From NCBI GenBank assembly GCA_039707465.1, contig CM077645.1, positions 144,453,503 to 144,517,502 on the forward strand: DNA of 64,000 nt, written 5' to 3'. The stretch is from Rhabdophis nuchalis. Its lineage: Eukaryota > Chordata > Lepidosauria > Squamata > Natricidae. A program made the translations under genes and the position numbers. The notes under the pieces were generated by a model. That model did not search any database. It saw nothing but the letters and a program-made list of their open reading frames with translations, and was not told the origin of the DNA. Below are positions 1-64,000 of this stretch, piece after piece (positions within the stretch are counted from its first letter, which is position 1; each line of letters starts with the position of its first letter).

Positions 1-10
1 TTTTCTTGCT

Positions 11-867
<857 letters not shown>

Positions 868-1105
868 GTTTCTCCTGTCCAGTCATGTCTGATTCTAGGG
901 GGTGGTGCTCCATCTCTCTTTCCAAGGGAGCCAACATTGGCTAAAGATGTAGTCATTTGGCCAGCATGACTACACACCAAGGCACATGTAATACTGCTAA
1001 TAATACATAAATACCTATTTATGCACATAACTTGCATTTGCATGCTTTCAAACTGTTAGGTTGACAGGAGCTGGAGCAGCAATGGACGTGTACCCTATCA
1101 CATGG
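868..1105 (-). mobile_element. Sauria-type SINE, old fragment
   Basis: On the minus strand this follows the same order as the clearer SINE at 19268-19615: the block around 'tgctttcaaactgttaggtt' (1047-1066), then the 'ggccagcatgacta' block, then the 'ctagggggtggtgctc' block. The tRNA-like head is decayed or absent at the right edge. Non-autonomous; this family is thought to be moved by BovB LINEs. Confidence 0.7.
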
Positions 1106-2148
1106 TAGTTGCAGACCACGGTTACACAAACAGTGTTAGGTGATATCTCCGTTGGGAGACAGCAGAGGGTGTGCAGCAGAATATGCAGCTAGAAGAATGT
1201 TGCTAATGTACACACAATTAGTATACCAGACACTGTTTAAGTTAAATAAAATAGCTTTTACTGAGGTTGTGAAAACTACTAAACTAAGCTACTGCTCAAC
1301 AAGCAGTGATGTTCAACGAGTCAAAAACAAAGTCTCAACAAATATCAAATAGCTTACACAATCTTCCGTCTTCTTCTTCAGTAAATCACAGTTCACGACA
1401 CAATTCAGTTATCAAACAGCAAGTCCAGCAGAGAGAGAAATATGCGCTCTCCTGGCTTTCTCTTATAGTTAGAAATAATTGCACTTAGTAATTGCACTCT
1501 AACATTCCATCAGCCTTAAAGTTACAATGACCATATATCATTATGGTACTATATATTGTCTACCCAACTATAGGAGTCTACTCCTAACACACATTGTTTA
1601 AACATAGGGTTTTGGAATTTATTTAATTGATTATGGTTTAAAAAGTCATGATCTAGTCCGATGTGTGAATCCAATCTCTATCTATAAAACTTAATTCTTG
1701 CCACTTCAGACTTAGAATGGCAGGGCAGAGCATAGCCTTAACTCTAGCACAACTACTCTCTGTGAACAAAGCCTTCATATAAATCTTAGTGGACTGTAGC
1801 CTAGCAATTCTGACTTTCTTTGCTATAATTACATTTATATCTCATTCCTGTGAGAATTTAAGGTGGTGTACAGGGCGGTCATTTCATTTTATTTCAAACA
1901 CATTTCTCATTCTTTCATAAGAGCAAATCAAAGCCAATATCTATGAAAAAGTACCTATTTTCATAATGAACTGGGCACAGACATAATCAAGGCATTACAC
2001 CTATCCACTGAGAGTATTCCTATATAAAATAATTCAATCTGATCTTCCTTGGCAAATGCACAACATGAAATTTAATACACTATCAGATTTTATATTTCTT
2101 TGATTGCTGCAATGCACATTTGACACATGCATTACTAGAACTAGGGAC
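1106..2148. other. Mostly unassigned sequence
   Basis: No gene is visible. Around 1828-1875 there is a faint match to the 'atttatatcccattc...aaggtggtgtaca' tail seen on many reptile SINE/L2 3' ends, too weak to call. Confidence 0.4.
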
Positions 2149-3538
2149 AACTTGGAAAAGAGCTGATGCAGTTCCCATCTTCAAAAAAGGGAGGGAAAAC
2201 AGATCCAGGAAACTACAGACTAATCAGTCTAACATCAATACTTGGGGAAAATCCTGGAAAAGATAATCAAAGAACAAATCTGCAAACATTTAGAAACAAA
2301 GTTAAAACTAAAGTTTGTTAAAAACAGATCATGCCAAACCAATCCTATTTCATTCCTTGACAAAGTGACTAAATTAGTGAATCAGTGAAATGCTGTGGAC
2401 ATAGTAGATTTAGACTTCAGCAAGACATTCGACAAAGTAGACCACAACCTATCTTCTTGGTAAACTAGAAAAATGTGGGATAGACAGCATCAGATGGATT
2501 TGCAATTGGCTGACAAACCATACCCAACAAGTAGGTCTTTAATGGTACTACATCTACATGAAGGGAAGAACCAGTGGAGTACCACAAGTTTCTGTCCTAG
2601 GCCCAATACTCTTCAATATCTTCATAAATTACTTAGATTACGGAATAGAAGGGGAATTCATCAAATTTGCAGATGACACTAAGCTAGCAGGAATAGCCAA
2701 CAACCCAGAAAACAAGCTCAATATCCAAAAGGATCTTGACAAACTTGAACAATTGGCTCTATCCAAAAAATGACATTTAATGTGGAGAAAAGCAAGGTTT
2801 TAGACTTGGGCAGGAAAAACCAAAGGTACAAGTATAGATTAGGTGAAACCTGGCTCAAAAACAGTAACTGTGAGAGGGATCTTGAGAGTCCTAGTGGACT
2901 TAAATATGAGCCAGCAATGTGTGGCAGCAGCCAAAAAAGCTAATACAATCCTTGGTTGCATAAGCAGAAGCATGGAACCAAAATCCCATGAAGTATGAGT
3001 ACTACTTTATAAACCTTAGTAAGACCACATCAGGAATACAGCATCTAGTTTTGGTCAACGCATTACAAAAAAGATGTTGAGACTTTGGAAAAAGTGCAGA
3101 AAAGAGCAACTAAGATGATTAAGGGCCTGGAGACTAAAATATATTAAGAATGATTTCAGGATATGGGTATGGCTAGCCTAGAGAAAAGAAGGACATGGGG
3201 TGACATGATAGCAGTGTTGTAGTATTTGAGGTGCTGCCACAAAGAAGAGGGGGTCAACTTATTTTCCAAAGCAACAGAAGCCAAGACAAGAAATAATTGA
3301 TGGAAATTAATCAAGGAGAGAAGCAACCTGGAGTTAAGGAGAAACTTCCTAACAGTGAGAACAATTAGCCAGTGGAACAGCTTGCATTTAGAAGTTATTG
3401 CTTCGTCACCTGAGGTTTTTAAGAAGAGACTGGACAGTCACTTGTCTAAAATGTTATAGGATCTCCTGCTTTAGCAGGGGGTTGTACTAGAAGACTTCCA
3501 AGGTACCTTCCAGCTCTATTCTAATTCTTTGTTTTTGA
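2149..3538 (+). pseudogene. CR1 LINE ORF2 (reverse transcriptase) remnant
   Basis: This is the 3' half of a CR1 non-LTR retrotransposon. The left part encodes RT landmarks in shifting frames: a 'DAVPIF' block near 2166, 'DLDFSKTFDKVDHN' (2411-2452), 'GRTSGVPQVSVLGPILFN' (2564-2617) and the catalytic 'FADDTKLAG' box (2666-2692). The right part carries the CR1 C-terminal 'RRNFLTVRTI' motif and the characteristic 3' UTR with 'ggactagaagaccttccaaggtcccttcca'-like text near 3484-3520. Frameshifts and stop codons are frequent, so it is dead. The 5' end of the element is missing, as usual for truncated LINE insertions. CR1 RT copies element RNA at a nicked target. Confidence 0.92.
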
Positions 3539-3540
3539 GT

Positions 3541-4463
3541 GGGTAAAAATGGAGCATGTTCACCAATGCTACATGTACAGGTCTCCTATTCCCTAAATAA
3601 AGACTGGATATAAAAACAATCTTGTACAAGAATAAATACCATTGTTCATAATAAAAGATAATGTATCTGTTTCTGGGTTTTTTGATGGATGGGTAGACTT
3701 ACATATTACTGGAGAAAAGCCCAAGCATGCATATCACAATCATGTCCTTAGAGGAACAAATAAGGATATGTGTAGCAGAATCTAAACCTGCCATTTTGAT
3801 CTTCCAGCTAAATTTGATTATCTTGGCAAGAGAACATGGTGCAATTTATCTCATTTGTTTGGCTTCCACCACTGTGGATAAAATGTTAGTATTAGATATC
3901 AGATCAAAAAGAGGGCAAGACACAAAAAAACAAAAATAGGACATAAACCAGAAATTAAAGCAATACTAAACGGCAATATATATATCAAGATACTTTCAAA
4001 AGTGGTTTCTGCATAACATGAACCCATGCAATTTTATAGTGTAGAGGTTTTCCATCAAGAACACTTCATCTACTAAAACCTTCAAGTTTGCCCAGATAAA
4101 TCCTGTATATGATTGTAGCTGACAACTTTTGATTCTTCTTATATAAAGTATTATCTGACAGCCCTTAGTAACTTTAATAATAGGTAGACAGGCAGGGTAT
4201 GTGCCATTTGTAATGGGCATTAATCCTCTGCAGCTGAAAGATACTGAAATCTATAATATATTATGTCTAATTTAAATGCACATACACCCTACATATTTGC
4301 ATCTCAAAAACAACTAATGTGATGTGCATCTGATACTTACAGGGTCAAGCCAATTTGACTCAAGATATCAAAAAGAAAAACTATTTTCTAAGCATGCCAT
4401 ATTTTCATCATCTTGACATCACTTTATGATTGGCAGGTTGTAAGAAATGTTTTATGTATGTAA
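3541..4463. other. Unassigned sequence
   Basis: AT-rich DNA with no protein family, repeat end or RNA structure that I recognise. Confidence 0.5.
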
Positions 4464-4520
4464 CCTGAGAGAGAGAGAGAGAGAGAGGGAGAGGGAAAGG
4501 GAGAGGGAGAGGGAGAGGGA

Positions 4521-4555
<35 letters not shown>
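4464..4555. repeat. (GA)n / (GGGAGA)n microsatellite
   Basis: Purine-only tract: GA dinucleotides, then GGGAGA hexamers, then GA again. The Ser/Pro/Leu frame read on its minus strand is a repeat artefact. Confidence 0.97.
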
Positions 4556-4557
<2 letters not shown>

Positions 4558-5164
4558 GGCAAGGTATACAGAGGAAACTGACATAATATAAAAGGTATGT
4601 TCTGTTGCTGGATTTTTCTGTCACATCTATGCTAAGTATCAGAAGTGGAGTCCCACATTTTAAGACTGCTTTTCTGTTTAGCTAGCCATGGGAAAGAGAA
4701 TGCTGGATTAAATGGATCTTGGTCTGATTTGGCAAGGCAATTTCTATGTTTCTTTTTGCTCAGCGCTATTTGATTACAATGCCAAATTTGCTCTTTGCAG
4801 CTTGACATTGAACATTCCAAGGAATTAACTAATGTGATTCAGATTTCACAACAACAGAAAACTATTTATGACCTCAGATTGACAACAATATAATGGGAAT
4901 TCAGAAATCTAATTAGACAACAAAGAGTACCTTAAAAGGAGGGGAAAAGGGATCTGCTTGGCAGCATTGTTTTACAGAAATAAGACAAAAGAAGTGCTTG
5001 TTCTGCCAAGCCTTTCCCTCCATTCAGTATTAATTGTGAAACGAAAATGCAGTATATTGCACTCATTCTTTGGAGCTAATTAACCATTCATAAATATGAT
5101 TATATTCATGGTATACACCTGTAGAGAAAGAAAGCAGAAAAATCCATGGCTAAAAATGTAGAAT
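4556..5164. other. Unassigned sequence
   Basis: No repeat family, exon or RNA gene recognised. Confidence 0.5.
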
Positions 5165-5592
5165 ATTATTATTATTATTATTTATTTATTAAATTTATAC
5201 CCCGCCCTTCTCCTTGTTAGGACCCAGGGCGGCGCACAGGCATTATTTAAGAACACAAAATACAATAAATATCTATTAAAATGTATTAAATTAATAAACC
5301 CGTGCTAAAACCCAATATTAAAACCCTTGCCAATTATAAATTATTTTCTTAAAAAGTCAGAAATGGGGGCTATCCTAGGCCGGCTTGTTGGAATAAATAC
5401 GTCTTAAGACGTTGGCGGAAGAGGCGGAGGTCCGAGATAGTACGGAGGTCGGGGGGTAGGTCGTTCCAGAGGGCCGGGCCCGCCACAGAGAAGGCCCTTC
5501 CCCTGGGTGTCGCCAACCGGCATTGCCCCGTCGACGGCACCCGAAGAAGACCCTCTCTGTGGGAGCGGATCGGACGAAGGGATGTATGGGGC
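5165..5592 (-). mobile_element. L2-like LINE 3' end, 5' truncated
   Basis: On the minus strand, 5594-5370 encodes the last residues of a LINE ORF2, including 'FSVAGPALWNDLPPDLR' and 'LRLFRQRLKTYLF'. This is the C-terminal signature of L2/CR1-group LINEs and nearly the same text as the plus-strand copy at 63830-64000. It is followed by a 3' UTR ending in 'gggcgg...tataaatttaataaata' and an (AAT)n tail at 5165-5185. The copy is cut at its 5' side at about 5592. The clade name L2 is my best reading; CR1 is the alternative. Confidence 0.8.
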
Positions 5593-5601
5593 ATTATAGA
5601 G

Positions 5602-5975
5602 CAGTGATGGTGAACCTAGGGCACTGGTGCCACAGGTGGCACGCGGAACCATTTCTGAGGGCACGTGAGCCGTTGCCCTGTCACCTCCAGCGCGCTTGTG
5701 TGCGCTGGCCAGTTGATTTAGCCCTTCTTTTGAGGCCATTTTTCACTCTCTGGAGGCTTCAGGGAAGCTCCTGAAGCCTCTGGAGGTGGGGAGGAGAGGC
5801 TGTTTTCACCCTACCCAGGCTCCTAGAAAGCCTCTGGAGCCTGGGGAGGGCAAAAAAAGCGTACCAAAAGCAGAGGGTCATGCACATAGCATTATGGGTG
5901 TGGCACACCCACGCACGACTCCCCTGTGCTCCCCCCGCTTTTGGCACCCGAGCCAAAAAAGGTTAGCCATCACTG
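5602..5975. mobile_element. hAT-like non-autonomous element, 8-bp TSD
   Basis: Terminal inverted repeats CAGTGATGGTGAACCT and AGGTTAGCCATCACTG enclose 374 bp with no coding capacity. It is flanked by a perfect 8-bp duplication TTATAGAG (5594-5601 and 5976-5983). CAG...CTG ends with 8-bp duplications are characteristic of hAT transposons, so it was presumably moved by a hAT transposase encoded elsewhere. Confidence 0.9.
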
Positions 5976-5983
5976 TTATAGAG

Positions 5984-6727
5984 GCTGAAGGATTCAAGTG
6001 TTTTCTAAGAGTCTTGGAATACTGAATAATCTTAGGGAAATATTTTTATCATTTTTAAGGTGAGGATCGGAAAACCTCATGCTTCCTTCTATATTAGCTT
6101 ATGATTCCCAACCTAAGTCTCGTAATTCAGAATTTGGTTCTCCACACTCCTTCTGGATGGATGGCTATTATGGTTGGGACTGATTGATGCCGGTCACTCT
6201 GACTCTCCAGTGAGAATACGACTTGCACCCCGAGGATAAGAATAATAATTTCCAGAAGTGTCTTTGAGATTTCTGAGATGAAGTGTTTTTACTGATCAAC
6301 AGTGGCATGTTTAAAGCCAAGCATCTTTACAACAAGGCCCAGATGTGAGGAAGACGTACATATTTAAGAAATAATATGTCCTTCAGCTTCAAGATGACGC
6401 TATCCTCAACAGTGCTTTGTCTCAAAATAGAAAGAGCCACAAGATGTATCTTTTTAACCTGGATTTATGATTGAGGTCAAGAAGGAGGGCAATGTTTTTG
6501 AATAAACAGTGGGGATAATAGGTGACAACTGCCTGCCTACAGTCATGGATTGTCCTTATTGTTTTACTTTGATACACATGTCCAGATGGATGTTGCTTTA
6601 ATATTGAAAATAAATGTTCACCGTATGAAGACAATGCATTTTAAAATTGTCTAATGTGTAACGTTCCTTATACTGAAACTGTGTATTATATTATTTGAAA
6701 ATGTGTGTGCGTTTGTGTGTGCATAGC
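5984..6727. other. Unassigned sequence
   Basis: No gene or repeat family recognised. Confidence 0.5.
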
Positions 6728-6739
6728 TAGATAAAGATG

Positions 6740-6771
<32 letters not shown>
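6728..6771. repeat. (GATA)n/(GACA)n microsatellite
   Basis: Short tract of GATA units followed by about six GACA units. Confidence 0.93.
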
Positions 6772-8845
6772 TTCCGTCCTAAGATTAATACTTATAAAGC
6801 ACCAATTTAATAGAAATGATACATAATATGCTAATGTATTTCCCATCATATGTGGGACTCAATAGGATAACAGTGGCTGCATTATGCCCATGACATTTTA
6901 AGAGATGCAATAAATTAAAAAATGTACAGTGCCCATGAAAATATATTTCATCAGTGCAATCTGCAATAAAATGTTGCCGTGTGAACTGTTCCTATTCAGG
7001 GTTCCCCCAACATTCATTCGGTGTCTCCTTCTGCTATCTTTCTCAAGAAAACAAAGTCTTTCTCATCAAGCATATTCAGATTTTGCAGAATGGTTTGAGG
7101 GGTGGTTATTTGCCCTTATATTTATGTTCTTCTGTGCTTTGAAGTTCCCCTAGTTTTGCTATGGTTCTATTTTGGATCTTGTCCTCTTGGCACCATTCAA
7201 CTGACTTCATTTAGATGAAAACAGGGACTCACTGTATTCTGTACAGGTAAACATTTGTCTCATTTCTTGTTGATCATATTAATTACTGCCAGTCGAAATA
7301 GAAACACGATCACAAGTTTTAAAATGTTATCTGGGATGGTTGTCAACTTTTTATTGGTTCTCCTGTGTATGATCAAAAGAGGTTCAGCCTAAGGACAGTA
7401 GCAAATGATACCATCAAAATGATTTAAATCTCTTATTTATTCATTTCTAATATCAAAAAACAGAAACTGGATTTTTTTTCTGATTCATTGGCAATTTTGC
7501 CTGTAGCTTGAGACTTTCCTTCAGTTTAGCAAAAGTAAGAAAGAAAAAGAAAAGAAAAAGAGGGAAAAAACCCAGTTGCAGATCACCAGTTTCGTTGTAA
7601 ACAAGTACAATGACAATAAAGATTATACTTATCACAATCCTTTCTTTGTGCAGAAAATCTGATAATATACAAGTATAGTTTTAAAAACCCTTATGATAAT
7701 TTCATAAACTATAATGTATGAAAAAGGGTATTTCCAAGTGTCACCACTACCGTTTTTACTGCCTTTTCTAGTTTCAAGAGGAATTATTTTAAAAGGCTGA
7801 TTTGTCATAAAAAATGAAACTCTCTGAACTAATTTGCAAATTTCTACAGAGTGGCCTAGGGGATTCCCATATCTGTACACAAAAATATTTTTTCAATAGG
7901 CACCTCCCTCCCTCCCCTGCCCAAACAAACGTTTCAAACTATTAAATAAAAATATGTGTACTTGCTTATGTTCTTGCTGTTTTACTGTATTCAACATGCT
8001 GAGGCTGTTTTCAATTGCCTAAGCCATATTGATATGATTTATGCCTGAACTTATTTTAACTGGTATATATATAAAAAATAACAAGCCAAGGCTTGGATCT
8101 TTGAGGCTTTTGGATATTTATGTGGAAAGGTTCGGTGGCTGAGAATTTTAAGAAAATCAGCTGAGTTTTCTTTCCCTTTTAGAATTCAGTATATTAGTAC
8201 ACCTTTGTACTAATGCCAAATGCTTCAGATAATCAATCTGTCTGTAAAGTTAAAGTTACATTTCAGAATAGTCTTGCAGATCAACAATACGGTAAAAGAG
8301 CTATAGGTCCTGGATTTTAAAATGAAATTTTGCAGATGTCACTGCATTTGTGACAAGGAAACTAAAAACAGACTGGATCTTATCAACCAAACAAGATGAA
8401 GTCAGACTGATGATTCTTCCATATCTGCAGGATACTTTTGGCAAATGAGAAGAAAGATTTGGTTCTATTCTGGATGCTTACATGCAGCCCTTCATTGATA
8501 GTTCACTTGGGATGTTCAGCAGACTATAATGATTTATAGAGATACTACAATCATGGAGACACCGTAAATGCAATGAAAGCTGGATGGATGAAATAATCCT
8601 GTTCTCATAAACTAAGCTTTTAGACATTCAGGAGACAGATTTACATCAGCTGCAGAATACTTCCAGCTTTTATATAAAATTATGTTTGCCACAGCACTGG
8701 TGTATAGAGCAAACGGGGAGGAGGGGGGAAGACATTCACACATGATGTTAAGCCATGTTTTAAATTATTGCTTGTTGAGCAACTCAAAATAGCCTAGTTC
8801 AAAAATCACACTAAGCCAAAATCAGGCAAAAAACACATTTACATA
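6772..8845. other. Unassigned sequence with one small LINE-type tail
   Basis: No exon or repeat is recognised over most of this stretch. At 7585-7628 'ttcgttgtaa...tacaatgacaataaag' forms a small stem followed by AATAAAG, like the 3' tail near 14830. That may be a tiny LINE remnant. Confidence 0.45.
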
Positions 8846-8984
<139 letters not shown>

Positions 8985-8995
8985 GATGCCTGGAG

Positions 8996-9171
8996 CAGGG
9001 GTGGGTTCTGGGTGCTGTTACTGCCGGTTGGGCCAGGGATGTGCCCCGTGCACACAGTACTGAAAGCCAGAAACAAGATGGCGCCATTAAGACAACCGTC
9101 TCAGGGGCGTGGCAGGCCAGGTTACTACCTATTTGGCCGAACCGGTCCAAACTGATAGGAACCCACCTCTG
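8996..9171. mobile_element. hAT-like MITE, 8-bp TSD
   Basis: Ends CAGGGGTGGGTTCTG and AGGAACCCACCTCTG are inverted. Flanks GCCTGGAG (8988-8995) and GCCCGGAG (9172-9179) match at 7 of 8 bases. It is 176 bp and non-coding. It carries the subterminal CCGGTT/ACCGGT words shared with other elements in this window and abuts the ATT repeat. Confidence 0.82.
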
Positions 9172-9484
9172 GCCCGGAGTAGATCAATGTGAGTAGCAGA
9201 ATAATTTCCCTCAATTTTTCCTAGCAGCCCTAATTATATCATGGTATTCCCTGTAACAGTCTTACGGATGTGAAAGTTGAAATTTAAAGAAGCAGGAAAG
9301 GAAGAGTATTGACGCTTTTGAACTTTGGTATTGGAGAAGTTTCCTGAAAATGCCATGGATGGCTAAGGAGAAAAAAGATTGATCACGGAACAAGGGTTCT
9401 CATTTGAGGCAGAGATGACCAGATTCAAATTATTCTACTTAGGACACATTAAGCAAAGACCCAGCTCTCTAGAAAAGGCAGTAG

Positions 9485-9797
9485 CAGTGGTGAAATCTAA
9501 TTTTTTTTAGCACCAATTCTGCAAACGTAGCTTGGTGGTGGTGGGGGTCATGTGACTGCATGGGCATGGCCAACTTTTCTTCACTTTTTAAAGCATTGTT
9601 TTCCTGCTTTGGGCAAATAGGCAGGGGAAAATGCTTTAAAAAGTGGGAGGGGGGGAAAGCTTCTGATGATCGCGTGGCTCACAGATGAGCTGTGCGATCC
9701 TCGGAAGCTTTTATTTTACTACCGGTTCGCAGAACCAACGACAATCATCCCTACCGGTTCAGCCAAACCAGGCTGAATCGAGAGGATTTCACCCCTA
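9485..9797. mobile_element. hAT-like element inserted in BovB
   Basis: Starts CAGTGGTGAAATC and ends GATTTCACCCCTA. Flanks GGCAGTAG (9477-9484) and GGCTGTAG (9798-9805) match at 7 of 8. 313 bp and non-coding, with two ACCGGTTC words near the right end (9720, 9753). The interior has an imperfect inverted repeat around 'aaagcattgttttcctgc...ggggaaaatgcttta'. Confidence 0.82.
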
Positions 9798-9844
9798 GGC
9801 TGTAGTATTGGGAAAGGTAGAAGAAAAGAGAAGAAGAATATGAC

Positions 9845-10237
9845 TACAAGTATTCCTCGGCTTACAACAGTTCATTTAGTGACTGTTCAAAGTTACAACG
9901 CCACTGAAAAAAGTGGTTTATGACCATTTTTCACTCTTATGACCTTTGCAGCATCCCATGGTTTTCATTTGGATGCTTGACAACTGCTTCATATTTATGA
10001 CGGTTGCAGAATCCTGGGGTCACCTGATCCCCTTTGGTGACCTTCTGACAAGCAAATTCAATGGGGAAGCCAGGTTCACTTAATAGCCATGTGACTAATT
10101 TAGCAACTGCAGTGATTCACTTAACCAAAATGTGGCAAGGGGAGTCGTAGAATGTGGCAAAGCTCATTTAACAAATTTCTCACTTAGCAATGTAAATTTC
10201 AGCCTCAGTTGTAGTCGTAAGTCGAGGACTGCCTGTA
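9845..10237. mobile_element. TA-flanked inverted-repeat element (mariner-like MITE)
   Basis: Member of an abundant family with ends near TACAGGTAGTCCTCGACTTA and its complement. Here the left end is 'tacaagtattcctcggctta' and the right is 'taagtcgaggactgcctgta'. The element sits inside BovB sequence. Comparison with 18790-18810 shows the empty site would hold a single TA, so the target duplication is TA, as for Tc1/mariner elements. No transposase is encoded. Confidence 0.85.
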
Positions 10238-10378
10238 ACAGCAAAGTGAATGGAATCAGTTACAGAGGCAATGAATACAATCACTGAGAGATGGGAAATA
10301 ATAACTTAGGAAATTGCCAATGCCTTGGAGAATATCTATCTGTGGAGTTGTTAAGAGTTGAAAACATCTTTAAGACAC

Positions 10379-10563
10379 GTTGTCTGTCTGTCTATTTCTG
10401 TCCTCTCTCTTGCTATCACTCTCTCTCATCTATCTCTGTGTTAACTCACCTATCTGTGTCTCTATGTCTGTCTATCTACCTATCATCCATCCATCCATCC
10501 ATCCATCCATCCATCCATCCATCCATCCATCCATCCATCCATCCATCCATCCATCCATCCATC
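10379..10563. repeat. (TCTG/TCTA)n and (ATCC)n microsatellite
   Basis: Irregular TCTG/TCTA units followed by about nineteen perfect ATCC units (10487-10563). The 'SIHPSIHP' frame it creates is an artefact. Confidence 0.96.
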
Positions 10564-10574
10564 TCAACTACATG

Positions 10575-10790
10575 ACTTTTAGTTTGGTTTAATGGTGAAG
10601 ACATCAGGTTAGGAATCAGGAATGTTCCAACTTTAGCATAAAGACATCTGGGTGACCCTGGATCAGTTCAGTCCCTCTCAACTCTCCGACAAAGACAGTG
10701 GCAAATGGCTTCTGAAAATCTTGTTATGGAAACTGCAGGGACTTGCCTGCAGTCACGACTTGACTCAAAAGCAAAAAACACCTCAAAATC
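10575..10790 (+). mobile_element. tRNA-derived SINE, diverged
   Basis: Begins with an A-box-like 'tggtttaatggtgaagaca', continues with 'tgggtgaccctggatcagt', and ends with 'gcaaatggcttctgaaaa', 'aaactgcagggacttg' and 'gtcacgacttgact'. That is the order seen in a common reptile tRNA SINE. The B box is decayed. Non-coding. Confidence 0.7.
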
Positions 10791-11501
10791 AAAACAAAAC
10801 CAGATTCTTTTTTTGTTAATGTCATTCTCCTATGGTAATACACATACAGACAACACACTCTGCCAGAGCTGTCACCATGTTTTGGCATTTGAGAAAAAAC
10901 TCTTCCAAAGTACTGTAACATTAAAATTAGTGGTTTCCACTTTGGGAAGATGAAGATGTCTGAGGCTTGGTAGTATTACTTTTGGGTACTGGCCCTCTGG
11001 GAGATGTCTTGGTAGGTATTAGATGACCTTCCATTTTGGCTACCCATGAGAAGCAGGTGAAAATGGAGCTCTGCTAGGGATTATCTGGCATGATATCTGG
11101 GTTGTACACTGATAGCTGCTGCGCTTATTGCCCTGTGTTGGAGGTTCACAATGTTTTGTGTGCTTCAATTTTGCACTGAATTTAATGTTCCTTGCTTGGA
11201 GCTGCTGTGAGTCCTTCGGGATCTGAATACAATAAGCAATCAAGCAAACAAACATTTCCCACATTTATTTCTGTAGAATTATTTGCATTCTGAAATTATA
11301 TTGAACTTTGTAACGTTTGTGGATCAATCAATTTAGGGATATGAAACCATTCTCTGTTGTTACAAATAGAAGCAATATTAGTGGTTTACATAAAGAAAAC
11401 ATAAAATCTATCCCCCCATCTTTGGCAAGAGTCCTTTGTATAGAACTCCAGTAAGATAAAACTACAGTAGATCAGTCTTTTACAACTTGGTGACCTCCCT
11501 A
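10791..11501. other. Unassigned sequence
   Basis: No gene or repeat family recognised. Confidence 0.5.
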
Positions 11502-11917
11502 TGCAGGTAATCCTCAACCTAAAGCAGTTTGTTTATTGACCATTTAAAATCACAATGGCACTGAAAAATGTGACTTGTTGCCGTTTTTTACAGTTACTTT
11601 CACAGACCTTTTTGCATCATCCCATGATCAAAATCCAGACCCTTGGCCTGAAATATATGATGTGAAATATGATTCATATTTATGACGGTTGCAGTGTTTC
11701 ATGTGATCACCGTTTGCAACCTTCTGACGTGCAAAGTCAATGGGGAAGCTGGTTTCACTGAAAAACTGTGTTACTAATTTAACAATTGCAGTGATTTCAC
11801 TTAACAAATGTGGCAAAAAAGAGATTGTAAACTGGGGCAAAACTCACTTAACAACTGTCTCACTTAGCAATTGAAATTTTGGGCTCCACTGTGCTTGTAA
11901 GTCGAGGGCTACCTGTA
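11502..11917. mobile_element. TA-flanked inverted-repeat element, copy 2
   Basis: Same family and orientation as 9845-10237. Left end 'tgcaggtaatcctcaa', right end 'taagtcgagggctacctgta', with the shared internal landmarks 'tatttatgacggttgcag' and 'caaagtcaatggggaagc'. More diverged and non-coding. Confidence 0.83.
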
Positions 11918-12501
11918 TTTTGGATTGCAATTCCATAAAATCCCAGCTGACAGGACCTTCCTGTTACATGTGAAAAGCATGAGGACTGGAAGGGTGATAG
12001 TAGTTGGTTCCAGCCAAGAAAAAAGTATCAAGCAAGACAGCTTCCTGTGTGTGCATTTACGAGATAAACTGCAATGATGCAGCAATACTGAATCTGTGTT
12101 GAAGAAAAGTTAGACTGAGGGCATGAGCAAGAAACAGGTGAGCTGAAGAAAAAAAATAAACAAACTATAGTTACCATCTCAGCAAAATCAAATGCCTCGC
12201 TCACACTTCCTAGCCTACTCTGTGAGAACAGGCCCTTCAGAACGTCTGATCACAACAATGTGGTTTTTTAATGCGTTGTTCTGAAAGGTCACCACCCCCA
12301 TCTGCCCCTGAGCATTGAAAGCACAGAGGATATGTTGAATCATACCTATTGTTCCTTATCTCATTTGCATTTGGTGAAATCCCTGCATGGGCCTAATTTA
12401 GCAAGTAAGTCCTGCACTGATATTTCCCCGGGGTGAAACGTGATTTCTAAATGTAGCTTCTGTGCTTCTCTAAAACAAACACTTGTTCTATTCTGCCTAT
12501 T
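11918..12501. other. Unassigned sequence
   Basis: No gene or repeat family recognised. Confidence 0.5.
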
Positions 12502-12513
12502 TAGGTCCACATT

Positions 12514-12612
12514 TTTTTTTAATTGAAAAAGTTTTATACAAACAAGTTTTTCCCCTCCCCCCCATACATATAATATAAATCAAATACAAGTACTATAAGT
12601 ACTATTGGTCTA
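12514..12612 (-). mobile_element. Short poly(A) retroposon (L1-like), 12-bp TSD
   Basis: A T-run at the left (a poly(A) tail on the minus strand) is followed by 'aattgaaaaagttttata' and C-rich text. It is bounded by a perfect 12-bp duplication TAGGTCCACATT (12502-12513 and 12613-12624). A poly(A) tail plus a target duplication of this length fits an L1-type 5'-truncated insertion. The body resembles the complement of the tail at 45040-45104. Confidence 0.72.
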
Positions 12613-12699
12613 TAGGTCCACATTGTAATTTTGGAGGTTTGTGTACCTGCTATACTTGAACGTCTGTATGCTTTCATCTAACATCACTGGTAGGACATC

Positions 12700-12701
12700 T
12701 A

Positions 12702-12731
<30 letters not shown>
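12700..12731. repeat. (CTGT)n microsatellite, left half
   Basis: About eight CTGT units end where the putative LTR begins. CTAT/TTAT units continue on the other side from 13166. Confidence 0.9.
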
Positions 12732-12735
<4 letters not shown>

Positions 12736-13165
12736 AGGTCTGCCTCTAACGATAACCAAGAAAGAATCCACTCAACTCCCTTTTGAAAGAATTAAAAGTA
12801 CTTTTACTGGTTATGAAAAGATACCAGCGAGGTAAAGCAAGGTCTGAGACCCAAGCGGGCGAAATCATACATATCAATATATGTCCAACCTCCTTTCCCA
12901 AACAACCCCCACCCCATTGTCCAATACGCAATCCCCTTAGATGTCATGTGGGTTACATCTCCAGGAGCATCATCAGGATGGCATGCAAGACCATTGACCT
13001 TGACCACTGCACGGCCCCATCCAATGGTATGTGAAATAGATGGTGAGAACATACTCCCTTCTCCAAATCTCCCTCTTGCACCATACAGTCCCATTCCCAA
13101 TTACCAAAGCTCCTCCCTCCCCGTTTCAATGGCAGCCGAAGCAAGCAACAAAGCGGAGGCTGACA
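12732..13165 (-). mobile_element. Putative solo LTR of an endogenous retrovirus
   Basis: This 434-bp block begins TGTCAG and ends CTGACA, the TG...CA form of an LTR. The 5-bp flanks CTGTC and CTATC match at 4 of 5. On the minus strand there is an AGTAAA polyadenylation-like hexamer late in the block, followed by a short U5-like stretch. I see no primer-binding site, gag, pol or env nearby, so it would be a solo LTR left by recombination. The small open frames inside it, including 12946-13338, have no recognisable domain. The identification rests on end structure only; a long DNA element is the alternative. Confidence 0.5.
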
Positions 13166-13196
13166 CTATCTATCTATCATTTATTTATTTATCTTC
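13166..13196. repeat. (CTAT)n/(TTAT)n, right half of the split microsatellite
   Basis: CTAT units then TTAT units lie directly right of the putative LTR and mirror the CTGT tract on its left. Confidence 0.85.
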
Positions 13197-13354
13197 CTTC
13201 AAAGAAATGTATTGGATAATCTATAATGATCAATGGCTATGGAGTTCCTCAGTTCTGGGGCTAACTGTTGTCATAAGACAAGGACTACTTATATTGTCTA
13301 CATTGTGGATACAATTAATATTGAATATTGACCTTTAATTTTTGCTAATCTATT

Positions 13355-13790
13355 GATACAGGAGCACAATGGTTCTCGTGGTTAGGACGCTGGCATGGAG
13401 GTGAGCAAGTCTCACTCACGTTTGAGACCAGAGTGCTGCCTTGGGGAGGGATGAGCTCCCGTCCTTTGCTCCAGATTCTGCATAAAAGGAACATGAAAGG
13501 TGGGGGTCCCTTGAGCATCGGTGATGTCACTGTTTAATCCTTTTACCTGGAACAGTGGTGGTATTCTACCGGTTCGGACGGGTTCACCCAAACCGGTAGC
13601 GGAAATCACGGATGCTCCCCCCCCCCCCAGCTCTATGGCATCCCATTTAGGCCCTTTTTTTAGGCAAAGTGCATGCACCAAAATTGGAGCGCATGCGTGC
13701 ATGCTCACATTTGTGAACTGGTAGGGAAGGTAAGCGATTACCACCCTGACCTAGAAGCATCTTAGTGCTTCTGATATGAGTGCAATCTAT
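13355..13790 (+). mobile_element. Sauria-type SINE interrupted by a hAT-like element
   Basis: The tRNA-like head shows an A-box-like 'gtggttaggacgctggc' (13379-13395) and a B-box-like 'gtttgagacc' (13420-13429). The body 'ggtgatgtcactgtttaatc' matches the SINE at 23749-24075. A hAT-like insertion occupies 13553-13748, after which the SINE resumes with 'agaagcatcttagtgc'. It contains pol III promoter elements but is not a tRNA gene. Confidence 0.75.
13553..13748. mobile_element. hAT-like MITE inside the SINE
   Basis: Begins CAGTGGTGGTATTCTACCGG and ends GATTACCACCCTG. Flanks ACCTGGAA (13545-13552) and ACCTAGAA (13749-13756) match at 7 of 8. 196 bp and non-coding. Same family as the outer element at 55404-56012, including the shared 'tctatggcatcccatttagg' block. 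Confidence 0.87.
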
Positions 13791-13907
13791 TGATACAACT
13801 ACTGAGAGGAAACAAAATGCATATTATTTTTTAAAAAGTCCTCCCATTTTACCCAGCATTTGTACCTTTTGTAGCATAATAAATTATTTTTACAGTGTAG
13901 TAGAATG

Positions 13908-14282
13908 TACAGATAGTCCTTGACTTGCACCATTCATTTAGTGTCCATTCAAAGTTATAAGGGCACTGAAAAAAGGGATTTATGACTGCTTTTCATATTT
14001 ACAGCCACTGCAGTATTCCCATGGTTAGCTGATCAAAACACAGCTGCTCGGTAACTGGTTCATATTTATGATGGTTGCAATGTCCTGGGGTCACGTGATC
14101 ACCTTTTGCAACCTTCTGACAAGCAAAGTCAATGGGGGTCAGATGCACTTAACAACCTTGTTAGTAGCTTAATAACTGCAGTGATTCACTTAACAACTGT
14201 GACAAGAAAGGTCGCAAAATGGGGCAAAACTCACTTAACAATTGTCTCACTTAACAACAGAAATTTTGGGCCCAATTGGGGT
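13908..14282. mobile_element. TA-flanked inverted-repeat element, copy 3, right end lost
   Basis: Left end 'tacagatagtccttgact', with internal 'tatttatgatggttgcaa' and 'caaagtcaatgggg' blocks as in the other copies. The match stops after 'ttttgggcccaattggggtt', so the right inverted repeat is missing or diverged. Confidence 0.8.
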
Positions 14283-14473
14283 TGTTGGTGTGAGAGTGGT
14301 TGCATGTGTGACTCTGTTATGTTTTCCTGCCAAATAGGAATTACAATATTGGTACTTGAAATAGCTGCAATGCTATAAAAATGCAGTTGAATCAGCACTG
14401 GATACTTACCATGCAGATGACTAGCTAACAAAATAATTAATAGTAGCCCTGTGGAACGTAGGCATCTGTGGAA

Positions 14474-14804
14474 CAGTGGTGGGATGACCGTTACGCCCCG
14501 GTATGGGCGTACTGGTGCCTGCTGGGAGTACCAGGTACTGTTCCGTTATGGTGTTCCGGAGGGTCCACCCGCTATCCTTACCTGAGCTGTTCGGAGCTTC
14601 CACGCATGGAGCGTACGCCACCTGCACAACGCTCCGGCGAGCAGCTGGAGTGTCATGGAGGCATCGTGGAGAATCACGGGCGGTAGGTATGCATGCACGT
14701 ATGGTGGACGTACAGTGGACGTATGGTGGACGTACAGTTCATATGGTGGACGCCTGGCCCCATTGCACCGTACCGGATGCAACAGGATGCAGAACCTACC
14801 AGTG
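14474..14804. mobile_element. hAT-like element with internal tandem repeat
   Basis: Starts CAGTGGTGGGATGACC and ends AACCTACCAGTG. It is flanked by a perfect 8-bp duplication CTGTGGAA (14466-14473 and 14805-14812). 331 bp and unusually GC-rich for the region. At 14697-14755 a unit of about 12 bp, ATGGTGGACGTA, recurs with CAGT spacers. Overlapping open frames in several phases reflect the composition and are not called. Confidence 0.82.
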
Positions 14805-14824
14805 CTGTGGAATCATGGCAATAT

Positions 14825-14926
14825 CAAAATGATGAAACCAATTTCATTGTAATTTTTACAATGACAATAAAGATTATTATTGTTGTTGTTGTTGTTGTTA
14901 TTATTGTTATTGTTATTATTGTTATG
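14825..14926 (+). mobile_element. LINE-type 3' tail with (TTR)n microsatellite
   Basis: 'ttgtaatttttacaatgaca' followed by AATAAAG resembles the stem-plus-AATAAA tail of several vertebrate LINEs. It runs into ATT/GTT trinucleotides (14875-14926). The family cannot be assigned from the tail alone. Confidence 0.5.
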
Positions 14927-15420
14927 AAATGTGCAGCCTTAATGTCACAGTGCAAGTTTCATCCTTTCTTATCTGCCTCATAAAGTTGCAGGACAAAATA
15001 TGAAGAGTTTGGTTGTGATGTCACAATGTGCATATCTTCATCTGTTTGATTGTAACAATCACGGATATTCTATCCCCCTCCCCTTTCCCATTTAAATAGC
15101 TTATCAAGTAGTTACACTACACTAAATTAGCACGTAATAATTTATCATCATTTCATCCATAACAAATTCCTAGTCAGAGACAGGTTCAATGGCCCTTAAG
15201 GATTATGGCCTGACAGGTCTTCTTGTTTCAGTTCTTTTATTCTGTGAGCTTTCTGATGCCATATTTTCCTCTGAGATACCCACTGAGAGAATTTTAGATT
15301 CTATTTAGCCTACTGGTCACTAGTTATCAATCTCTAAGTATTTAAGCTGCTCTGGGATAAGAAGCTAAGTGCTCTCATGGATTAGTAAGTGGTTAAAATA
15401 TAGGAAACAAGGGTAGTAAT
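14927..15420. other. Unassigned sequence
   Basis: No gene or repeat family recognised. Confidence 0.5.
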
Positions 15421-15428
15421 ATATAGGC

Positions 15429-15682
15429 CAGTGATGGTGAACCTTTTTGGCACCAAGTGCCCAAACTGGAATGTACAGGTGTGCATGCGCGCACGCCGGT
15501 GCACCAGAAACCCGAACACCAGCTGGTCTTCGGGTTTCTGGCACACACATGCCGGAGCTGCAACCCGAAGACCAGGTGGCCTGCGCGTGCCGGAAACCAG
15601 AACAGCAGCGACAGCATGCATGCCCACAGAGAGGGCTCCGCATGCCACCTGTGGCACACATGCCATAGGTTCACCATCACAA
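15429..15682. mobile_element. hAT-like element, perfect 8-bp TSD
   Basis: Begins CAGTGATGGTGAACCTTTTT and ends 'ataggttcaccatcac' plus two changed bases. The perfect duplication ATATAGGC lies at 15421-15428 and 15683-15690. Same terminal family as 5602-5975 but with a different GC-rich interior. Open frames on both strands are a composition effect. Confidence 0.9.
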
Positions 15683-15690
15683 ATATAGGC

Positions 15691-16027
15691 AATGCACTGG
15701 TAAGATATGCAAAGTCAGATCCTTCAAGGATGAGTTTTAGGATAAATATGAATACATGTACAATACTTGCAGTTACTGTAAATCTGCTATGTTTATTCAG
15801 GGTGATATCACCAATAAGGGAATGTGAAAAGCTTCAAAGGATCTCTATGAATTGCCTGACTGGGCTGCAACTGCTTTCCAAAACAATATCAAAGGAAAAT
15901 TCTATGTTTGGCATCATTAGGAAGGAAACTGAAAATAAACCTACAGATATAATTATCTCTTTATGTTATCCAGGGTAAAATCACAGAACTATTGTGTCCA
16001 ATTTTAGACACTGCACCTTGCAAAGAA
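15691..16027. other. Unassigned sequence
   Basis: No gene or repeat family recognised. Confidence 0.5.
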
Positions 16028-16397
16028 TACAGTCCTCAGCTTATGAAAACAGAATTTCTGTTGCTAAGGAAGCCAGCTATTAAGTGAGTTGCATTCAGGC
16101 GTACAAGCTTTTTTTTGGCTGCGGTTGTTAAGCAAATCACTGAAGTTGTTAAGAGAATCATGCAGTCTTTAAGCAAATTTAACTTTTTCCATTGATTATG
16201 GCTTGTTGGAAACCAGCTGGGAAGGTCGTGAATGGTGATCATATGACCCTGTCATGCTTCAACCACCATAAATACATGAAAGTTTCCATGGGCCTAAATT
16301 TGATCATGATGCTGCAAAAGTGCAGGTCACTTTTTCATTGCTGTTGTAACTATGAACAGTTGCTACAGGCATGGTTATAAGTCAAGGGCTCCCTGTA
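16028..16397. mobile_element. TA-flanked inverted-repeat element, copy 4 (opposite orientation)
   Basis: Left end 'tacagtcctcagctta', right end 'taagtcaagggctccctgta'. The interior order is reversed relative to copies 1-3 ('ttgattatggcttgttgga' before 'ccataaatacatga'). Diverged and non-coding. Confidence 0.8.
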
Positions 16398-16663
16398 TCA
16401 CCAAGCTAGAAATTGTTCAAAATGGCCACTCAGAATTATTAGGGATTTGGGCTGAGTAACTCCCTTGCAAGGAAAGACCATAGCAGCTGGGGACTTTAGG
16501 TTGGAATAAAGGGAGGGTAGGAAAGATATGACCGGAATACATGAAATTATACACAGATAACACAAGCAGGAAGTTCTTTCCCCTCCTGCAAAGTGCCAGA
16601 ATACAGGGCCATCCAGTGAAGCTAAAGCTTGGAAATTGGGAGTAAAGACAAAACCATAAGTAG

Positions 16664-17041
16664 TATAGATAGTCCTAGACTTAGGACCACAATTGAGCCC
16701 AACATTTCTGTTCTTAAGCGAGAGTTATGTGAGCTTTGCCCCATTTCCCATCCTTTCTTGTCACAGTTGTTAAGTGAATCACTGCAGTTGATAAAGTTAG
16801 TAACCCAGTTGTTAGGTGAATCTGGCTTCTCCATTGACTTTGCTTGTCAGAAGGTGAGCTTGGGGCACAACAATAGTCATAAATATCGACCAGTTGCCAA
16901 GCATCTGAAGTTTGATCACATGACCATGTGCAAAGGTTGTAGCTGTGAAAAATGGTCAGAAGTTATCACAGTTATCTATCAGTGCCGTAGTAACTTTGAA
17001 CTGTCACTAAACAAATTGTTGTAAGTCAAAGACTATCTGTA
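16664..17041. mobile_element. TA-flanked inverted-repeat element, copy 5
   Basis: Left end 'tatagatagtcctagactta', right end 'taagtcaaagactatctgta'. Same orientation as copy 4, with 'ccattgactttgcttgtcag' and 'gatcacatgaccatg' landmarks. Only about 270 bp separates it from copy 4. Confidence 0.85.
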
Positions 17042-18559
17042 TGCGTAATATTGGCTTTGGAAGCAAAAGTGGACATTGTATAGTGCAAAATGCAAAACTA
17101 TGTGAACTCTTGTCCATCTTTCCATGTTCTCATCTTCAAGGCATTTTTTAAAGGATTATTTTTACTTTGGCCTGTGCTAGTGACTGTGAGAAGTTTCCTG
17201 ATCACAGGTTGAAAACATTTTTATATTATGGTTAAAATATTTTGTTAAGTTGTGTCATAGGCCACCAAGGATGTCTGAGATCAAACACAAGAATGGCACA
17301 TAAATATTTTAAACCAAACAATGTTCAGTAGGACTCCAATTTTCTGGAATAATTTAGTATAAAAAATATAGTATATTTCCCATGTGTTTCACATATGTAG
17401 ATGAACAAGCCTTGTAGTAGTTCTGTGAAGGCAGCCAAATCTTTCCCCTAGTATTATTGGTGCAGGCATTAGGGAACTTTCTCAAAGGGAACACTGTGAT
17501 TAGGAAAACAAAACATATTTGATATATACTGTATATAAAAAGATTCAAATAAAACAAAATATAAGTTAATTTTCAGCATAATGTGTGCATTGGTATAGAC
17601 AGATTTGTAGGAATGAGAAGCAAACACAACTGGAAGGATATACTATAGTGTCTTGTTAGAGGGGAAGTTCATTCCCACAAGAATAGGAGTGAGACAACAG
17701 TTTATTGGACCCACATGTGGTTTAGCTACTTAAAATGCTATATTATGAAGGGAGGAAGTGCCATTGTTAACAATATTCCATCCAATCAGCTGGACTCAAT
17801 AAAAGAAATTAAAGCAAAATCCTAACCTAAGCAATGCTTTTTAATTGAATCAAATCTTTACACATGAAAAGAATTCTGGCCAACTCGTTCATGATGCAGC
17901 CAGAGAATTCTAAGGTCATTCAATTAATCCAACAAAGTTGGTACTTTCCTAGACACTATAGATCTAAGTACAAGGGGTTTCCCCCCCTATCCAACAGTTT
18001 AAATAATTGATATGAGGCACAAACTACCCTAAAACCTGGTCATTTGCCTGGTTTATTTGTTTGCTCACAACAAATATGTTGTGTTTTCCTAGTCAGAGAG
18101 TTCCCTTTGAGAAAGTTCCCGAATGACATATGTAGTCATGTGTTAATACAATTTATCCATATGGATTATCTTGTTCACTTCATAACTACAAAGCGATAGC
18201 TAGGTTTCTTTTAATATGGGATATCATTTTCTAGGTATGTTGCAGTTATAAAGGCAATTCTTATTTGGTTCCATGTGTCTATATCAGAACAATCCTAGAT
18301 ACTATATTTGTTTAAGAATAGCAAATTTCTAGATAATTACATTTTTTTTATGAGATAGAGAAAAGAAGAAACACTAGTAGAGTAACATAACAAATTATAT
18401 TCATCCACTTCAAGAAACAAGTACTTTCTCAAAGTCTTGGATGTATTCCAAGAACTATTTCAAAAGATATCTCTAATTGTAATTTTAAATGTGAAAGAAT
18501 GGGGAAATTATTAAATATGGGGAAAAGTAACTGCATTAGGACACTCCAAGGAAATGAAA
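17042..18559. other. Unassigned sequence
   Basis: About 1.5 kb of AT-rich DNA with no repeat end, exon or RNA gene recognised. Confidence 0.5.
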
Positions 18560-18895
18560 ATTGGACTTTGAAGAAGCAGGATTAAATATTGACACTTTTG
18601 AACTGTGAGGTTGGAGAAGGCTCTTGAGAATAACAATGGACAGTCAAAAGCAAACAAACAAACAAATCATTCCAGACTTCTAATTTAAGGTACAAATTAC
18701 CAGATTCAAATTATTATACTTTGGACACATTATGCAAAGACCAAACTCTCTGGAGAAGTTTATAATGCTGGGAAAGGTGGAAGGAGAAGATGACCAGCAG
18801 CAAAGTGGATGGACTCTGTTATAACGGCAATGGGTGTACCATTGGAAGTTGTAAGGGGCCTGATTGAAGAAAGTCATCCTAGGGAAGCTCCTTTT
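18560..18895 (+). pseudogene. BovB/RTE LINE ORF2 C-terminal remnant
   Basis: In shifting frames it encodes the RTE/BovB C-terminal order: a 'DTFEL'-type start near 18590, a 'WRRLL'-like block, 'TRFKLLYFGHIMQRPNSLEK'-like text (18712-18760), 'MLGKVEGEDDQQQSGWTL' (18764-18818) and 'TAMGVPLEVV' near 18826. Premature stops and a frameshift make it non-functional. It is the uninterrupted homologue of 9255-10300. Confidence 0.83.
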
Positions 18896-19267
18896 AGATG
18901 GTTACTAAGAATTGATATTCGTTTGATAGTACAAAATCAATCAAAATCCTATTAACAATATTTCCCTAATCCAATTAATTACAAATTAAATCTAATTATT
19001 AGGGGGGAATCTCTCTCCTGGCCATATCTACTGGGAGTATGCGCCTAGCCACCCAAAGACCAAATGAAAGTCTAATTTTCTCTATAAAACAAATAACTGA
19101 CTAGGAAGAAGAAAACAGAGATGGTTATAAATCATAGAATATTTACCAGATCAGAATCTTTGTCAATCGAACCCAATGTTTGTCTACCATGGCTTTCTGG
19201 AGTCTCAGGGACTTGGTCATTTATCTGCCTTTTTAAGGAGGGAAAAAGAGAATTGGTTTTTGGTCCT
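18896..19267. other. Unassigned sequence
   Basis: No gene or repeat family recognised. Confidence 0.5.
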
Positions 19268-19615
19268 TAAGGTAAAGGTAAAGGTTCTCCTCGGACATAT
19301 GTGCTAGTCATTACTGACACTAGGGGGCAGTGCTCATCTCTGTTTCAAAACCGAAGAACCAGTACTGTTCAAAGACGTCTCTGTGGTCATGTGGTCGGCA
19401 TGACTAAATGTCGAAGGTGCACGGAATGCTGTTACCTTCCCACCAAAGGTGGTTCCTATTTTTCTACTTGCATTTTTTACATGCTTTCAAACTGCTAGGT
19501 TGGCAGAAGCTGGGACAAGTAATGGGAGCTAACTCCGTTACAAGGCGCTAGGGATCCAAACTGCAGACCTTTCTGATTGAAAAACTCAGCATTTTAGCCA
19601 CTGAGCCACCACATC
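19268..19615 (-). mobile_element. Sauria SINE, near full length
   Basis: On the minus strand the head starts 'ggtggctcagtggctaaaat' (A box), has a B-box-like segment (the complement of 'gggatccaaactgc', 19551-19564), then a 3' part ending in 'agaacctttacctttacctt' (19268-19287 complement). A tail of ACCTTT repeats is the published hallmark of Sauria SINEs, whose 3' end resembles BovB LINEs. It is the best reference copy in this window. Confidence 0.88.
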
Positions 19616-19904
19616 CTTATTTTGTTCCTTAGAAGATGCCAAATTCAGCCATAATATCTTGGGTTTTTTTTTAAACAAGTAATAAATAATGGGAAAATGC
19701 ATGGTAGATTTGACAATTAGGAAAAAAAATAAACATAATCACAGATATGTCACTCTCAAAATCTTTCATTAACAAATTATAAATGTATTTGAATTTCAAA
19801 TCCCCCCCTCCAAAATGTCACATCATTCTTGATCCCTCCTCCCCCCGCTGTGCTGACCACATCCTAATTTGTGCATATTTGTTGAAAAACCTCTACATCC
19901 ATCT

Positions 19905-19985
19905 TATAATGTTTTATTTATTTTTATTTATCAAATTTATATCCCGCACCTATCTCCGGATTGGACTCAGGGCGGCGCACAGGAA
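19905..19985 (-). mobile_element. L2-like LINE 3' terminus
   Basis: 'tttatttatcaaatttatatcccgc' through 'gggcggcgcacagg' is the complement of the 3' end also seen at 5165-5240 and 62692-62755. Only the last 80 bases are present. Confidence 0.7.
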
Positions 19986-20666
19986 AAATATATAATGTTT
20001 ATTTATATATTTTTCCTACAGATAACATTTTCATAGGGTAATCACCCTATTGATGTAACGGAGATAGGTTTTTAATGTCTAGCAAAAAAGGTTTTGCGCT
20101 TTTACGGGAAATAAAAAGAATTCAGTCAAGGTGTCAAAAAAGGTTTTAAATATCCTACTGATGTTTTTGCATAGTTATTGGATCTATTCAGTTCCTGTAC
20201 ACTGACAGTGTGAATGAAAGAGATTCATTGCTGAGCAAACAAGGCTGAAATTACAGGAACTGATCAGTGTGTTAAGACAGGATGGAATGAGAATACATAA
20301 GCTTTCTCTGCCTTTTGTCAATGTCACAGAGATGAATCTATTAGGAAGATGGGAGAAAACAAGAATAAGGGAGAGAGACCAAAATAGTACATTCATATTC
20401 TGCCTTAATTTAGATTCTACTGTTATGTTTTGTTAAACAGAACAGTGCTTAAAACTGTGATTTCTTTTACATTTATCCTAAGCCATCAATTCAGTTGCAA
20501 GCCTTAGGAATGAACATTCCATAGCACTTGTTCTTCTGGGACATGTATAATGAATGAGTGTGAATGTGGGATAGAGAATGAGCTCAGTGAGATAAGCCTC
20601 CATGTCAGTATATATGAATTTGCCTGACCATCTCTATGCATCAACAAACATCTGCAAACAATGTAG
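19986..20666. other. Unassigned sequence
   Basis: No gene or repeat family recognised. Confidence 0.5.
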
Positions 20667-20668
20667 TA

Positions 20669-20910
20669 CCGTGTTTTCCTGAAAATAAGACAGGGCCTTA
20701 TTTTTTTTTGAGCCCCGAAAGGAGCACTTGGCCTTATTTTCAGGGAGGTCTTATTATTTTTGAGGTGCAGGAGGCAGCAAGCGTGGTCACCTCATGGCTG
20801 CTGCTGTGTTGCAATATTTTTGAGGAGGGTTTATTTTCAGGGGAGGGCTTATTATAGAGCATGCGTTCAAAAGCCCGATTGGGGGAGGTCTTATTTTCAG
20901 GGAAACAGGG
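20669..20910. mobile_element. Tc1/mariner-like MITE, TA duplication
   Basis: Ends CCGTGTTTTCCTGAAAATAA and 'ttattttcagggaaacaggg' are inverted and flanked by TA on both sides (20667-20668, 20911-20912). The interior repeats the words 'ttattttcaggg' and 'gagggtttatttt'. No transposase. Same family as 47528-47778. Confidence 0.87.
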
Positions 20911-20912
20911 TA

Positions 20913-21733
20913 TGTACTGTTATGGTGTTTTGGGGGGGAGGGGTTCAGCATGCATCTATTCTGGAATAGAGAGAGAAGCCTTTTCCAACTCAAGGCCCTC
21001 CATAATTATATAACCCCCTCACTCCAAAAGTACAAATGGAGTAAAAACATGTGATGTGAGTCATAGGCCAATTCATCCAGATTGGGGAAGGATGAATTAA
21101 AGAGAAATTTTGAACATGGCCCAATCAAACATGAGATGGCCAGGTGAAGAGCAACAGACCAATTCAGTCACAAGTTCCACCGAAAAGTAAGATTAAATCA
21201 AATGTTCTCTATTACAAAGCACAGTTCCTAAGAAAATGGTCTTCTTTTGATCATCCAACCAACAGGCTTTCATTAATGAGAGTACAGTTGACAATGAATG
21301 GGATCTTTATACCTAGCCGCAGAGGGAAAGCTAGGACACAATTTGGTTACAAACCAGCCTTTGACGAAGACGCTAGTTATGCTATTAGGCTGTACTGAAT
21401 TGCCTTTTCTATTTTATTTTAGGCGGGCAGCTAATCAGGTTAAAATAATAGAAGACGAGAGCCTGCTTTGAGTAGAAACTGGAAATTAGATTTTACCTGA
21501 ACATTCAGTATTCTTTACTTGGCTTCATTTGTCAGTTTCTTTTAGCTAATCTAAACAAGCTTTTCCTGTTCCTTGTGTTGTGTATATAAAATAGAAAACT
21601 GTTTTTCAAGAAAGCATAGGTCATGGAAGGAAATATATAGAACTTTTGAGTTAATACACTTAAAAAAAAACACCTCGCAAATATGAAAAAAGGAATGTAT
21701 TTGACCTGTTTAAAAGAAAAGCAATAGCATTCA
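20913..21733. other. Unassigned sequence
   Basis: No gene or repeat family recognised. Confidence 0.5.
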
Positions 21734-21741
21734 GTATAGAG

Positions 21742-21924
21742 CAGGGGTGAAATTCAGCAGGTTCTGGAGAACCGGTAGCAGAAATTTTTAGCAGTTCAGA
21801 GAACTGGCAAATACCACCTCTGGCTGGCCTCAGAATGGGGTGGGAATGGAGATTTTGCAGTATCCTTCCCCTGCCATGCCCACCACAGAACCGGTAGTAA
21901 AAAAAACATTGAATTTCACCACTG
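21742..21924. mobile_element. hAT-like MITE
   Basis: Begins CAGGGGTGAAATTCAGC and ends TTGAATTTCACCACTG. Flanks GTATAGAG (21734-21741) and GTATAGAA (21925-21932) match at 7 of 8. 183 bp and non-coding. The fragment at 43505-43695 is a relative. Confidence 0.87.
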
Positions 21925-21932
21925 GTATAGAA

Positions 21933-22987
21933 TTCTCTATATTGAAATGAATTAAGGCAATAGTCCAACTTTTTCTTTATGCAAGGCCTATTGTAACTGG
22001 GCTACCAATTAAATCATTCCTAAATGATTGCAAAGAAATATAGAAAATTCCCTTTGTTATCAACTAGATGCTGCCCAGAGGTCTGCAATTCAGACACATT
22101 TTCACAGAAAATTAATGTTGAGTAAAATTTTGTGAGACCTTAAAATCTAATGAGATAATTGTGTCTTCTCCCTTGAAATCCTTGATATTTGAAACAAAAA
22201 ATCCAAATATAAAAATCCATAATTTCCCAAGATTTGGTACATATTAACACCCACACCCACTGCAGAAATAATTGCCAACAGATTTATATAGTACCAGTAG
22301 TTCCTAACTACAGACTGGGAACCACTGAATTAAATGGTTTATAATGATTCTAGGAAAACATTTGCAGTAATTAACTGGAGCTGCTGAGATGCTGCAGACA
22401 GAAAGTTTGCCCTTTGCCAGGTGCTTAAAGCCTGGAACAAGCAATATGAAAATATGTAGTAAACACGGGTCTATTCTGTGGTCTTGGCAAGAACCACATA
22501 CCGAAAAAATTATGACTCAGTCCTTCTGACCCCAATTATATACATTAGGTTTAGAGCTGATTTCATTTTGCCTTCTGATTTTAAACGTTTAACCAGCTCT
22601 AACTGATACTAATATTTTCCATGGCAACCATTAGGCCAATATTCTTTGGAAAGGAAGGAAGGAACTAAATAAATCCAGTAGTTACGTACTTGCAGTTAAA
22701 TAGCTCCAAGAACTGAAGCTTAAAGAACAGCATTAAGCATCATGACTATCAGGATAAATATGAACTTTGACAACACTATTATTTCTTGGCAATCCAAATC
22801 AAAGCATTCTAGCTGTACCTGAAGGTTCCTTGAACCTACTTTTGGATAACTGCACCGTGATGACAATATGATTCATGTAAACACTCAGGCCAAAACTATG
22901 ACTTTTAAGCACAGTGTAAAATGCAATTTCAGCGCATGTTTAGACCTGTGTTGGGGAAATCATAAAATGTATGACTTTGTAGGATAG
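21933..22987. other. Unassigned sequence
   Basis: About 1 kb without a recognised feature. Confidence 0.5.
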
Positions 22988-22995
22988 GTGTAATG

Positions 22996-23374
22996 CAGTG
23001 GTGGGTTTCTGTAGGCTCGCACCTACTCGCGAGAGCCGGTTGGTGAAATTTAGAGAACCGGTGAGAAGGGGTTCCACCGGCGTACCTGGAAGTAAATCTG
23101 GCCTGCCGCTGCCAGTGACCCAACGGGAAGGAAAGGAAAGGGAAGGAAGGAAGGAAGGAAGGAAGGAAGGAAGGAAGGAAGGAAGGAAGGAAGAAAGAAT
23201 TTATCATCACAATTGAGTCCAAAATTTTGGTTGCTAAGCAAGAGCGTTGTTAAATGAGTTTCACCACATTTTAAAAGGTGGCCACTCCCACCCTGTCACA
23301 TGACTGCCAAGCCACGCCCACAAAATAGGCCACATCTACAGAGTAGGTTCTAAAAATTTTGAAACCCACCCCTG
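22996..23374. mobile_element. hAT-like element carrying an (AAGG)n array
   Basis: Begins CAGTGGTGGGTTTCTGTAGG and ends TTTTGAAACCCACCCCTG. It has a perfect 8-bp duplication GTGTAATG (22988-22995, 23375-23382). An (AAGG)n tract fills 23140-23192. Bases 23206-23272 ('cacaattgagtccaaaattt' onward) resemble the end of the TACAGGTAGTCC family. Same element as 55612-56000. The FLPS-repeat frame on the minus strand is an artefact. Confidence 0.9.
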
Positions 23375-23382
23375 GTGTAATG

Positions 23383-23748
23383 ACAACAGAACAGTAAGAA
23401 TGAAATTGTTATATTTTATTTTGCAGTTACAAAGTTCTGAGTTTAGAAAGACAACTTTCTGTGATTCTTTTAAGGATTCCATTCCCAGTAAGGGATCATC
23501 CATCCATCCATCCAATTATCTTATTTAACTACTAGGTGCACCCGCCACGCGTTGCTGTGACCAAGTTTGGTTAAATGAAAAAGTTTCCCCTCAGAGACCC
23601 TCTCAGAGACCCCCTTCCTTCACTGCCTCGGTTTTTATTTATTTATTTCGAATTTCCCCTCCCTCTCCCACTGTGGGGCTTTCGCTCAGCAACTTTCCTA
23701 TATGGAAAGGCAAAGCCAGATTAGACATAGAGTTAACAGAAGACGTAA
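23383..23748. other. Unassigned; contains a GC-rich CACCCGCCACGCGTTGC motif
   Basis: Mostly unassigned. At 23531-23565 the text 'tgcacccgccacgcgttgct' stands out from its surroundings and looks like the start of an interspersed repeat that I cannot name. Confidence 0.4.
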
Positions 23749-24075
23749 GGGCCACAGTGACTCATGTGGTTAGGACACTGAGGCAGAAGACTATTGAGAA
23801 GTCAACAACTTGGCAGTTTGAAACTTGAAAGTGAGCCATGTGATAGAATCAGCTCCTGTCAATTCAACCCAGTTCCTGATAACCTAGCAGTTCAAAAGCA
23901 TGCAAATGCAAGTAGATAAATAGGTACCACTTTGGTGGGAAGGTAACAGGGACATGAAAGGAGACCCCTCGGGCCTCCTCTGGGCAACAGTGATGTCACT
24001 GGCTAATCCTTTTAACCCAGAAGTGCCTTGGCAGATGCTACCAACACAAATTCAGCAGCTACAGAAGAAGTCACA
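23749..24075 (+). mobile_element. Sauria-type SINE
   Basis: A-box-like 'catgtggttaggacactg' (23764-23781), B-box-like 'gcagtttgaaacttg', then 'agcagttcaaaagcatgcaa' and 'gtgggaaggtaacaggg'. These are the complement of blocks in 19268-19615. The 3' portion 'gatgtcactggctaatcctt' is shared with 13355-13790. Confidence 0.8.
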
Positions 24076-24741
24076 ACCAACTCAACCTGGGAGGGTTAAC
24101 TAGTAAACAACTAGTGGCATTCCCAAGAATGAAAATAAAGAAGAGATGTTAAAAAAAATTATGGACTTCCATCGTTAGTTTGTTAAATTCAAATACTTTA
24201 AGTTCTCTTTAATTATTTTCATATATTCAGAAATAAGATCCAGTCTGGTTATCTTGAATCAATGAGAGCTATTGAGCTTAAAAATGTGTTTCAGGTATTA
24301 AGTCCATGTTTAAACTCAAAATCAGTGTTGATGAGCTATGCTTTTCATCAAGTCTACCTTTCTGGGATACCTATGTCTACTCAGCCATGAAACTCAGTGA
24401 ATTTGAGACAACTGTTACCTCACAATCCACTCTATTCATGGTATTGATTTGATGATAAAATGCTGAGAAAGACAGATCACAAGGATTGAATTAAAGGTAA
24501 TGCATTCTCCTCCTCAACTGTAGTTTAAACAGAGATATTTTAATAAACGAAACAGCAAAATAATCCTTGAAATGAGGTATTTTGTTATCTGTATTTACTG
24601 TTCCACTTAATGGCTACCATTGCTGCCAACTCTGGCAACTTCTTAAAGCTGCGCATTTTGACTTTTCCACCAGATCTGATAATCCTTCTTCACGAATTTT
24701 TCTTATGTGAAACTTATTGATGGTTATCACAAGTATTCATC
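24076..24741. other. Unassigned sequence
   Basis: No gene or repeat family recognised. Confidence 0.5.
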
Positions 24742-24749
24742 CTTTATCA

Positions 24750-25012
24750 CAGGGATCCCCAACCCAGAGGCTGTGGCCTATTACTGGGTCATGAACTGTT
24801 CAGAACTGGACCGCCCAAAGCGGTGGGCAAGTAGACACATCCCCACTTGCATAAGCCCTGGGTGACAGCACGTGCACGCTCAATTTGTGTGAGCTGTGGC
24901 ACACCTGCCAGCTGCTTATGCAAATGGAGCGGTGCATGCGTGCTTTTCTGCCCCTCTCACAGAACCATCCCTTCTCCCTCCCTGGCAAACCTGGAAAGGT
25001 TAGGCAACTTTG
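24750..25012. mobile_element. hAT-like element, perfect 8-bp TSD
   Basis: Begins CAGGGATCCCCAACCCAGAG. The right end is degraded ('aaaggttaggcaactttg'). A perfect 8-bp duplication CTTTATCA lies at 24742-24749 and 25013-25020. 263 bp and non-coding. Confidence 0.82.
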
Positions 25013-25020
25013 CTTTATCA

Positions 25021-26055
25021 TACAAATCAGCTCTTTGCAATTCACCATATTTACAATTTTTTAGCTCAGTAATGCACAGTATCCATTGTCATCTTCTAAA
25101 CAACCTGCATGAGAGTGACTTTCAATTGGAAAGACTACTTTAATGGTCAAAATTAGCTACAGTGCTTTATTTAAAGCGCGTTGTCAAATGCTCACTGAAG
25201 GCTTCCATTACACAACTGTAGCAATACAACCTCTTCTCACAGCAACTTCCCACACACTAAGGTGAAAGAACACCTTAGATACTTAAGAACCAGTCAGAAC
25301 TTCAAGCGCATCAGTACTGCCATCTGTTGTCAACTTGTAACATTGGAGGCATTACTTACCATTTAAGCTGCGTGGATGGATTTAATCTCTCAAACTTTAC
25401 TGAAACAATAATGGAATAATTCCCATGGTTTAAACTGCAAGTACTGGAGATGTGGGAATAATAAGAACAAACTAAGTAACAGTATAGGCCTCCTTTTTTC
25501 AGCCAGATAAATTAGGAAGGGTCCTTTTGGGTTTCTTTCTCTGACCATTATGCAGCTACAGACTACATCTTCTCTTATCTGATCATAATCTAGGGAGCAT
25601 CTCCCACATCTCCCCCAAGGTAATTCACAATTTGTAATGGAACACATATGTTTTTTTTGAGCCTTGGCCATTTTATATTGAGCTGCAGTGGGTAAACTAT
25701 AGTTGCATTAAATTAATGACTTTTGATGCTGAGACTTCTATTTTTGTATCTCTGATCTAAAAGTAAACTTTTAATGTGACAGAACAAGCCATGCTTCTAA
25801 TTTTGATAGAGAAAAATAATGAGTCTCAAGTGTATGTCAATGAGGAAGTGCTTCGATCATTAATATAGAAAGGCGGTATGATTTAAGAAGCAGTACAAAT
25901 CACTTAATTAAAGGCTATATTAACCTATCACACAGACATATTTAGAAATGAGCGAGCCCCTAAAGCTGTCTCATTTAGTTTCTCATGTTTTCTCACTCAT
26001 AAGTTCATTTTCTCCAACGTCCACATACTTTTTATTTTTTTAAAATCTCAATGAA
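25021..26055. other. Unassigned sequence
   Basis: About 1 kb without a recognised feature. Confidence 0.5.
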
Positions 26056-26347
26056 AATTCATATGTCTTTTCATTGGTGCTCTTGGTTTTTGAAAATGAA
26101 ACAGGTGGTGCCATATCAAAAAAAGAAAAACTAATCCTAAACTACTTACCAAAACATCAAATAAAATGGTTTGCTCACTTGGAGAGGACTGTCTTGAGAT
26201 TCCCTTCCGTAAAAGACATATACAAAAAGAAGAGAAGGTCAAAGAACAAGATGCACATGATGAGACAACATCAAAGGCACACTACAGTATCAAATGGTTG
26301 AGGCACTAGAAGAGCAAGAACCAGAACTTTCTCTCTCTCTCAGCACT
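26056..26347. repeat. 292-bp direct repeat, left copy
   Basis: Identical to 29324-29615 except one base (T in 'acagtatc' here, C in 'acagcatc' there). It is not part of the DIRS element, because the complete DIRS at 37502-43442 has nothing like it. The junction into DIRS sequence at about 26345-26348 shares the three bases ACT. Confidence 0.97.
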
Positions 26348-26899
26348 CAGGATGGACTGGAGGGACTGCATCTTGAAGCGTTTGTATGCTAGATGCTGAT
26401 TCAGGTGTTTGAGATCTAGGATTCCCCTCCAGCCTCCCGAGTGCTTGGGTACCAGGAACAGAATCGAGTAAAAGCCTGACCCGTGGTGTCCCGCTGGCAC
26501 CAGTTCTATAGCGTTTATCTGTCTCAGGTGGGCTATCTCCTGCTCCATGAGGGACCTTCTGAGGGGAGAGGAGGGGGTGGGGCAGCGAATGAATCGCCTG
26601 GGAGGAAGGGAGGTGAACTCCAGGGTGAGACCTATCCGAATGGTCTGAAGGACCCACTGATCGGACGTGGACTGCTCCCAGGCCGCCTGAAACAATTGAA
26701 GGCGACCCCCTATGGGAGCCGTCCTCTGCGGGTCACTTAAACTTGCGGAAGGGCCGGGAGCCGGACCCACCTCGGAAGGGGCGTTTGGAATAAGATGAGC
26801 GACCCCTGTCACGGAATGAATGTCTGTCCTGACCTCTATCTGCTCCCTGATGGTAGGGCCGGTGGTACTGGCCTGAACTGGTGGAGGGCTCAGAGGCAC
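26348..26899 (-). pseudogene. DIRS reverse transcriptase, N-terminal fragment
   Basis: The frame opens with 'MPLSPPPVQ' at 26899, overlaps the end of gag by 167 nt in another phase, and contains the finger-region motif 'GGWRGILDLKHLN'. Element homology ends at 26348, before the first catalytic aspartate (motif A) and the YLDD box, so the protein would be inactive. The few codons that keep the frame open past the junction, to 26306, belong to flanking DNA. The parallel start in copy 2 is at 41014. Confidence 0.88.
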
Positions 26900-28436
26900 G
26901 AAAGGGCTGCTTCCGAAAGGAAGCAGAGCCCTTGCGATCGGATTTCTTGGAGACTGATGGCATGACCTTCTTTTTGTCCTTGTTCTCCACTAGCACGGGG
27001 TCAAGGACCTCCCCGAAGAGCTTCTCCCCTTTATAGGGGGCGGAAGCGATCTTCCATTTGGTGCGCATGTCAACGTTCCAGTGACGAAGCCAAAGGAGCC
27101 TCCTAGATGTTACATTAGAAGCCAAGGCCCTGGAAGCGAACTTGGCGGAACTGAGGGTGGCATCGGCGGTGTATGAAACACCTGCCATGATCTTACGCAA
27201 CTCCTGTCTAGTTTTGGAGTCGCCCGCCGGTACCTTGGCAAGGAGCTGACGAAGCCACTTGAGTGTGGCCCTAGACATAAAGGAGGCCGAGGTGGCAGTC
27301 TTAATTGCCCACGCAGCCGCCATGTGGGTCTTGTGGCAGGCCTTCTCTGACCTTTTGTCCTCCGCCTTAAGGCCCTCCAGGAGATCTGGAGGTAGGACAG
27401 ATGTAGAGGTGAGAGCTTGTACCGGCGGGTCCACAGGAGGCAGCTTAAGCAGGTCCTCCAGTGGGGCGTCTACTGTATAAAGCTGTTTGTCTATATTACT
27501 GTGCGATGCTGCAGTGCCCGGCTGGGCCCACTGGCGTTGAACCAGATTGAGAAACATTTTGGGCACTGGCACTATCTCCTGAGTCTCCTCAGGTTCCTCA
27601 AAAAGGCCTTCATCGTTATCGGAGACCACCTCTGGGGTCGGTGCGGGAGCTGTGACTTTCATGCGGGTGGAAACCTTGGCCTTGCCTAGAATGACTTTAA
27701 AGGTGGAACTGCGGAAAAGGCCTTTGAAGGCAGGCTTCTCCGGGGCAGCTTGCTCATCCCCAGAGAACTCCTGCTCAGGAGCCAGGTCATCCTCCACAGA
27801 GGAGTCTCCACTATCCAGGGACGAATGGGGAGAGGGAGACCTGCGAAAGGCCTGGCGCTCCACTACCTTGGAGGTACTAGGCCCCTTGGCTCGCTTGCTC
27901 TTATGCTTTAAGCCATCAGCAATCCCCTGGGAGATGGCCCTATCAATGATTGCCTGCATTTCAGCCGAAATTGCAGGCCCCTGATCTTCAACTGGCCTGG
28001 CCCTCTTACGAGGCCTAGACTGAACTGGGGGAGGAGAAACTGGCCTAGAAATAGGGGTGCCCTCCTCCTGAAATAGGTCATCATCACCCCCCAAGGAAGG
28101 TTCTGGGGAGTCATCCGAGGAGAATTCCTGTTCTTCCTCTTCCTCTGCAACATCTCTGCTAAGCAAGGGAACGTCCTCAAATTCAGCCACTTGTGCTTCT
28201 TGAACAATCACTTCAGTGATATCTTTGGAATTGTCTTTGGCTTTACGTTGGGCCTTGTCAAATTCTTTGTCAAGGGCTTTTTGGCGCCTGGAGGCAGCCC
28301 TATCCTGTGCCTTGTCCTGCTTCTTGCCCCCGGTCTTGCTAAGGGCCTCAGAGGCAGCCTTGCTGGCCTGCCTAACGAGCCCCCTGCTGGTGGATGGCCC
28401 TGGCTGTTCCTGATCTTGGGCAGCTCTTTCAGACAT
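26733..28436 (-). CDS. DIRS Gag-like protein, copy 1
   Basis: Open frame of 567 codons starting 'MSERAAQDQEQPGPSTSRG'. The N-terminal region is Lys/Arg/Ala-rich, an acidic segment ('EEEEEQEFSSDDSPEPS') lies near residues 100-120, and the C-terminus is RG/RP-rich ('RPFRGGSGSRPFRKFK'), fitting RNA binding. I see no CCHC zinc knuckle. The position as first ORF of a DIRS element supports a Gag role: binding and packaging element RNA in cytoplasmic particles. It differs from the copy 2 Gag at about 20 residues by eye, with no frameshift. That suggests a recently active, coding-constrained lineage. Function is inferred from position. Confidence 0.85.
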   Translation of the reverse strand: MSERAAQDQEQPGPSTSRGLVRQASKAASEALSKTGGKKQDKAQDRAASRRQKALDKEFDKAQRKAKDNSKDITEVIVQEAQVAEFEDVPLLSRDVAEEEEEQEFSSDDSPEPSLGGDDDLFQEEGTPISRPVSPPPVQSRPRKRARPVEDQGPAISAEMQAIIDRAISQGIADGLKHKSKRAKGPSTSKVVERQAFRRSPSPHSSLDSGDSSVEDDLAPEQEFSGDEQAAPEKPAFKGLFRSSTFKVILGKAKVSTRMKVTAPAPTPEVVSDNDEGLFEEPEETQEIVPVPKMFLNLVQRQWAQPGTAASHSNIDKQLYTVDAPLEDLLKLPPVDPPVQALTSTSVLPPDLLEGLKAEDKRSEKACHKTHMAAAWAIKTATSASFMSRATLKWLRQLLAKVPAGDSKTRQELRKIMAGVSYTADATLSSAKFASRALASNVTSRRLLWLRHWNVDMRTKWKIASAPYKGEKLFGEVLDPVLVENKDKKKVMPSVSKKSDRKGSASFRKQPFRASEPSTSSGQYHRPYHQGADRGQDRHSFRDRGRSSYSKRPFRGGSGSRPFRKFK

Positions 28437-29325
28437 CCCGGGGTTGTTAACTCACCACCTGAAGACAATGAAGGGCTCACAGCAGGACGATCACGGAGCA
28501 GCAGGAGTAGATGCAGCAACGAGAGAGCGGTAGATCAGCTCCTGGGAGACTGAAAAAACCACCTTCCAATGAGCAGGGATTGCTCAGAAGCAAAGGAGAG
28601 CCTGCCGGATCGTGGCCGGACAGGAGCGTTTCCTAAGCCTCAAGCTGGAGCCGGCAGATGCAGCGAAGATTGGAGCAGCAGCAGCAGAAATTCCTCTTCG
28701 CGCCTCCGCAAAGCAGCAAGAAAAGGCGCCCGGAAAGCAGCTGCTCAGCAACGGATCTGGGGCTTCCGGCAGCTTTCGCGCCTAATTTAGCCGCCCCCGC
28801 CTTCCTTTTGCTGTAAGAAGCGCCCGCCAATGGCTGCAGAGACCAAAAATGGCGGGCGCCGTTTGAATGAGCGGCGCGAAGCCGCTGGAACGAAGACCGG
28901 CTTCCTGATGCCGGGGGAATGGCTCCGACGCTCCAGCAGGTCAGCGCTAGGCGGCAGGGCACTCTGGCCACTGACCGAAGCGTTGCCAGGCTCCCTAGGC
29001 ACTCCGAGCCTGGGGCCAGTAAGCAGAGCCCGCGCGCGCCCGGGCGAACCCAGGACGCGTCGGGAATCTCTTTTCCTGTGAGCTTCAGGAGTAAACTCAC
29101 CTACAATCTGTAAACCTAAATTTAAAAGAGCTTTGGAGAGTCCAACTAGGTCCTGTTAGATATTTCTTTAGGAGAACCAACAGAACGTGTCCAATTGGGC
29201 TCAGACTGGATTGAAATTCTGGCAAGCACACAGGAAGAGGCGTGGCTTCAAGAAAATCAATCCAGTCCAGGGCAATCAGGCAGAATTAACCCATCGTTGG
29301 ACTCTCCAAGCAGCTCACAGGAGAA
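28437..29325 (-). other. DIRS copy 1 leader and outer inverted terminal repeat
   Basis: About 890 nt of GC-rich, CpG-rich leader precedes gag. The outermost 116 bp (29210-29325) are the same inverted terminal repeat as 43327-43442. A promoter is expected here but I cannot define it. Minus-strand open frames in the leader are composition artefacts. Confidence 0.8.
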
Positions 29326-29615
29326 TTCATATGTCTTTTCATTGGTGCTCTTGGTTTTTGAAAATGAAACAGGTGGTGCCATATCAAAAAAAGAAAAACT
29401 AATCCTAAACTACTTACCAAAACATCAAATAAAATGGTTTGCTCACTTGGAGAGGACTGTCTTGAGATTCCCTTCCGTAAAAGACATATACAAAAAGAAG
29501 AGAAGGTCAAAGAACAAGATGCACATGATGAGACAACATCAAAGGCACACTACAGCATCAAATGGTTGAGGCACTAGAAGAGCAAGAACCAGAACTTTCT
29601 CTCTCTCTCAGCACT
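29324..29615. repeat. 292-bp direct repeat, right copy
   Basis: Right partner of 26056-26347. It runs on into 'gaaagcggtaaaagaagaga', presumably the native right flank of the locus. The bases AA at 29324-29325 cannot be assigned uniquely to element or repeat. Confidence 0.97.
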
Positions 29616-29696
29616 GAAAGCGGTAAAAGAAGAGATACAGAAGAACGTGCCATATCAAAAATTGGTATCTGAATGGCACTTTGGCTTCCAGAAACA

Positions 29697-30225
29697 GAGT
29701 TCTGCCTCTACTTTTATAATACCACTTTATAATGCCTTGGTAAGGCCACACTTGGAACACTGCATTCAGTTTTGGTTGCCACAATGTAGAAAAGATGTGG
29801 AGACTCTAGAAAGAGTGCAGAGAAGAGCAACAAAGATGATTAGGGGACTGGAGGCTAAAACATATGAAGAACAGCTGCAGGAACTGGGTATGCCAAGTTT
29901 AATGAAATGAAGGACTAGGAGAGACATGATAGCAATGTTCCAATATCTCAGAGGTTGCCACAAAGAAGGTGGAATCAAACTATTCTCCAAAGCCCCTTCA
30001 GGTAGGACAAGAAGCAACGGGTGGAAACTCATCAAGGAGAGAAGCAACCTAGAACTAAGGAGAAATTTCCTGACAGTTAGAACAATTAATGCCTCTAGAA
30101 GTTGTGAATGCTCCAACACTGGAAGTTTGTTGGTTAACCATTGTCTGAAGTGGTGTAGGGTTTCCTGCCTAAGCAGGGGGTTGGACTAGAACACCTCCAA
30201 GGTCCCTTCCAACTCTGTTATTATA
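29697..30225 (+). pseudogene. CR1 LINE ORF2 C-terminus and 3' UTR
   Basis: Encodes '[17 protein letters not shown]', '[20 protein letters not shown]' and 'SNLELRRNFLTVRTIN', the C-terminal region of CR1 ORF2. It ends with the CR1 3' UTR 'ggactagaacacctccaagg'. A stop (TGA, 29908-29910) and a loss after 'RTIN' show it is dead. It is 5' truncated. Confidence 0.92.
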
Positions 30226-31584
30226 ATATATATTATATCTACTAATCCATCTCTACTCAAAACTCTTCATCCCTGGTGGACAAAACTATAGTGAATTAGC
30301 CTATTTTATTAAGGACTTGTTTACAAGGCCCAAACAATTCTACATTCCATTTATAACCATTTCCACCTTACATCCATTTAAAAAAAACATTAAAGAGAAA
30401 AGGTTGTTGCTATTTACAGCAGCGATTACTTCAAGGTCCATTTACTATTCCCAACATGTGCAGTGGGATCATAAAATGTAGAAAGAATAATAATTTTCAC
30501 TATAACTGTATCTATAATGATGTCCTATTGCTTACTTAGCCAAAAATGCTGAAAAAGTGCTGAAATGCATACCCACCCCACTGTAATCCATATTTATTCA
30601 GCATAAATGGGTCCAGAGGTTGAATTAGTAGGGGTGCAGGCTGGTCTCAGCCAGCTTTTAATGAGATATCACTGCTCATTATTTTGCACATAATCAGAAC
30701 AAGAGTTATCTAGCTTCTGTTAGCAGGAGAGTATTTCTCAAATTCCTTTAATAGCGCGCTTTTTTTTTTTGCTGAACTTCTCTGTTTACCTCTGAGATAC
30801 ATTATGAAAACTCTTTTCGTATCTCCCATAAGGCCGTGAGGCAAATTAAAACGAAAGCTGAGAAAAGCTTTCGGCCTTATGTAAAGCACGGCTTTACACG
30901 GCCTTATGTAAAGCAAACGCAAGGCTATTGTATTGAGTGAAAATCAGCAATAAAATTACAATGATTTGAAAAGTATCGGCAACAAAGAAATTTAAGTATG
31001 GCAGTAACTTTCTGCAAATATAAACGCTGGAGGAGAATAATATTAATCCTTCTAGCAAATGCCAGACAAAATCAAGCCAAACTTAAATAATTAAACTGGC
31101 TGTCTGAAATGTTATTGAATGATGAATGATTTTGTATACATGCTATGGACTGTTATAACACCAAACACTTAAATTGTCAGATCTGATTTCAATATTTTGG
31201 TTATCTAATTTTTTAAAAATGCACTTTCCAATGTTTTCCCATTTGTCTTGAGCAACTTGGTAATATGGACAAATTTCCTACATGAACAACATGGATAATA
31301 TATAAGTACATGTATTTGATGAAAGAAAACATGCACCAACCGAATAAATCAGTCAGTAAATTATTATTCAGTCAATAATCAATCTAACTGTGTGCTATTC
31401 TGCTTCAGGTTATATTAAAGGCACATTCTAAACATTACCCTCAGAATTTAATGGAATTAAACACATGGAAACAGTTACAAGTACATTTATTTATGGATCT
31501 TCTTTATTGCACTCCAAAGGAGCAGACTACTTCTTCCACAGTTCATTGACAATATGGAAATTTATTGGAATATAGGTAGTTTGT
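30226..31584. other. Mostly unassigned; small duplicated motif at 30872-30915
   Basis: No gene recognised. The 17-mer CGGCCTTATGTAAAGCA occurs at 30872-30888 and 30899-30915 with a partial inverted copy of its core between them and another near 30827-30836. Confidence 0.5.
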
Positions 31585-31890
31585 TTAGAATAGAATAGAA
31601 TAGAATAGAATAGAATGGAATGGAATGGAATGGAATAGAATAGAATTCTTTATTGGCCAAGTGTGATTGGACACACAAGGAATTTGTCTTTGGTGTATAT
31701 GCTCTCAGTGTACATAAAGAAAAAATAAAATATATTCATCAAGAATCATAAGATATAACACAGTGATAGTCATAGGATACTAATAAGCAATCAAATCATA
31801 CTAGAAAACAATATAAATTGTAAAGATACAAGCAACATGGTTATAGCCATGTGGGAAGAGATAAGTACTAGGAAGGATGAGAAGAATAAT
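31585..31890 (-). mobile_element. CR1 3' tail with (AATAG)n microsatellite
   Basis: AATAG/AATGG pentamers (31587-31645) continue into 'attctttattggccaagtgt' and 'ggacacacaaggaatttgtc'. This is the complement of a CR1 3' UTR whose terminal repeat is ATTCT-like. Microsatellites seeded by CR1 tails are described for advanced snakes. The same tail lies at 49236-49440. Confidence 0.82.
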
Positions 31891-32280
31891 TGTTTAGTGA
31901 CTGTTCGAAGTCATAATGGCACTTGAAAAAAAGTGACATGATCATTTTTCACCCTTATGACTGTTGCAGCATCCCCATGGTTACGTGATCAAAATTCAGA
32001 TGCTTGGCAGCTGACTCATATTTATGACAGTTGCAGCATCCCAGGGTCATGTGATCACCTTTTGAGACCTTCTGACAAGCAAAGTCAATGGGGAAGCCAG
32101 ATTCACTCAACAACCATGTATAAACTTAATATATATAATATAACTTAAGAACTGCAGTAATTCACTTAACAATTCTGGCAAGGAAGGACATAAAATGGGG
32201 CAAAATTCACTTCACAAATATCTAACTTAGCAACAAAAATTTTGTTTTCAATTGTGGTCGTAAGTTGAGGAATACCTACA
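31891..32280. mobile_element. TA-flanked inverted-repeat element, copy 6, left end lost
   Basis: Starts within 'ttgtttagtgactgttcgaa', keeps 'tatttatgacagttgcagca' and 'caaagtcaatggggaagcca', and ends 'gtaagttgaggaatacctaca'. The left terminal repeat is missing at the junction with the CR1 tail. Confidence 0.8.
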
Positions 32281-32836
32281 ATATCTCTGTTCATGTGAGT
32301 AACATCTAAAAGTTATTCTAATAAAGAGGCTATGGAACTACTCAGGTAAACGCAATGCCTTAGCAGAGACCACTGTCAACCTCTGGACAGATGTTCTTTT
32401 AAGCTAACAAATTAATAGTCTTTCAGTTTGATATTCTGAGCAACACTGAACTTTCTACCTAATTCATTTTCCAAAATATCTCTGATAAAGCCATAGTCTG
32501 GAATATTGGAGGGAAGCAATGGTTGAATTTCCAGCTTACAACAGTTTGTTCAGTGACTGTTCAGGGCAGTATAAACCATGGAAACAGTCAGTATTTTGCC
32601 TTCAGATCTGACATGGTCCACATCCCTATTAGCAAGCAATCATATCAATGATACAAGAGAAAGAAAAACCATTAGTAGACAAATTACATGGAATTAATAT
32701 TAACTGAATAAAAATATGTGTTCTAAGATGTTGACTCCTGCCCAAAGTTTCAAAAAGCAAAATTACTAAATGCTAAAATCTAGAATGAACGATTATTGGA
32801 CTACTAAAATAAGGAAATGCTAGAATACTATGCTAA
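32281..32836. other. Unassigned; possible fragment of the TA-flanked family
   Basis: At about 32528-32570 'cagcttacaacagtttgttc' and 'agtgactgttcagg' resemble the left end of that family, about 45 bp only. Nothing else is recognised. Confidence 0.4.
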
Positions 32837-32840
32837 TTCT

Positions 32841-33288
32841 AGGGATGTCAAACTCAGGGATGTCAAACTCAAGGCCCACAGGCCAAATCTGGCCTGTGGA
32901 GTGCTTAAATCTGGCCTGGAACTATTGAAGGACCGGTCCCAGTGCCTCTGATGGCCAAAATGGGCCATGTGTGGAGGGCGCGGCCCATTTTTGGCCTCCC
33001 CAGCCTCCTGCAACACTCTGCCAGCCAAAAATGAGCTGCACAGTGGACCCAGAAGGTCTCTGCGTGGCCTGTTTTGGGCGGCAGAGTGCTGCTGGAGACC
33101 TGGGAGGCTGAAAGCGGGCTGGGTGGGGTCCTCGGGAGGCCTCTGAGCAGCCCATTTTTGACTGGCAGGGTGCTGCAGGTGGCATTCATCCCATCTCTCC
33201 TCCACACTCCATGCCCCCCCTTACTGGCCAAGGGAGGAGAACTACATGGCTGATCCGGACCTTGAATAAATCCAGTTTGACACCCCTG
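32841..33288. mobile_element. hAT-like element with duplicated left terminus
   Basis: Left end AGGGATGTCAAACTC is present twice in tandem (32841-32855, 32856-32870). Right end 'ccagtttgacacccctg'. The right flank TTCTAGAG resembles the left flank TTCTAG(GG). About 448 bp, GC-rich and non-coding. Overlapping minus-strand frames are composition artefacts. Confidence 0.8.
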
Positions 33289-35329
33289 TTCTAGAGCATT
33301 GCCATTTTTTTTCCTCCTAACTTCATAAATTAATTGGGCAATATAACTTACTCAGCAAAAAAAAAAAAGGGGTGATGTTAAGGTAATGATTTTCAAGTAA
33401 ATGTCAGACATAAAAGCCATAACAATTTCCAGGAAAATTAGAGATTATAGGGCTACAATACCCCCATAGATATCTTCATGAAAAGAGTAGTATAAAAGAA
33501 TGTGTACCATAAATATCAGGTCTAGGACAACTCGCTGCACCAATTCACCACGGCTTTAATGAGTTGCTCTAAAGATCTTGTAACATTACAAGATTTTTTA
33601 GAGTCGTTCATTAAACAAGTGAAGATCTTGACTTCGGCCATTCTATTTTTGTAACCTCTGGTCACTACTCAACTACCCATCAAGGATACTCTGTCCCAGA
33701 TGGACTTATTCATAGTCCAGTGATTAAGCCTGAACTAGGTGAATTACAAAACAGCACTAACAATTCTTTATACTCAATTGTCTTAATATCAGATATTTAC
33801 AAGTAAGGTATGTTGTCATTTGTTGATACTGTGCTCCTAATTAAAAGTAAAATGATCATAGTCCACATTTCAATCCAGACTTAAAAGAGTTCAATAGTAT
33901 TTGGTAAAGAAATGGTGGAATCAAATTAAGTTAAGTAGATTGGATAATTTAATTACTTGAAGCCTAGAGAAGGTTTATTCAACTTGATGTCCTCCAGAAG
34001 TTTGGAATTAAGTCTTAGAATTCCCAGCCAACATATTTACAAATTTTTTACTTCTTCTGGAAGAAGATGATCTGAGATTTTCCACCATGGTTTATTAGAT
34101 CTTACTCTGTGGACCTGAGTGAGTAAAGTGCCATAAAAAACAGAAAAATCTATGGTATATTATTTTTAATTTGTATGATATTATCAGGTTTTATTGGTAT
34201 GAAAGAAGAAATATCTGTTTAATTTTGATTAGGTTCCATAGAAAATTATTGTAAACAAATTTAATGCAATGAAACCAACATTCTCCAAAACTTAACTAGA
34301 TACAGGTGAAATCTGTGCAAATTACAGGAAAAGAAATGATTTTATATGGCTTAAAAAGAAGGAATTGGGAGAGAAGAATGGAAAATTCTACAAGATAGGA
34401 GTTGCACTGCACATACCATGATCACAAATCCCTTATGTTGCCATAATTTGAACCTCAAGTTCAAATAATTTTAATTATGACCCTTGTACAGATTTTTCAA
34501 AACGACAGGCTTATCTCACACAATAGCAACTAACGCTCAAAGTGAGTACATCTTTGAAAAAAATAAGTATGTTTTACTGCTTTCATTGCCAAGATCTAAT
34601 ATAGGCGTTTATATTTGTTTGGATAGATTCACTTTTTGACTTTCTCTAAGGGTGGTCTGGGCATTTCTTCTATGTTGTTTCATCTCCCAGAGCAACTCGG
34701 AAAAACCACAGAGCCCCAAGATCAACAACGGAGAAGTTGCATAAGAAGGATGTGGCCTACAGCTCTTGATTCCCCATTCTAGGAGGCAACTGAGGCCTTT
34801 GTCAAATTGCCCTCCACATCCACAAGAAGTCCAATCTCCTTCACAAATCCACCAGGCGCCATGAATTCATATACTGCTCATCTACATGGAACATAATTAC
34901 TAGGATTTGAATCATGATTTTAGGTCTTCTTGGTCCTAAATAAACATGTTCCTGTACACACATGGTCTTTGCAGGATAAAACTCTACATTTATACACAGA
35001 AACACATGGATATCTCTAGGAACTGGCAGGTAGTATGCTCAAAGTCAGTTGATGAAAATACATAGAGGAGCTCAACTGGCACCCTCAAATTCTCCAAGAT
35101 AAAAAGTAGCTGCTATACATCTGTGGCACTCAAACTATTCAAAGCCAAGCCAATAGCACAACTTATTTATAGTGCCCAGCTAGGCCTCTAATCCAACTTT
35201 GCACTACTAGAACTTGTTTAATCCAAATGTTTGAAGCTGATCCTTCAAGTCCCCAAATGTGTTTCTAATGCCACCCTGAGATTTGAGACAGTCTTCATGT
35301 AAGTGGAGAAAAGACTCTGGATGATCATA
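33289..35329. other. Mostly unassigned; imperfect palindrome near 33550-33620
   Basis: About 2 kb without a recognised family. 33567-33603 is a hairpin with arms CTCTAAAGATCTTGTAA and TTACAAGATTTTTTAGAG. The symmetry extends weakly outward on both sides ('ctttaatga' and 'tcattaaa'), so it may be a worn palindromic MITE. Confidence 0.45.
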
Positions 35330-35628
35330 CTTGAGAGGCTGTCACAAAGAATAGGGTATTGACTTATTCTCTAGGGCACCAGAGGGCAGGACAAGAAGTA
35401 ATGGGTAGAAGCTTGTCAAAGAGAGATACAACCTAAGAAGTAAGGATACATTTTCAGACAGTAAGAGTAATTAATCAATGGAATAGCTTGCTTCTTGGGG
35501 TTAAGCTGCTCCATTACTCGAGATTTTAAAAAATAGACTGCGCAATCATTTGATTGGGATGATAAATCTCTCCTGCCTGGGCTAGAAGATCTCCAAGGTT
35601 CCTTTTAACCCTATGATTATATGCTTCC
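35330..35628 (+). mobile_element. CR1 LINE 3' end, old copy
   Basis: 'gaggctgtcacaaagaatag', 'gggcaggacaagaagtaatg', 'ggaatagcttgcttc' and 'ctagaagatctccaaggttc' follow the order of the CR1 3' end seen at 43755-44245, with many substitutions. Confidence 0.85.
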
Positions 35629-35630
35629 CA

Positions 35631-36447
35631 CTTAACTACATTACCTTGGTGAACATTCAACACTGAGGCTCCTTAGAGTTACAAGGCTTCCTTCTCACTC
35701 AGAGATGGGGTTTCAGTTGTCAGACTTTTAACACAATTTTATTGGGAACAGAATAGAGTACTCTCTATTCTTCTGTGCTTCATAGAGTAGACAGATATAA
35801 GATCTGAACTTCTTGGGTGAAGAGGTAATCAGAATTTCAGATGTGCAGCAAGCGAAGGAGCAGTGCAAGCCTGCCAAAATGATGTAGAAAAGAAAAGCGC
35901 TGGAGAAGTCTTGTATCTAGTAAACTGCTACCTACTGCCCTCAGAGGAGAGGCTACTTTTAGCTTGCATCCGTACCTATGCTCTCCTAGAAGTAAATTCC
36001 ATGGCATCTCATGAGGACTTTCTCCTAACGTGATCTGCATAGGCTGACCTTATTGTTGGAGCACGTTGTTGCCTAGGTTATATAACATACTATGTGGGAA
36101 CCAGTAGTGATTCCAGATGTTACTAATTCATAATTTCAGCAGCCCCAGACAGCAAAGCCACTGAAACAGCATCGCATAGAGGTCAGGTCCCACAACATCA
36201 AAACCTCAGGGTTTCCAATCTGATCAGACTTTTAAAATATCATAGCTAAGAAGTAAAAAAAAAAGTAAGTCAAGTCATAAAGCAGAGATTACATCAAACA
36301 CAGCCATCGGGATTAAATAATATATACAAATATACAGAAGATGACATTACTGATGGCATTCATCCCATTTATAATAGGGAAGACCACATCTGAACTATTT
36401 TTTGCTCTAGTGAAGAATGATAGCCATAGTCTATTTCAACATAGCAT
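35631..36447. other. Unassigned sequence
   Basis: No gene or repeat family recognised. Confidence 0.5.
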
Positions 36448-36676
36448 AGCGGTAGAAATAGCACTTAGATTTATATACCGTTCCACAATGCTTTACAGCA
36501 CTTTATGAGCGGTTTACAACATCGGCATATTGCCCCTAACCATCTGGGTCCACATTTTACCCACCTCAGAAAGATGGAAGGCTGAGTCTACCTTGAGCAG
36601 ATAAGGATCGAACTCTTGGCAGTGGGCAGAGTCAACCTGCAATGCTGCACTCTAACCTCTGTACCACACAACTAAC
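36448..36676 (-). mobile_element. tRNA-derived SINE
   Basis: On the minus strand the head corresponds to the complement of 'ctctaacctctgtaccacac' (A-box region) and 'gatcgaactcttgg' (B-box region). The tail is the complement of 'acttagatttatataccg'. Text such as 'tttacccacctcagaaagat' is the usual body of this reptile SINE. Confidence 0.78.
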
Positions 36677-37501
36677 ATAGGCTTCTGGTTTATTGGTACA
36701 AATTACAAATCATCTGAATTTGATCAACCCACATTTACTATTACTAAGTCCACGTTACACTTATTTAAAGATTCTTTAAGATAAAAAATTAACAGAGCTG
36801 TGAGTCAGAGTACGGACTCTATAGATACTACAGTTACAATATTATAAAATTAGTCAGAAACTTTCCATAGAAGCAATGTTCCAAACAGATTGAGGTCCAT
36901 ACTTTAAAAAAATTTTTTCATCATCTTATGTATCTTTGTTTTTTTCCTTTTTGTTATTTTTATGACAGCAATAAAAATGAATTTTAAAAACTCTCCTTTC
37001 CAATCAAGTCCAAAATATTTAAAAAACATCAGGCTGAAGAAGGAATTGCCTTACAGGAATTTAGTGGTCCTTGAGCTGTTGGATTATTTAATTATTCAAT
37101 TACAAGGTTCAATGAGGAAGCTGAATTAAGGCATTAATGACACACACAAAACTCCTAAATCTACTCTATATCCTCATACTGAGATGGAATGTTCCATTTA
37201 ATAAATTGTTGTCTCAGCTTTCCCATAGCATTGCTCATATATCTGCTAGTTAGGTGCTGCACTACATTCTCCTCACTCTTTCCTCAAGGTTAATTTCTCA
37301 GGAACAAATTAGATGTGAACGTAATAGTCATAGTCATATTTGTTCAGGCTTCTAACATCTTTACTGTATTCATGAATAAAGAGACTGGTGGATGTTTTGA
37401 ACATCCTACAGAACATAAAGGTTTCTTTCATGCAATAGTACCAGGCCATTCTTTTCCCACTTGGCTTTATTTGTAAGTGGGAATAACATAATGAATGAAA
37501 A
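36677..37501. other. Mostly unassigned sequence
   Basis: A possible L1-type tail ('gcaataaaaatgaattttaa', 36969-36988) is too short to call. The last eight bases, AATGAAAA (37494-37501), are the left flank of the complete DIRS. Confidence 0.45.
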
Positions 37502-37641
37502 GTGTCGTTGGCTTACCTGAACGATCTTCTCTGTGAGCTGCGAGGAGAGTCCAACGATGGGTTAATTCTGCCTGATTGCCCTGGACTGGATTGATTTTCT
37601 TGAAGCCACGCCTCTTCCTGTGTGCTTGCCAGAATTTCAAT
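37502..37641. repeat. DIRS copy 2 inverted terminal repeat plus outer extension (3' side)
   Basis: 37527-37641 is the inverted counterpart of 43327-43442, with a few differences at its outer edge ('ctgcgagg' versus 'ctgcttgg'). The outermost 25 bp, starting GTGTCGTTGG, occur only on this side and are mirrored in the internal complementary region. Confidence 0.95.
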
Positions 37642-37791
37642 ATAGGCGTGGACCAGTAGTCCATTCTTGTTGGTCTCAAGGTGTCCAACACTCCTGGTGC
37701 AAGGTAACAGTCTGTCAAGATAGTAAATAGGTGAAGAAACAGTACAAACAACCAAGGTGTAGGAATCTACGGCTAGAGCAAGGGCGGGTTT

Positions 37792-37878
37792 GGACTCTCC
37801 TCGCAGCTCACAGAGAAGATCGTTCAGGTAAGCCAACGACACTTCTCCTGTGAGCTGCTTGGAGAGTCCAACGATGGG
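37792..37878. other. DIRS internal complementary region
   Basis: 37792-37842 is the exact complement of the left outer end (37502-37552). It is followed without a gap by 37843-37878, the complement of the right outer end (43407-43442). The junction ...CGACAC|TTCTCC... therefore records the two element ends joined. In DIRS models this region templates completion of the ends and circle formation. Confidence 0.96.
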
Positions 37879-37889
37879 AAGTGCCCAAG

Positions 37890-38999
37890 CTAAACGTTCC
37901 CAGGGCGGGAAGTAGAGTCACCGGTAGATTCCGTCGCTAAGTGAACCTGCTGCAAAACTCTGCGACCAAAGGCCGCCTCAGAGGAAGCAAACTTGTCCAA
38001 CTTGTAATTGCGGACGAACTGGGACGGAGAGGCCCAGGTGGCTGCCCTGCAGATCTCGCCAAGCGATGCTTGAGTAGCCCAGGCCGCTGAAGTCGCCGCG
38101 CTCCTGGTCGAGTGTGCCGTGATGTTCGGAGGCACCCGTTGAGCTTGTTGAGCATAGGCCGAGGCGATGCAGGATCGCAGCCACCTGCCAATGGTGGCTG
38201 AGCTGGCCTTCCTACCCATGTTGCGAGGCTGGAAGGTGACGAACAAGGCTTCCGAACGCCGGAAATTAGCTGTACGTCTTATGTAAGTCTTGAGCGCACG
38301 TCGCACGTCCAACTTATGCCATCGGCGCTCTCTGGGATGTACTGGCCGTGGGCAAAAATCAGGTAAGATAACTTCTTGGCCACGGTGGAACATGGAGTTG
38401 ACCTTCGGGACGAAGGTGGGATCGAGTCGGAGGACTACCCTGTCCTCATGGATAGCACAGAGGTCCTCCCTGACCGACAACGCCGCCAGCTCCGAAATCC
38501 TACGGGCGGATGTGATGGCCACCAGGAACACCGTCTTCAGCGTGAGGCGATTAAGGTCGCACCTTCGCAACGGTTCGAAGGGCGGGTCGATTAGGGCCCT
38601 GAGGACGATGTGCAAGTCCCATGTTGGATACCTGTGAATGACCGGGGGGCGAAGGTTGGTGGCCCCACGCAGGAAACTCTTCACGCTAGGATGTCTGGAC
38701 AAGGACGAGTAGGACCCAAAGGTGAGCACGGTGGAAAGTGCGGCCACCTGACGGCGGAGAGTGTTAGCCGCCAGCCCTTGTTCAAGCCCCCGCTGAAGGA
38801 AGTCCAGCACCTCAGAGATGGAGGCTGAAACGGGGTCGAGGTTGCGCTGTTCGCACCAGGCGACGAAGGTCGACCAGGTGGCATCATAGATTCTGGTGGT
38901 CGAGGGTCGACGTGAGGCCTGAATGGTACGTATGACGCCCTCGGAAAATTTGGCACGTTCTAGGAGCCGCCGCTCACACGCCAAACGGCTAACTGCATC
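37890..38999 (-). CDS. DIRS tyrosine recombinase
   Basis: About 370 codons, from the 'DAVSRLACERR' region to a stop 12 bases before the internal complementary region. The N-terminal part looks like a core-binding domain ('RPSTTRIYDATWSTFVAWC'). The catalytic domain shows the expected residues in order: R in 'TSARRISELAAL', H-x-x-R in 'AHSTRSAATSAAW', W in 'ATWASPSQF', and the nucleophile Y in 'FVRNYKLD'. The enzyme would integrate a circular DNA intermediate by strand exchange. The frame is uninterrupted. It stays open upstream to 40772 without a domain I recognise, so the true start is unclear; translation may depend on overlap with the RT ORF, which ends at 38960. Confidence 0.92.
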   Translation of the reverse strand, partial: DAVSRLACERRLLERAKFSEGVIRTIQASRRPSTTRIYDATWSTFVAWCEQRNLDPVSASISEVLDFLQRGLEQGLAANTLRRQVAALSTVLTFGSYSSLSRHPSVKSFLRGATNLRPPVIHRYPTWDLHIVLRALIDPPFEPLRRCDLNRLTLKTVFLVAITSARRISELAALSVREDLCAIHEDRVVLRLDPTFVPKVNSMFHRGQEVILPDFCPRPVHPRERRWHKLDVRRALKTYIRRTANFRRSEALFVTFQPRNMGRKASSATIGRWLRSCIASAYAQQAQRVPPNITAHSTRSAATSAAWATQASLGEICRAATWASPSQFVRNYKLDKFASSEAAFGRRVLQQVHLATESTGDSTSRPGNV

Positions 39000-41014
39000 C
39001 ACTGTGGCTCCGGGTGCGAAATGGAGCCCTGGATCAGCGTCACCTCCTCCAGAGGGATCCTCCACGGTTTGCTGACAGACAGACTCACCAGGTCCGCGAA
39101 CCATGACCTCCTGGGCCAGTAGGGAGCGACGACGATCACTTCCGCCTGCTCCGTGAGGATCTTCCGTATCAGACCGGGTAGCAGGGGGAGAGGCGGGAAT
39201 GCGTATAGAAGACCCGGGGGCCATCGGCACATGAGGGCATTGGTGTCCTCTGCCCCTTGACATCTGTACCTGGTGAAGTACCTCGGGAGATGCGTATTTG
39301 CCGCAGAGGCGAACAGGTCGACTGCTGGCAGGCCGAACCTCCGTGATATTTCTAGGAACAGATCCGGATGCAACTGCCACTCTGAGTTGTCGATGGTGGC
39401 CCTGCTCAGCCAGTCCGCCTGGACGTTGCTCTCCCCCGATATGTGTTCCGCCTTGATGGAGGCCAGGTTGTCCTCTGCCCAGAGACCCAAGCGTTCGGCC
39501 TCCTCCATCAACGACCTGGAGCGAGTGCCCCCTTGTCGGTTGATGTGGGCCTTGGCAGACACATTGTCTGTGAGTAGAAGAACATGCCGGTTCTGAATGG
39601 TCAGATGGAAGTGAAGAAGGGCGAGCCGAGCCGCTCTCAGCTCCAGCCAGTTTATGCTGTGCTTGAGCTCCTCCTGCGACCACGTCCCCTGAGCGACTTG
39701 GTTGTCCAGGTGGGCTCCCCACCCAAAGAGACTGGCGTCGGTGGTGATGACCACTCGGTCCGGCTCGCGGAAGAGACAGCCCTTGGCCAAGGACTCCGCC
39801 CTCCACCACTTCAGGGACGATCGTACCTGGCTGGGGACCGGAACCGGCCTGGGAGAATCGCTGTCCTTGGCTCTTTGGTATGGTAACAGACACCACTGTA
39901 GGTGCCGAGAGTGCAGCCTCGCCCAGGGTACTATGGAGAGGCAGGAGACCATCTTGCCGAGGAGTTACGACAAGAGGACAATGGGCGCAGTCCTGGATGC
40001 CCTCACTCTCTGTACAAGGCTGAGCAGACTTGTCACACGTTCCTGGGACAGATAAACCTGGCAGGCGATGGTGTCGATGACAGCCCCCAGATGAGTTATC
40101 CTGGTAGTGGGAGTCAGGTGGCTCTTCTTCAGGTTGATGGAGAACCCGTGCTGTTCGAGGGTTCGCATGGTCAGACGTAGGTCCCTGATCGCCTGGCGGT
40201 GGCTTGACGATTGAACTACGATGTCGTCTAGGTATGCTTGGAGACGAACCGGTCGCGACCTGAGCGATGCCAGGACTGCCGCCAGAACCTTCGTGAACGT
40301 CCTCGGGGCGGAGGACAGACCGAAGGGGAGGGCCCTGTATTGGTAGTGGTTGCCCGCGTAATAAAACCTGAGGAACCTGCGATGTGCCTTTCAAACCGGG
40401 ACATGGAGGTAAGCCTCCTGGAGATCTATGGATGTTAAGAGATCCCCTGGTCGAATGCAACTCAGGATGGACTGGAGGGACTGCATCTTGAAGCGTTTGT
40501 ATGCAAGATGCTGATTCAGGTGTTTGAGATCTAGGATTCCCCTCCAGCCTCCCGAGTTCTTGGGTACCAGGAACAGAATCGAGTAAAAACCTGATCCCTG
40601 ATGTTCTGCTGGCACCGGTTCTATTGCGTTTATCTCTCTCAGGTGGGCTACCTCCTGCTCCATGAGGGACCTTCTGAGGGGAGAGGCGGGGGTGGGGCAG
40701 CAAATGAATCGCCTGGGAGGAAGGGAGGTGAACTCCAGGGTGAGACCCATCCGAATGGTCTGAAGGACCCACTGATCGGACGTGGTCTGCTCCCAGGCCG
40801 CCTGAAACAGTTGTAGGCGACCCCCTATGGGAGCTGTCCTCTGCGGGTCACTTAAACTTGCGGAAGGGTCGGGAACTGGACCCACCTCGGAAGGGGCGTT
40901 TGGAATAAGATGAGCGACCCCTGTCATGGAATGAATGTCTGTCTTGACCTCTATCTGCTCCCTGATGGTAGGGCCGGTGGTACTGGCCTGAACTGGTGGA
41001 GGGCTCAGAGGCAC
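38960..41014 (-). pseudogene. DIRS RT / RNase H / methylase-like ORF with two nonsense codons
   Basis: One reading frame of 684 codons. The start 'MPLSPPPVQ' overlaps gag by 167 nt. RT motifs: 'GGWRGILDLKHLN', 'LTSIDLQEAYLHVP' (motif A) and catalytic YLDD (40223-40234). RNase H motifs: 'TTDASLFGWGA', 'NWLELRA', 'LLLTDN' and 'VQADWLSR'. The C-terminal 'PAVDLFASAANTHLP...YAFPPLPLLP' region is conserved in DIRS elements and described as methyltransferase-like. TGA at 40391-40393 and TAA at 39965-39967 break the frame, the first right after motif A. It would copy element RNA into cDNA, but this copy should be inactive unless the stops are read through. There are no frameshifts, so decay is recent. 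Confidence 0.93.
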
Positions 41015-42551
41015 GAAAGGGCTGCTTCCGAAAGGAAGCAGAGCCCTTGCGATCGGATTTCTTGGAGACTGATGGCATGACCTTCTTTTTGTCCTTGTTC
41101 TCCACTAGCACGGGGTCAAGGACCTCCCCGAAGAGCTTCTCCCCTTTATAGGGGGCAGAAGCGATCTTCCACTTGGAGCGCATGTCAACGTTCCAGTGAC
41201 GAAGCCAAAGAAGCCTTCTAGATGTTACATTAGATGCCAAGGCCCTGGAGGCGAACTTGGCGGAACTGAGGGTGGCATCGGCGGTGTATGAAACACCTGC
41301 CATGATCTTACGTAACTCTTGTCTAGTTTTGGAGTCGCCCGCTGGTACTTTGGCAAGGAGCTGTCGAAGCCACTTGAGTGTGGCCCTTGACATAAAGGAG
41401 GCCGAGGTGGCAGTATTAATTGCCCATGCAGCCGCCATGTGGGTCTTGTGGCAGGCCTTCTCGGACCTTTTGTCCTCCGCCTTAAGGCCTTCCAGGAGAT
41501 CTGGAGGTAGGACAGACGTGGAGGTGAGGGCTTGTACCGGCGGGTCCACTGGAGGCAGTTTAAGCAGGTCCTCCAGTGGGGCGTCTACTGTATATAGCTG
41601 TTTGTCTATATTACTGTGGGATGTTGCAGTGCCCAGCTGGGCCCACTGGCGTTGAACCAGATTGAGAAACAGCTTGGGCACTGGAACTATCTCCTGAGTC
41701 TCCTCAGGTTCCTCAAAAAGGCCCTCATCGTTATCAGAGACCACCTCTGGGGTCGGTGCAGGGGCTGTGACCTTCATGCGGGTGGAAACCTTAGCCTTGC
41801 CTAGAATGACCTTAAAGGTGGAACTGCAGAAAAGGCCTTTAAAGGCAGGTTTTTCCGGGGCAGCTTGCTCATCCCCAGAGAACTCCTGCTCAGGAGCCAG
41901 GTCATCCTCTGCAGAGGAGTCTCCACTATCCAGGGACGAATGGGGAGAGGGAGACCTGCGAAAAGCCTGGCGCTCAACTACCTTGGAGGCACTGGGCCCC
42001 TTGGCTCGCTTGCTCCTATGCTTCAAGCCATCAGCAATCCCCTGGGAGATGGCCCTATCAATGATTGCCTGCATTTCAGCCGAAATTGCAGGCCCCTGAT
42101 CTTCAACTGGCCTGGCCCTCTTATGAGGCCTAGAATGAACTGGGGGAGGAGAAACTGGCCTGGAAATAGGGGTGCCCTCCTCCTGAAATAGGTCATCATC
42201 ACCCCCCAAGGAAGGTTCTGGGGAGTCATCCGAAGAGAATTCCTGTTCTCCCTCTTCCTCTGCAACATCTCTGCCAAGCAAGGGAACCTCCTCAAATTCA
42301 GCCACTTGTGCTTCTTGAACAATCACATCAGTGATTTCTTTGGTATTTTCTTTGGCTTTACGTTGGGCCTTGTCAAATTCTTTGTCAAGGGCTTTTTGGC
42401 GCCTGGAGGCAGCCCTATCCTGTGCCTTGTCCTGCTTCTTGCCCCCGGTCTTGCTAAGGGCCTCAGAGGCAGCCTTGCTGGCCTGCCTAACAAGCCCCCT
42501 GCTGGTGGATGGCCCTGGCTGTTCCTGATCTTGGGCAGCTCTTTCAGACAT
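40848..42551 (-). CDS. DIRS Gag-like protein, copy 2
   Basis: Intact 567-codon frame, same length as the copy 1 Gag and about 20 substitutions from it by eye. It has the same acidic segment (residues about 95-120), a central region 'MAAAWAINTATSASFMSRAT' and an RG-rich basic tail ending 'RPFRKFK'. No zinc knuckle. Likely the structural, RNA-binding protein of the element's particles, inferred from position. Its TGA stop is the only stop in this phase between 42551 and the end of the recombinase at 37890. Confidence 0.87.
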   Translation of the reverse strand: MSERAAQDQEQPGPSTSRGLVRQASKAASEALSKTGGKKQDKAQDRAASRRQKALDKEFDKAQRKAKENTKEITDVIVQEAQVAEFEEVPLLGRDVAEEEGEQEFSSDDSPEPSLGGDDDLFQEEGTPISRPVSPPPVHSRPHKRARPVEDQGPAISAEMQAIIDRAISQGIADGLKHRSKRAKGPSASKVVERQAFRRSPSPHSSLDSGDSSAEDDLAPEQEFSGDEQAAPEKPAFKGLFCSSTFKVILGKAKVSTRMKVTAPAPTPEVVSDNDEGLFEEPEETQEIVPVPKLFLNLVQRQWAQLGTATSHSNIDKQLYTVDAPLEDLLKLPPVDPPVQALTSTSVLPPDLLEGLKAEDKRSEKACHKTHMAAAWAINTATSASFMSRATLKWLRQLLAKVPAGDSKTRQELRKIMAGVSYTADATLSSAKFASRALASNVTSRRLLWLRHWNVDMRSKWKIASAPYKGEKLFGEVLDPVLVENKDKKKVMPSVSKKSDRKGSASFRKQPFRASEPSTSSGQYHRPYHQGADRGQDRHSFHDRGRSSYSKRPFRGGSSSRPFRKFK

Positions 42552-43442
42552 CCCGGGGTTGTTAACTCACCACCTGAAGACAATGAAGGGCTCACAGCAG
42601 GACGATCACGGAGCAGCAGGAGTAGATGCAGCAACGAGAGAGCGGTAGATCAGCTCCTGGGAGACTGAAAAAACCACCTTCCAATGAGCAGGGATTGCTC
42701 AGAAGCAAAGGAGAGCCTGCCGGATCGTGGCCGGACAGGAGCGTTTCCTAAGCCTCAAGCTGGAGCCGGCAGATGCAGCGACGATCGGGGAAAAGCAGCA
42801 GCTGAAAATCCTCTTCGCGCCTCTGCAAACCAGCCAGAAACGGCGCCAGGAAAGCAGCTGCTCAGCAACGGATCTGGGGCTTCCGGCAGCTTTCGCGCCT
42901 AATTTAGCCGCCCCCGCCTTCCTTTTGCTGCAAAAAGCGCCCGCCAATGGCTGCAGAGACCAAAAATGGCGGGCGCAGTTTGAATGAGCGGCGCGAAGCC
43001 GCTGGCACGAAGACCGGCTTCCTGATGCCGGGGGAAGGCTCCGACGCTCCAGCAGGTCAGCGCTAGGCGGCCACTGACTCTGGCCACTGACCGAAGCGCT
43101 GCCAGGCTCCCTAGGCACTCCGAGCCTGGGGCCAGTATGCAGAGCCCGCGCGCGCCCGGGCGAACCCAGGACGCGTCGGGAATCGCTCTTCAGTGAGTCT
43201 TAAGATAAAAACTCACCGACAATCTGTAAACTTAAAAGTAAAATCGCTTTTGGAGAGTCCAACTAGGTCCTGTTAGAAATTTCTTTAGGAGAACCAACAG
43301 AACGTGTCCAATTGGGCTCAGACTGGATTGAAATTCTGGCAAGCACACAGGAAGAGGCGTGGCTTCAAGAAAATCAATCCAGTCCAGGGCAATCAGGCAG
43401 AATTAACCCATCGTTGGACTCTCCAAGCAGCTCACAGGAGAA
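42552..43442 (-). other. DIRS copy 2 leader and inverted terminal repeat (5' side)
   Basis: The outermost 116 bp (43327-43442) form the inverted repeat. The next 775 bp are a GC- and CpG-rich leader without a supported gene. Compared with copy 1 it has clustered differences around 42780-42850, so the leader evolves faster than gag. Confidence 0.88.
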
Positions 43443-43504
43443 TGTCTGTTACTTCATCTAGTTATATATTATCAATCTATGTATAATATGGAATTTTTAC
43501 TATC

Positions 43505-43695
43505 ACGTCTGTGGGCGTGGCATGGGAAGGTTACTGCAAAATCCCCATTTCCTCCCAATCAGCTGGGATTCAGGAGGCAGAGAACAGATGGGGGCGGGGA
43601 CAGTCAGAGGTAGTATTTACCGGTTCTCCGAACTACTCAAAGTTTCCGCTACCAATTCTCCAGAATTGGTCAGAACCTGCTGAATACCACCTCTG
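43505..43695 (-). mobile_element. hAT-like MITE fragment
   Basis: The right end GAATACCACCTCTG and internal 'gcaaaatccccatttcctcc' and 'ttaccggttctccgaac' are the complement of the family at 21742-21924. The left terminus is missing, cut near 'cacgtctgtgggcgtgg'. No duplication found. Confidence 0.72.
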
Positions 43696-43754
43696 ATATG
43701 AGGGTTTGAATGTTTTCTTATATTACATCACTCCCTCCAGATAAAACACTGGAG

Positions 43755-44245
43755 GAATGATTTTGGTCGCCAAGATGTAGAAAAGACATGGAGACTCTGG
43801 AAAGAGTGCAGAGAAGAGCAACCAAGATGATTAGGGGACTGGAGGCTAAAACATATGACGAACGGTTGTAGGAACTGGGTATATCTAATTTAATGAAAAG
43901 AAGGATGAGGGGAGACATGATAGCAGTGTTCCGATATCTCAGAGGGTGCCATAAAGAAGAGGGAGTCAAACTATTCTCCAAGGCACCTGGAGGCAGGACA
44001 AGAAGCAATGGGTGGAAACTAATCAAGGAGAGAAGCAACTTAGAACTAAGGAGAAATTTCCTGACAGTTAGAACAATTAACCAGTGGAACAGCTTGCCTC
44101 CAGAAGTTGTGAATGCCCCAACCCTGGAAGTCTTTAAGAAGATGTTGGATAGCCATTTGTCTGAAATGGTATAAGGTTCCTGCCTACGCAGGGAGTTGGA
44201 CTAGAAGACCTACAAGGTCCCTTCCAACTCTGCTATTGTATTATT
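43755..44245 (+). pseudogene. CR1 LINE ORF2 C-terminus and 3' UTR
   Basis: Encodes, with stops, the CR1 C-terminus. 43893-44174 reads 'MIAVFRYLRGCHKEEG', then 'SNLELRRNFLTVRTINQWNS' and 'LPPEVVNAPTLEVFKKMLD'. The 3' UTR 'ggactagaagacctacaagg' and an ATT-type tail follow. The TAG in 'cggttgtagg' (43868-43870) breaks the upstream frame. The best preserved CR1 tail in the window. Confidence 0.93.
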
Positions 44246-44579
44246 GTATTACTGCGCATCAGAGAAAGCAGACAGACCAAATCACAGATATCCTAACTCA
44301 AAGAGACCAATCTTACATAAAACTGATTAACATAGGGTTTGAAACTATGAACTTCCAAATATAGCTACATTTCAACTTCCTTAACAAGTAGCAAGGTTGG
44401 CTGGGCCAGTGAAAGTCAAGTAACATCTGTTTTTTTATATAGGATCTCCAGCAGCCTGTACAGGACTCTGGAGTCCTTGATGCTTTCTGAGCTTGCTTAT
44501 TTGCTTGTAGGTATTTCATTACCAGTACTAGTGAGTGTGGGCTTTTCACCCTGTTTATTAATATTTTTAATGTAGTAAG
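44246..44579. other. Unassigned sequence
   Basis: No gene or repeat family recognised. Confidence 0.5.
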
Positions 44580-44588
44580 AAAAATGTT

Positions 44589-45104
44589 TATCAAAAAGAT
44601 TATATAAAAACGGGGTGTGGTTCAAGTGGTTGATGCCAGAGGGAATGTTAGTGTTCTGGAAGGGGGGAGAGTAAGAATTAAAACAATTGCAGAGGCGGAA
44701 GCCTTTCTTAAAAAACATTCCCCAATCCTGGAGGATGAAAATGGGGGAGCAGAGGGGGCCACGGCTCCGCCCACTGGAGGTCAGGGAGAGGAAGATACAA
44801 TTGCTAAAAGACTTAGATCTCACAAATGACTTTTTTCTATATAGTGTAACCGCTATTTGGATGTTTATAGAATTAATGATTGATTGCATGAATATAAACT
44901 GTTATATTTGTATCTCTTTCCACTTTGTAGGGAAATGAAAAATGATTTGTATTATCTTATCTTTTTTTTTTTTTTGTAAGAAGCCTCGGAGGGGGCCGAC
45001 ATCTCCGACATAGATGTCCTCAAAATATCTTTGTAATAATACCTTATACCCTTTTCCTATTTGTTAATTTTTTTTTGTAAAAACCAATAAAACTTTAAAA
45101 AAAA
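44589..45104 (+). mobile_element. Poly(A)-tailed retroposon, probably an L1-like 3' end
   Basis: Ends 'ccaataaaactttaaaaaaaa' with AATAAA just before the tail. It is bounded by a likely 9-bp duplication AAAAATGTT (44580-44588, 45100-45108). It contains a 70-codon open frame (44617-44829: 'VQVVDARGNVSVLEGGRV...', ending 'KRLRSHK'), which I do not recognise. It may be the last codons of a LINE ORF2. Family assignment is tentative. Confidence 0.55.
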
Positions 45105-45195
45105 TGTTGGTGGGGCTGTGGTTTCTCTAAGGAGCAAACTTTACACTCAATGGTACTGAAGATGTTATCTAGTCGGGTAATCTAAGGTTCACAAG

Positions 45196-45425
45196 CAATG
45201 AGTTGTGCTAGTAGTTAAAGCATCAGGCCAGAAACCAAGAGACCTTGAGTTCAAGTCCTGGCTTAGCTATGAAAGCCACCTAAGTGACTCTGGGTCAGTA
45301 ACTATCAGTGCAGCCTACCTCACAGGGTTGATGTTGTTGTGGAAAAAATTGGAACCGGAAGGTGTGTTGAATATGTTCCTCTGTCTTGAGTTATTTGCAA
45401 AAATAATAAAGGTAGGATATTTAAA
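45196..45425 (+). mobile_element. tRNA-derived SINE with LINE-like tail
   Basis: A-box-like 'gtgctagtagttaaagcatc' (45206-45225), B-box-like 'gagttcaagtcctgg' (45247-45261), then 'aagtgactctgggtcagta', 'cctacctcacagggttgatg' and the tail 'ataataaaggtaggatattt'. The order is typical of a reptile tRNA SINE. Non-coding. Confidence 0.8.
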
Positions 45426-46779
45426 ACTTTGGTAAAAATTTGGAATTTGAAATAGCTAGCCAATTAATACAATTACAGCTAATTATGAGGACAATTACAC
45501 TAGCAAAATTAATCTCAGCCGATTTGGACCATAGACTGAGAGGGAATGGGAGAAGGAGTGGAGGCGTGTCTGAAATATTTCCTCTCAGTATATGGACCAA
45601 TCAGGATTGAGGATAACCCGTTGGTAACACCTCCTGCTCTTCATCATCAAGAAATAAAGAAAGAAAGAAGTAAGCCCAGAGAGCACTAAGGTTTTCACAG
45701 TTCGAAACTGAGCCTCCTCTTACTGTAAGATACATTGGGCTAGAGTGAGGGAGTCCCTCAAAGTCCCCCCAATGAGCTTTCATCCAGATACTGTAGATAT
45801 CTCTAACATATACAGCTTGCATTTCCTTCAAGATTGAACATCTGGGCTTAATATGGAAAGGGCTTCTCTGTTTAAAAAAAAGAAGTCCAGTTGTGGACAC
45901 ACCTTAGAGATGAGTTTTGATGTGCACAAGAGAACAAGCTACTTAAAACGATGGTCCCAGAGCCTTCTGTAGCTAGCATTGTCTTGAGAGTAGGGAAATC
46001 ATAACACTGTTCAGACACTTACAGTTTCTGTTTTAGACATTTTTATTTCCTTTGGCTTTCTTTTTATTTTAAGAGCAGGAAGCCTCAATAGATGGGGCAA
46101 GATGATTCGATTCTTAGAACATAAATATACACCACTTTATTTAATTCTTAGAAGTAGACATTGCACCACTACCGGTGTTCTTGGAGTTCAGAGTATAATA
46201 TAAGACACATTTCCCTGAAAACACTAGCTTAGAGTCATTAACACATTTTCCTTAGAGACAAAATAAAGTGCAGCAGGCATTCCAAGTCTACGTGCAATTA
46301 CCAATCTGAATTGCACAAAATATTCTCTTTATGTTGGAACACTCTTAAAGTGACTGTTTTGCAGTGTTATAACCAGATTGTGGTTAGCATCTGATTGCAC
46401 CTTACTATAAAGGCAAAAATAATTTGGTATTGTATTCCAAAACCCAGAAAGTTGAGTTGTATCATTGTGTTAAGAAAGCCAACATATGGAATTCAAAGAT
46501 AGGAAGCAAATGGACCCGGTAGGCATGGGCATGAGAAGTAATTAAAACCTTTCCACAGTCAAATTCAATTTATTCAAAGAATTTAAGGCGTTGAAGGATT
46601 AAATGGACAAAAGCACAGAGATTATTGGGTACTGAGCTGATTGATATTAATTTAACGAGTTTAAACATTGGGGAGATGTTTCTTATTCTTCAACAACTCT
46701 GTTCCCCTTTTTGGGGTGAGATCCAGGTAGGATCAATAGGCAGACTAGGAAGGAAACTAGAAGGCTGTATAGGGATATC
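45426..46779. other. Unassigned sequence
   Basis: About 1.35 kb. 45601-45900 has a 99-codon minus-strand frame with no recognisable domain, which I do not call. Nothing else is recognised. Confidence 0.5.
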
Positions 46780-46787
46780 CCTTAGAC

Positions 46788-46860
46788 CAGCTTTGCTGGC
46801 TGGAGAAGTCTGGGAGCTGAAGTCCTTCAGACTTAAAGTTGCAAAGGTTGGGGACCCCTG
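46788..46860. mobile_element. Half of a palindromic hAT-like element with perfect 8-bp TSD
   Basis: The 73 bp from 'cagctttgctggctgg' to 'aaaggttggggacccctg' match one arm and the loop of a hairpin element like 51223-51357. It is flanked by a perfect 8-bp duplication CCTTAGAC (46780-46787, 46861-46868). The expected left arm is absent. Confidence 0.75.
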
Positions 46861-46868
46861 CCTTAGAC

Positions 46869-47525
46869 TATGTGTTCTTTATCATGGACAATTACTTTTT
46901 TTTATATCAGACCTGCATACTGTGTGGTAAAGCATGTAGTTCATTTAAGAAATTTCCCATTCTGCAATCACAGGTTCAAGCAAAGAACAACCATGAGTGC
47001 TTACCAAGCCACCTGATCCAGTAGATTGGGTTGGTGGAGAATTACATATTGCACAGAACTCTCCTTTATGGAAATGGATCATCAGAAAGTTGGCTAAAGT
47101 GTTTGACTTGAAAAAACCAATGAACACTGATAGGAAATGGTGTTGCTCGAGATGACAGTGTTTTGAGGAACAAATCAAAGCAAGGAGCTTGGGTTGATGC
47201 AATAGGCAGAAAAATGAAAGTATGATTTGCACCTTATAAGTAAAGTTACATTTCCTATTTTTACTAGATGGAAAAGAAGCTGCCTTTAAGAAATTACTAT
47301 GGCCTTTTTCTGCATCATTAGAATGTTTTTTCTGGGCAGACAGAGGGCTAGGTGGGAGCAATACATCACTGTGTAAGCAGTTTTTTTTTCTTATATGGAT
47401 GAATGGCATTCCCCAAAAAAGGAAGAAATTAAATACGTCATTGTTGACAATTCACTATGAACACTCACTGTAGCTAAAGATGAGAAGTACGCCTCATATT
47501 GTCTATGGAACTTTTAAATATCTTT
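46869..47525. other. Unassigned sequence
   Basis: The 154-codon minus-strand frame at 46945-47409 has no recognisable domain and no supporting features. Not called. Confidence 0.5.
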
Positions 47526-47527
47526 TA

Positions 47528-47778
47528 CCCTGTTTTCCAGAAAATAAGACAGTGTCTTATTTTCTTTTTACCCCTGAAATAAGCACTTGGCCTTATTTTT
47601 GGGAGGCCTTATATTTTTGAGGTGTAGGAGGCGGCAAGCGTGGACACCTTATGGCTGCTGCTGTGTTGCAATATTTTCAGGGAGGGTTTATTTTCAGGGG
47701 AGGGTTTATTTTAGCGCATGCACTCAAAAGCCGGATTGGGCTTATTATCTGAGAAAGTCTTATTTCAGGGAAACAGGG
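47528..47778. mobile_element. Tc1/mariner-like MITE, TA duplication
   Basis: Ends CCCTGTTTTCCAGAAAATAA and 'cttatttcagggaaacaggg', flanked by TA (47526-47527, 47779-47780). Same family and orientation as 20669-20910, with the shared 'ttatggctgctgctgtgttg' interior. Confidence 0.87.
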
Positions 47779-47780
47779 TA

Positions 47781-49235
47781 GCATTTGGCAATCCTAAATC
47801 CAAACATTTGATATTAACCTTGACAAATGACATCCCATTCCTACAGGGCAGTTCAAATGTATACGTGCCATTTTTTTTTGTAGTTGCAAAGAAACAAAAA
47901 CATTTTGTCAATATTAATTTATTGATATGAGCTAATAGCATCCGCTCTCTTTCATTTCCTTCCCTCTAACCTACTCAGTGTTGTTTTATTTTAACATCAA
48001 TTGATTTTGCAGGTTAAAAAGAAAACTGTTTATGTCAGGGTGTATTTTCAAAGATAAGTAAACGATTTAAAAAACTGTCTAATACAGACGGTGGTTTCAA
48101 TTAGCCAGTTTATTTTTCATAAACTGTATAAAAATATGCAGTATAAACAGCGTGTGTGTGCATGTCTGCGCGCACGCATGTGTGTGTGTGTAAAATTATT
48201 TTGTAATCTCCCAACAAAGCAAGACAAGCGGCAGAGAACATTTAGAAAACAAATGGGAGATTGAATGCTCCACTTATTGGAACTAGAACAAGGGAATAGC
48301 AGGTATTCAGCTTTTTGCTGACTTAATAAATGAACGGGATTTATTATATTTTATTTAGCACCATAAACACATGGCGTTCGTGCTCCCAAGTGGAAAGAGC
48401 GTCTGAGGGCCTCATTTACAGACTGAGAAGGACAAGTTAATCCCTTATCCTTGCTGCCAGTTTTAGCCACGCTTGCATTTTTCTTGGCACACGCTCAAAT
48501 GTAATGTTGGTGTCATGTGTTTAAATGCCGCTTCAGTCAATATAATTTCTGTCCAGGTCACCTGCAGCGTGAATCGAGGGACTGTTTGGTCTTATTACCA
48601 CCAAACAGTTACTTCAAACCAAAATCTACCAGCTGTCAAACTGCCAACAAAAGACTCTTGCCTGAGATGTTAAGCAGGAAGAGACCATATTCTTAGAAAA
48701 GCATCGTTCTCAGTAACTGATAAACCGCAACAGCTACTGGGTTCATATTACCGTGCACATTAAGCCACAAGAATAAGGTTTTTTTTTAAATATAGTGCAG
48801 TATTGGAAGTCATACTCCCCCCCTTCTCCTCCTCTTCCAACCCAGCCTCCATAAGGAAGGGAAGACCTATGTCCAGCAATAAACTCTTAAGCTCATATCC
48901 TCTTTTCCCCACCATTAATTATTCCAATAACATAAGATTTAAATTCTTTGATGCCTTCATCATTTATTACCATCATTGCTGATCTTTTAACAACCATACT
49001 GATAAATTTCTCGGGGAAGGCAAATAGAGGGCTAGAGTCCATGTCAAAGTAGCTGCAGCAAGATTCATAGACCCGCTGGTAATGGAGGGCACGGAAGTCA
49101 TTGTCATGATGGAATTTCTCATTGCAATACTAGGTATACTTCTGCATGCTAAACAGGAACACATGAACGCAGCAAATAAGAGCTGTGAAAGAAAACACCC
49201 TAGTATGCCAATAGCTCCCATGGTCCCTAAGATAA
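47781..49235. other. Unassigned; possible conserved non-coding block at about 48330-48670
   Basis: No repeat family is recognised. A TG/CG-alternating tract lies at 48150-48192. 48330-48670 has balanced, non-repetitive composition unlike its neighbours and could be a regulatory element, but nothing in the sequence proves it. The 66-codon frame at 48473-48673 is not supported as coding. Confidence 0.35.
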
Positions 49236-49440
49236 TTTAGGAGAAGAACAGAATAGAATTCTTTATTGGCCAAGTATGATTGGACGCACAAGAAATTTGT
49301 CTCCGGTACATAAGCTCTCAGTGTACATACATGCAACAAGCAATAAATCGTAATCATGATCATGAAATACTATCACCATAAATCATATCATACAAGACTT
49401 CGATAGTCATAAGATACTATATAAGCAATCAACGTACATC
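49236..49440 (-). mobile_element. CR1 3' tail
   Basis: 'gaatagaattctttattggc', 'ggacgcacaagaaatttgtc' and 'taagctctcagtgtacat' match 31625-31720. The AATAG array is reduced to about one unit. Confidence 0.8.
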
Positions 49441-50647
49441 ATAACAGGATCCTAAATAAATAATAATAACAAGTACAATGAGGTTAATCAAATGTAGTCT
49501 ATAAAGCCCATGATTACCAGTTTCAGCAATGTGATACGTTTAAGTTTTCATGTGATATTGAAGCAAATCACAAGCACAAGCTTATAGTTGTACAGTATGT
49601 ATTGCCATTATTAAGGAGGTATAATGTAAGGATATACATTGCACTCCCACTTATTCCATGAAATATTTGAATGGGTCATTCTGAAGTTCATTAATTGAAG
49701 TTAAAGAACGCAAATGGAGGGACTCTGACACTGAAAAAGGTTTTAACATACAATGGGGGATTTTCTTCAGGCCCAACTGAAGCGTTATTGGGCAATAGTG
49801 GGCACAGCAGAGAAGTTCTGATTCTCTGCCTCCATTCCATCTGCCCGGACCGACAGACCAAGCCAGCAATGCATCTCCATCAAGGTGCTGGGGCAGGGAA
49901 ATGAGAACTGTCAGAACTTGCTGAGAATGATTTTCATCATTCTTTGCAGGTAAAGTTGACCTGATTCACCTCAATTTGGACTGCAATATTGGGGCAGGTC
50001 ATAAGAAAGTAACCATGGTAACCACTTGTCAGGTTCATTCCTTTCAGCTTGTGGATCTGAAGGATGTATCCAGAGTGTGCGGAGAAATAAGGGCCATTAC
50101 TTGCTTATTCAACCCTTGCCCTTCCTGGCTAATTAAACCAGCTAGGTTGGGCTGGCACTATGGTTAAGTAAGGGATGTGATCAATGTATTCTCAAGCAAA
50201 GGATGTATTCCTATATGTCTTAAGGAGGCAATTATAAAGCCTTTAAAAAAAAAAAATCCTCCCTTACACTGGTCTAGTCAGATTCACAGGAGAAGCATTT
50301 CTAAAGATGCCCTATCAAATACGTGAGAAAGGGTCTCCACTGTGTGGCTTCCAGAAAGTACTTGGTTCCTACTCTCCCAGTTGTGAGGATGTTGGTAAAA
50401 ACAATTCTTTTCCACCGAGGTTTGAACAGTTAACTTGTTTATTTTAATGTTTGCTTTAGTCTGAATTCTAATTCTATTGGTACTGTTTTGTTCATATTTT
50501 GCATCTTCTGTATTTATGACAATGGTATTTAGCCATATTGATTAAATTCACTGCACTCCAAAACATGATTGTTTAAGTAAAATAACCAGGGATGTAGCAA
50601 TTATATTACTACATATATGAATGAATCATGAACAAACATAGGTTTCC
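49441..50647. other. Unassigned sequence
   Basis: About 1.2 kb without a recognised feature. Confidence 0.5.
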
Positions 50648-51053
50648 ATGATTCTGGTCACTACATTATTAAAATGATGTTGAAACTCTGGAAAGAGTGC
50701 AAAGAAGAGCAACAAAAACGATTAGGAGTCTGGAGGCTAAAACATACAAAGAACAGCTACAGGAATTGGGTATGTCAAGTCTAACAAAAAGAAGGACCAG
50801 GGGAGACACGATAGCAGTGTTGCAATATTTGAGGAGCTCCTACAAAGAAGAGAGCAATCAACCAGTAGAACAGAGAGAGCAAACAAGCAGTAGAACAATT
50901 TGTCTTCAGAAGTTGTTGTTGCTCCATTAATGGAGGCTTTCAAGACGCTGGACAATAATTTATCTGAAATGGTAAAGGGTCTTCTGTTTGAGCAGGGGGT
51001 TGGACTAGAAGACCTCCAAGGTCCCTTCCAACTCTATTATTCTATGTTCTAAG
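50648..51053 (+). mobile_element. CR1 LINE 3' end
   Basis: 'gaaactctggaaagagtgca', 'ggaggctaaaacatacaaag' and 'ggactagaagacctccaagg' follow the CR1 order, ending 'attattctatgttcta'. An internal deletion removes the segment between 'aggagctcctacaaagaaga' and 'cagtagaacaatttg'. Dead. Confidence 0.9.
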
Positions 51054-51222
51054 GTCCTTGCATGTGTAAGTCTCACATTCCATCTTTGCCGAAATTTCTG
51101 GTTTAAAAAAAAAATCAGATGTGAATAGCAACTTTTGTCAAAACTTTGGGGAAAATGCTGTTAGTTGAAGAAGCTAACTTTTTTCAGACTGAGCTTGACC
51201 CAGCTAGCATGATGTTATAATC

Positions 51223-51357
51223 CAGAGGTTCCCAAACTTGGCAACTTTAAGACTTGTGGACTTCAACTCCCAGAATTCTCCAGCCAGCTATGCTGGCTGG
51301 AAAATTCTGGGAGTTGAAGTCCACAAGTCTTAAAGTTGCCAAGTTTGGGAACCTCTG
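51223..51357. mobile_element. Near-perfect palindromic MITE (hairpin, 135 bp)
   Basis: Begins CAGAGGTTCCCAAACTTGGC and ends with its complement. The two arms of about 65 bp are almost perfectly complementary around the centre CCAGCCAGCTATGCTGGCTGG. CAG...CTG ends suggest hAT. The flanks TTATAATC and TTTAATCC match poorly, so the duplication is uncertain. Confidence 0.85.
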
Positions 51358-51455
51358 TTTAATCCATCCTGGTTGGAGAGTAGCACACTTGGGAAACTCA
51401 GGATTCTGAAAGAGATGCAAATATTCTGGCATGGTATGAAATAGTTTTTCGTGTA

Positions 51456-51485
51456 TATACATACATACATACATACATACATACA

Positions 51486-51514
<29 letters not shown>
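51456..51514. repeat. (ATAC)n microsatellite
   Basis: About fourteen ATAC units. The 'MYVCMYVC' frames on the minus strand are artefacts. Confidence 0.97.
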
Positions 51515-51516
<2 letters not shown>

Positions 51517-51956
51517 GATGTATATACATATATGAAAATTCCTTGAAAATTATATCTGTTGAACAATATGTGAAAAAGTAAACTGGAAAAATGAGTCTGA
51601 TTAAATGAATTAGGAAACTATTAAAAAACAAAGCTGCAACAGTCATGTTTTATTGTATCCAGAACCAATCTTCGCTTGAGCTGAGCAGTCATTGATTTTA
51701 AAGGTAAGCCTTATGATACATTTCCATGTTTATGTTAATCTCATCATTGTAAATGTATGTTTTCCTTTTTCTTCCCCCATTAGCAGCTAATTTTTAAATG
51801 TTCAAAATACTTTACAGGGAAATAGGTTTCTAATTCTATTGATCACGAAATAACTCAGAACATCTAAGCTACACTTTCACAAACTGAAACTCACCACTGT
51901 CAATATTGTCAAACCATGAGTTGTGATGGTAACTGAGGAGTTCCATATTGATGATA
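51515..51956. other. Unassigned sequence
   Basis: No gene or repeat family recognised. Confidence 0.5.
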
Positions 51957-52362
51957 TATTATTATTATTATTGTTATTAATCATCGCACAGTCAATCAGA
52001 TGTTCAGTCTGGGTTTGGCATTTTTGTCTACCTATTGAGTCTTTACCAAGAACCTGAGATAGGCAAATCTGAATGCTTGACGGTGTTACAGATATTGTCA
52101 CAAGATTGAAGCAGTTCCAAGTAAAGCCGCTTTGTGCAATTGACTGATGGCAAATTTATCAATGCCTAAGGTGTTCAAGTGATGGTCCAGTGTTTTGGGA
52201 CTGCACCCAAGGTGCCTATCACTATTGGTAGTACCCTTGCTTGCCTTTGCCATACTCGTTCTATTTCTATTTGTAGGTCTTTGTATTTTTTTAATCTTCT
52301 CCACTTCTTTCTCTTCTTTTCTGCTGTCTCCAGGCACTGCCACATCCACTATTCAGATTGTT
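51957..52362 (-). pseudogene. R4/Dong-like LINE 3' end, copy A
   Basis: On the minus strand it encodes, across frameshifts, 'DVAVPGDSRKEEKEVEKIK', a 'VLPIVIGTLGAV' block, then 'HKAALLGTASIL' and a stop. The order PGD-EEKE / P(I/V)VIG.LG / LLGTA.IL is the C-terminal end of a non-LTR retrotransposon ORF that I associate with R4/Dong-type elements. The 3' UTR ends in an AAT/AAC tail at 51957-51975. It is truncated 5' at about 52362, directly against the tail of copy B. Confidence 0.72.
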
Positions 52363-53450
52363 GTTGTTATACTTTATTCATTAAACATGAAAATCAGTCA
52401 ACTGAACATTCAACAATGCATCACAAATACCATTGACTGGTGCTAATGAGTGATAACAGGTTGCTGCCAGTGTCCTAGGTATCAACCAAGTACCTTCTTA
52501 AAATATATGATGTTCCAAGTAGTGTAGTTTTTTGCAGTTCTGCTGGTGTTATTGCAGGAAGCTACAATTTGGTGATAGATTGGCATACCAAGGCCGACAT
52601 GGCCAATTGGGCACCAGCAGTAAGAGTTTTGCCTCCTGTTTCAACATCTTCCGAACCACTCTCTGGATGAGAGGGAGGGGCGGAAACATGTACAGGAGAC
52701 CCTTGGGCCACTGGCACCTGAGAGCATCTACTCCTTCTGCCATGGGATCCACAAACCAAGAATAATACCTGGGTACCTGGTTGTTCTCCGCTGTCGCAAA
52801 CAGGTCCAGCACCGGCAACCCGAATCAAAGTGCCTCCTCGTCTTATAAAATTGTTGGACATGGTACCAAGTGGCCCGATGACAATGGGTATCACTGTTAC
52901 ATGTTTCATCCATAATCAGGTAGTTTCGATGGCTAGGTCGCGGTATTTCATGTTTTTTTTCCAGTTATTTTTCTTCAACTCTGGCATCTCCTGGTACTGC
53001 GGTATCAATAAATTGTACGTTTTGGCCCTCTACAACCATGATATCTGGTGTGTTGTATTCCAAATGGCAATCTGTCTGTATTCAAAAGTCCCACAAAATC
53101 TTCACCTTCTCATTTTCGGTAACTTTTTCAACTTTGTGCTCCCATGACCTTTTAAATACAGGTAAGTTGTATTTTTTACATAATGACCAGTGGACTAATT
53201 TAGCAACTCTGTCGTGTTATTAAATATTAAATGTGAAACAGTTTCGACTTTGTTGTTGCAAAGTCAGCAGTTTGGATTATCAGTGGATTTTTGTATCTTC
53301 GCTTTCATGGCATTAGTTTGTAGTGCTTGTTCCTGAGCAGCGAGTATTAAACCTTCTGTTTCTTTCTTGATGATTCCCATCTTAACCCATGTCCATGTCA
53401 AATTGTTATCACATTATTATGACATGATGATGATGATGTCAATTCTTGGA
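52363..53450 (-). pseudogene. R4/Dong-like LINE 3' end, copy B, interrupted
   Basis: Right to left it encodes decayed 'VVEGQ.V.LLIPQYQEMPELKK'-type text, 'MKYRDLAIETT', 'HVTVIPIVIGPLGTMSNNF' (up to about 52845), then DIRS-derived sequence, then 'AITPAELQKTTLLGTSYILR' and a stop (near 52560-52480), followed by a 3' UTR ending 'aataaagtataacaacaac'. The DIRS piece replaces the short linker that normally separates the two blocks. Dead. Confidence 0.72.
52565..52838 (-). pseudogene. Fragment of a diverged DIRS RT ORF (C-terminal region)
   Basis: Encodes 'PVLDLFATAENNQVPRYYSW', 'DALRCQWPKGLLYMFPPLPL' and 'LLLLVPNWPCRPWYANL'. These align with residues of the complete DIRS ORF at about 39300-39100 ('PAVDLFASAANTHLPRYF', 'ALMCRWPPGLLYAFPPLPLL', 'PYWPRRSWFADL'). 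Divergence at protein level is large, so it comes from another, older DIRS lineage. It lies in the same orientation inside the R4-like LINE. Confidence 0.85.
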
Positions 53451-53550
53451 AGGAAGTTTAAAACTGACTGATATTAATGTATTATTAAACTATGACCCTG
53501 GAAGGAAGTTTAAAACTGACCGATACTAATCTATTATTAAACTATGATCC
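53447..53550. repeat. Two tandem 52-bp units
   Basis: 'tggaaggaagtttaaaactg...aaactatgaccc' occurs at 53447-53498 and again at 53499-53550 with a few substitutions. Confidence 0.93.
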
Positions 53551-55042
53551 AACGTTTTGGACTGCATTAATTTATCAAGGACTTTGAATAAACTGTGTTT
53601 TGATGGTTGTGAAGAAAACACATACTATACTCCAAGAAAGTGTATATATATCAAATTACAAATCTTAATTCAATGAAATTTGCAACCCTTAGCCTTTGTT
53701 TCAATGGAGAATCAAGATAGGATAATAAGTTTCTTAATGGCCTAGGTTTATATTTAAAATCTGAATAATTTAGAGTTCTATATCAAAGGAAAAGTAAGGA
53801 AATACTTAACATTTTGAATTTTTTCTTAGTTTTTAAAATATACAGTATCTTTTCCTAAAGCTTGCTTAGGATTTTCCTTTTATGTACGTAATACTTTCTA
53901 TAAGGGCACTATAGATTGCATATGCAACATATGCAATTGTTATCAACCATAAGATTATTTTCAACACAATAAAAATAATAAAAAGATGGCACCTCAGGAG
54001 GATCCAAGAAACTTGATTTTGCTTTTTCCTTGGGCCATCCCTCCAAAAAACGTATGCGCCTGGTGTTGCAGAAACATATACTATTAAGTGATATTTAATA
54101 TCCGTGCTTACATGTGAAATACCTATTCTTGGTAATTGCTCTTACAAACTTATTTTAACTTTAATCAGTGTCTACTTACTAACACAACTTCAGAGACATA
54201 CTTTGAACTCAGAGAAGTTGCTAAATAGACTTTCAAAGAACTCTAATTGCTTTAATTTGATTTGAAGCCAAACTTTTTCTTTTGAGACAACTAGTTTTAA
54301 TTTTCCCAAAACACAAACAAGAGGAACAATTCTACTTCCATCCCAGTAATTTAATTTGAGGTAAAATTTCAGTTACTTTTTTGTTTTTTTAAAGTGTCGG
54401 GATCACGTATTGCTCTGCATTGAAGGAAAAATTCTGGTTTGTTGCAAAGAAAAAAAAAGTAATTATAAATCCTTATTTAAATGATATAAAAATGTTCTAC
54501 TTTGCCCTGAAAAAATACGTGCTTTGGGATTGTTTACGACTGATTCTTTCCCCCACCCCAAACCTCTAGCTTAAATAGTGAATGGCTGAGTTCTGAGTCT
54601 GAATAAACAGTGTGGGAGGTGACTGTTCTGTGAGGCCCATGTAAAGGATGCAATCATTCTTCTTTCTTAGTCTGTTTGGTATTAAATCAAGTGAAACCAG
54701 CTCAATTACTATACGCGACATTCATTCCACCACTGGAAGATCAACATGCAGCATATGCTTTCCAAAAGGAATGGAGAAAACACATATTCAGTCAGGAATT
54801 CTCCCAGCTTCTGCTGCTTAATTGTGTATAAAGTTCATTGACTTGCTGGTTACTGTCAGATGATCTTGCTAAAGCCTGTGGAAAAAAAATGTCAGGAATG
54901 CTGCGATCTGGGCAAAAACAAAGACCACAGACTGCTTTAAATGAAATAAAATTCAGCCTGCCACCCAGAGGAGAGAAGTCACCAAACCGAAGGATGTGGG
55001 ATCAACTCTGGTTTAACTTCACTCAAATATTCCCAAAGCATG

Positions 55043-55047
<5 letters not shown>
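53551..55047. other. Unassigned sequence
   Basis: About 1.5 kb of AT-rich DNA with no recognised feature. Confidence 0.5.

Positions 55048-55087
<40 letters not shown>
55048..55087. repeat. (CA)n microsatellite
   Basis: About twenty CA units. Confidence 0.97.
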
Positions 55088-55088
<1 letters not shown>

Positions 55089-55395
55089 ACTATCCTTTCT
55101 AGAAACCAGTTTTTGAATTTGTAAAGTTAGTTTTGCTTCTGTACAGGCTGCGTTTGAAAAAGGGAGGGAGGGTAGAGAGCATCTGCAGGATAGAGAGAGA
55201 CCATTCGAATCAGCCCATTTAAGGATTTCAAGTGGTTACCTTATTGTAAGCTGAGAAGTGTCTACTAGAGAATATACAGCTGAATTCAGAAACAAATTCA
55301 GATGGATGGCTTTAAGCAAATCTTTACTTATTAACTTAAATCACTCAACTTACTTTTTTAACCAGCAATGTGAAGTAGATGGTTGTCAAAAACAT
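55088..55395. other. Unassigned sequence
   Basis: No gene or repeat family recognised. Confidence 0.5.
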
Positions 55396-55403
55396 CCTAC
55401 AAC

Positions 55404-55772
55404 CAGAGGTGGTATTCTACCGGTTCGGACTGGTTTGCCCGAACAGGTAGCGGAAATCATGGGTGTCTCCACCCACCTGCCCTGGCTCTATGGCATCCCA
55501 TTTAGGCCCTTTTTAAGTGAAAAGTTCATCTGTGGAAGGCTTAGCACATGCGCAGAGGTGGCGTGTGTGCTCACATTTGCAAACCGGTAGGGAAGGTAAG
55601 TAACTACCAACCAGTGGTGGGTTTCTGCATGCTCGCACCTACTCGCGAGAGCCGGTTGGTGAAATTTAGAGAACCGGTGAGAGGGGGTTCCACTGGCGTA
55701 CCTGGAAGTAAATCTGGCCCGCCGCTGCCAGTGACCCAACGGGAAGGAAAGGAAAGGAAAGGAAAGGAAGAA

Positions 55773-55824
<52 letters not shown>

Positions 55825-56012
55825 ATTTATCATCACAATTGAGTCCAAAACTTTGGTTGCTAAGCAAGAGCATTGTTAAATGAGCTTCACCACATTTTAA
55901 AAGGTGGCCACTCCCACCCTGTCACATGACTGCCAAGCCACACCCACAAAATAGGCCACACCTACAGAGTAGGTTCTAAAAAATTTGAAACCCACCACTG
56001 CTACCAACCCTG
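55404..56012. mobile_element. hAT-like MITE split by a second hAT-like element
   Basis: Begins CAGAGGTGGTATTCTACCGG, like 13553-13748, and its right end ACTACCAACCCTG resumes after the nested insertion, at 56001-56012. Outer flanks CCTACAAC (55396-55403) and CCTAAAAC (56013-56020) match at 7 of 8. Without the insert it is about 212 bp. Confidence 0.88.
55612..56000. mobile_element. hAT-like element nested in another, perfect 8-bp TSD
   Basis: Begins CAGTGGTGGGTTTCTGCATG and ends GAAACCCACCACTG. The perfect duplication CTACCAAC lies at 55604-55611 and 56001-56008. Same family as 22996-23374, but its internal array is (AAAG)n (55747-55825) instead of (AAGG)n. Contains the same 'cacaattgagtccaaaac' stretch. 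Confidence 0.93.
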
Positions 56013-56020
56013 CCTAAAAC

Positions 56021-59000
56021 CTACATGGTTGAATTTGTCTGTTGAGCAGTTCCTATTGCATTATGTCATCAACTGCTATAGCTTTATAACAACTACATTC
56101 GGTATAACCAGCTAGGTTTTTTTTAATAAATAAGGACTGAGGTGTTGAATCAACTCTGTGTTATAAAAAAAAATCTTCCTCAATCAAACCTATGACATAA
56201 TTATTACCACTTTTACATCAGATGAGGTTTTAGTGAAGTTATTAATACTGCACGAAGAAATCGTTCAGTACCAGAGGAAGTAAAACCAGATTGCTTACTG
56301 GAAGCACTAATAAAGAAGCTAAATGTTTCTAACACATAATGTAATGGTACGAATCAATGCAGAAGTCTCTATTTTTTAGATAAATTTAAACCAATTGAAA
56401 AAGAGGCCAGCAGAAAGCAAGATAGTATCACTAACAACACAGGCACGAGTTTATACAAACGCAAAGAAGTAATTACAGATGGTTCTGGTGAAATCATGTC
56501 AATTAGGTCACAATGAATAAGAATGATTAAATCATAGCAGACAAGTTACCTGCACCCCTATGTTCTTAAAACAGAATTAGAAGCTGCTCCACTTGATATG
56601 CATAATTACTGATACAGTAATATGAATACATGTCAGGTACCACAAAAGTTACCTGAATACAAATATAGATCTGAACACAATCTTGTGGTTTCTTTAGCAG
56701 GCATGTTGGCACAGCACTGAATATAGAGTTTTATAGACCTGGAGATTTTGGACTACACTTGATTGCAAAATATAAGTTTGGCATTGTACAACATGATTCC
56801 TGTTGATGATGTTGCATTTTGCTTGGCAATATCTGATTACATTTGGAAAACATTAACTTTTGTGATGAATATGAACAGCTCTGTAGGCTAGACAGCCTTG
56901 TGAAATATTTTGCCTTGTGGTAGCAAAATAGTTCTTAAGGTACTATATTTCCCTAGAATCAAGGAACTATATTCTGGGCGTCGGGAAATACTAGTCTTTA
57001 CTCCATTTTTGTGTTCATTAGTATTGTGACAATCATTGGAAAAGGATTTCAGAAATAATATGTCTCTCAGGAATAATGCGTCTTTCAGGAAGCTTTGCAT
57101 ACTGTACAGCGAGTTCAAGATCTGATATATCAGTTTTTTAAAAGCTGGTGACAGTTGAGGGAAAAGACCACATTTGAGACCTTGGATAGCTTCTGCAAAT
57201 TAGAGAAGAAATGCTGAACTGAAAGATAAGCAAACTGATGTGATAATAAGGCAGCTCCCTACATTTTTTACATGGCACAATGAATATTAATGGTGGTAAC
57301 TGAACAGAACTTCCATGTCAAAACCATATGATGATAGGTTTAATTTTTTTAGTAGCATCTCTACAAATGCAACAGTCCAAAGGAGGACTACTGAACCAGC
57401 TCTGTTAAAACAAAATAGCAAAACAAAAGCAATGTTTTGGTCACATTATGCCACAATATTGTGTTCTACTTTATTGTGTCCTTCTCCAACCATGCTTTTC
57501 AAGGAATGCAACCATACATGCATTTTTCATCAACTGCCCAGTAAGTTATTCCTTCATCCATTATATGGACATTACACTATTCTTACTCAGGCAGGCTTGC
57601 AGTACTATCCCACAAATATTAATACATGATTACAATGACCAACTACAGAAAGCCTAATGCTAGGCTGGTCATTATTTATTTCATAGCACATATTGATGAT
57701 TACAACAAGCCTGGATAATAATTTAAATCATCTGAACATAATGTACAAGACCAATAAAACCAGGGTAGTGATACATTAAATTTAAAAAAGTATAGTACAT
57801 CTTGGTACTTAAATTATAAGGTTGGTTTTGTAAGATTATATAGAAAACGTACAACAGGCCCTGTTGCATGATCTGCTAGATGTTACCTAATCAAGTGCCC
57901 AGGATCTCACACAATTAAAAATATAGGATAGGATTGCTAGGACTGGACAGATTCCCCATCTCTGATCCAAAAGAGGGGTCCCTAATCTCATTGGCATAAT
58001 AGGCATTTAGGTAAGTTCTTGTTAGTCATTTGAGGGTTACTGTTGTGGGCTACGGAGATGCTTTACCCATTATAAGCATCACAACCACAAGTGGCACAGG
58101 TAGAAACTATCAATGAGTGGCCTGAAGCCCACATCCAACTTATGGAGTCCATTTGGGCACTCCACAATATTATTATAAATAACAGGCCAAACCCTAATAT
58201 TTTGATTTGCAGCCGGCCATTTTCCTACTTCCACCTCACCCACTTTCCAGATCCCTAAAAATGGTTTGATTCCATTTTTTCTCCAGAAGTGCATTCATAT
58301 TGGAAAACAATGTACTCCAAACTAAAACATTTCTGCTTAAAAAGCTGCAATAGCCTGGAAGGTTGTGAAATCCAGTGAGTAAAATGTTATTTTCAGAAAA
58401 ATTCTTGCCAGATAGAAGACTTCAGTTTACTTTTTAATTAAAAAAATATGGTGATACTTAAGCAGCATAAACATTTAGTCCTAAACAAATAAATAAGTTA
58501 CCAGTGTATCAGTTAATGTTGAAATAAATACTAGTTATGTTTGCGAACCATATTTCCCAAATCTGATGAAGGAGACTGTTGCATATGCATGTTCATTCAA
58601 CAATAAATTAACTAAGTCCCGTATAAGCTATGTTTTCTTCCCTTGTTATGAAATCCAGAGCACAGTGACTTCTACAATTCTGCAATTAATCCTTGCCTTG
58701 TCCCCAAATCACTGAAAACTTTGGTTTCCAAGTGCATCAGGATCCTTATATTGCATAGCTTGGTTCATGTGGATGCCAACACTTAGTTAATAAAAGCTTT
58801 TCTCCTACAGACATTGCACCAAGAGTGTGAATGTCCAGTGGGAAAAAATAATGTCAGCAATGAAATACTCACCATGTTGTAACAAGTAAGTGGAAGTTTA
58901 GACATCTTTATACTCACTGAGTTAAGTTAGCACCAGACTGCAACCCGGATATATTTTTATGGCATTGTGGTTGTAATCTTAGGCTTTTCATTTTGTTCTC

Positions 59001-59918
59001 TATAAATATCCATATTAAAAATTTAGCACTGTTTCCACAGAAAATATACAGCTAGGGTATGAAAAGTTTTTTAACTGGGTCATTTTTAGTACTTATGTGG
59101 CTCTATTCCCTGTTTTATTTCTTCTTTAATATTTAATTGCTTCTACAACCAGCAACTCTTTCATAAAGCTGGAGGAACACGGATTTCACAGAAGTCACGA
59201 TTTGTGAGGATGCAAGAAAATCTTTTAAAAGGCTGTGGCATTCATATACGTTGGCTGGGAGCACAGGAAATCATAATATGACTTAAATGAAATATGGAAA
59301 TTGATACTTAAGATGAGCAGGTCCTACATTTAACAGATTCATTATGTCTGTTATATGATATAATAAAAATAACAGAAGGTCTGGTCTGGACCACTTTGAA
59401 CATAATCAGTTCAGGAATATTTGGTTTTTCTAGTATTATTGGATGCAATCAGGTCATGGAAGCTAAACCTCAACCGCAACTATAGGCACATGTTGCCCAA
59501 CCTTTCAATAAATCAGAAGCACAGAGTAAAAAAAGTTGTGTTCTATTGAGTCAGATCATTGTTCCAGCGCAACAAAACATTTGTCCTGATTGGCAAAGCT
59601 CTTTCAGAATTTCATAAAGGGATCTTTTCCTAGCATACTCAAAATCTTCTTCACTTAAAAGATGTGATCTACCACTAAGCCACAGACACTCATAGTCTAG
59701 CAGAGGGCTGAGCAGCCTCTGGCCAAAAGGCTACATGAAAAAACAGATGTGTGTGGACAATTCCTTTCCTTTCTAAGGACATAAACATTATGGCCCTTGA
59801 AATCCTTGGCACCCAAAACCATGTTTTCAAACAGTATACTGCAATACACAAAAGGTTACACCCCTGATTTAAAGTTAACATATCAGCTTGCTTGCTCTGT
59901 CTTCCTTCTCTTCCTTAA
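56021..59918. other. Repeat-poor unassigned sequence, 3.9 kb
   Basis: I recognise no interspersed repeat, microsatellite, exon or RNA gene here, in contrast with the rest of the window. Small open frames lack domain content. Confidence 0.45.
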
Positions 59919-59926
59919 GCATGCAT

Positions 59927-60182
59927 CGGGGTGGGATTCTATCGGTTCGGCCCGGCTTCAAGGATCAGCTGAGAGAGAACCGGTTCGCTCTGACCTTCAG
60001 GTGGGCCTGCCCGCCCCAAGATTATATTCACCTATATTTCCTTGTTTTTTAGCCCAGGTGATTGGCATGGCAGAGTGGATTGCCATGCCTCAGTTGCTTT
60101 TCTGTGAAGTGCGTATCAGGCATGTCAGGCGCGCACACGAGCAAAGTGAACCGGTTGTTAGATTGGTAGGATGCCACTCCTG
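59927..60182. mobile_element. hAT-like MITE, perfect 8-bp TSD
   Basis: Begins CGGGGTGGGATTCTATCGG and ends GATGCCACTCCTG. The perfect duplication GCATGCAT lies at 59919-59926 and 60183-60190. It carries GAACCGGTT words near 59978 and 60149. The 141-codon frame at 59797-60222 runs through it by chance. Confidence 0.87.
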
Positions 60183-60190
60183 GCATGCAT

Positions 60191-62691
60191 CAATGCAATG
60201 GTTTAAATTAACCAGTTATTAGGACAGTTAGGTTAGTTTTGGATATAAACTAATTTAGAAGACCTCAAGTTTCTTATTGTTGGTATAATGTGGCTTGTCT
60301 TTCTTGAATATAATAATAAACTATCATTGCATTATACTGAAGACATCTTTAAGGGAATAGTCTGTTTGCTTCCCCACCTATACTTTTCTGATGTGGTTCA
60401 ATCTCACTGGATAGATACTATTTTAATTTTGTTTCATCTGACCTCAGTGTATATTAGGAAAAAAAAGAGTTTGCTTTATCCTGTTAATGAATAATAGTTT
60501 AAATTAGTATGCTAGTTTATTATGATGATTCATGATAATTTATTTATCATGCTGTATAACCTAGGTCTACAACAGGTTGATTTGAGATGAATGTGTATTC
60601 ATTTTTTTCTGAAAAGCCCAAATTGTCATTCTTTTTAAAAGACAGCCAGCCACCAGGTAAAGCAACTGATAATCTTGCATTCAAAACAAGAAAAATCACA
60701 TAATTTGTTAGAGGGAAAAATTGATATAATAGAAATTGTCAACCACAAGTATCTTGAAATCTTTATTTTAGGCTCATTTATTCTTATGCCACCTCACTCC
60801 TGAAAGCATCTGACAGAGGAATAGACAGAACTTTGATGAGCACAAAAACTTTGATGAGCGCAAAAAAGCAACACCATATTGAAGGGGTTGAAAAGAAAGA
60901 AAGCTACTATGACTGGTCAAGGCACATATAAGTTAACCCTATTTCCTCATTCACAGTGATTGAGTCACAAGACCATCATGATATAATCCATGGCTAGTTT
61001 TCTCATATGGTTTAAGGGGGGGGGGAATCTCTGATCAGATCATCTTAACCTAATTAATCTAAATTAAAAAACAGAAATAAAACTATTAACCAGTGTTTGC
61101 TCTATGATTCAAGATGTTGTTCACCTCCGAACCAGGAAAATACATATCTTCTGTCATCAGATCAATCACAGTGATCCGAATCACTTATGCATTATCTTTC
61201 ACAGTTTATCTACTATACCTGAAAATGTTATTATCGTTATCATCATCATCATCATTTCTCACAGCATACATGTCCACAGGGAAGGCAAGAGAAACAACTA
61301 GCAGGAGCTGTGTCAAGATGTCTGCATACATTATGTAAATTATGTACTTGCATCATGATGCCTCAATGCAAATTACATAATTGCATTATTTACATCATCA
61401 TTTTGGCATCATTTAATGGATTCTTATTATTGTAATTGTATCAACTACCAGAAAAGCATCCCAATAACTGCCATGAGATCATTAGAAATAACAAAGGCAC
61501 TAATATTTTATAGTATTTGGAATACAGGCATGTAGTATAGGAGATCTAAAAACAAACGTCTGATAATTATGAAAATTATGTTAGTTGGCATCCTAACGAC
61601 TTTGTACCTATACTCCATTTCATTTCATATCCTTGCACCTTAAAACTGTGGCTGATTTCTTTATTTTGCAGCATTTTTTCTGGCAGCAATCCAGGTTTTA
61701 AAGGAGTCTAGGATTGCAGATCTTAAACCAGCTTCCTTCCTAGTCTGAAAAAGGACAGAGAACAATTTCACTCCAGAAAAAAAAAAGACATATTGCTGAT
61801 ACTGTGGAAATTAAAATATGGCATCTGATTTACAATGTATGATAAAGCCATTCCTTTCCGAGGTCATTTTCATATGACTGGAGTAAGCTGATCCTTAAAA
61901 CAAAGGAAAACAAAAAGGACTTCTCGGTATGTTTTAACATTTTCCTAGAATACCAACCCACAAACGTGTGAGAATGACAACAATATTTGGAACAATTGAG
62001 AATTGAAGAATAGGCTTTTCATCCTTTCCCCAAGCCTGGACATTAACATGTTAAAGATTCCTTTCTATTTTAAACTCATTGATCTTTTATGTTTGAAAGA
62101 TAAATTGCACAGGAGTACATACACATATGCCCCACCAGTATCCTCACATCGAAGCAATTAAAACTTCTGAAGGAAAGAGAAACAATTAAGTATTTGTCAG
62201 ACGGAGAGTTAAGATTAATTGAGCAAGTGAGACAGCAGGGCAACAAGACAGAGTGATTAAACTGAAAGCCTCCCTCTGTACGTTTGCACCAAGAATAAAT
62301 GTGTTTAATCTTTCTCAACAAGTGCAGTGGAAATAATGATAGCAGACTTTAGCTATACTGGAAAATCTGACTGATTTTTCCCCTTTCAAAAGAACTGGTC
62401 AGAAAAGAAATATTATATTTTAAAATTTCCAATAATAACATTAGCATTTCCAATACTAATATTAGGACAGGTAAATTGCTATAGCTTCCATGTCAAAGAT
62501 TATTTCTAGCCACCAACTTTCACTCCTTCCTGGAAGTTGCAGGCATCTACTTTTTGGGAGGAAGATAAGGAATAAGTTTTTCTATTCCAAAGGAGGGTAG
62601 TTGGTAGTACCGGCCCTCAAAAAATTTCATGCTAAAATGGTAGCTACAATGGAGCTAAGTAGTACGGTTGGGATATTGTTTGAGTTTATGA
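60191..62691. other. Repeat-poor unassigned sequence, 2.5 kb
   Basis: Only a short (ATC)n tract at 61233-61256 stands out. No gene or repeat family recognised. Confidence 0.45.
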
Positions 62692-62755
62692 GTTTGAGTT
62701 TATTCGACTTGTATCCCGCACCTATCTCCCAGAAGGGACCCAGGGCGGCTCAAAA
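62692..62755 (-). mobile_element. L2-like LINE 3' terminus
   Basis: 'gacttgtatcccgcacctat' and 'gacccagggcggct' are the complement of the tail seen at 19905-19985 and 5165-5240. Confidence 0.65.
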
Positions 62756-62767
62756 TAATCTAGAACC

Positions 62768-63258
62768 ATGATGGTGGATTTATGGCACACATGCCAGATG
62801 TGACATGCAGAGCTCTCTCTGTGGCCACACACAATATCGCCCCAACCCAGCTCCAATCACGTTTCTCCATCACGTTTCACTCAATCAATTCCAACTTCTC
62901 ACAAAGTTGGAATTGATTGAGTGAACTTTTTCACTTGTGCACTTCAGAATGGAGGAGGCGGGGTCCTGCGATGTGGAGCCACAATGCGACCCATATGGCA
63001 AAGAGCTGTGCTGTGGCTCCCTGTCACCCTTTCACGGTAGAGGGATGAAAGAACTGTTGTCCTGTCACAGCGATGGCTGGGGCTGGGGGGGAGAAGTGGA
63101 GATGTCAGCGATGCTCCACCTCTCCTCAGCAAACTGGGCCTGGAGGAGCTCAGAGTGTTGCAGGCTGAACGTCAGAGGGTCAGAAGGCATGCTCCTATGC
63201 CACTCCAACACGTGTTTCCAGTGGTCCTCTGACCTGAATAGTATTGTAGCCTGCCGTA
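62768..63258. other. hAT-derived fragment, perfect hairpin and GC-rich filler
   Basis: 62768-62826 ('catgatggtggatttatggc', 'gcagagctctctctgtgg') resembles a worn copy of the CAGTGATGG hAT family. 62878-62923 is a perfect hairpin with 20-bp arms. 62950-63258 is GC-rich and not assigned. The 114-codon frame at 62937-63281 has no recognisable domain. Confidence 0.45.
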
Positions 63259-64000
63259 GTGGTGATGTGCCAGTGCCTTGAAGCCGTGCGGGCCTGGATG
63301 GGAAGTAACAGACTTAGACTCAACCCGTCCAAGACCGAGTGGCTGTGGTTTCCGGCATCCCGGTACAACCAGTTGACTCCATAACTGGCCATAGGGGACG
63401 AACACCTTACCCCTGTGGATGGGGCACACAACTTGGGCATCCTCCTGGATACCCGGCTGTCCATGGAAGATCAAGTGACAGCCGTGGCCAGGAGGGCGTT
63501 TTACCAGGTTCGCCTGGTACGCCAGTTGCGTCCCCTATTGGATCGGGATGCCCTTTGCACAGTCACTCATGCCCTCATGACATCCCGACTGGATTACTGC
63601 AATTCTCTCTATATGGGGCTCCCGAAGATGCACCCGAAGACTTCAGCTTGTCCAGAATGCAGCCGCGCGAGCAATAATGGGAACCTCTAGGTTTACCCAA
63701 ATAACACCGCTCTTGCGCGAGCTGCATTGGCTGCCTGTCGTCTTTCAGGTGCGCTTCAAGGTGTTAGTTACCATCTTTAAAGCGCTCCATGGCACGGGAC
63801 CTAGTTATCTGCGGGATCGGATCCTGCCCCATACATCCCTGCGGCCGATTCGCTCCCACAGAGAGGGACTTCTCCGGGTGCTGTCCACTAGGCTATGCCA
63901 GCGGGCGACGCCCAGGGGAAGGGCCTTCTCTGTGGCGGGCCCAGCCCTCTGGAACGACCTTCCCCCCGAAATTAGAACAACTACGGACCTCCGCTCCTTC
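63259..64000 (+). pseudogene. L2-like LINE reverse transcriptase C-terminus, runs off the window
   Basis: Encodes 'SNRLRLNPSKTEWLWFPAS' (after the RT catalytic core), 'LGILLDTRLSMEDQVTAVAR' (63433-63492), 'ALMTSRLDYCNSLYMGLP' (63571-63624), 'QLVQNAAARAIMGTS' in another phase from about 63645, 'RELHWLPVVFQVRFKVLV' and 'RAFSVAGPALWNDLPPE' (63921-63971). The order is that of L2/CR1-group LINE C-termini. A frameshift near 63640, a stop after 'YNQLTP', and loss of the catalytic core upstream show it is defective. It shares its last 150 bases with the minus-strand copy at 5370-5592. Confidence 0.85.

Follow-up and report, generated by a model that had tools for sequence, protein, structure and literature searches.

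Two near-identical copies of a 292-bp host segment flank half of a DIRS element

How does half of a retrotransposon come to lie between two nearly identical copies of the same host sequence? We addressed this question in a stretch of 64,000 nucleotides (the window; C3:144453503-144517502), together with searches of the 1,917,733,297-base assembly (348 sequences) to which it belongs. Self-comparison of the window revealed that positions 26056-26347 (R1) and 29324-29615 (R2) are identical at 291 of 292 bases at an offset of 3268, the sole difference being T at 26288 in R1 versus C at 29556 in R2; a preliminary description of this DNA had reported the same coordinates and a difference of one base in 292. 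Beyond 26056 and 26347 the identity between the copies ends immediately, chance matches aside. The order along the window is A-R1-E-R2-B, where E is the half DIRS (26348-29325, minus strand), A (25456-26055) is a left flank of host DNA with a short old repeat, and B (29616-30300) is the right flank, into which R2 runs on. Flank A is single-copy in the genome: its 600 bp returned one full match, and the other 39 scored matches were 60-143 bp long at 73-87% identity. In flank B, positions 29616-29700 occur once in the window, 29770-30069 are a member of a dispersed family with four copies in the window, and the flank includes what is presumably a CR1-like fragment. Over the 144 kb that comprise the window and 40 kb to either side of it, the assembly contains no N.

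When the genome was searched with R, the two focal copies were the only near-identical ones among 40 scored matches; at the 38 other places, R positions 72-291 were matched as a diverged, old dispersed repeat (70-85% identity). Likewise, no other pair longer than 100 bp at ≥97.5% identity was found in the surrounding 144 kb. A chance origin of R1 and R2 is excluded by these two results. We rejected the idea that R is part of the element, since R is unmatched in the full-length copy described below and its positions 72-291 are an old repeat elsewhere, as well as the idea of a pre-existing tandem of R with a DIRS at the boundary, for which both ends of the insert would need exact boundaries, one of them an internal break. 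At the position of base 26288, five of six diverged relatives carry C (in an alignment that is loose there); the T in R1 is probably the derived base, which would fit a change after the event as well as allelic variation or an error made in copying.

The insert corresponds to the 5′ half of a DIRS1-like element

A full-length DIRS lies in the same orientation 14 kb from E, and it served as our reference. Recognized by its inverted terminal repeats (ITRs), internal complementary regions (ICR), right extension and flanks, it spans 37500-43442 on the minus strand (~5.94 kb) and is inserted at ATGAATGAAAA|TGTCTG. The right extension measures ~26 bp and the ITRs ~116 bp (37527-37641 versus 43327-43442; 97.4%), and the internal complementary regions lie at 37790-37844 and 37843-37878 (ICR overall 37790-37878). 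Membership in the DIRS1-like class is supported by the ITRs, the internal complementary regions matching both termini, and the absence of a target site duplication (TSD) in both-ended copies. The copy contains a 567-aa gag frame free of stops, as well as a 960-aa frame that overlaps an RNase H-like frame. For RT and the tyrosine recombinase Pfam yielded little: two RNase H-like matches both fell under the Pfam cut-off, and the 960-aa frame had no Pfam match, an HSTR motif in it being spotted by eye. ITR divergence was dropped as a dating tool, given that the 3′ ITR of the full copy matches the 5′ ITRs of 20 of 30 copies equally well (97.414%), which suggests that the mismatch is a family-level difference rather than a sign of age.

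E aligns to 40463-43442, the right half of the full DIRS, at 96.0% identity excluding gaps (118 mismatches, 8 gap columns), which identifies it as the 5′ half of a DIRS1-like element, broken just inside the RT frame; the ICR and the 3′ ITR, both located in the missing 3′ half, are absent from it. By comparison with the full copy, E retains the 5′ ITR and the exact 5′ terminus (29210-29325, minus strand; terminus CACAGGAGAA), a stop-free gag-like frame of 567 aa (26733-28436, minus strand), and the start of the RT frame, which is truncated and extends into R1 (26306-26899, minus strand; compare 40391-41014). The earlier statement that only the gag half of a DIRS lies between the copies is right in that half a DIRS is present, and falls short in leaving out the 5′ terminus, the 5′ ITR and the RT-frame start. 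Both gag frames of the window (26733-28436 and 40848-42551) match PF11560 (LAP2alpha), and the vertebrate LAP2alpha domain derives from DIRS gag. Among the best 7988 candidates scored, 15 protein relatives of the gag frame were found, namely 11 with an organism name, all from snakes at 38-58% identity, and 4 unnamed; a squamate host is accordingly probable.

Between the two gag frames of the window, 43 codons differ synonymously and 20 non-synonymously. The nearest relative of E, among the copies compared over 1696 bp, is the copy L019 (99.47%, 9 differences). A recent event is indicated alike by the identity to L019, by the gag-frame differences and by how little R1 differs from R2; the single R1/R2 difference cannot supply a date.

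Positions 28378-28666 match the full copy over 289 consecutive identical bases despite the 4% overall divergence, and two 100-column stretches of the same alignment hold 13 and 17 differences. This identity pattern is mosaic, of the kind that template switching between DIRS copies, or gene conversion among them, would leave.

An empty target site appears to be joined to an occupied one

In all 30 loci of the first terminus search (the focal half and the full copy counted), homology to the full copy reaches the last terminal bases; the ten terminal letters were read directly for 29 of the 30, and L042 is likewise complete to its end, with one substitution a few bases inward. Judged by these termini, the right end of E at 29325 is the canonical integration end. 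Its last two bases, AA (29324-29325), are common to E and R.

The column consensus preceding the element in 25 other copies is GARAA. Strict GARAA was found in 10 of the 25, GAAAA in 7, and the count rises to 16 if T is also allowed at -5; in the window background, GAR precedes 4.3% of AA dinucleotides. The preference is loose, with 15 of 25 copies deviating from the full GARAA, and on the opposite side of the insertion site nothing conserved was seen by eye. An empty motif of this kind, GAAAA with T as the next base, is located at 26053-26057 (plus strand): the A-R1 junction GAAAA|TTC runs TCTCAATGAAAA then TTCATATG, unbroken into R, and its site is equal to the target of the full DIRS in the window. 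On this evidence A-R1 has the form of a target without an insertion, and E-R2-B that of a target with one. With a left junction that suits an unoccupied target and a canonical right end, the locus would represent an empty site joined to an occupied site, and not an oversized TSD; the preliminary description had already judged 292 bp too long for a retrotransposon TSD.

The join itself lies at the left end of E, where R and the DIRS interior share the three bases ACT (26345-26347, plus strand), the microhomology already pointed out in the preliminary description. A 300-bp query across this junction gave 38 DIRS copies among 40 scored matches; in 26 of the 38 the match starts at 26345, giving a 3-bp overlap, and in the other 12 it starts at 26346 and shares CT only, and only the focal place was matched through the junction. 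Since simulated random junctions overlapped by ≥3 bp in 5% of cases (1 in 20), the ACT overlap says little by itself. The end of R1 also adjoins a (CT)n run. The whole structure reads as an empty site, A-R1, and an occupied site, E-R-B, fused at 26347 to mid-element across ACT.

No direct flank duplication accompanies other DIRS copies in the sample

To place the locus among its relatives, we fetched the expected 3′ ends of the 28 other copies of the first terminus search, ten further listed matches being left out. The 3′ terminus GTGTCG was present in 25 of the 28 (17 of 20 in a first batch, 7 more, and L040), at least three of which carry an internal deletion (L026, L038 and L040). The three exceptions were L029, whose 3′ ITR is interrupted, L042, and L045, a 464-bp 5′ fragment. 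None of the 25 copies with both termini has a direct flank repeat, in line with the earlier remark that tyrosine-recombinase elements normally make no target duplication. For L029 (also L058; G000:C3:192428335-192436664), a 3′ terminus was found 8330 bp from the 5′ end, ~2.4 kb beyond the usual distance, perhaps owing to a later insertion.

Genome-wide, allowing ≤3 mismatches, there are 308 5′ termini and 131 3′ termini. For pairing we took the 81 listed 5′ termini carrying ≤1 mismatch and, from the 131 3′ termini, a set of 78, of which 65 were exact, 10 carried one mismatch and 3 carried two. A 3′ terminus lay ≤15 kb away for 73 of the 81; the eight without a partner were the focal half, both ends of L042, L045, L081 (108 bp left), L082 (178 bp left), L083 (3′-truncated, ~91% identical) and L084 (full length, diverged). 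Comparing mostly 300-550 bp of left flank, and ~500 bp of right flank for L081-L084, we found a direct near-identical flank duplication in 0 of 32 other copies (28 + 4), after discounting weak matches (one of 21 bp in L053/L024; 66-80% identity in L045; three of 16-30 bp in L081). The focal flank duplication is single in the examined sample. A TSD as a habit of the family was rejected on the same count. Our literature search, as far as the accessible text of the sources extends, recognized no flank duplication at a DIRS.

One copy has copied flank of another kind. In L042 (also L072; G000:C5:95006709-95012614), the 3′ terminus is replaced by a second 5′-type terminus, and outward of it is an exact inverted 92-bp copy of the host DNA beyond the true 5′ end. 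The simplest reading is a likely fold-back repair through the ITRs, in which the broken 3′ ITR paired with the 5′ ITR, was elongated through it into the flanking DNA and then became attached to other DNA. L042 comes from one assembly and could itself be an artifact; its inverted flank copy makes the copying of flanks at damaged DIRS ends credible in the focal genome.

A repair scar is weighed against an assembly chimera and minor alternatives

We favor the reading that the rearrangement is real and is a scar left by interrupted repair, and we assign this reading a probability of roughly 0.48. A DIRS would have inserted normally at TGAAAA|TTC without target duplication, a step supported by the intact 5′ end of E and the empty target at A-R1. 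At a time when a homolog or sister without the insertion still existed, the element would have broken, or have been only half joined, and the 3′ half would have been lost. The end of A may have copied the empty template past the insertion point and 292 bp further, until synthesis stopped and the released end was sealed at ACT onto what remained of the element, so that R1 would be freshly copied flank and R2 the original flank. What we observe for this account is the canonical 5′ end, the ACT overlap, the near-identity of R1 and R2, and the unbroken target-like A-R1 junction; from these letters we infer the break, the template and the order of events. Breakpoint microhomology (ACT) and a copied tract matching a plausible template are both features of such a scar, the latter being shared by a chimera.

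A two-allele assembly chimera would give exactly this structure. If the animal is heterozygous for a complete DIRS, the assembler, a gap filler or a consensus step could have joined the empty allele (to 26347) to the occupied allele in mid-element, which we regard as a serious prospect at somewhat less than even odds. The left part fits the empty allele and the right part the occupied one, two alleles could plausibly differ at one base in 292, and R1 terminates beside the (CT)n run; insertions of a young DIRS family would also likely be heterozygous. However, the join spans only 3 bp, an overlap that is not normal for assembly, a second copy of A is absent, and no other near-identical short flank duplication occurs in the 32 other DIRS copies or the 144 kb. 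With one copy of A and just two near-identical copies of R, the genome shows no sign of a leftover haplotig. At 1.92 Gb in 348 sequences, the assembly was probably built from long reads. That the 144 kb contain no N is mild support for a real structure, although a filled gap would be invisible. In the accessible text of the reports, false heterotype duplications from heterozygosity are common and well documented (PMC9516828), whereas within-contig duplications were rarely mis-assembled, in older assemblies (PMC2864568). Chimera and real repair with ACT were the two readings of the preliminary description; both survive, and as they predict the same letters, neither is singled out. All routes to a real structure together stand slightly ahead of the chimera.

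One such route is that DIRS integration can be one-sided, which we consider improbable. Here, the tyrosine recombinase, acting during replication, would have attached a DIRS circle to R by its 5′ end alone; the free other end would have been degraded and then healed at ACT onto the empty sister chromatid 292 bp past the target. The canonical 5′ end, the missing 3′ half and the intact empty target fit this, and L045, L081, L082 and L083 are 5′-end copies lacking a 3′ end in the stretch read; these four, however, lack any direct duplication of their flanks, and they could also have lost their 3′ ends, or had them displaced, through subsequent insertions or deletions. A complete insertion that broke later accounts for the focal letters without a new mode of integration. 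If one-sided integration is true, the 5′-only fragments at other loci would be further products of this abortive reaction. A circle of the half element and R (unit 3268 bp), closed at ACT and recombined homologously with R on the empty chromosome, yields exactly A-R-E-R-B; as it requires two events, has only 292 bp of homology to work with and no specific support, we think it very improbable. Still harder to credit is a true 292-bp TSD from a staggered cut, for instance through mobilization by LINE machinery: the insert is indeed flanked by direct repeats, but it starts exactly at the DIRS 5′ terminus in a DIRS-like target and is truncated on the 3′ side, while LINE products are typically 5′-truncated, and no poly(A) was seen at the junction.

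Comparison with known systems

Either way, this is not a new kind of target duplication. If real, the locus offers a legible record of repair at a tyrosine-recombinase retrotransposon during insertion polymorphism, because the empty site has survived beside the damaged occupied site. If false, it is an allele chimera within an N-free stretch that gap-based checks would miss. False heterotype duplications resemble it in that alleles placed end to end mimic a recent duplication; in the accessible text of PMC9516828 and PMC2864568 one of their main marks is a gap between the copies, whereas no N separates the focal copies or occurs in the 144 kb.

As an element, the full copy resembles AcDIRS1 and AcDIRS2 of Anolis, for which the accessible text of PMC3266345 gives a DIRS1-like architecture with ITRs of 26+136 to 26+140: it shares the length of ~5.94 kb, the ITRs, the ~26-bp right extension, the lack of a TSD and, in our reading of the sequence, two internal complementary regions that abut at an AAG-type junction. 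The focal copy, unlike these, has lost the 3′ half, the ICR and the 3′ ITR and is flanked by the 292-bp direct duplication.

As a repair product, the locus would find its closest parallels in two systems, described here from the accessible text of the reports. In the Drosophila P{wa} assay, repair synthesis is interrupted and closed by end joining (PMC3330096); partial copying of a template and joining before completion would be common to both, but in that assay the break is an induced one and the element sits on the uncut sister used as template, whereas here the template would be the empty site and is deduced from sequence. In animal Pack-TIRs, gaps in DNA transposons are filled with a median microhomology of 2 bp (PMC8277862). 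The likeness is that nearby host DNA is copied into a broken transposon across short microhomology; the difference is that Pack-TIRs are DNA transposons that capture host DNA inside, whereas here a tyrosine-recombinase retrotransposon would have its copied flank outside.
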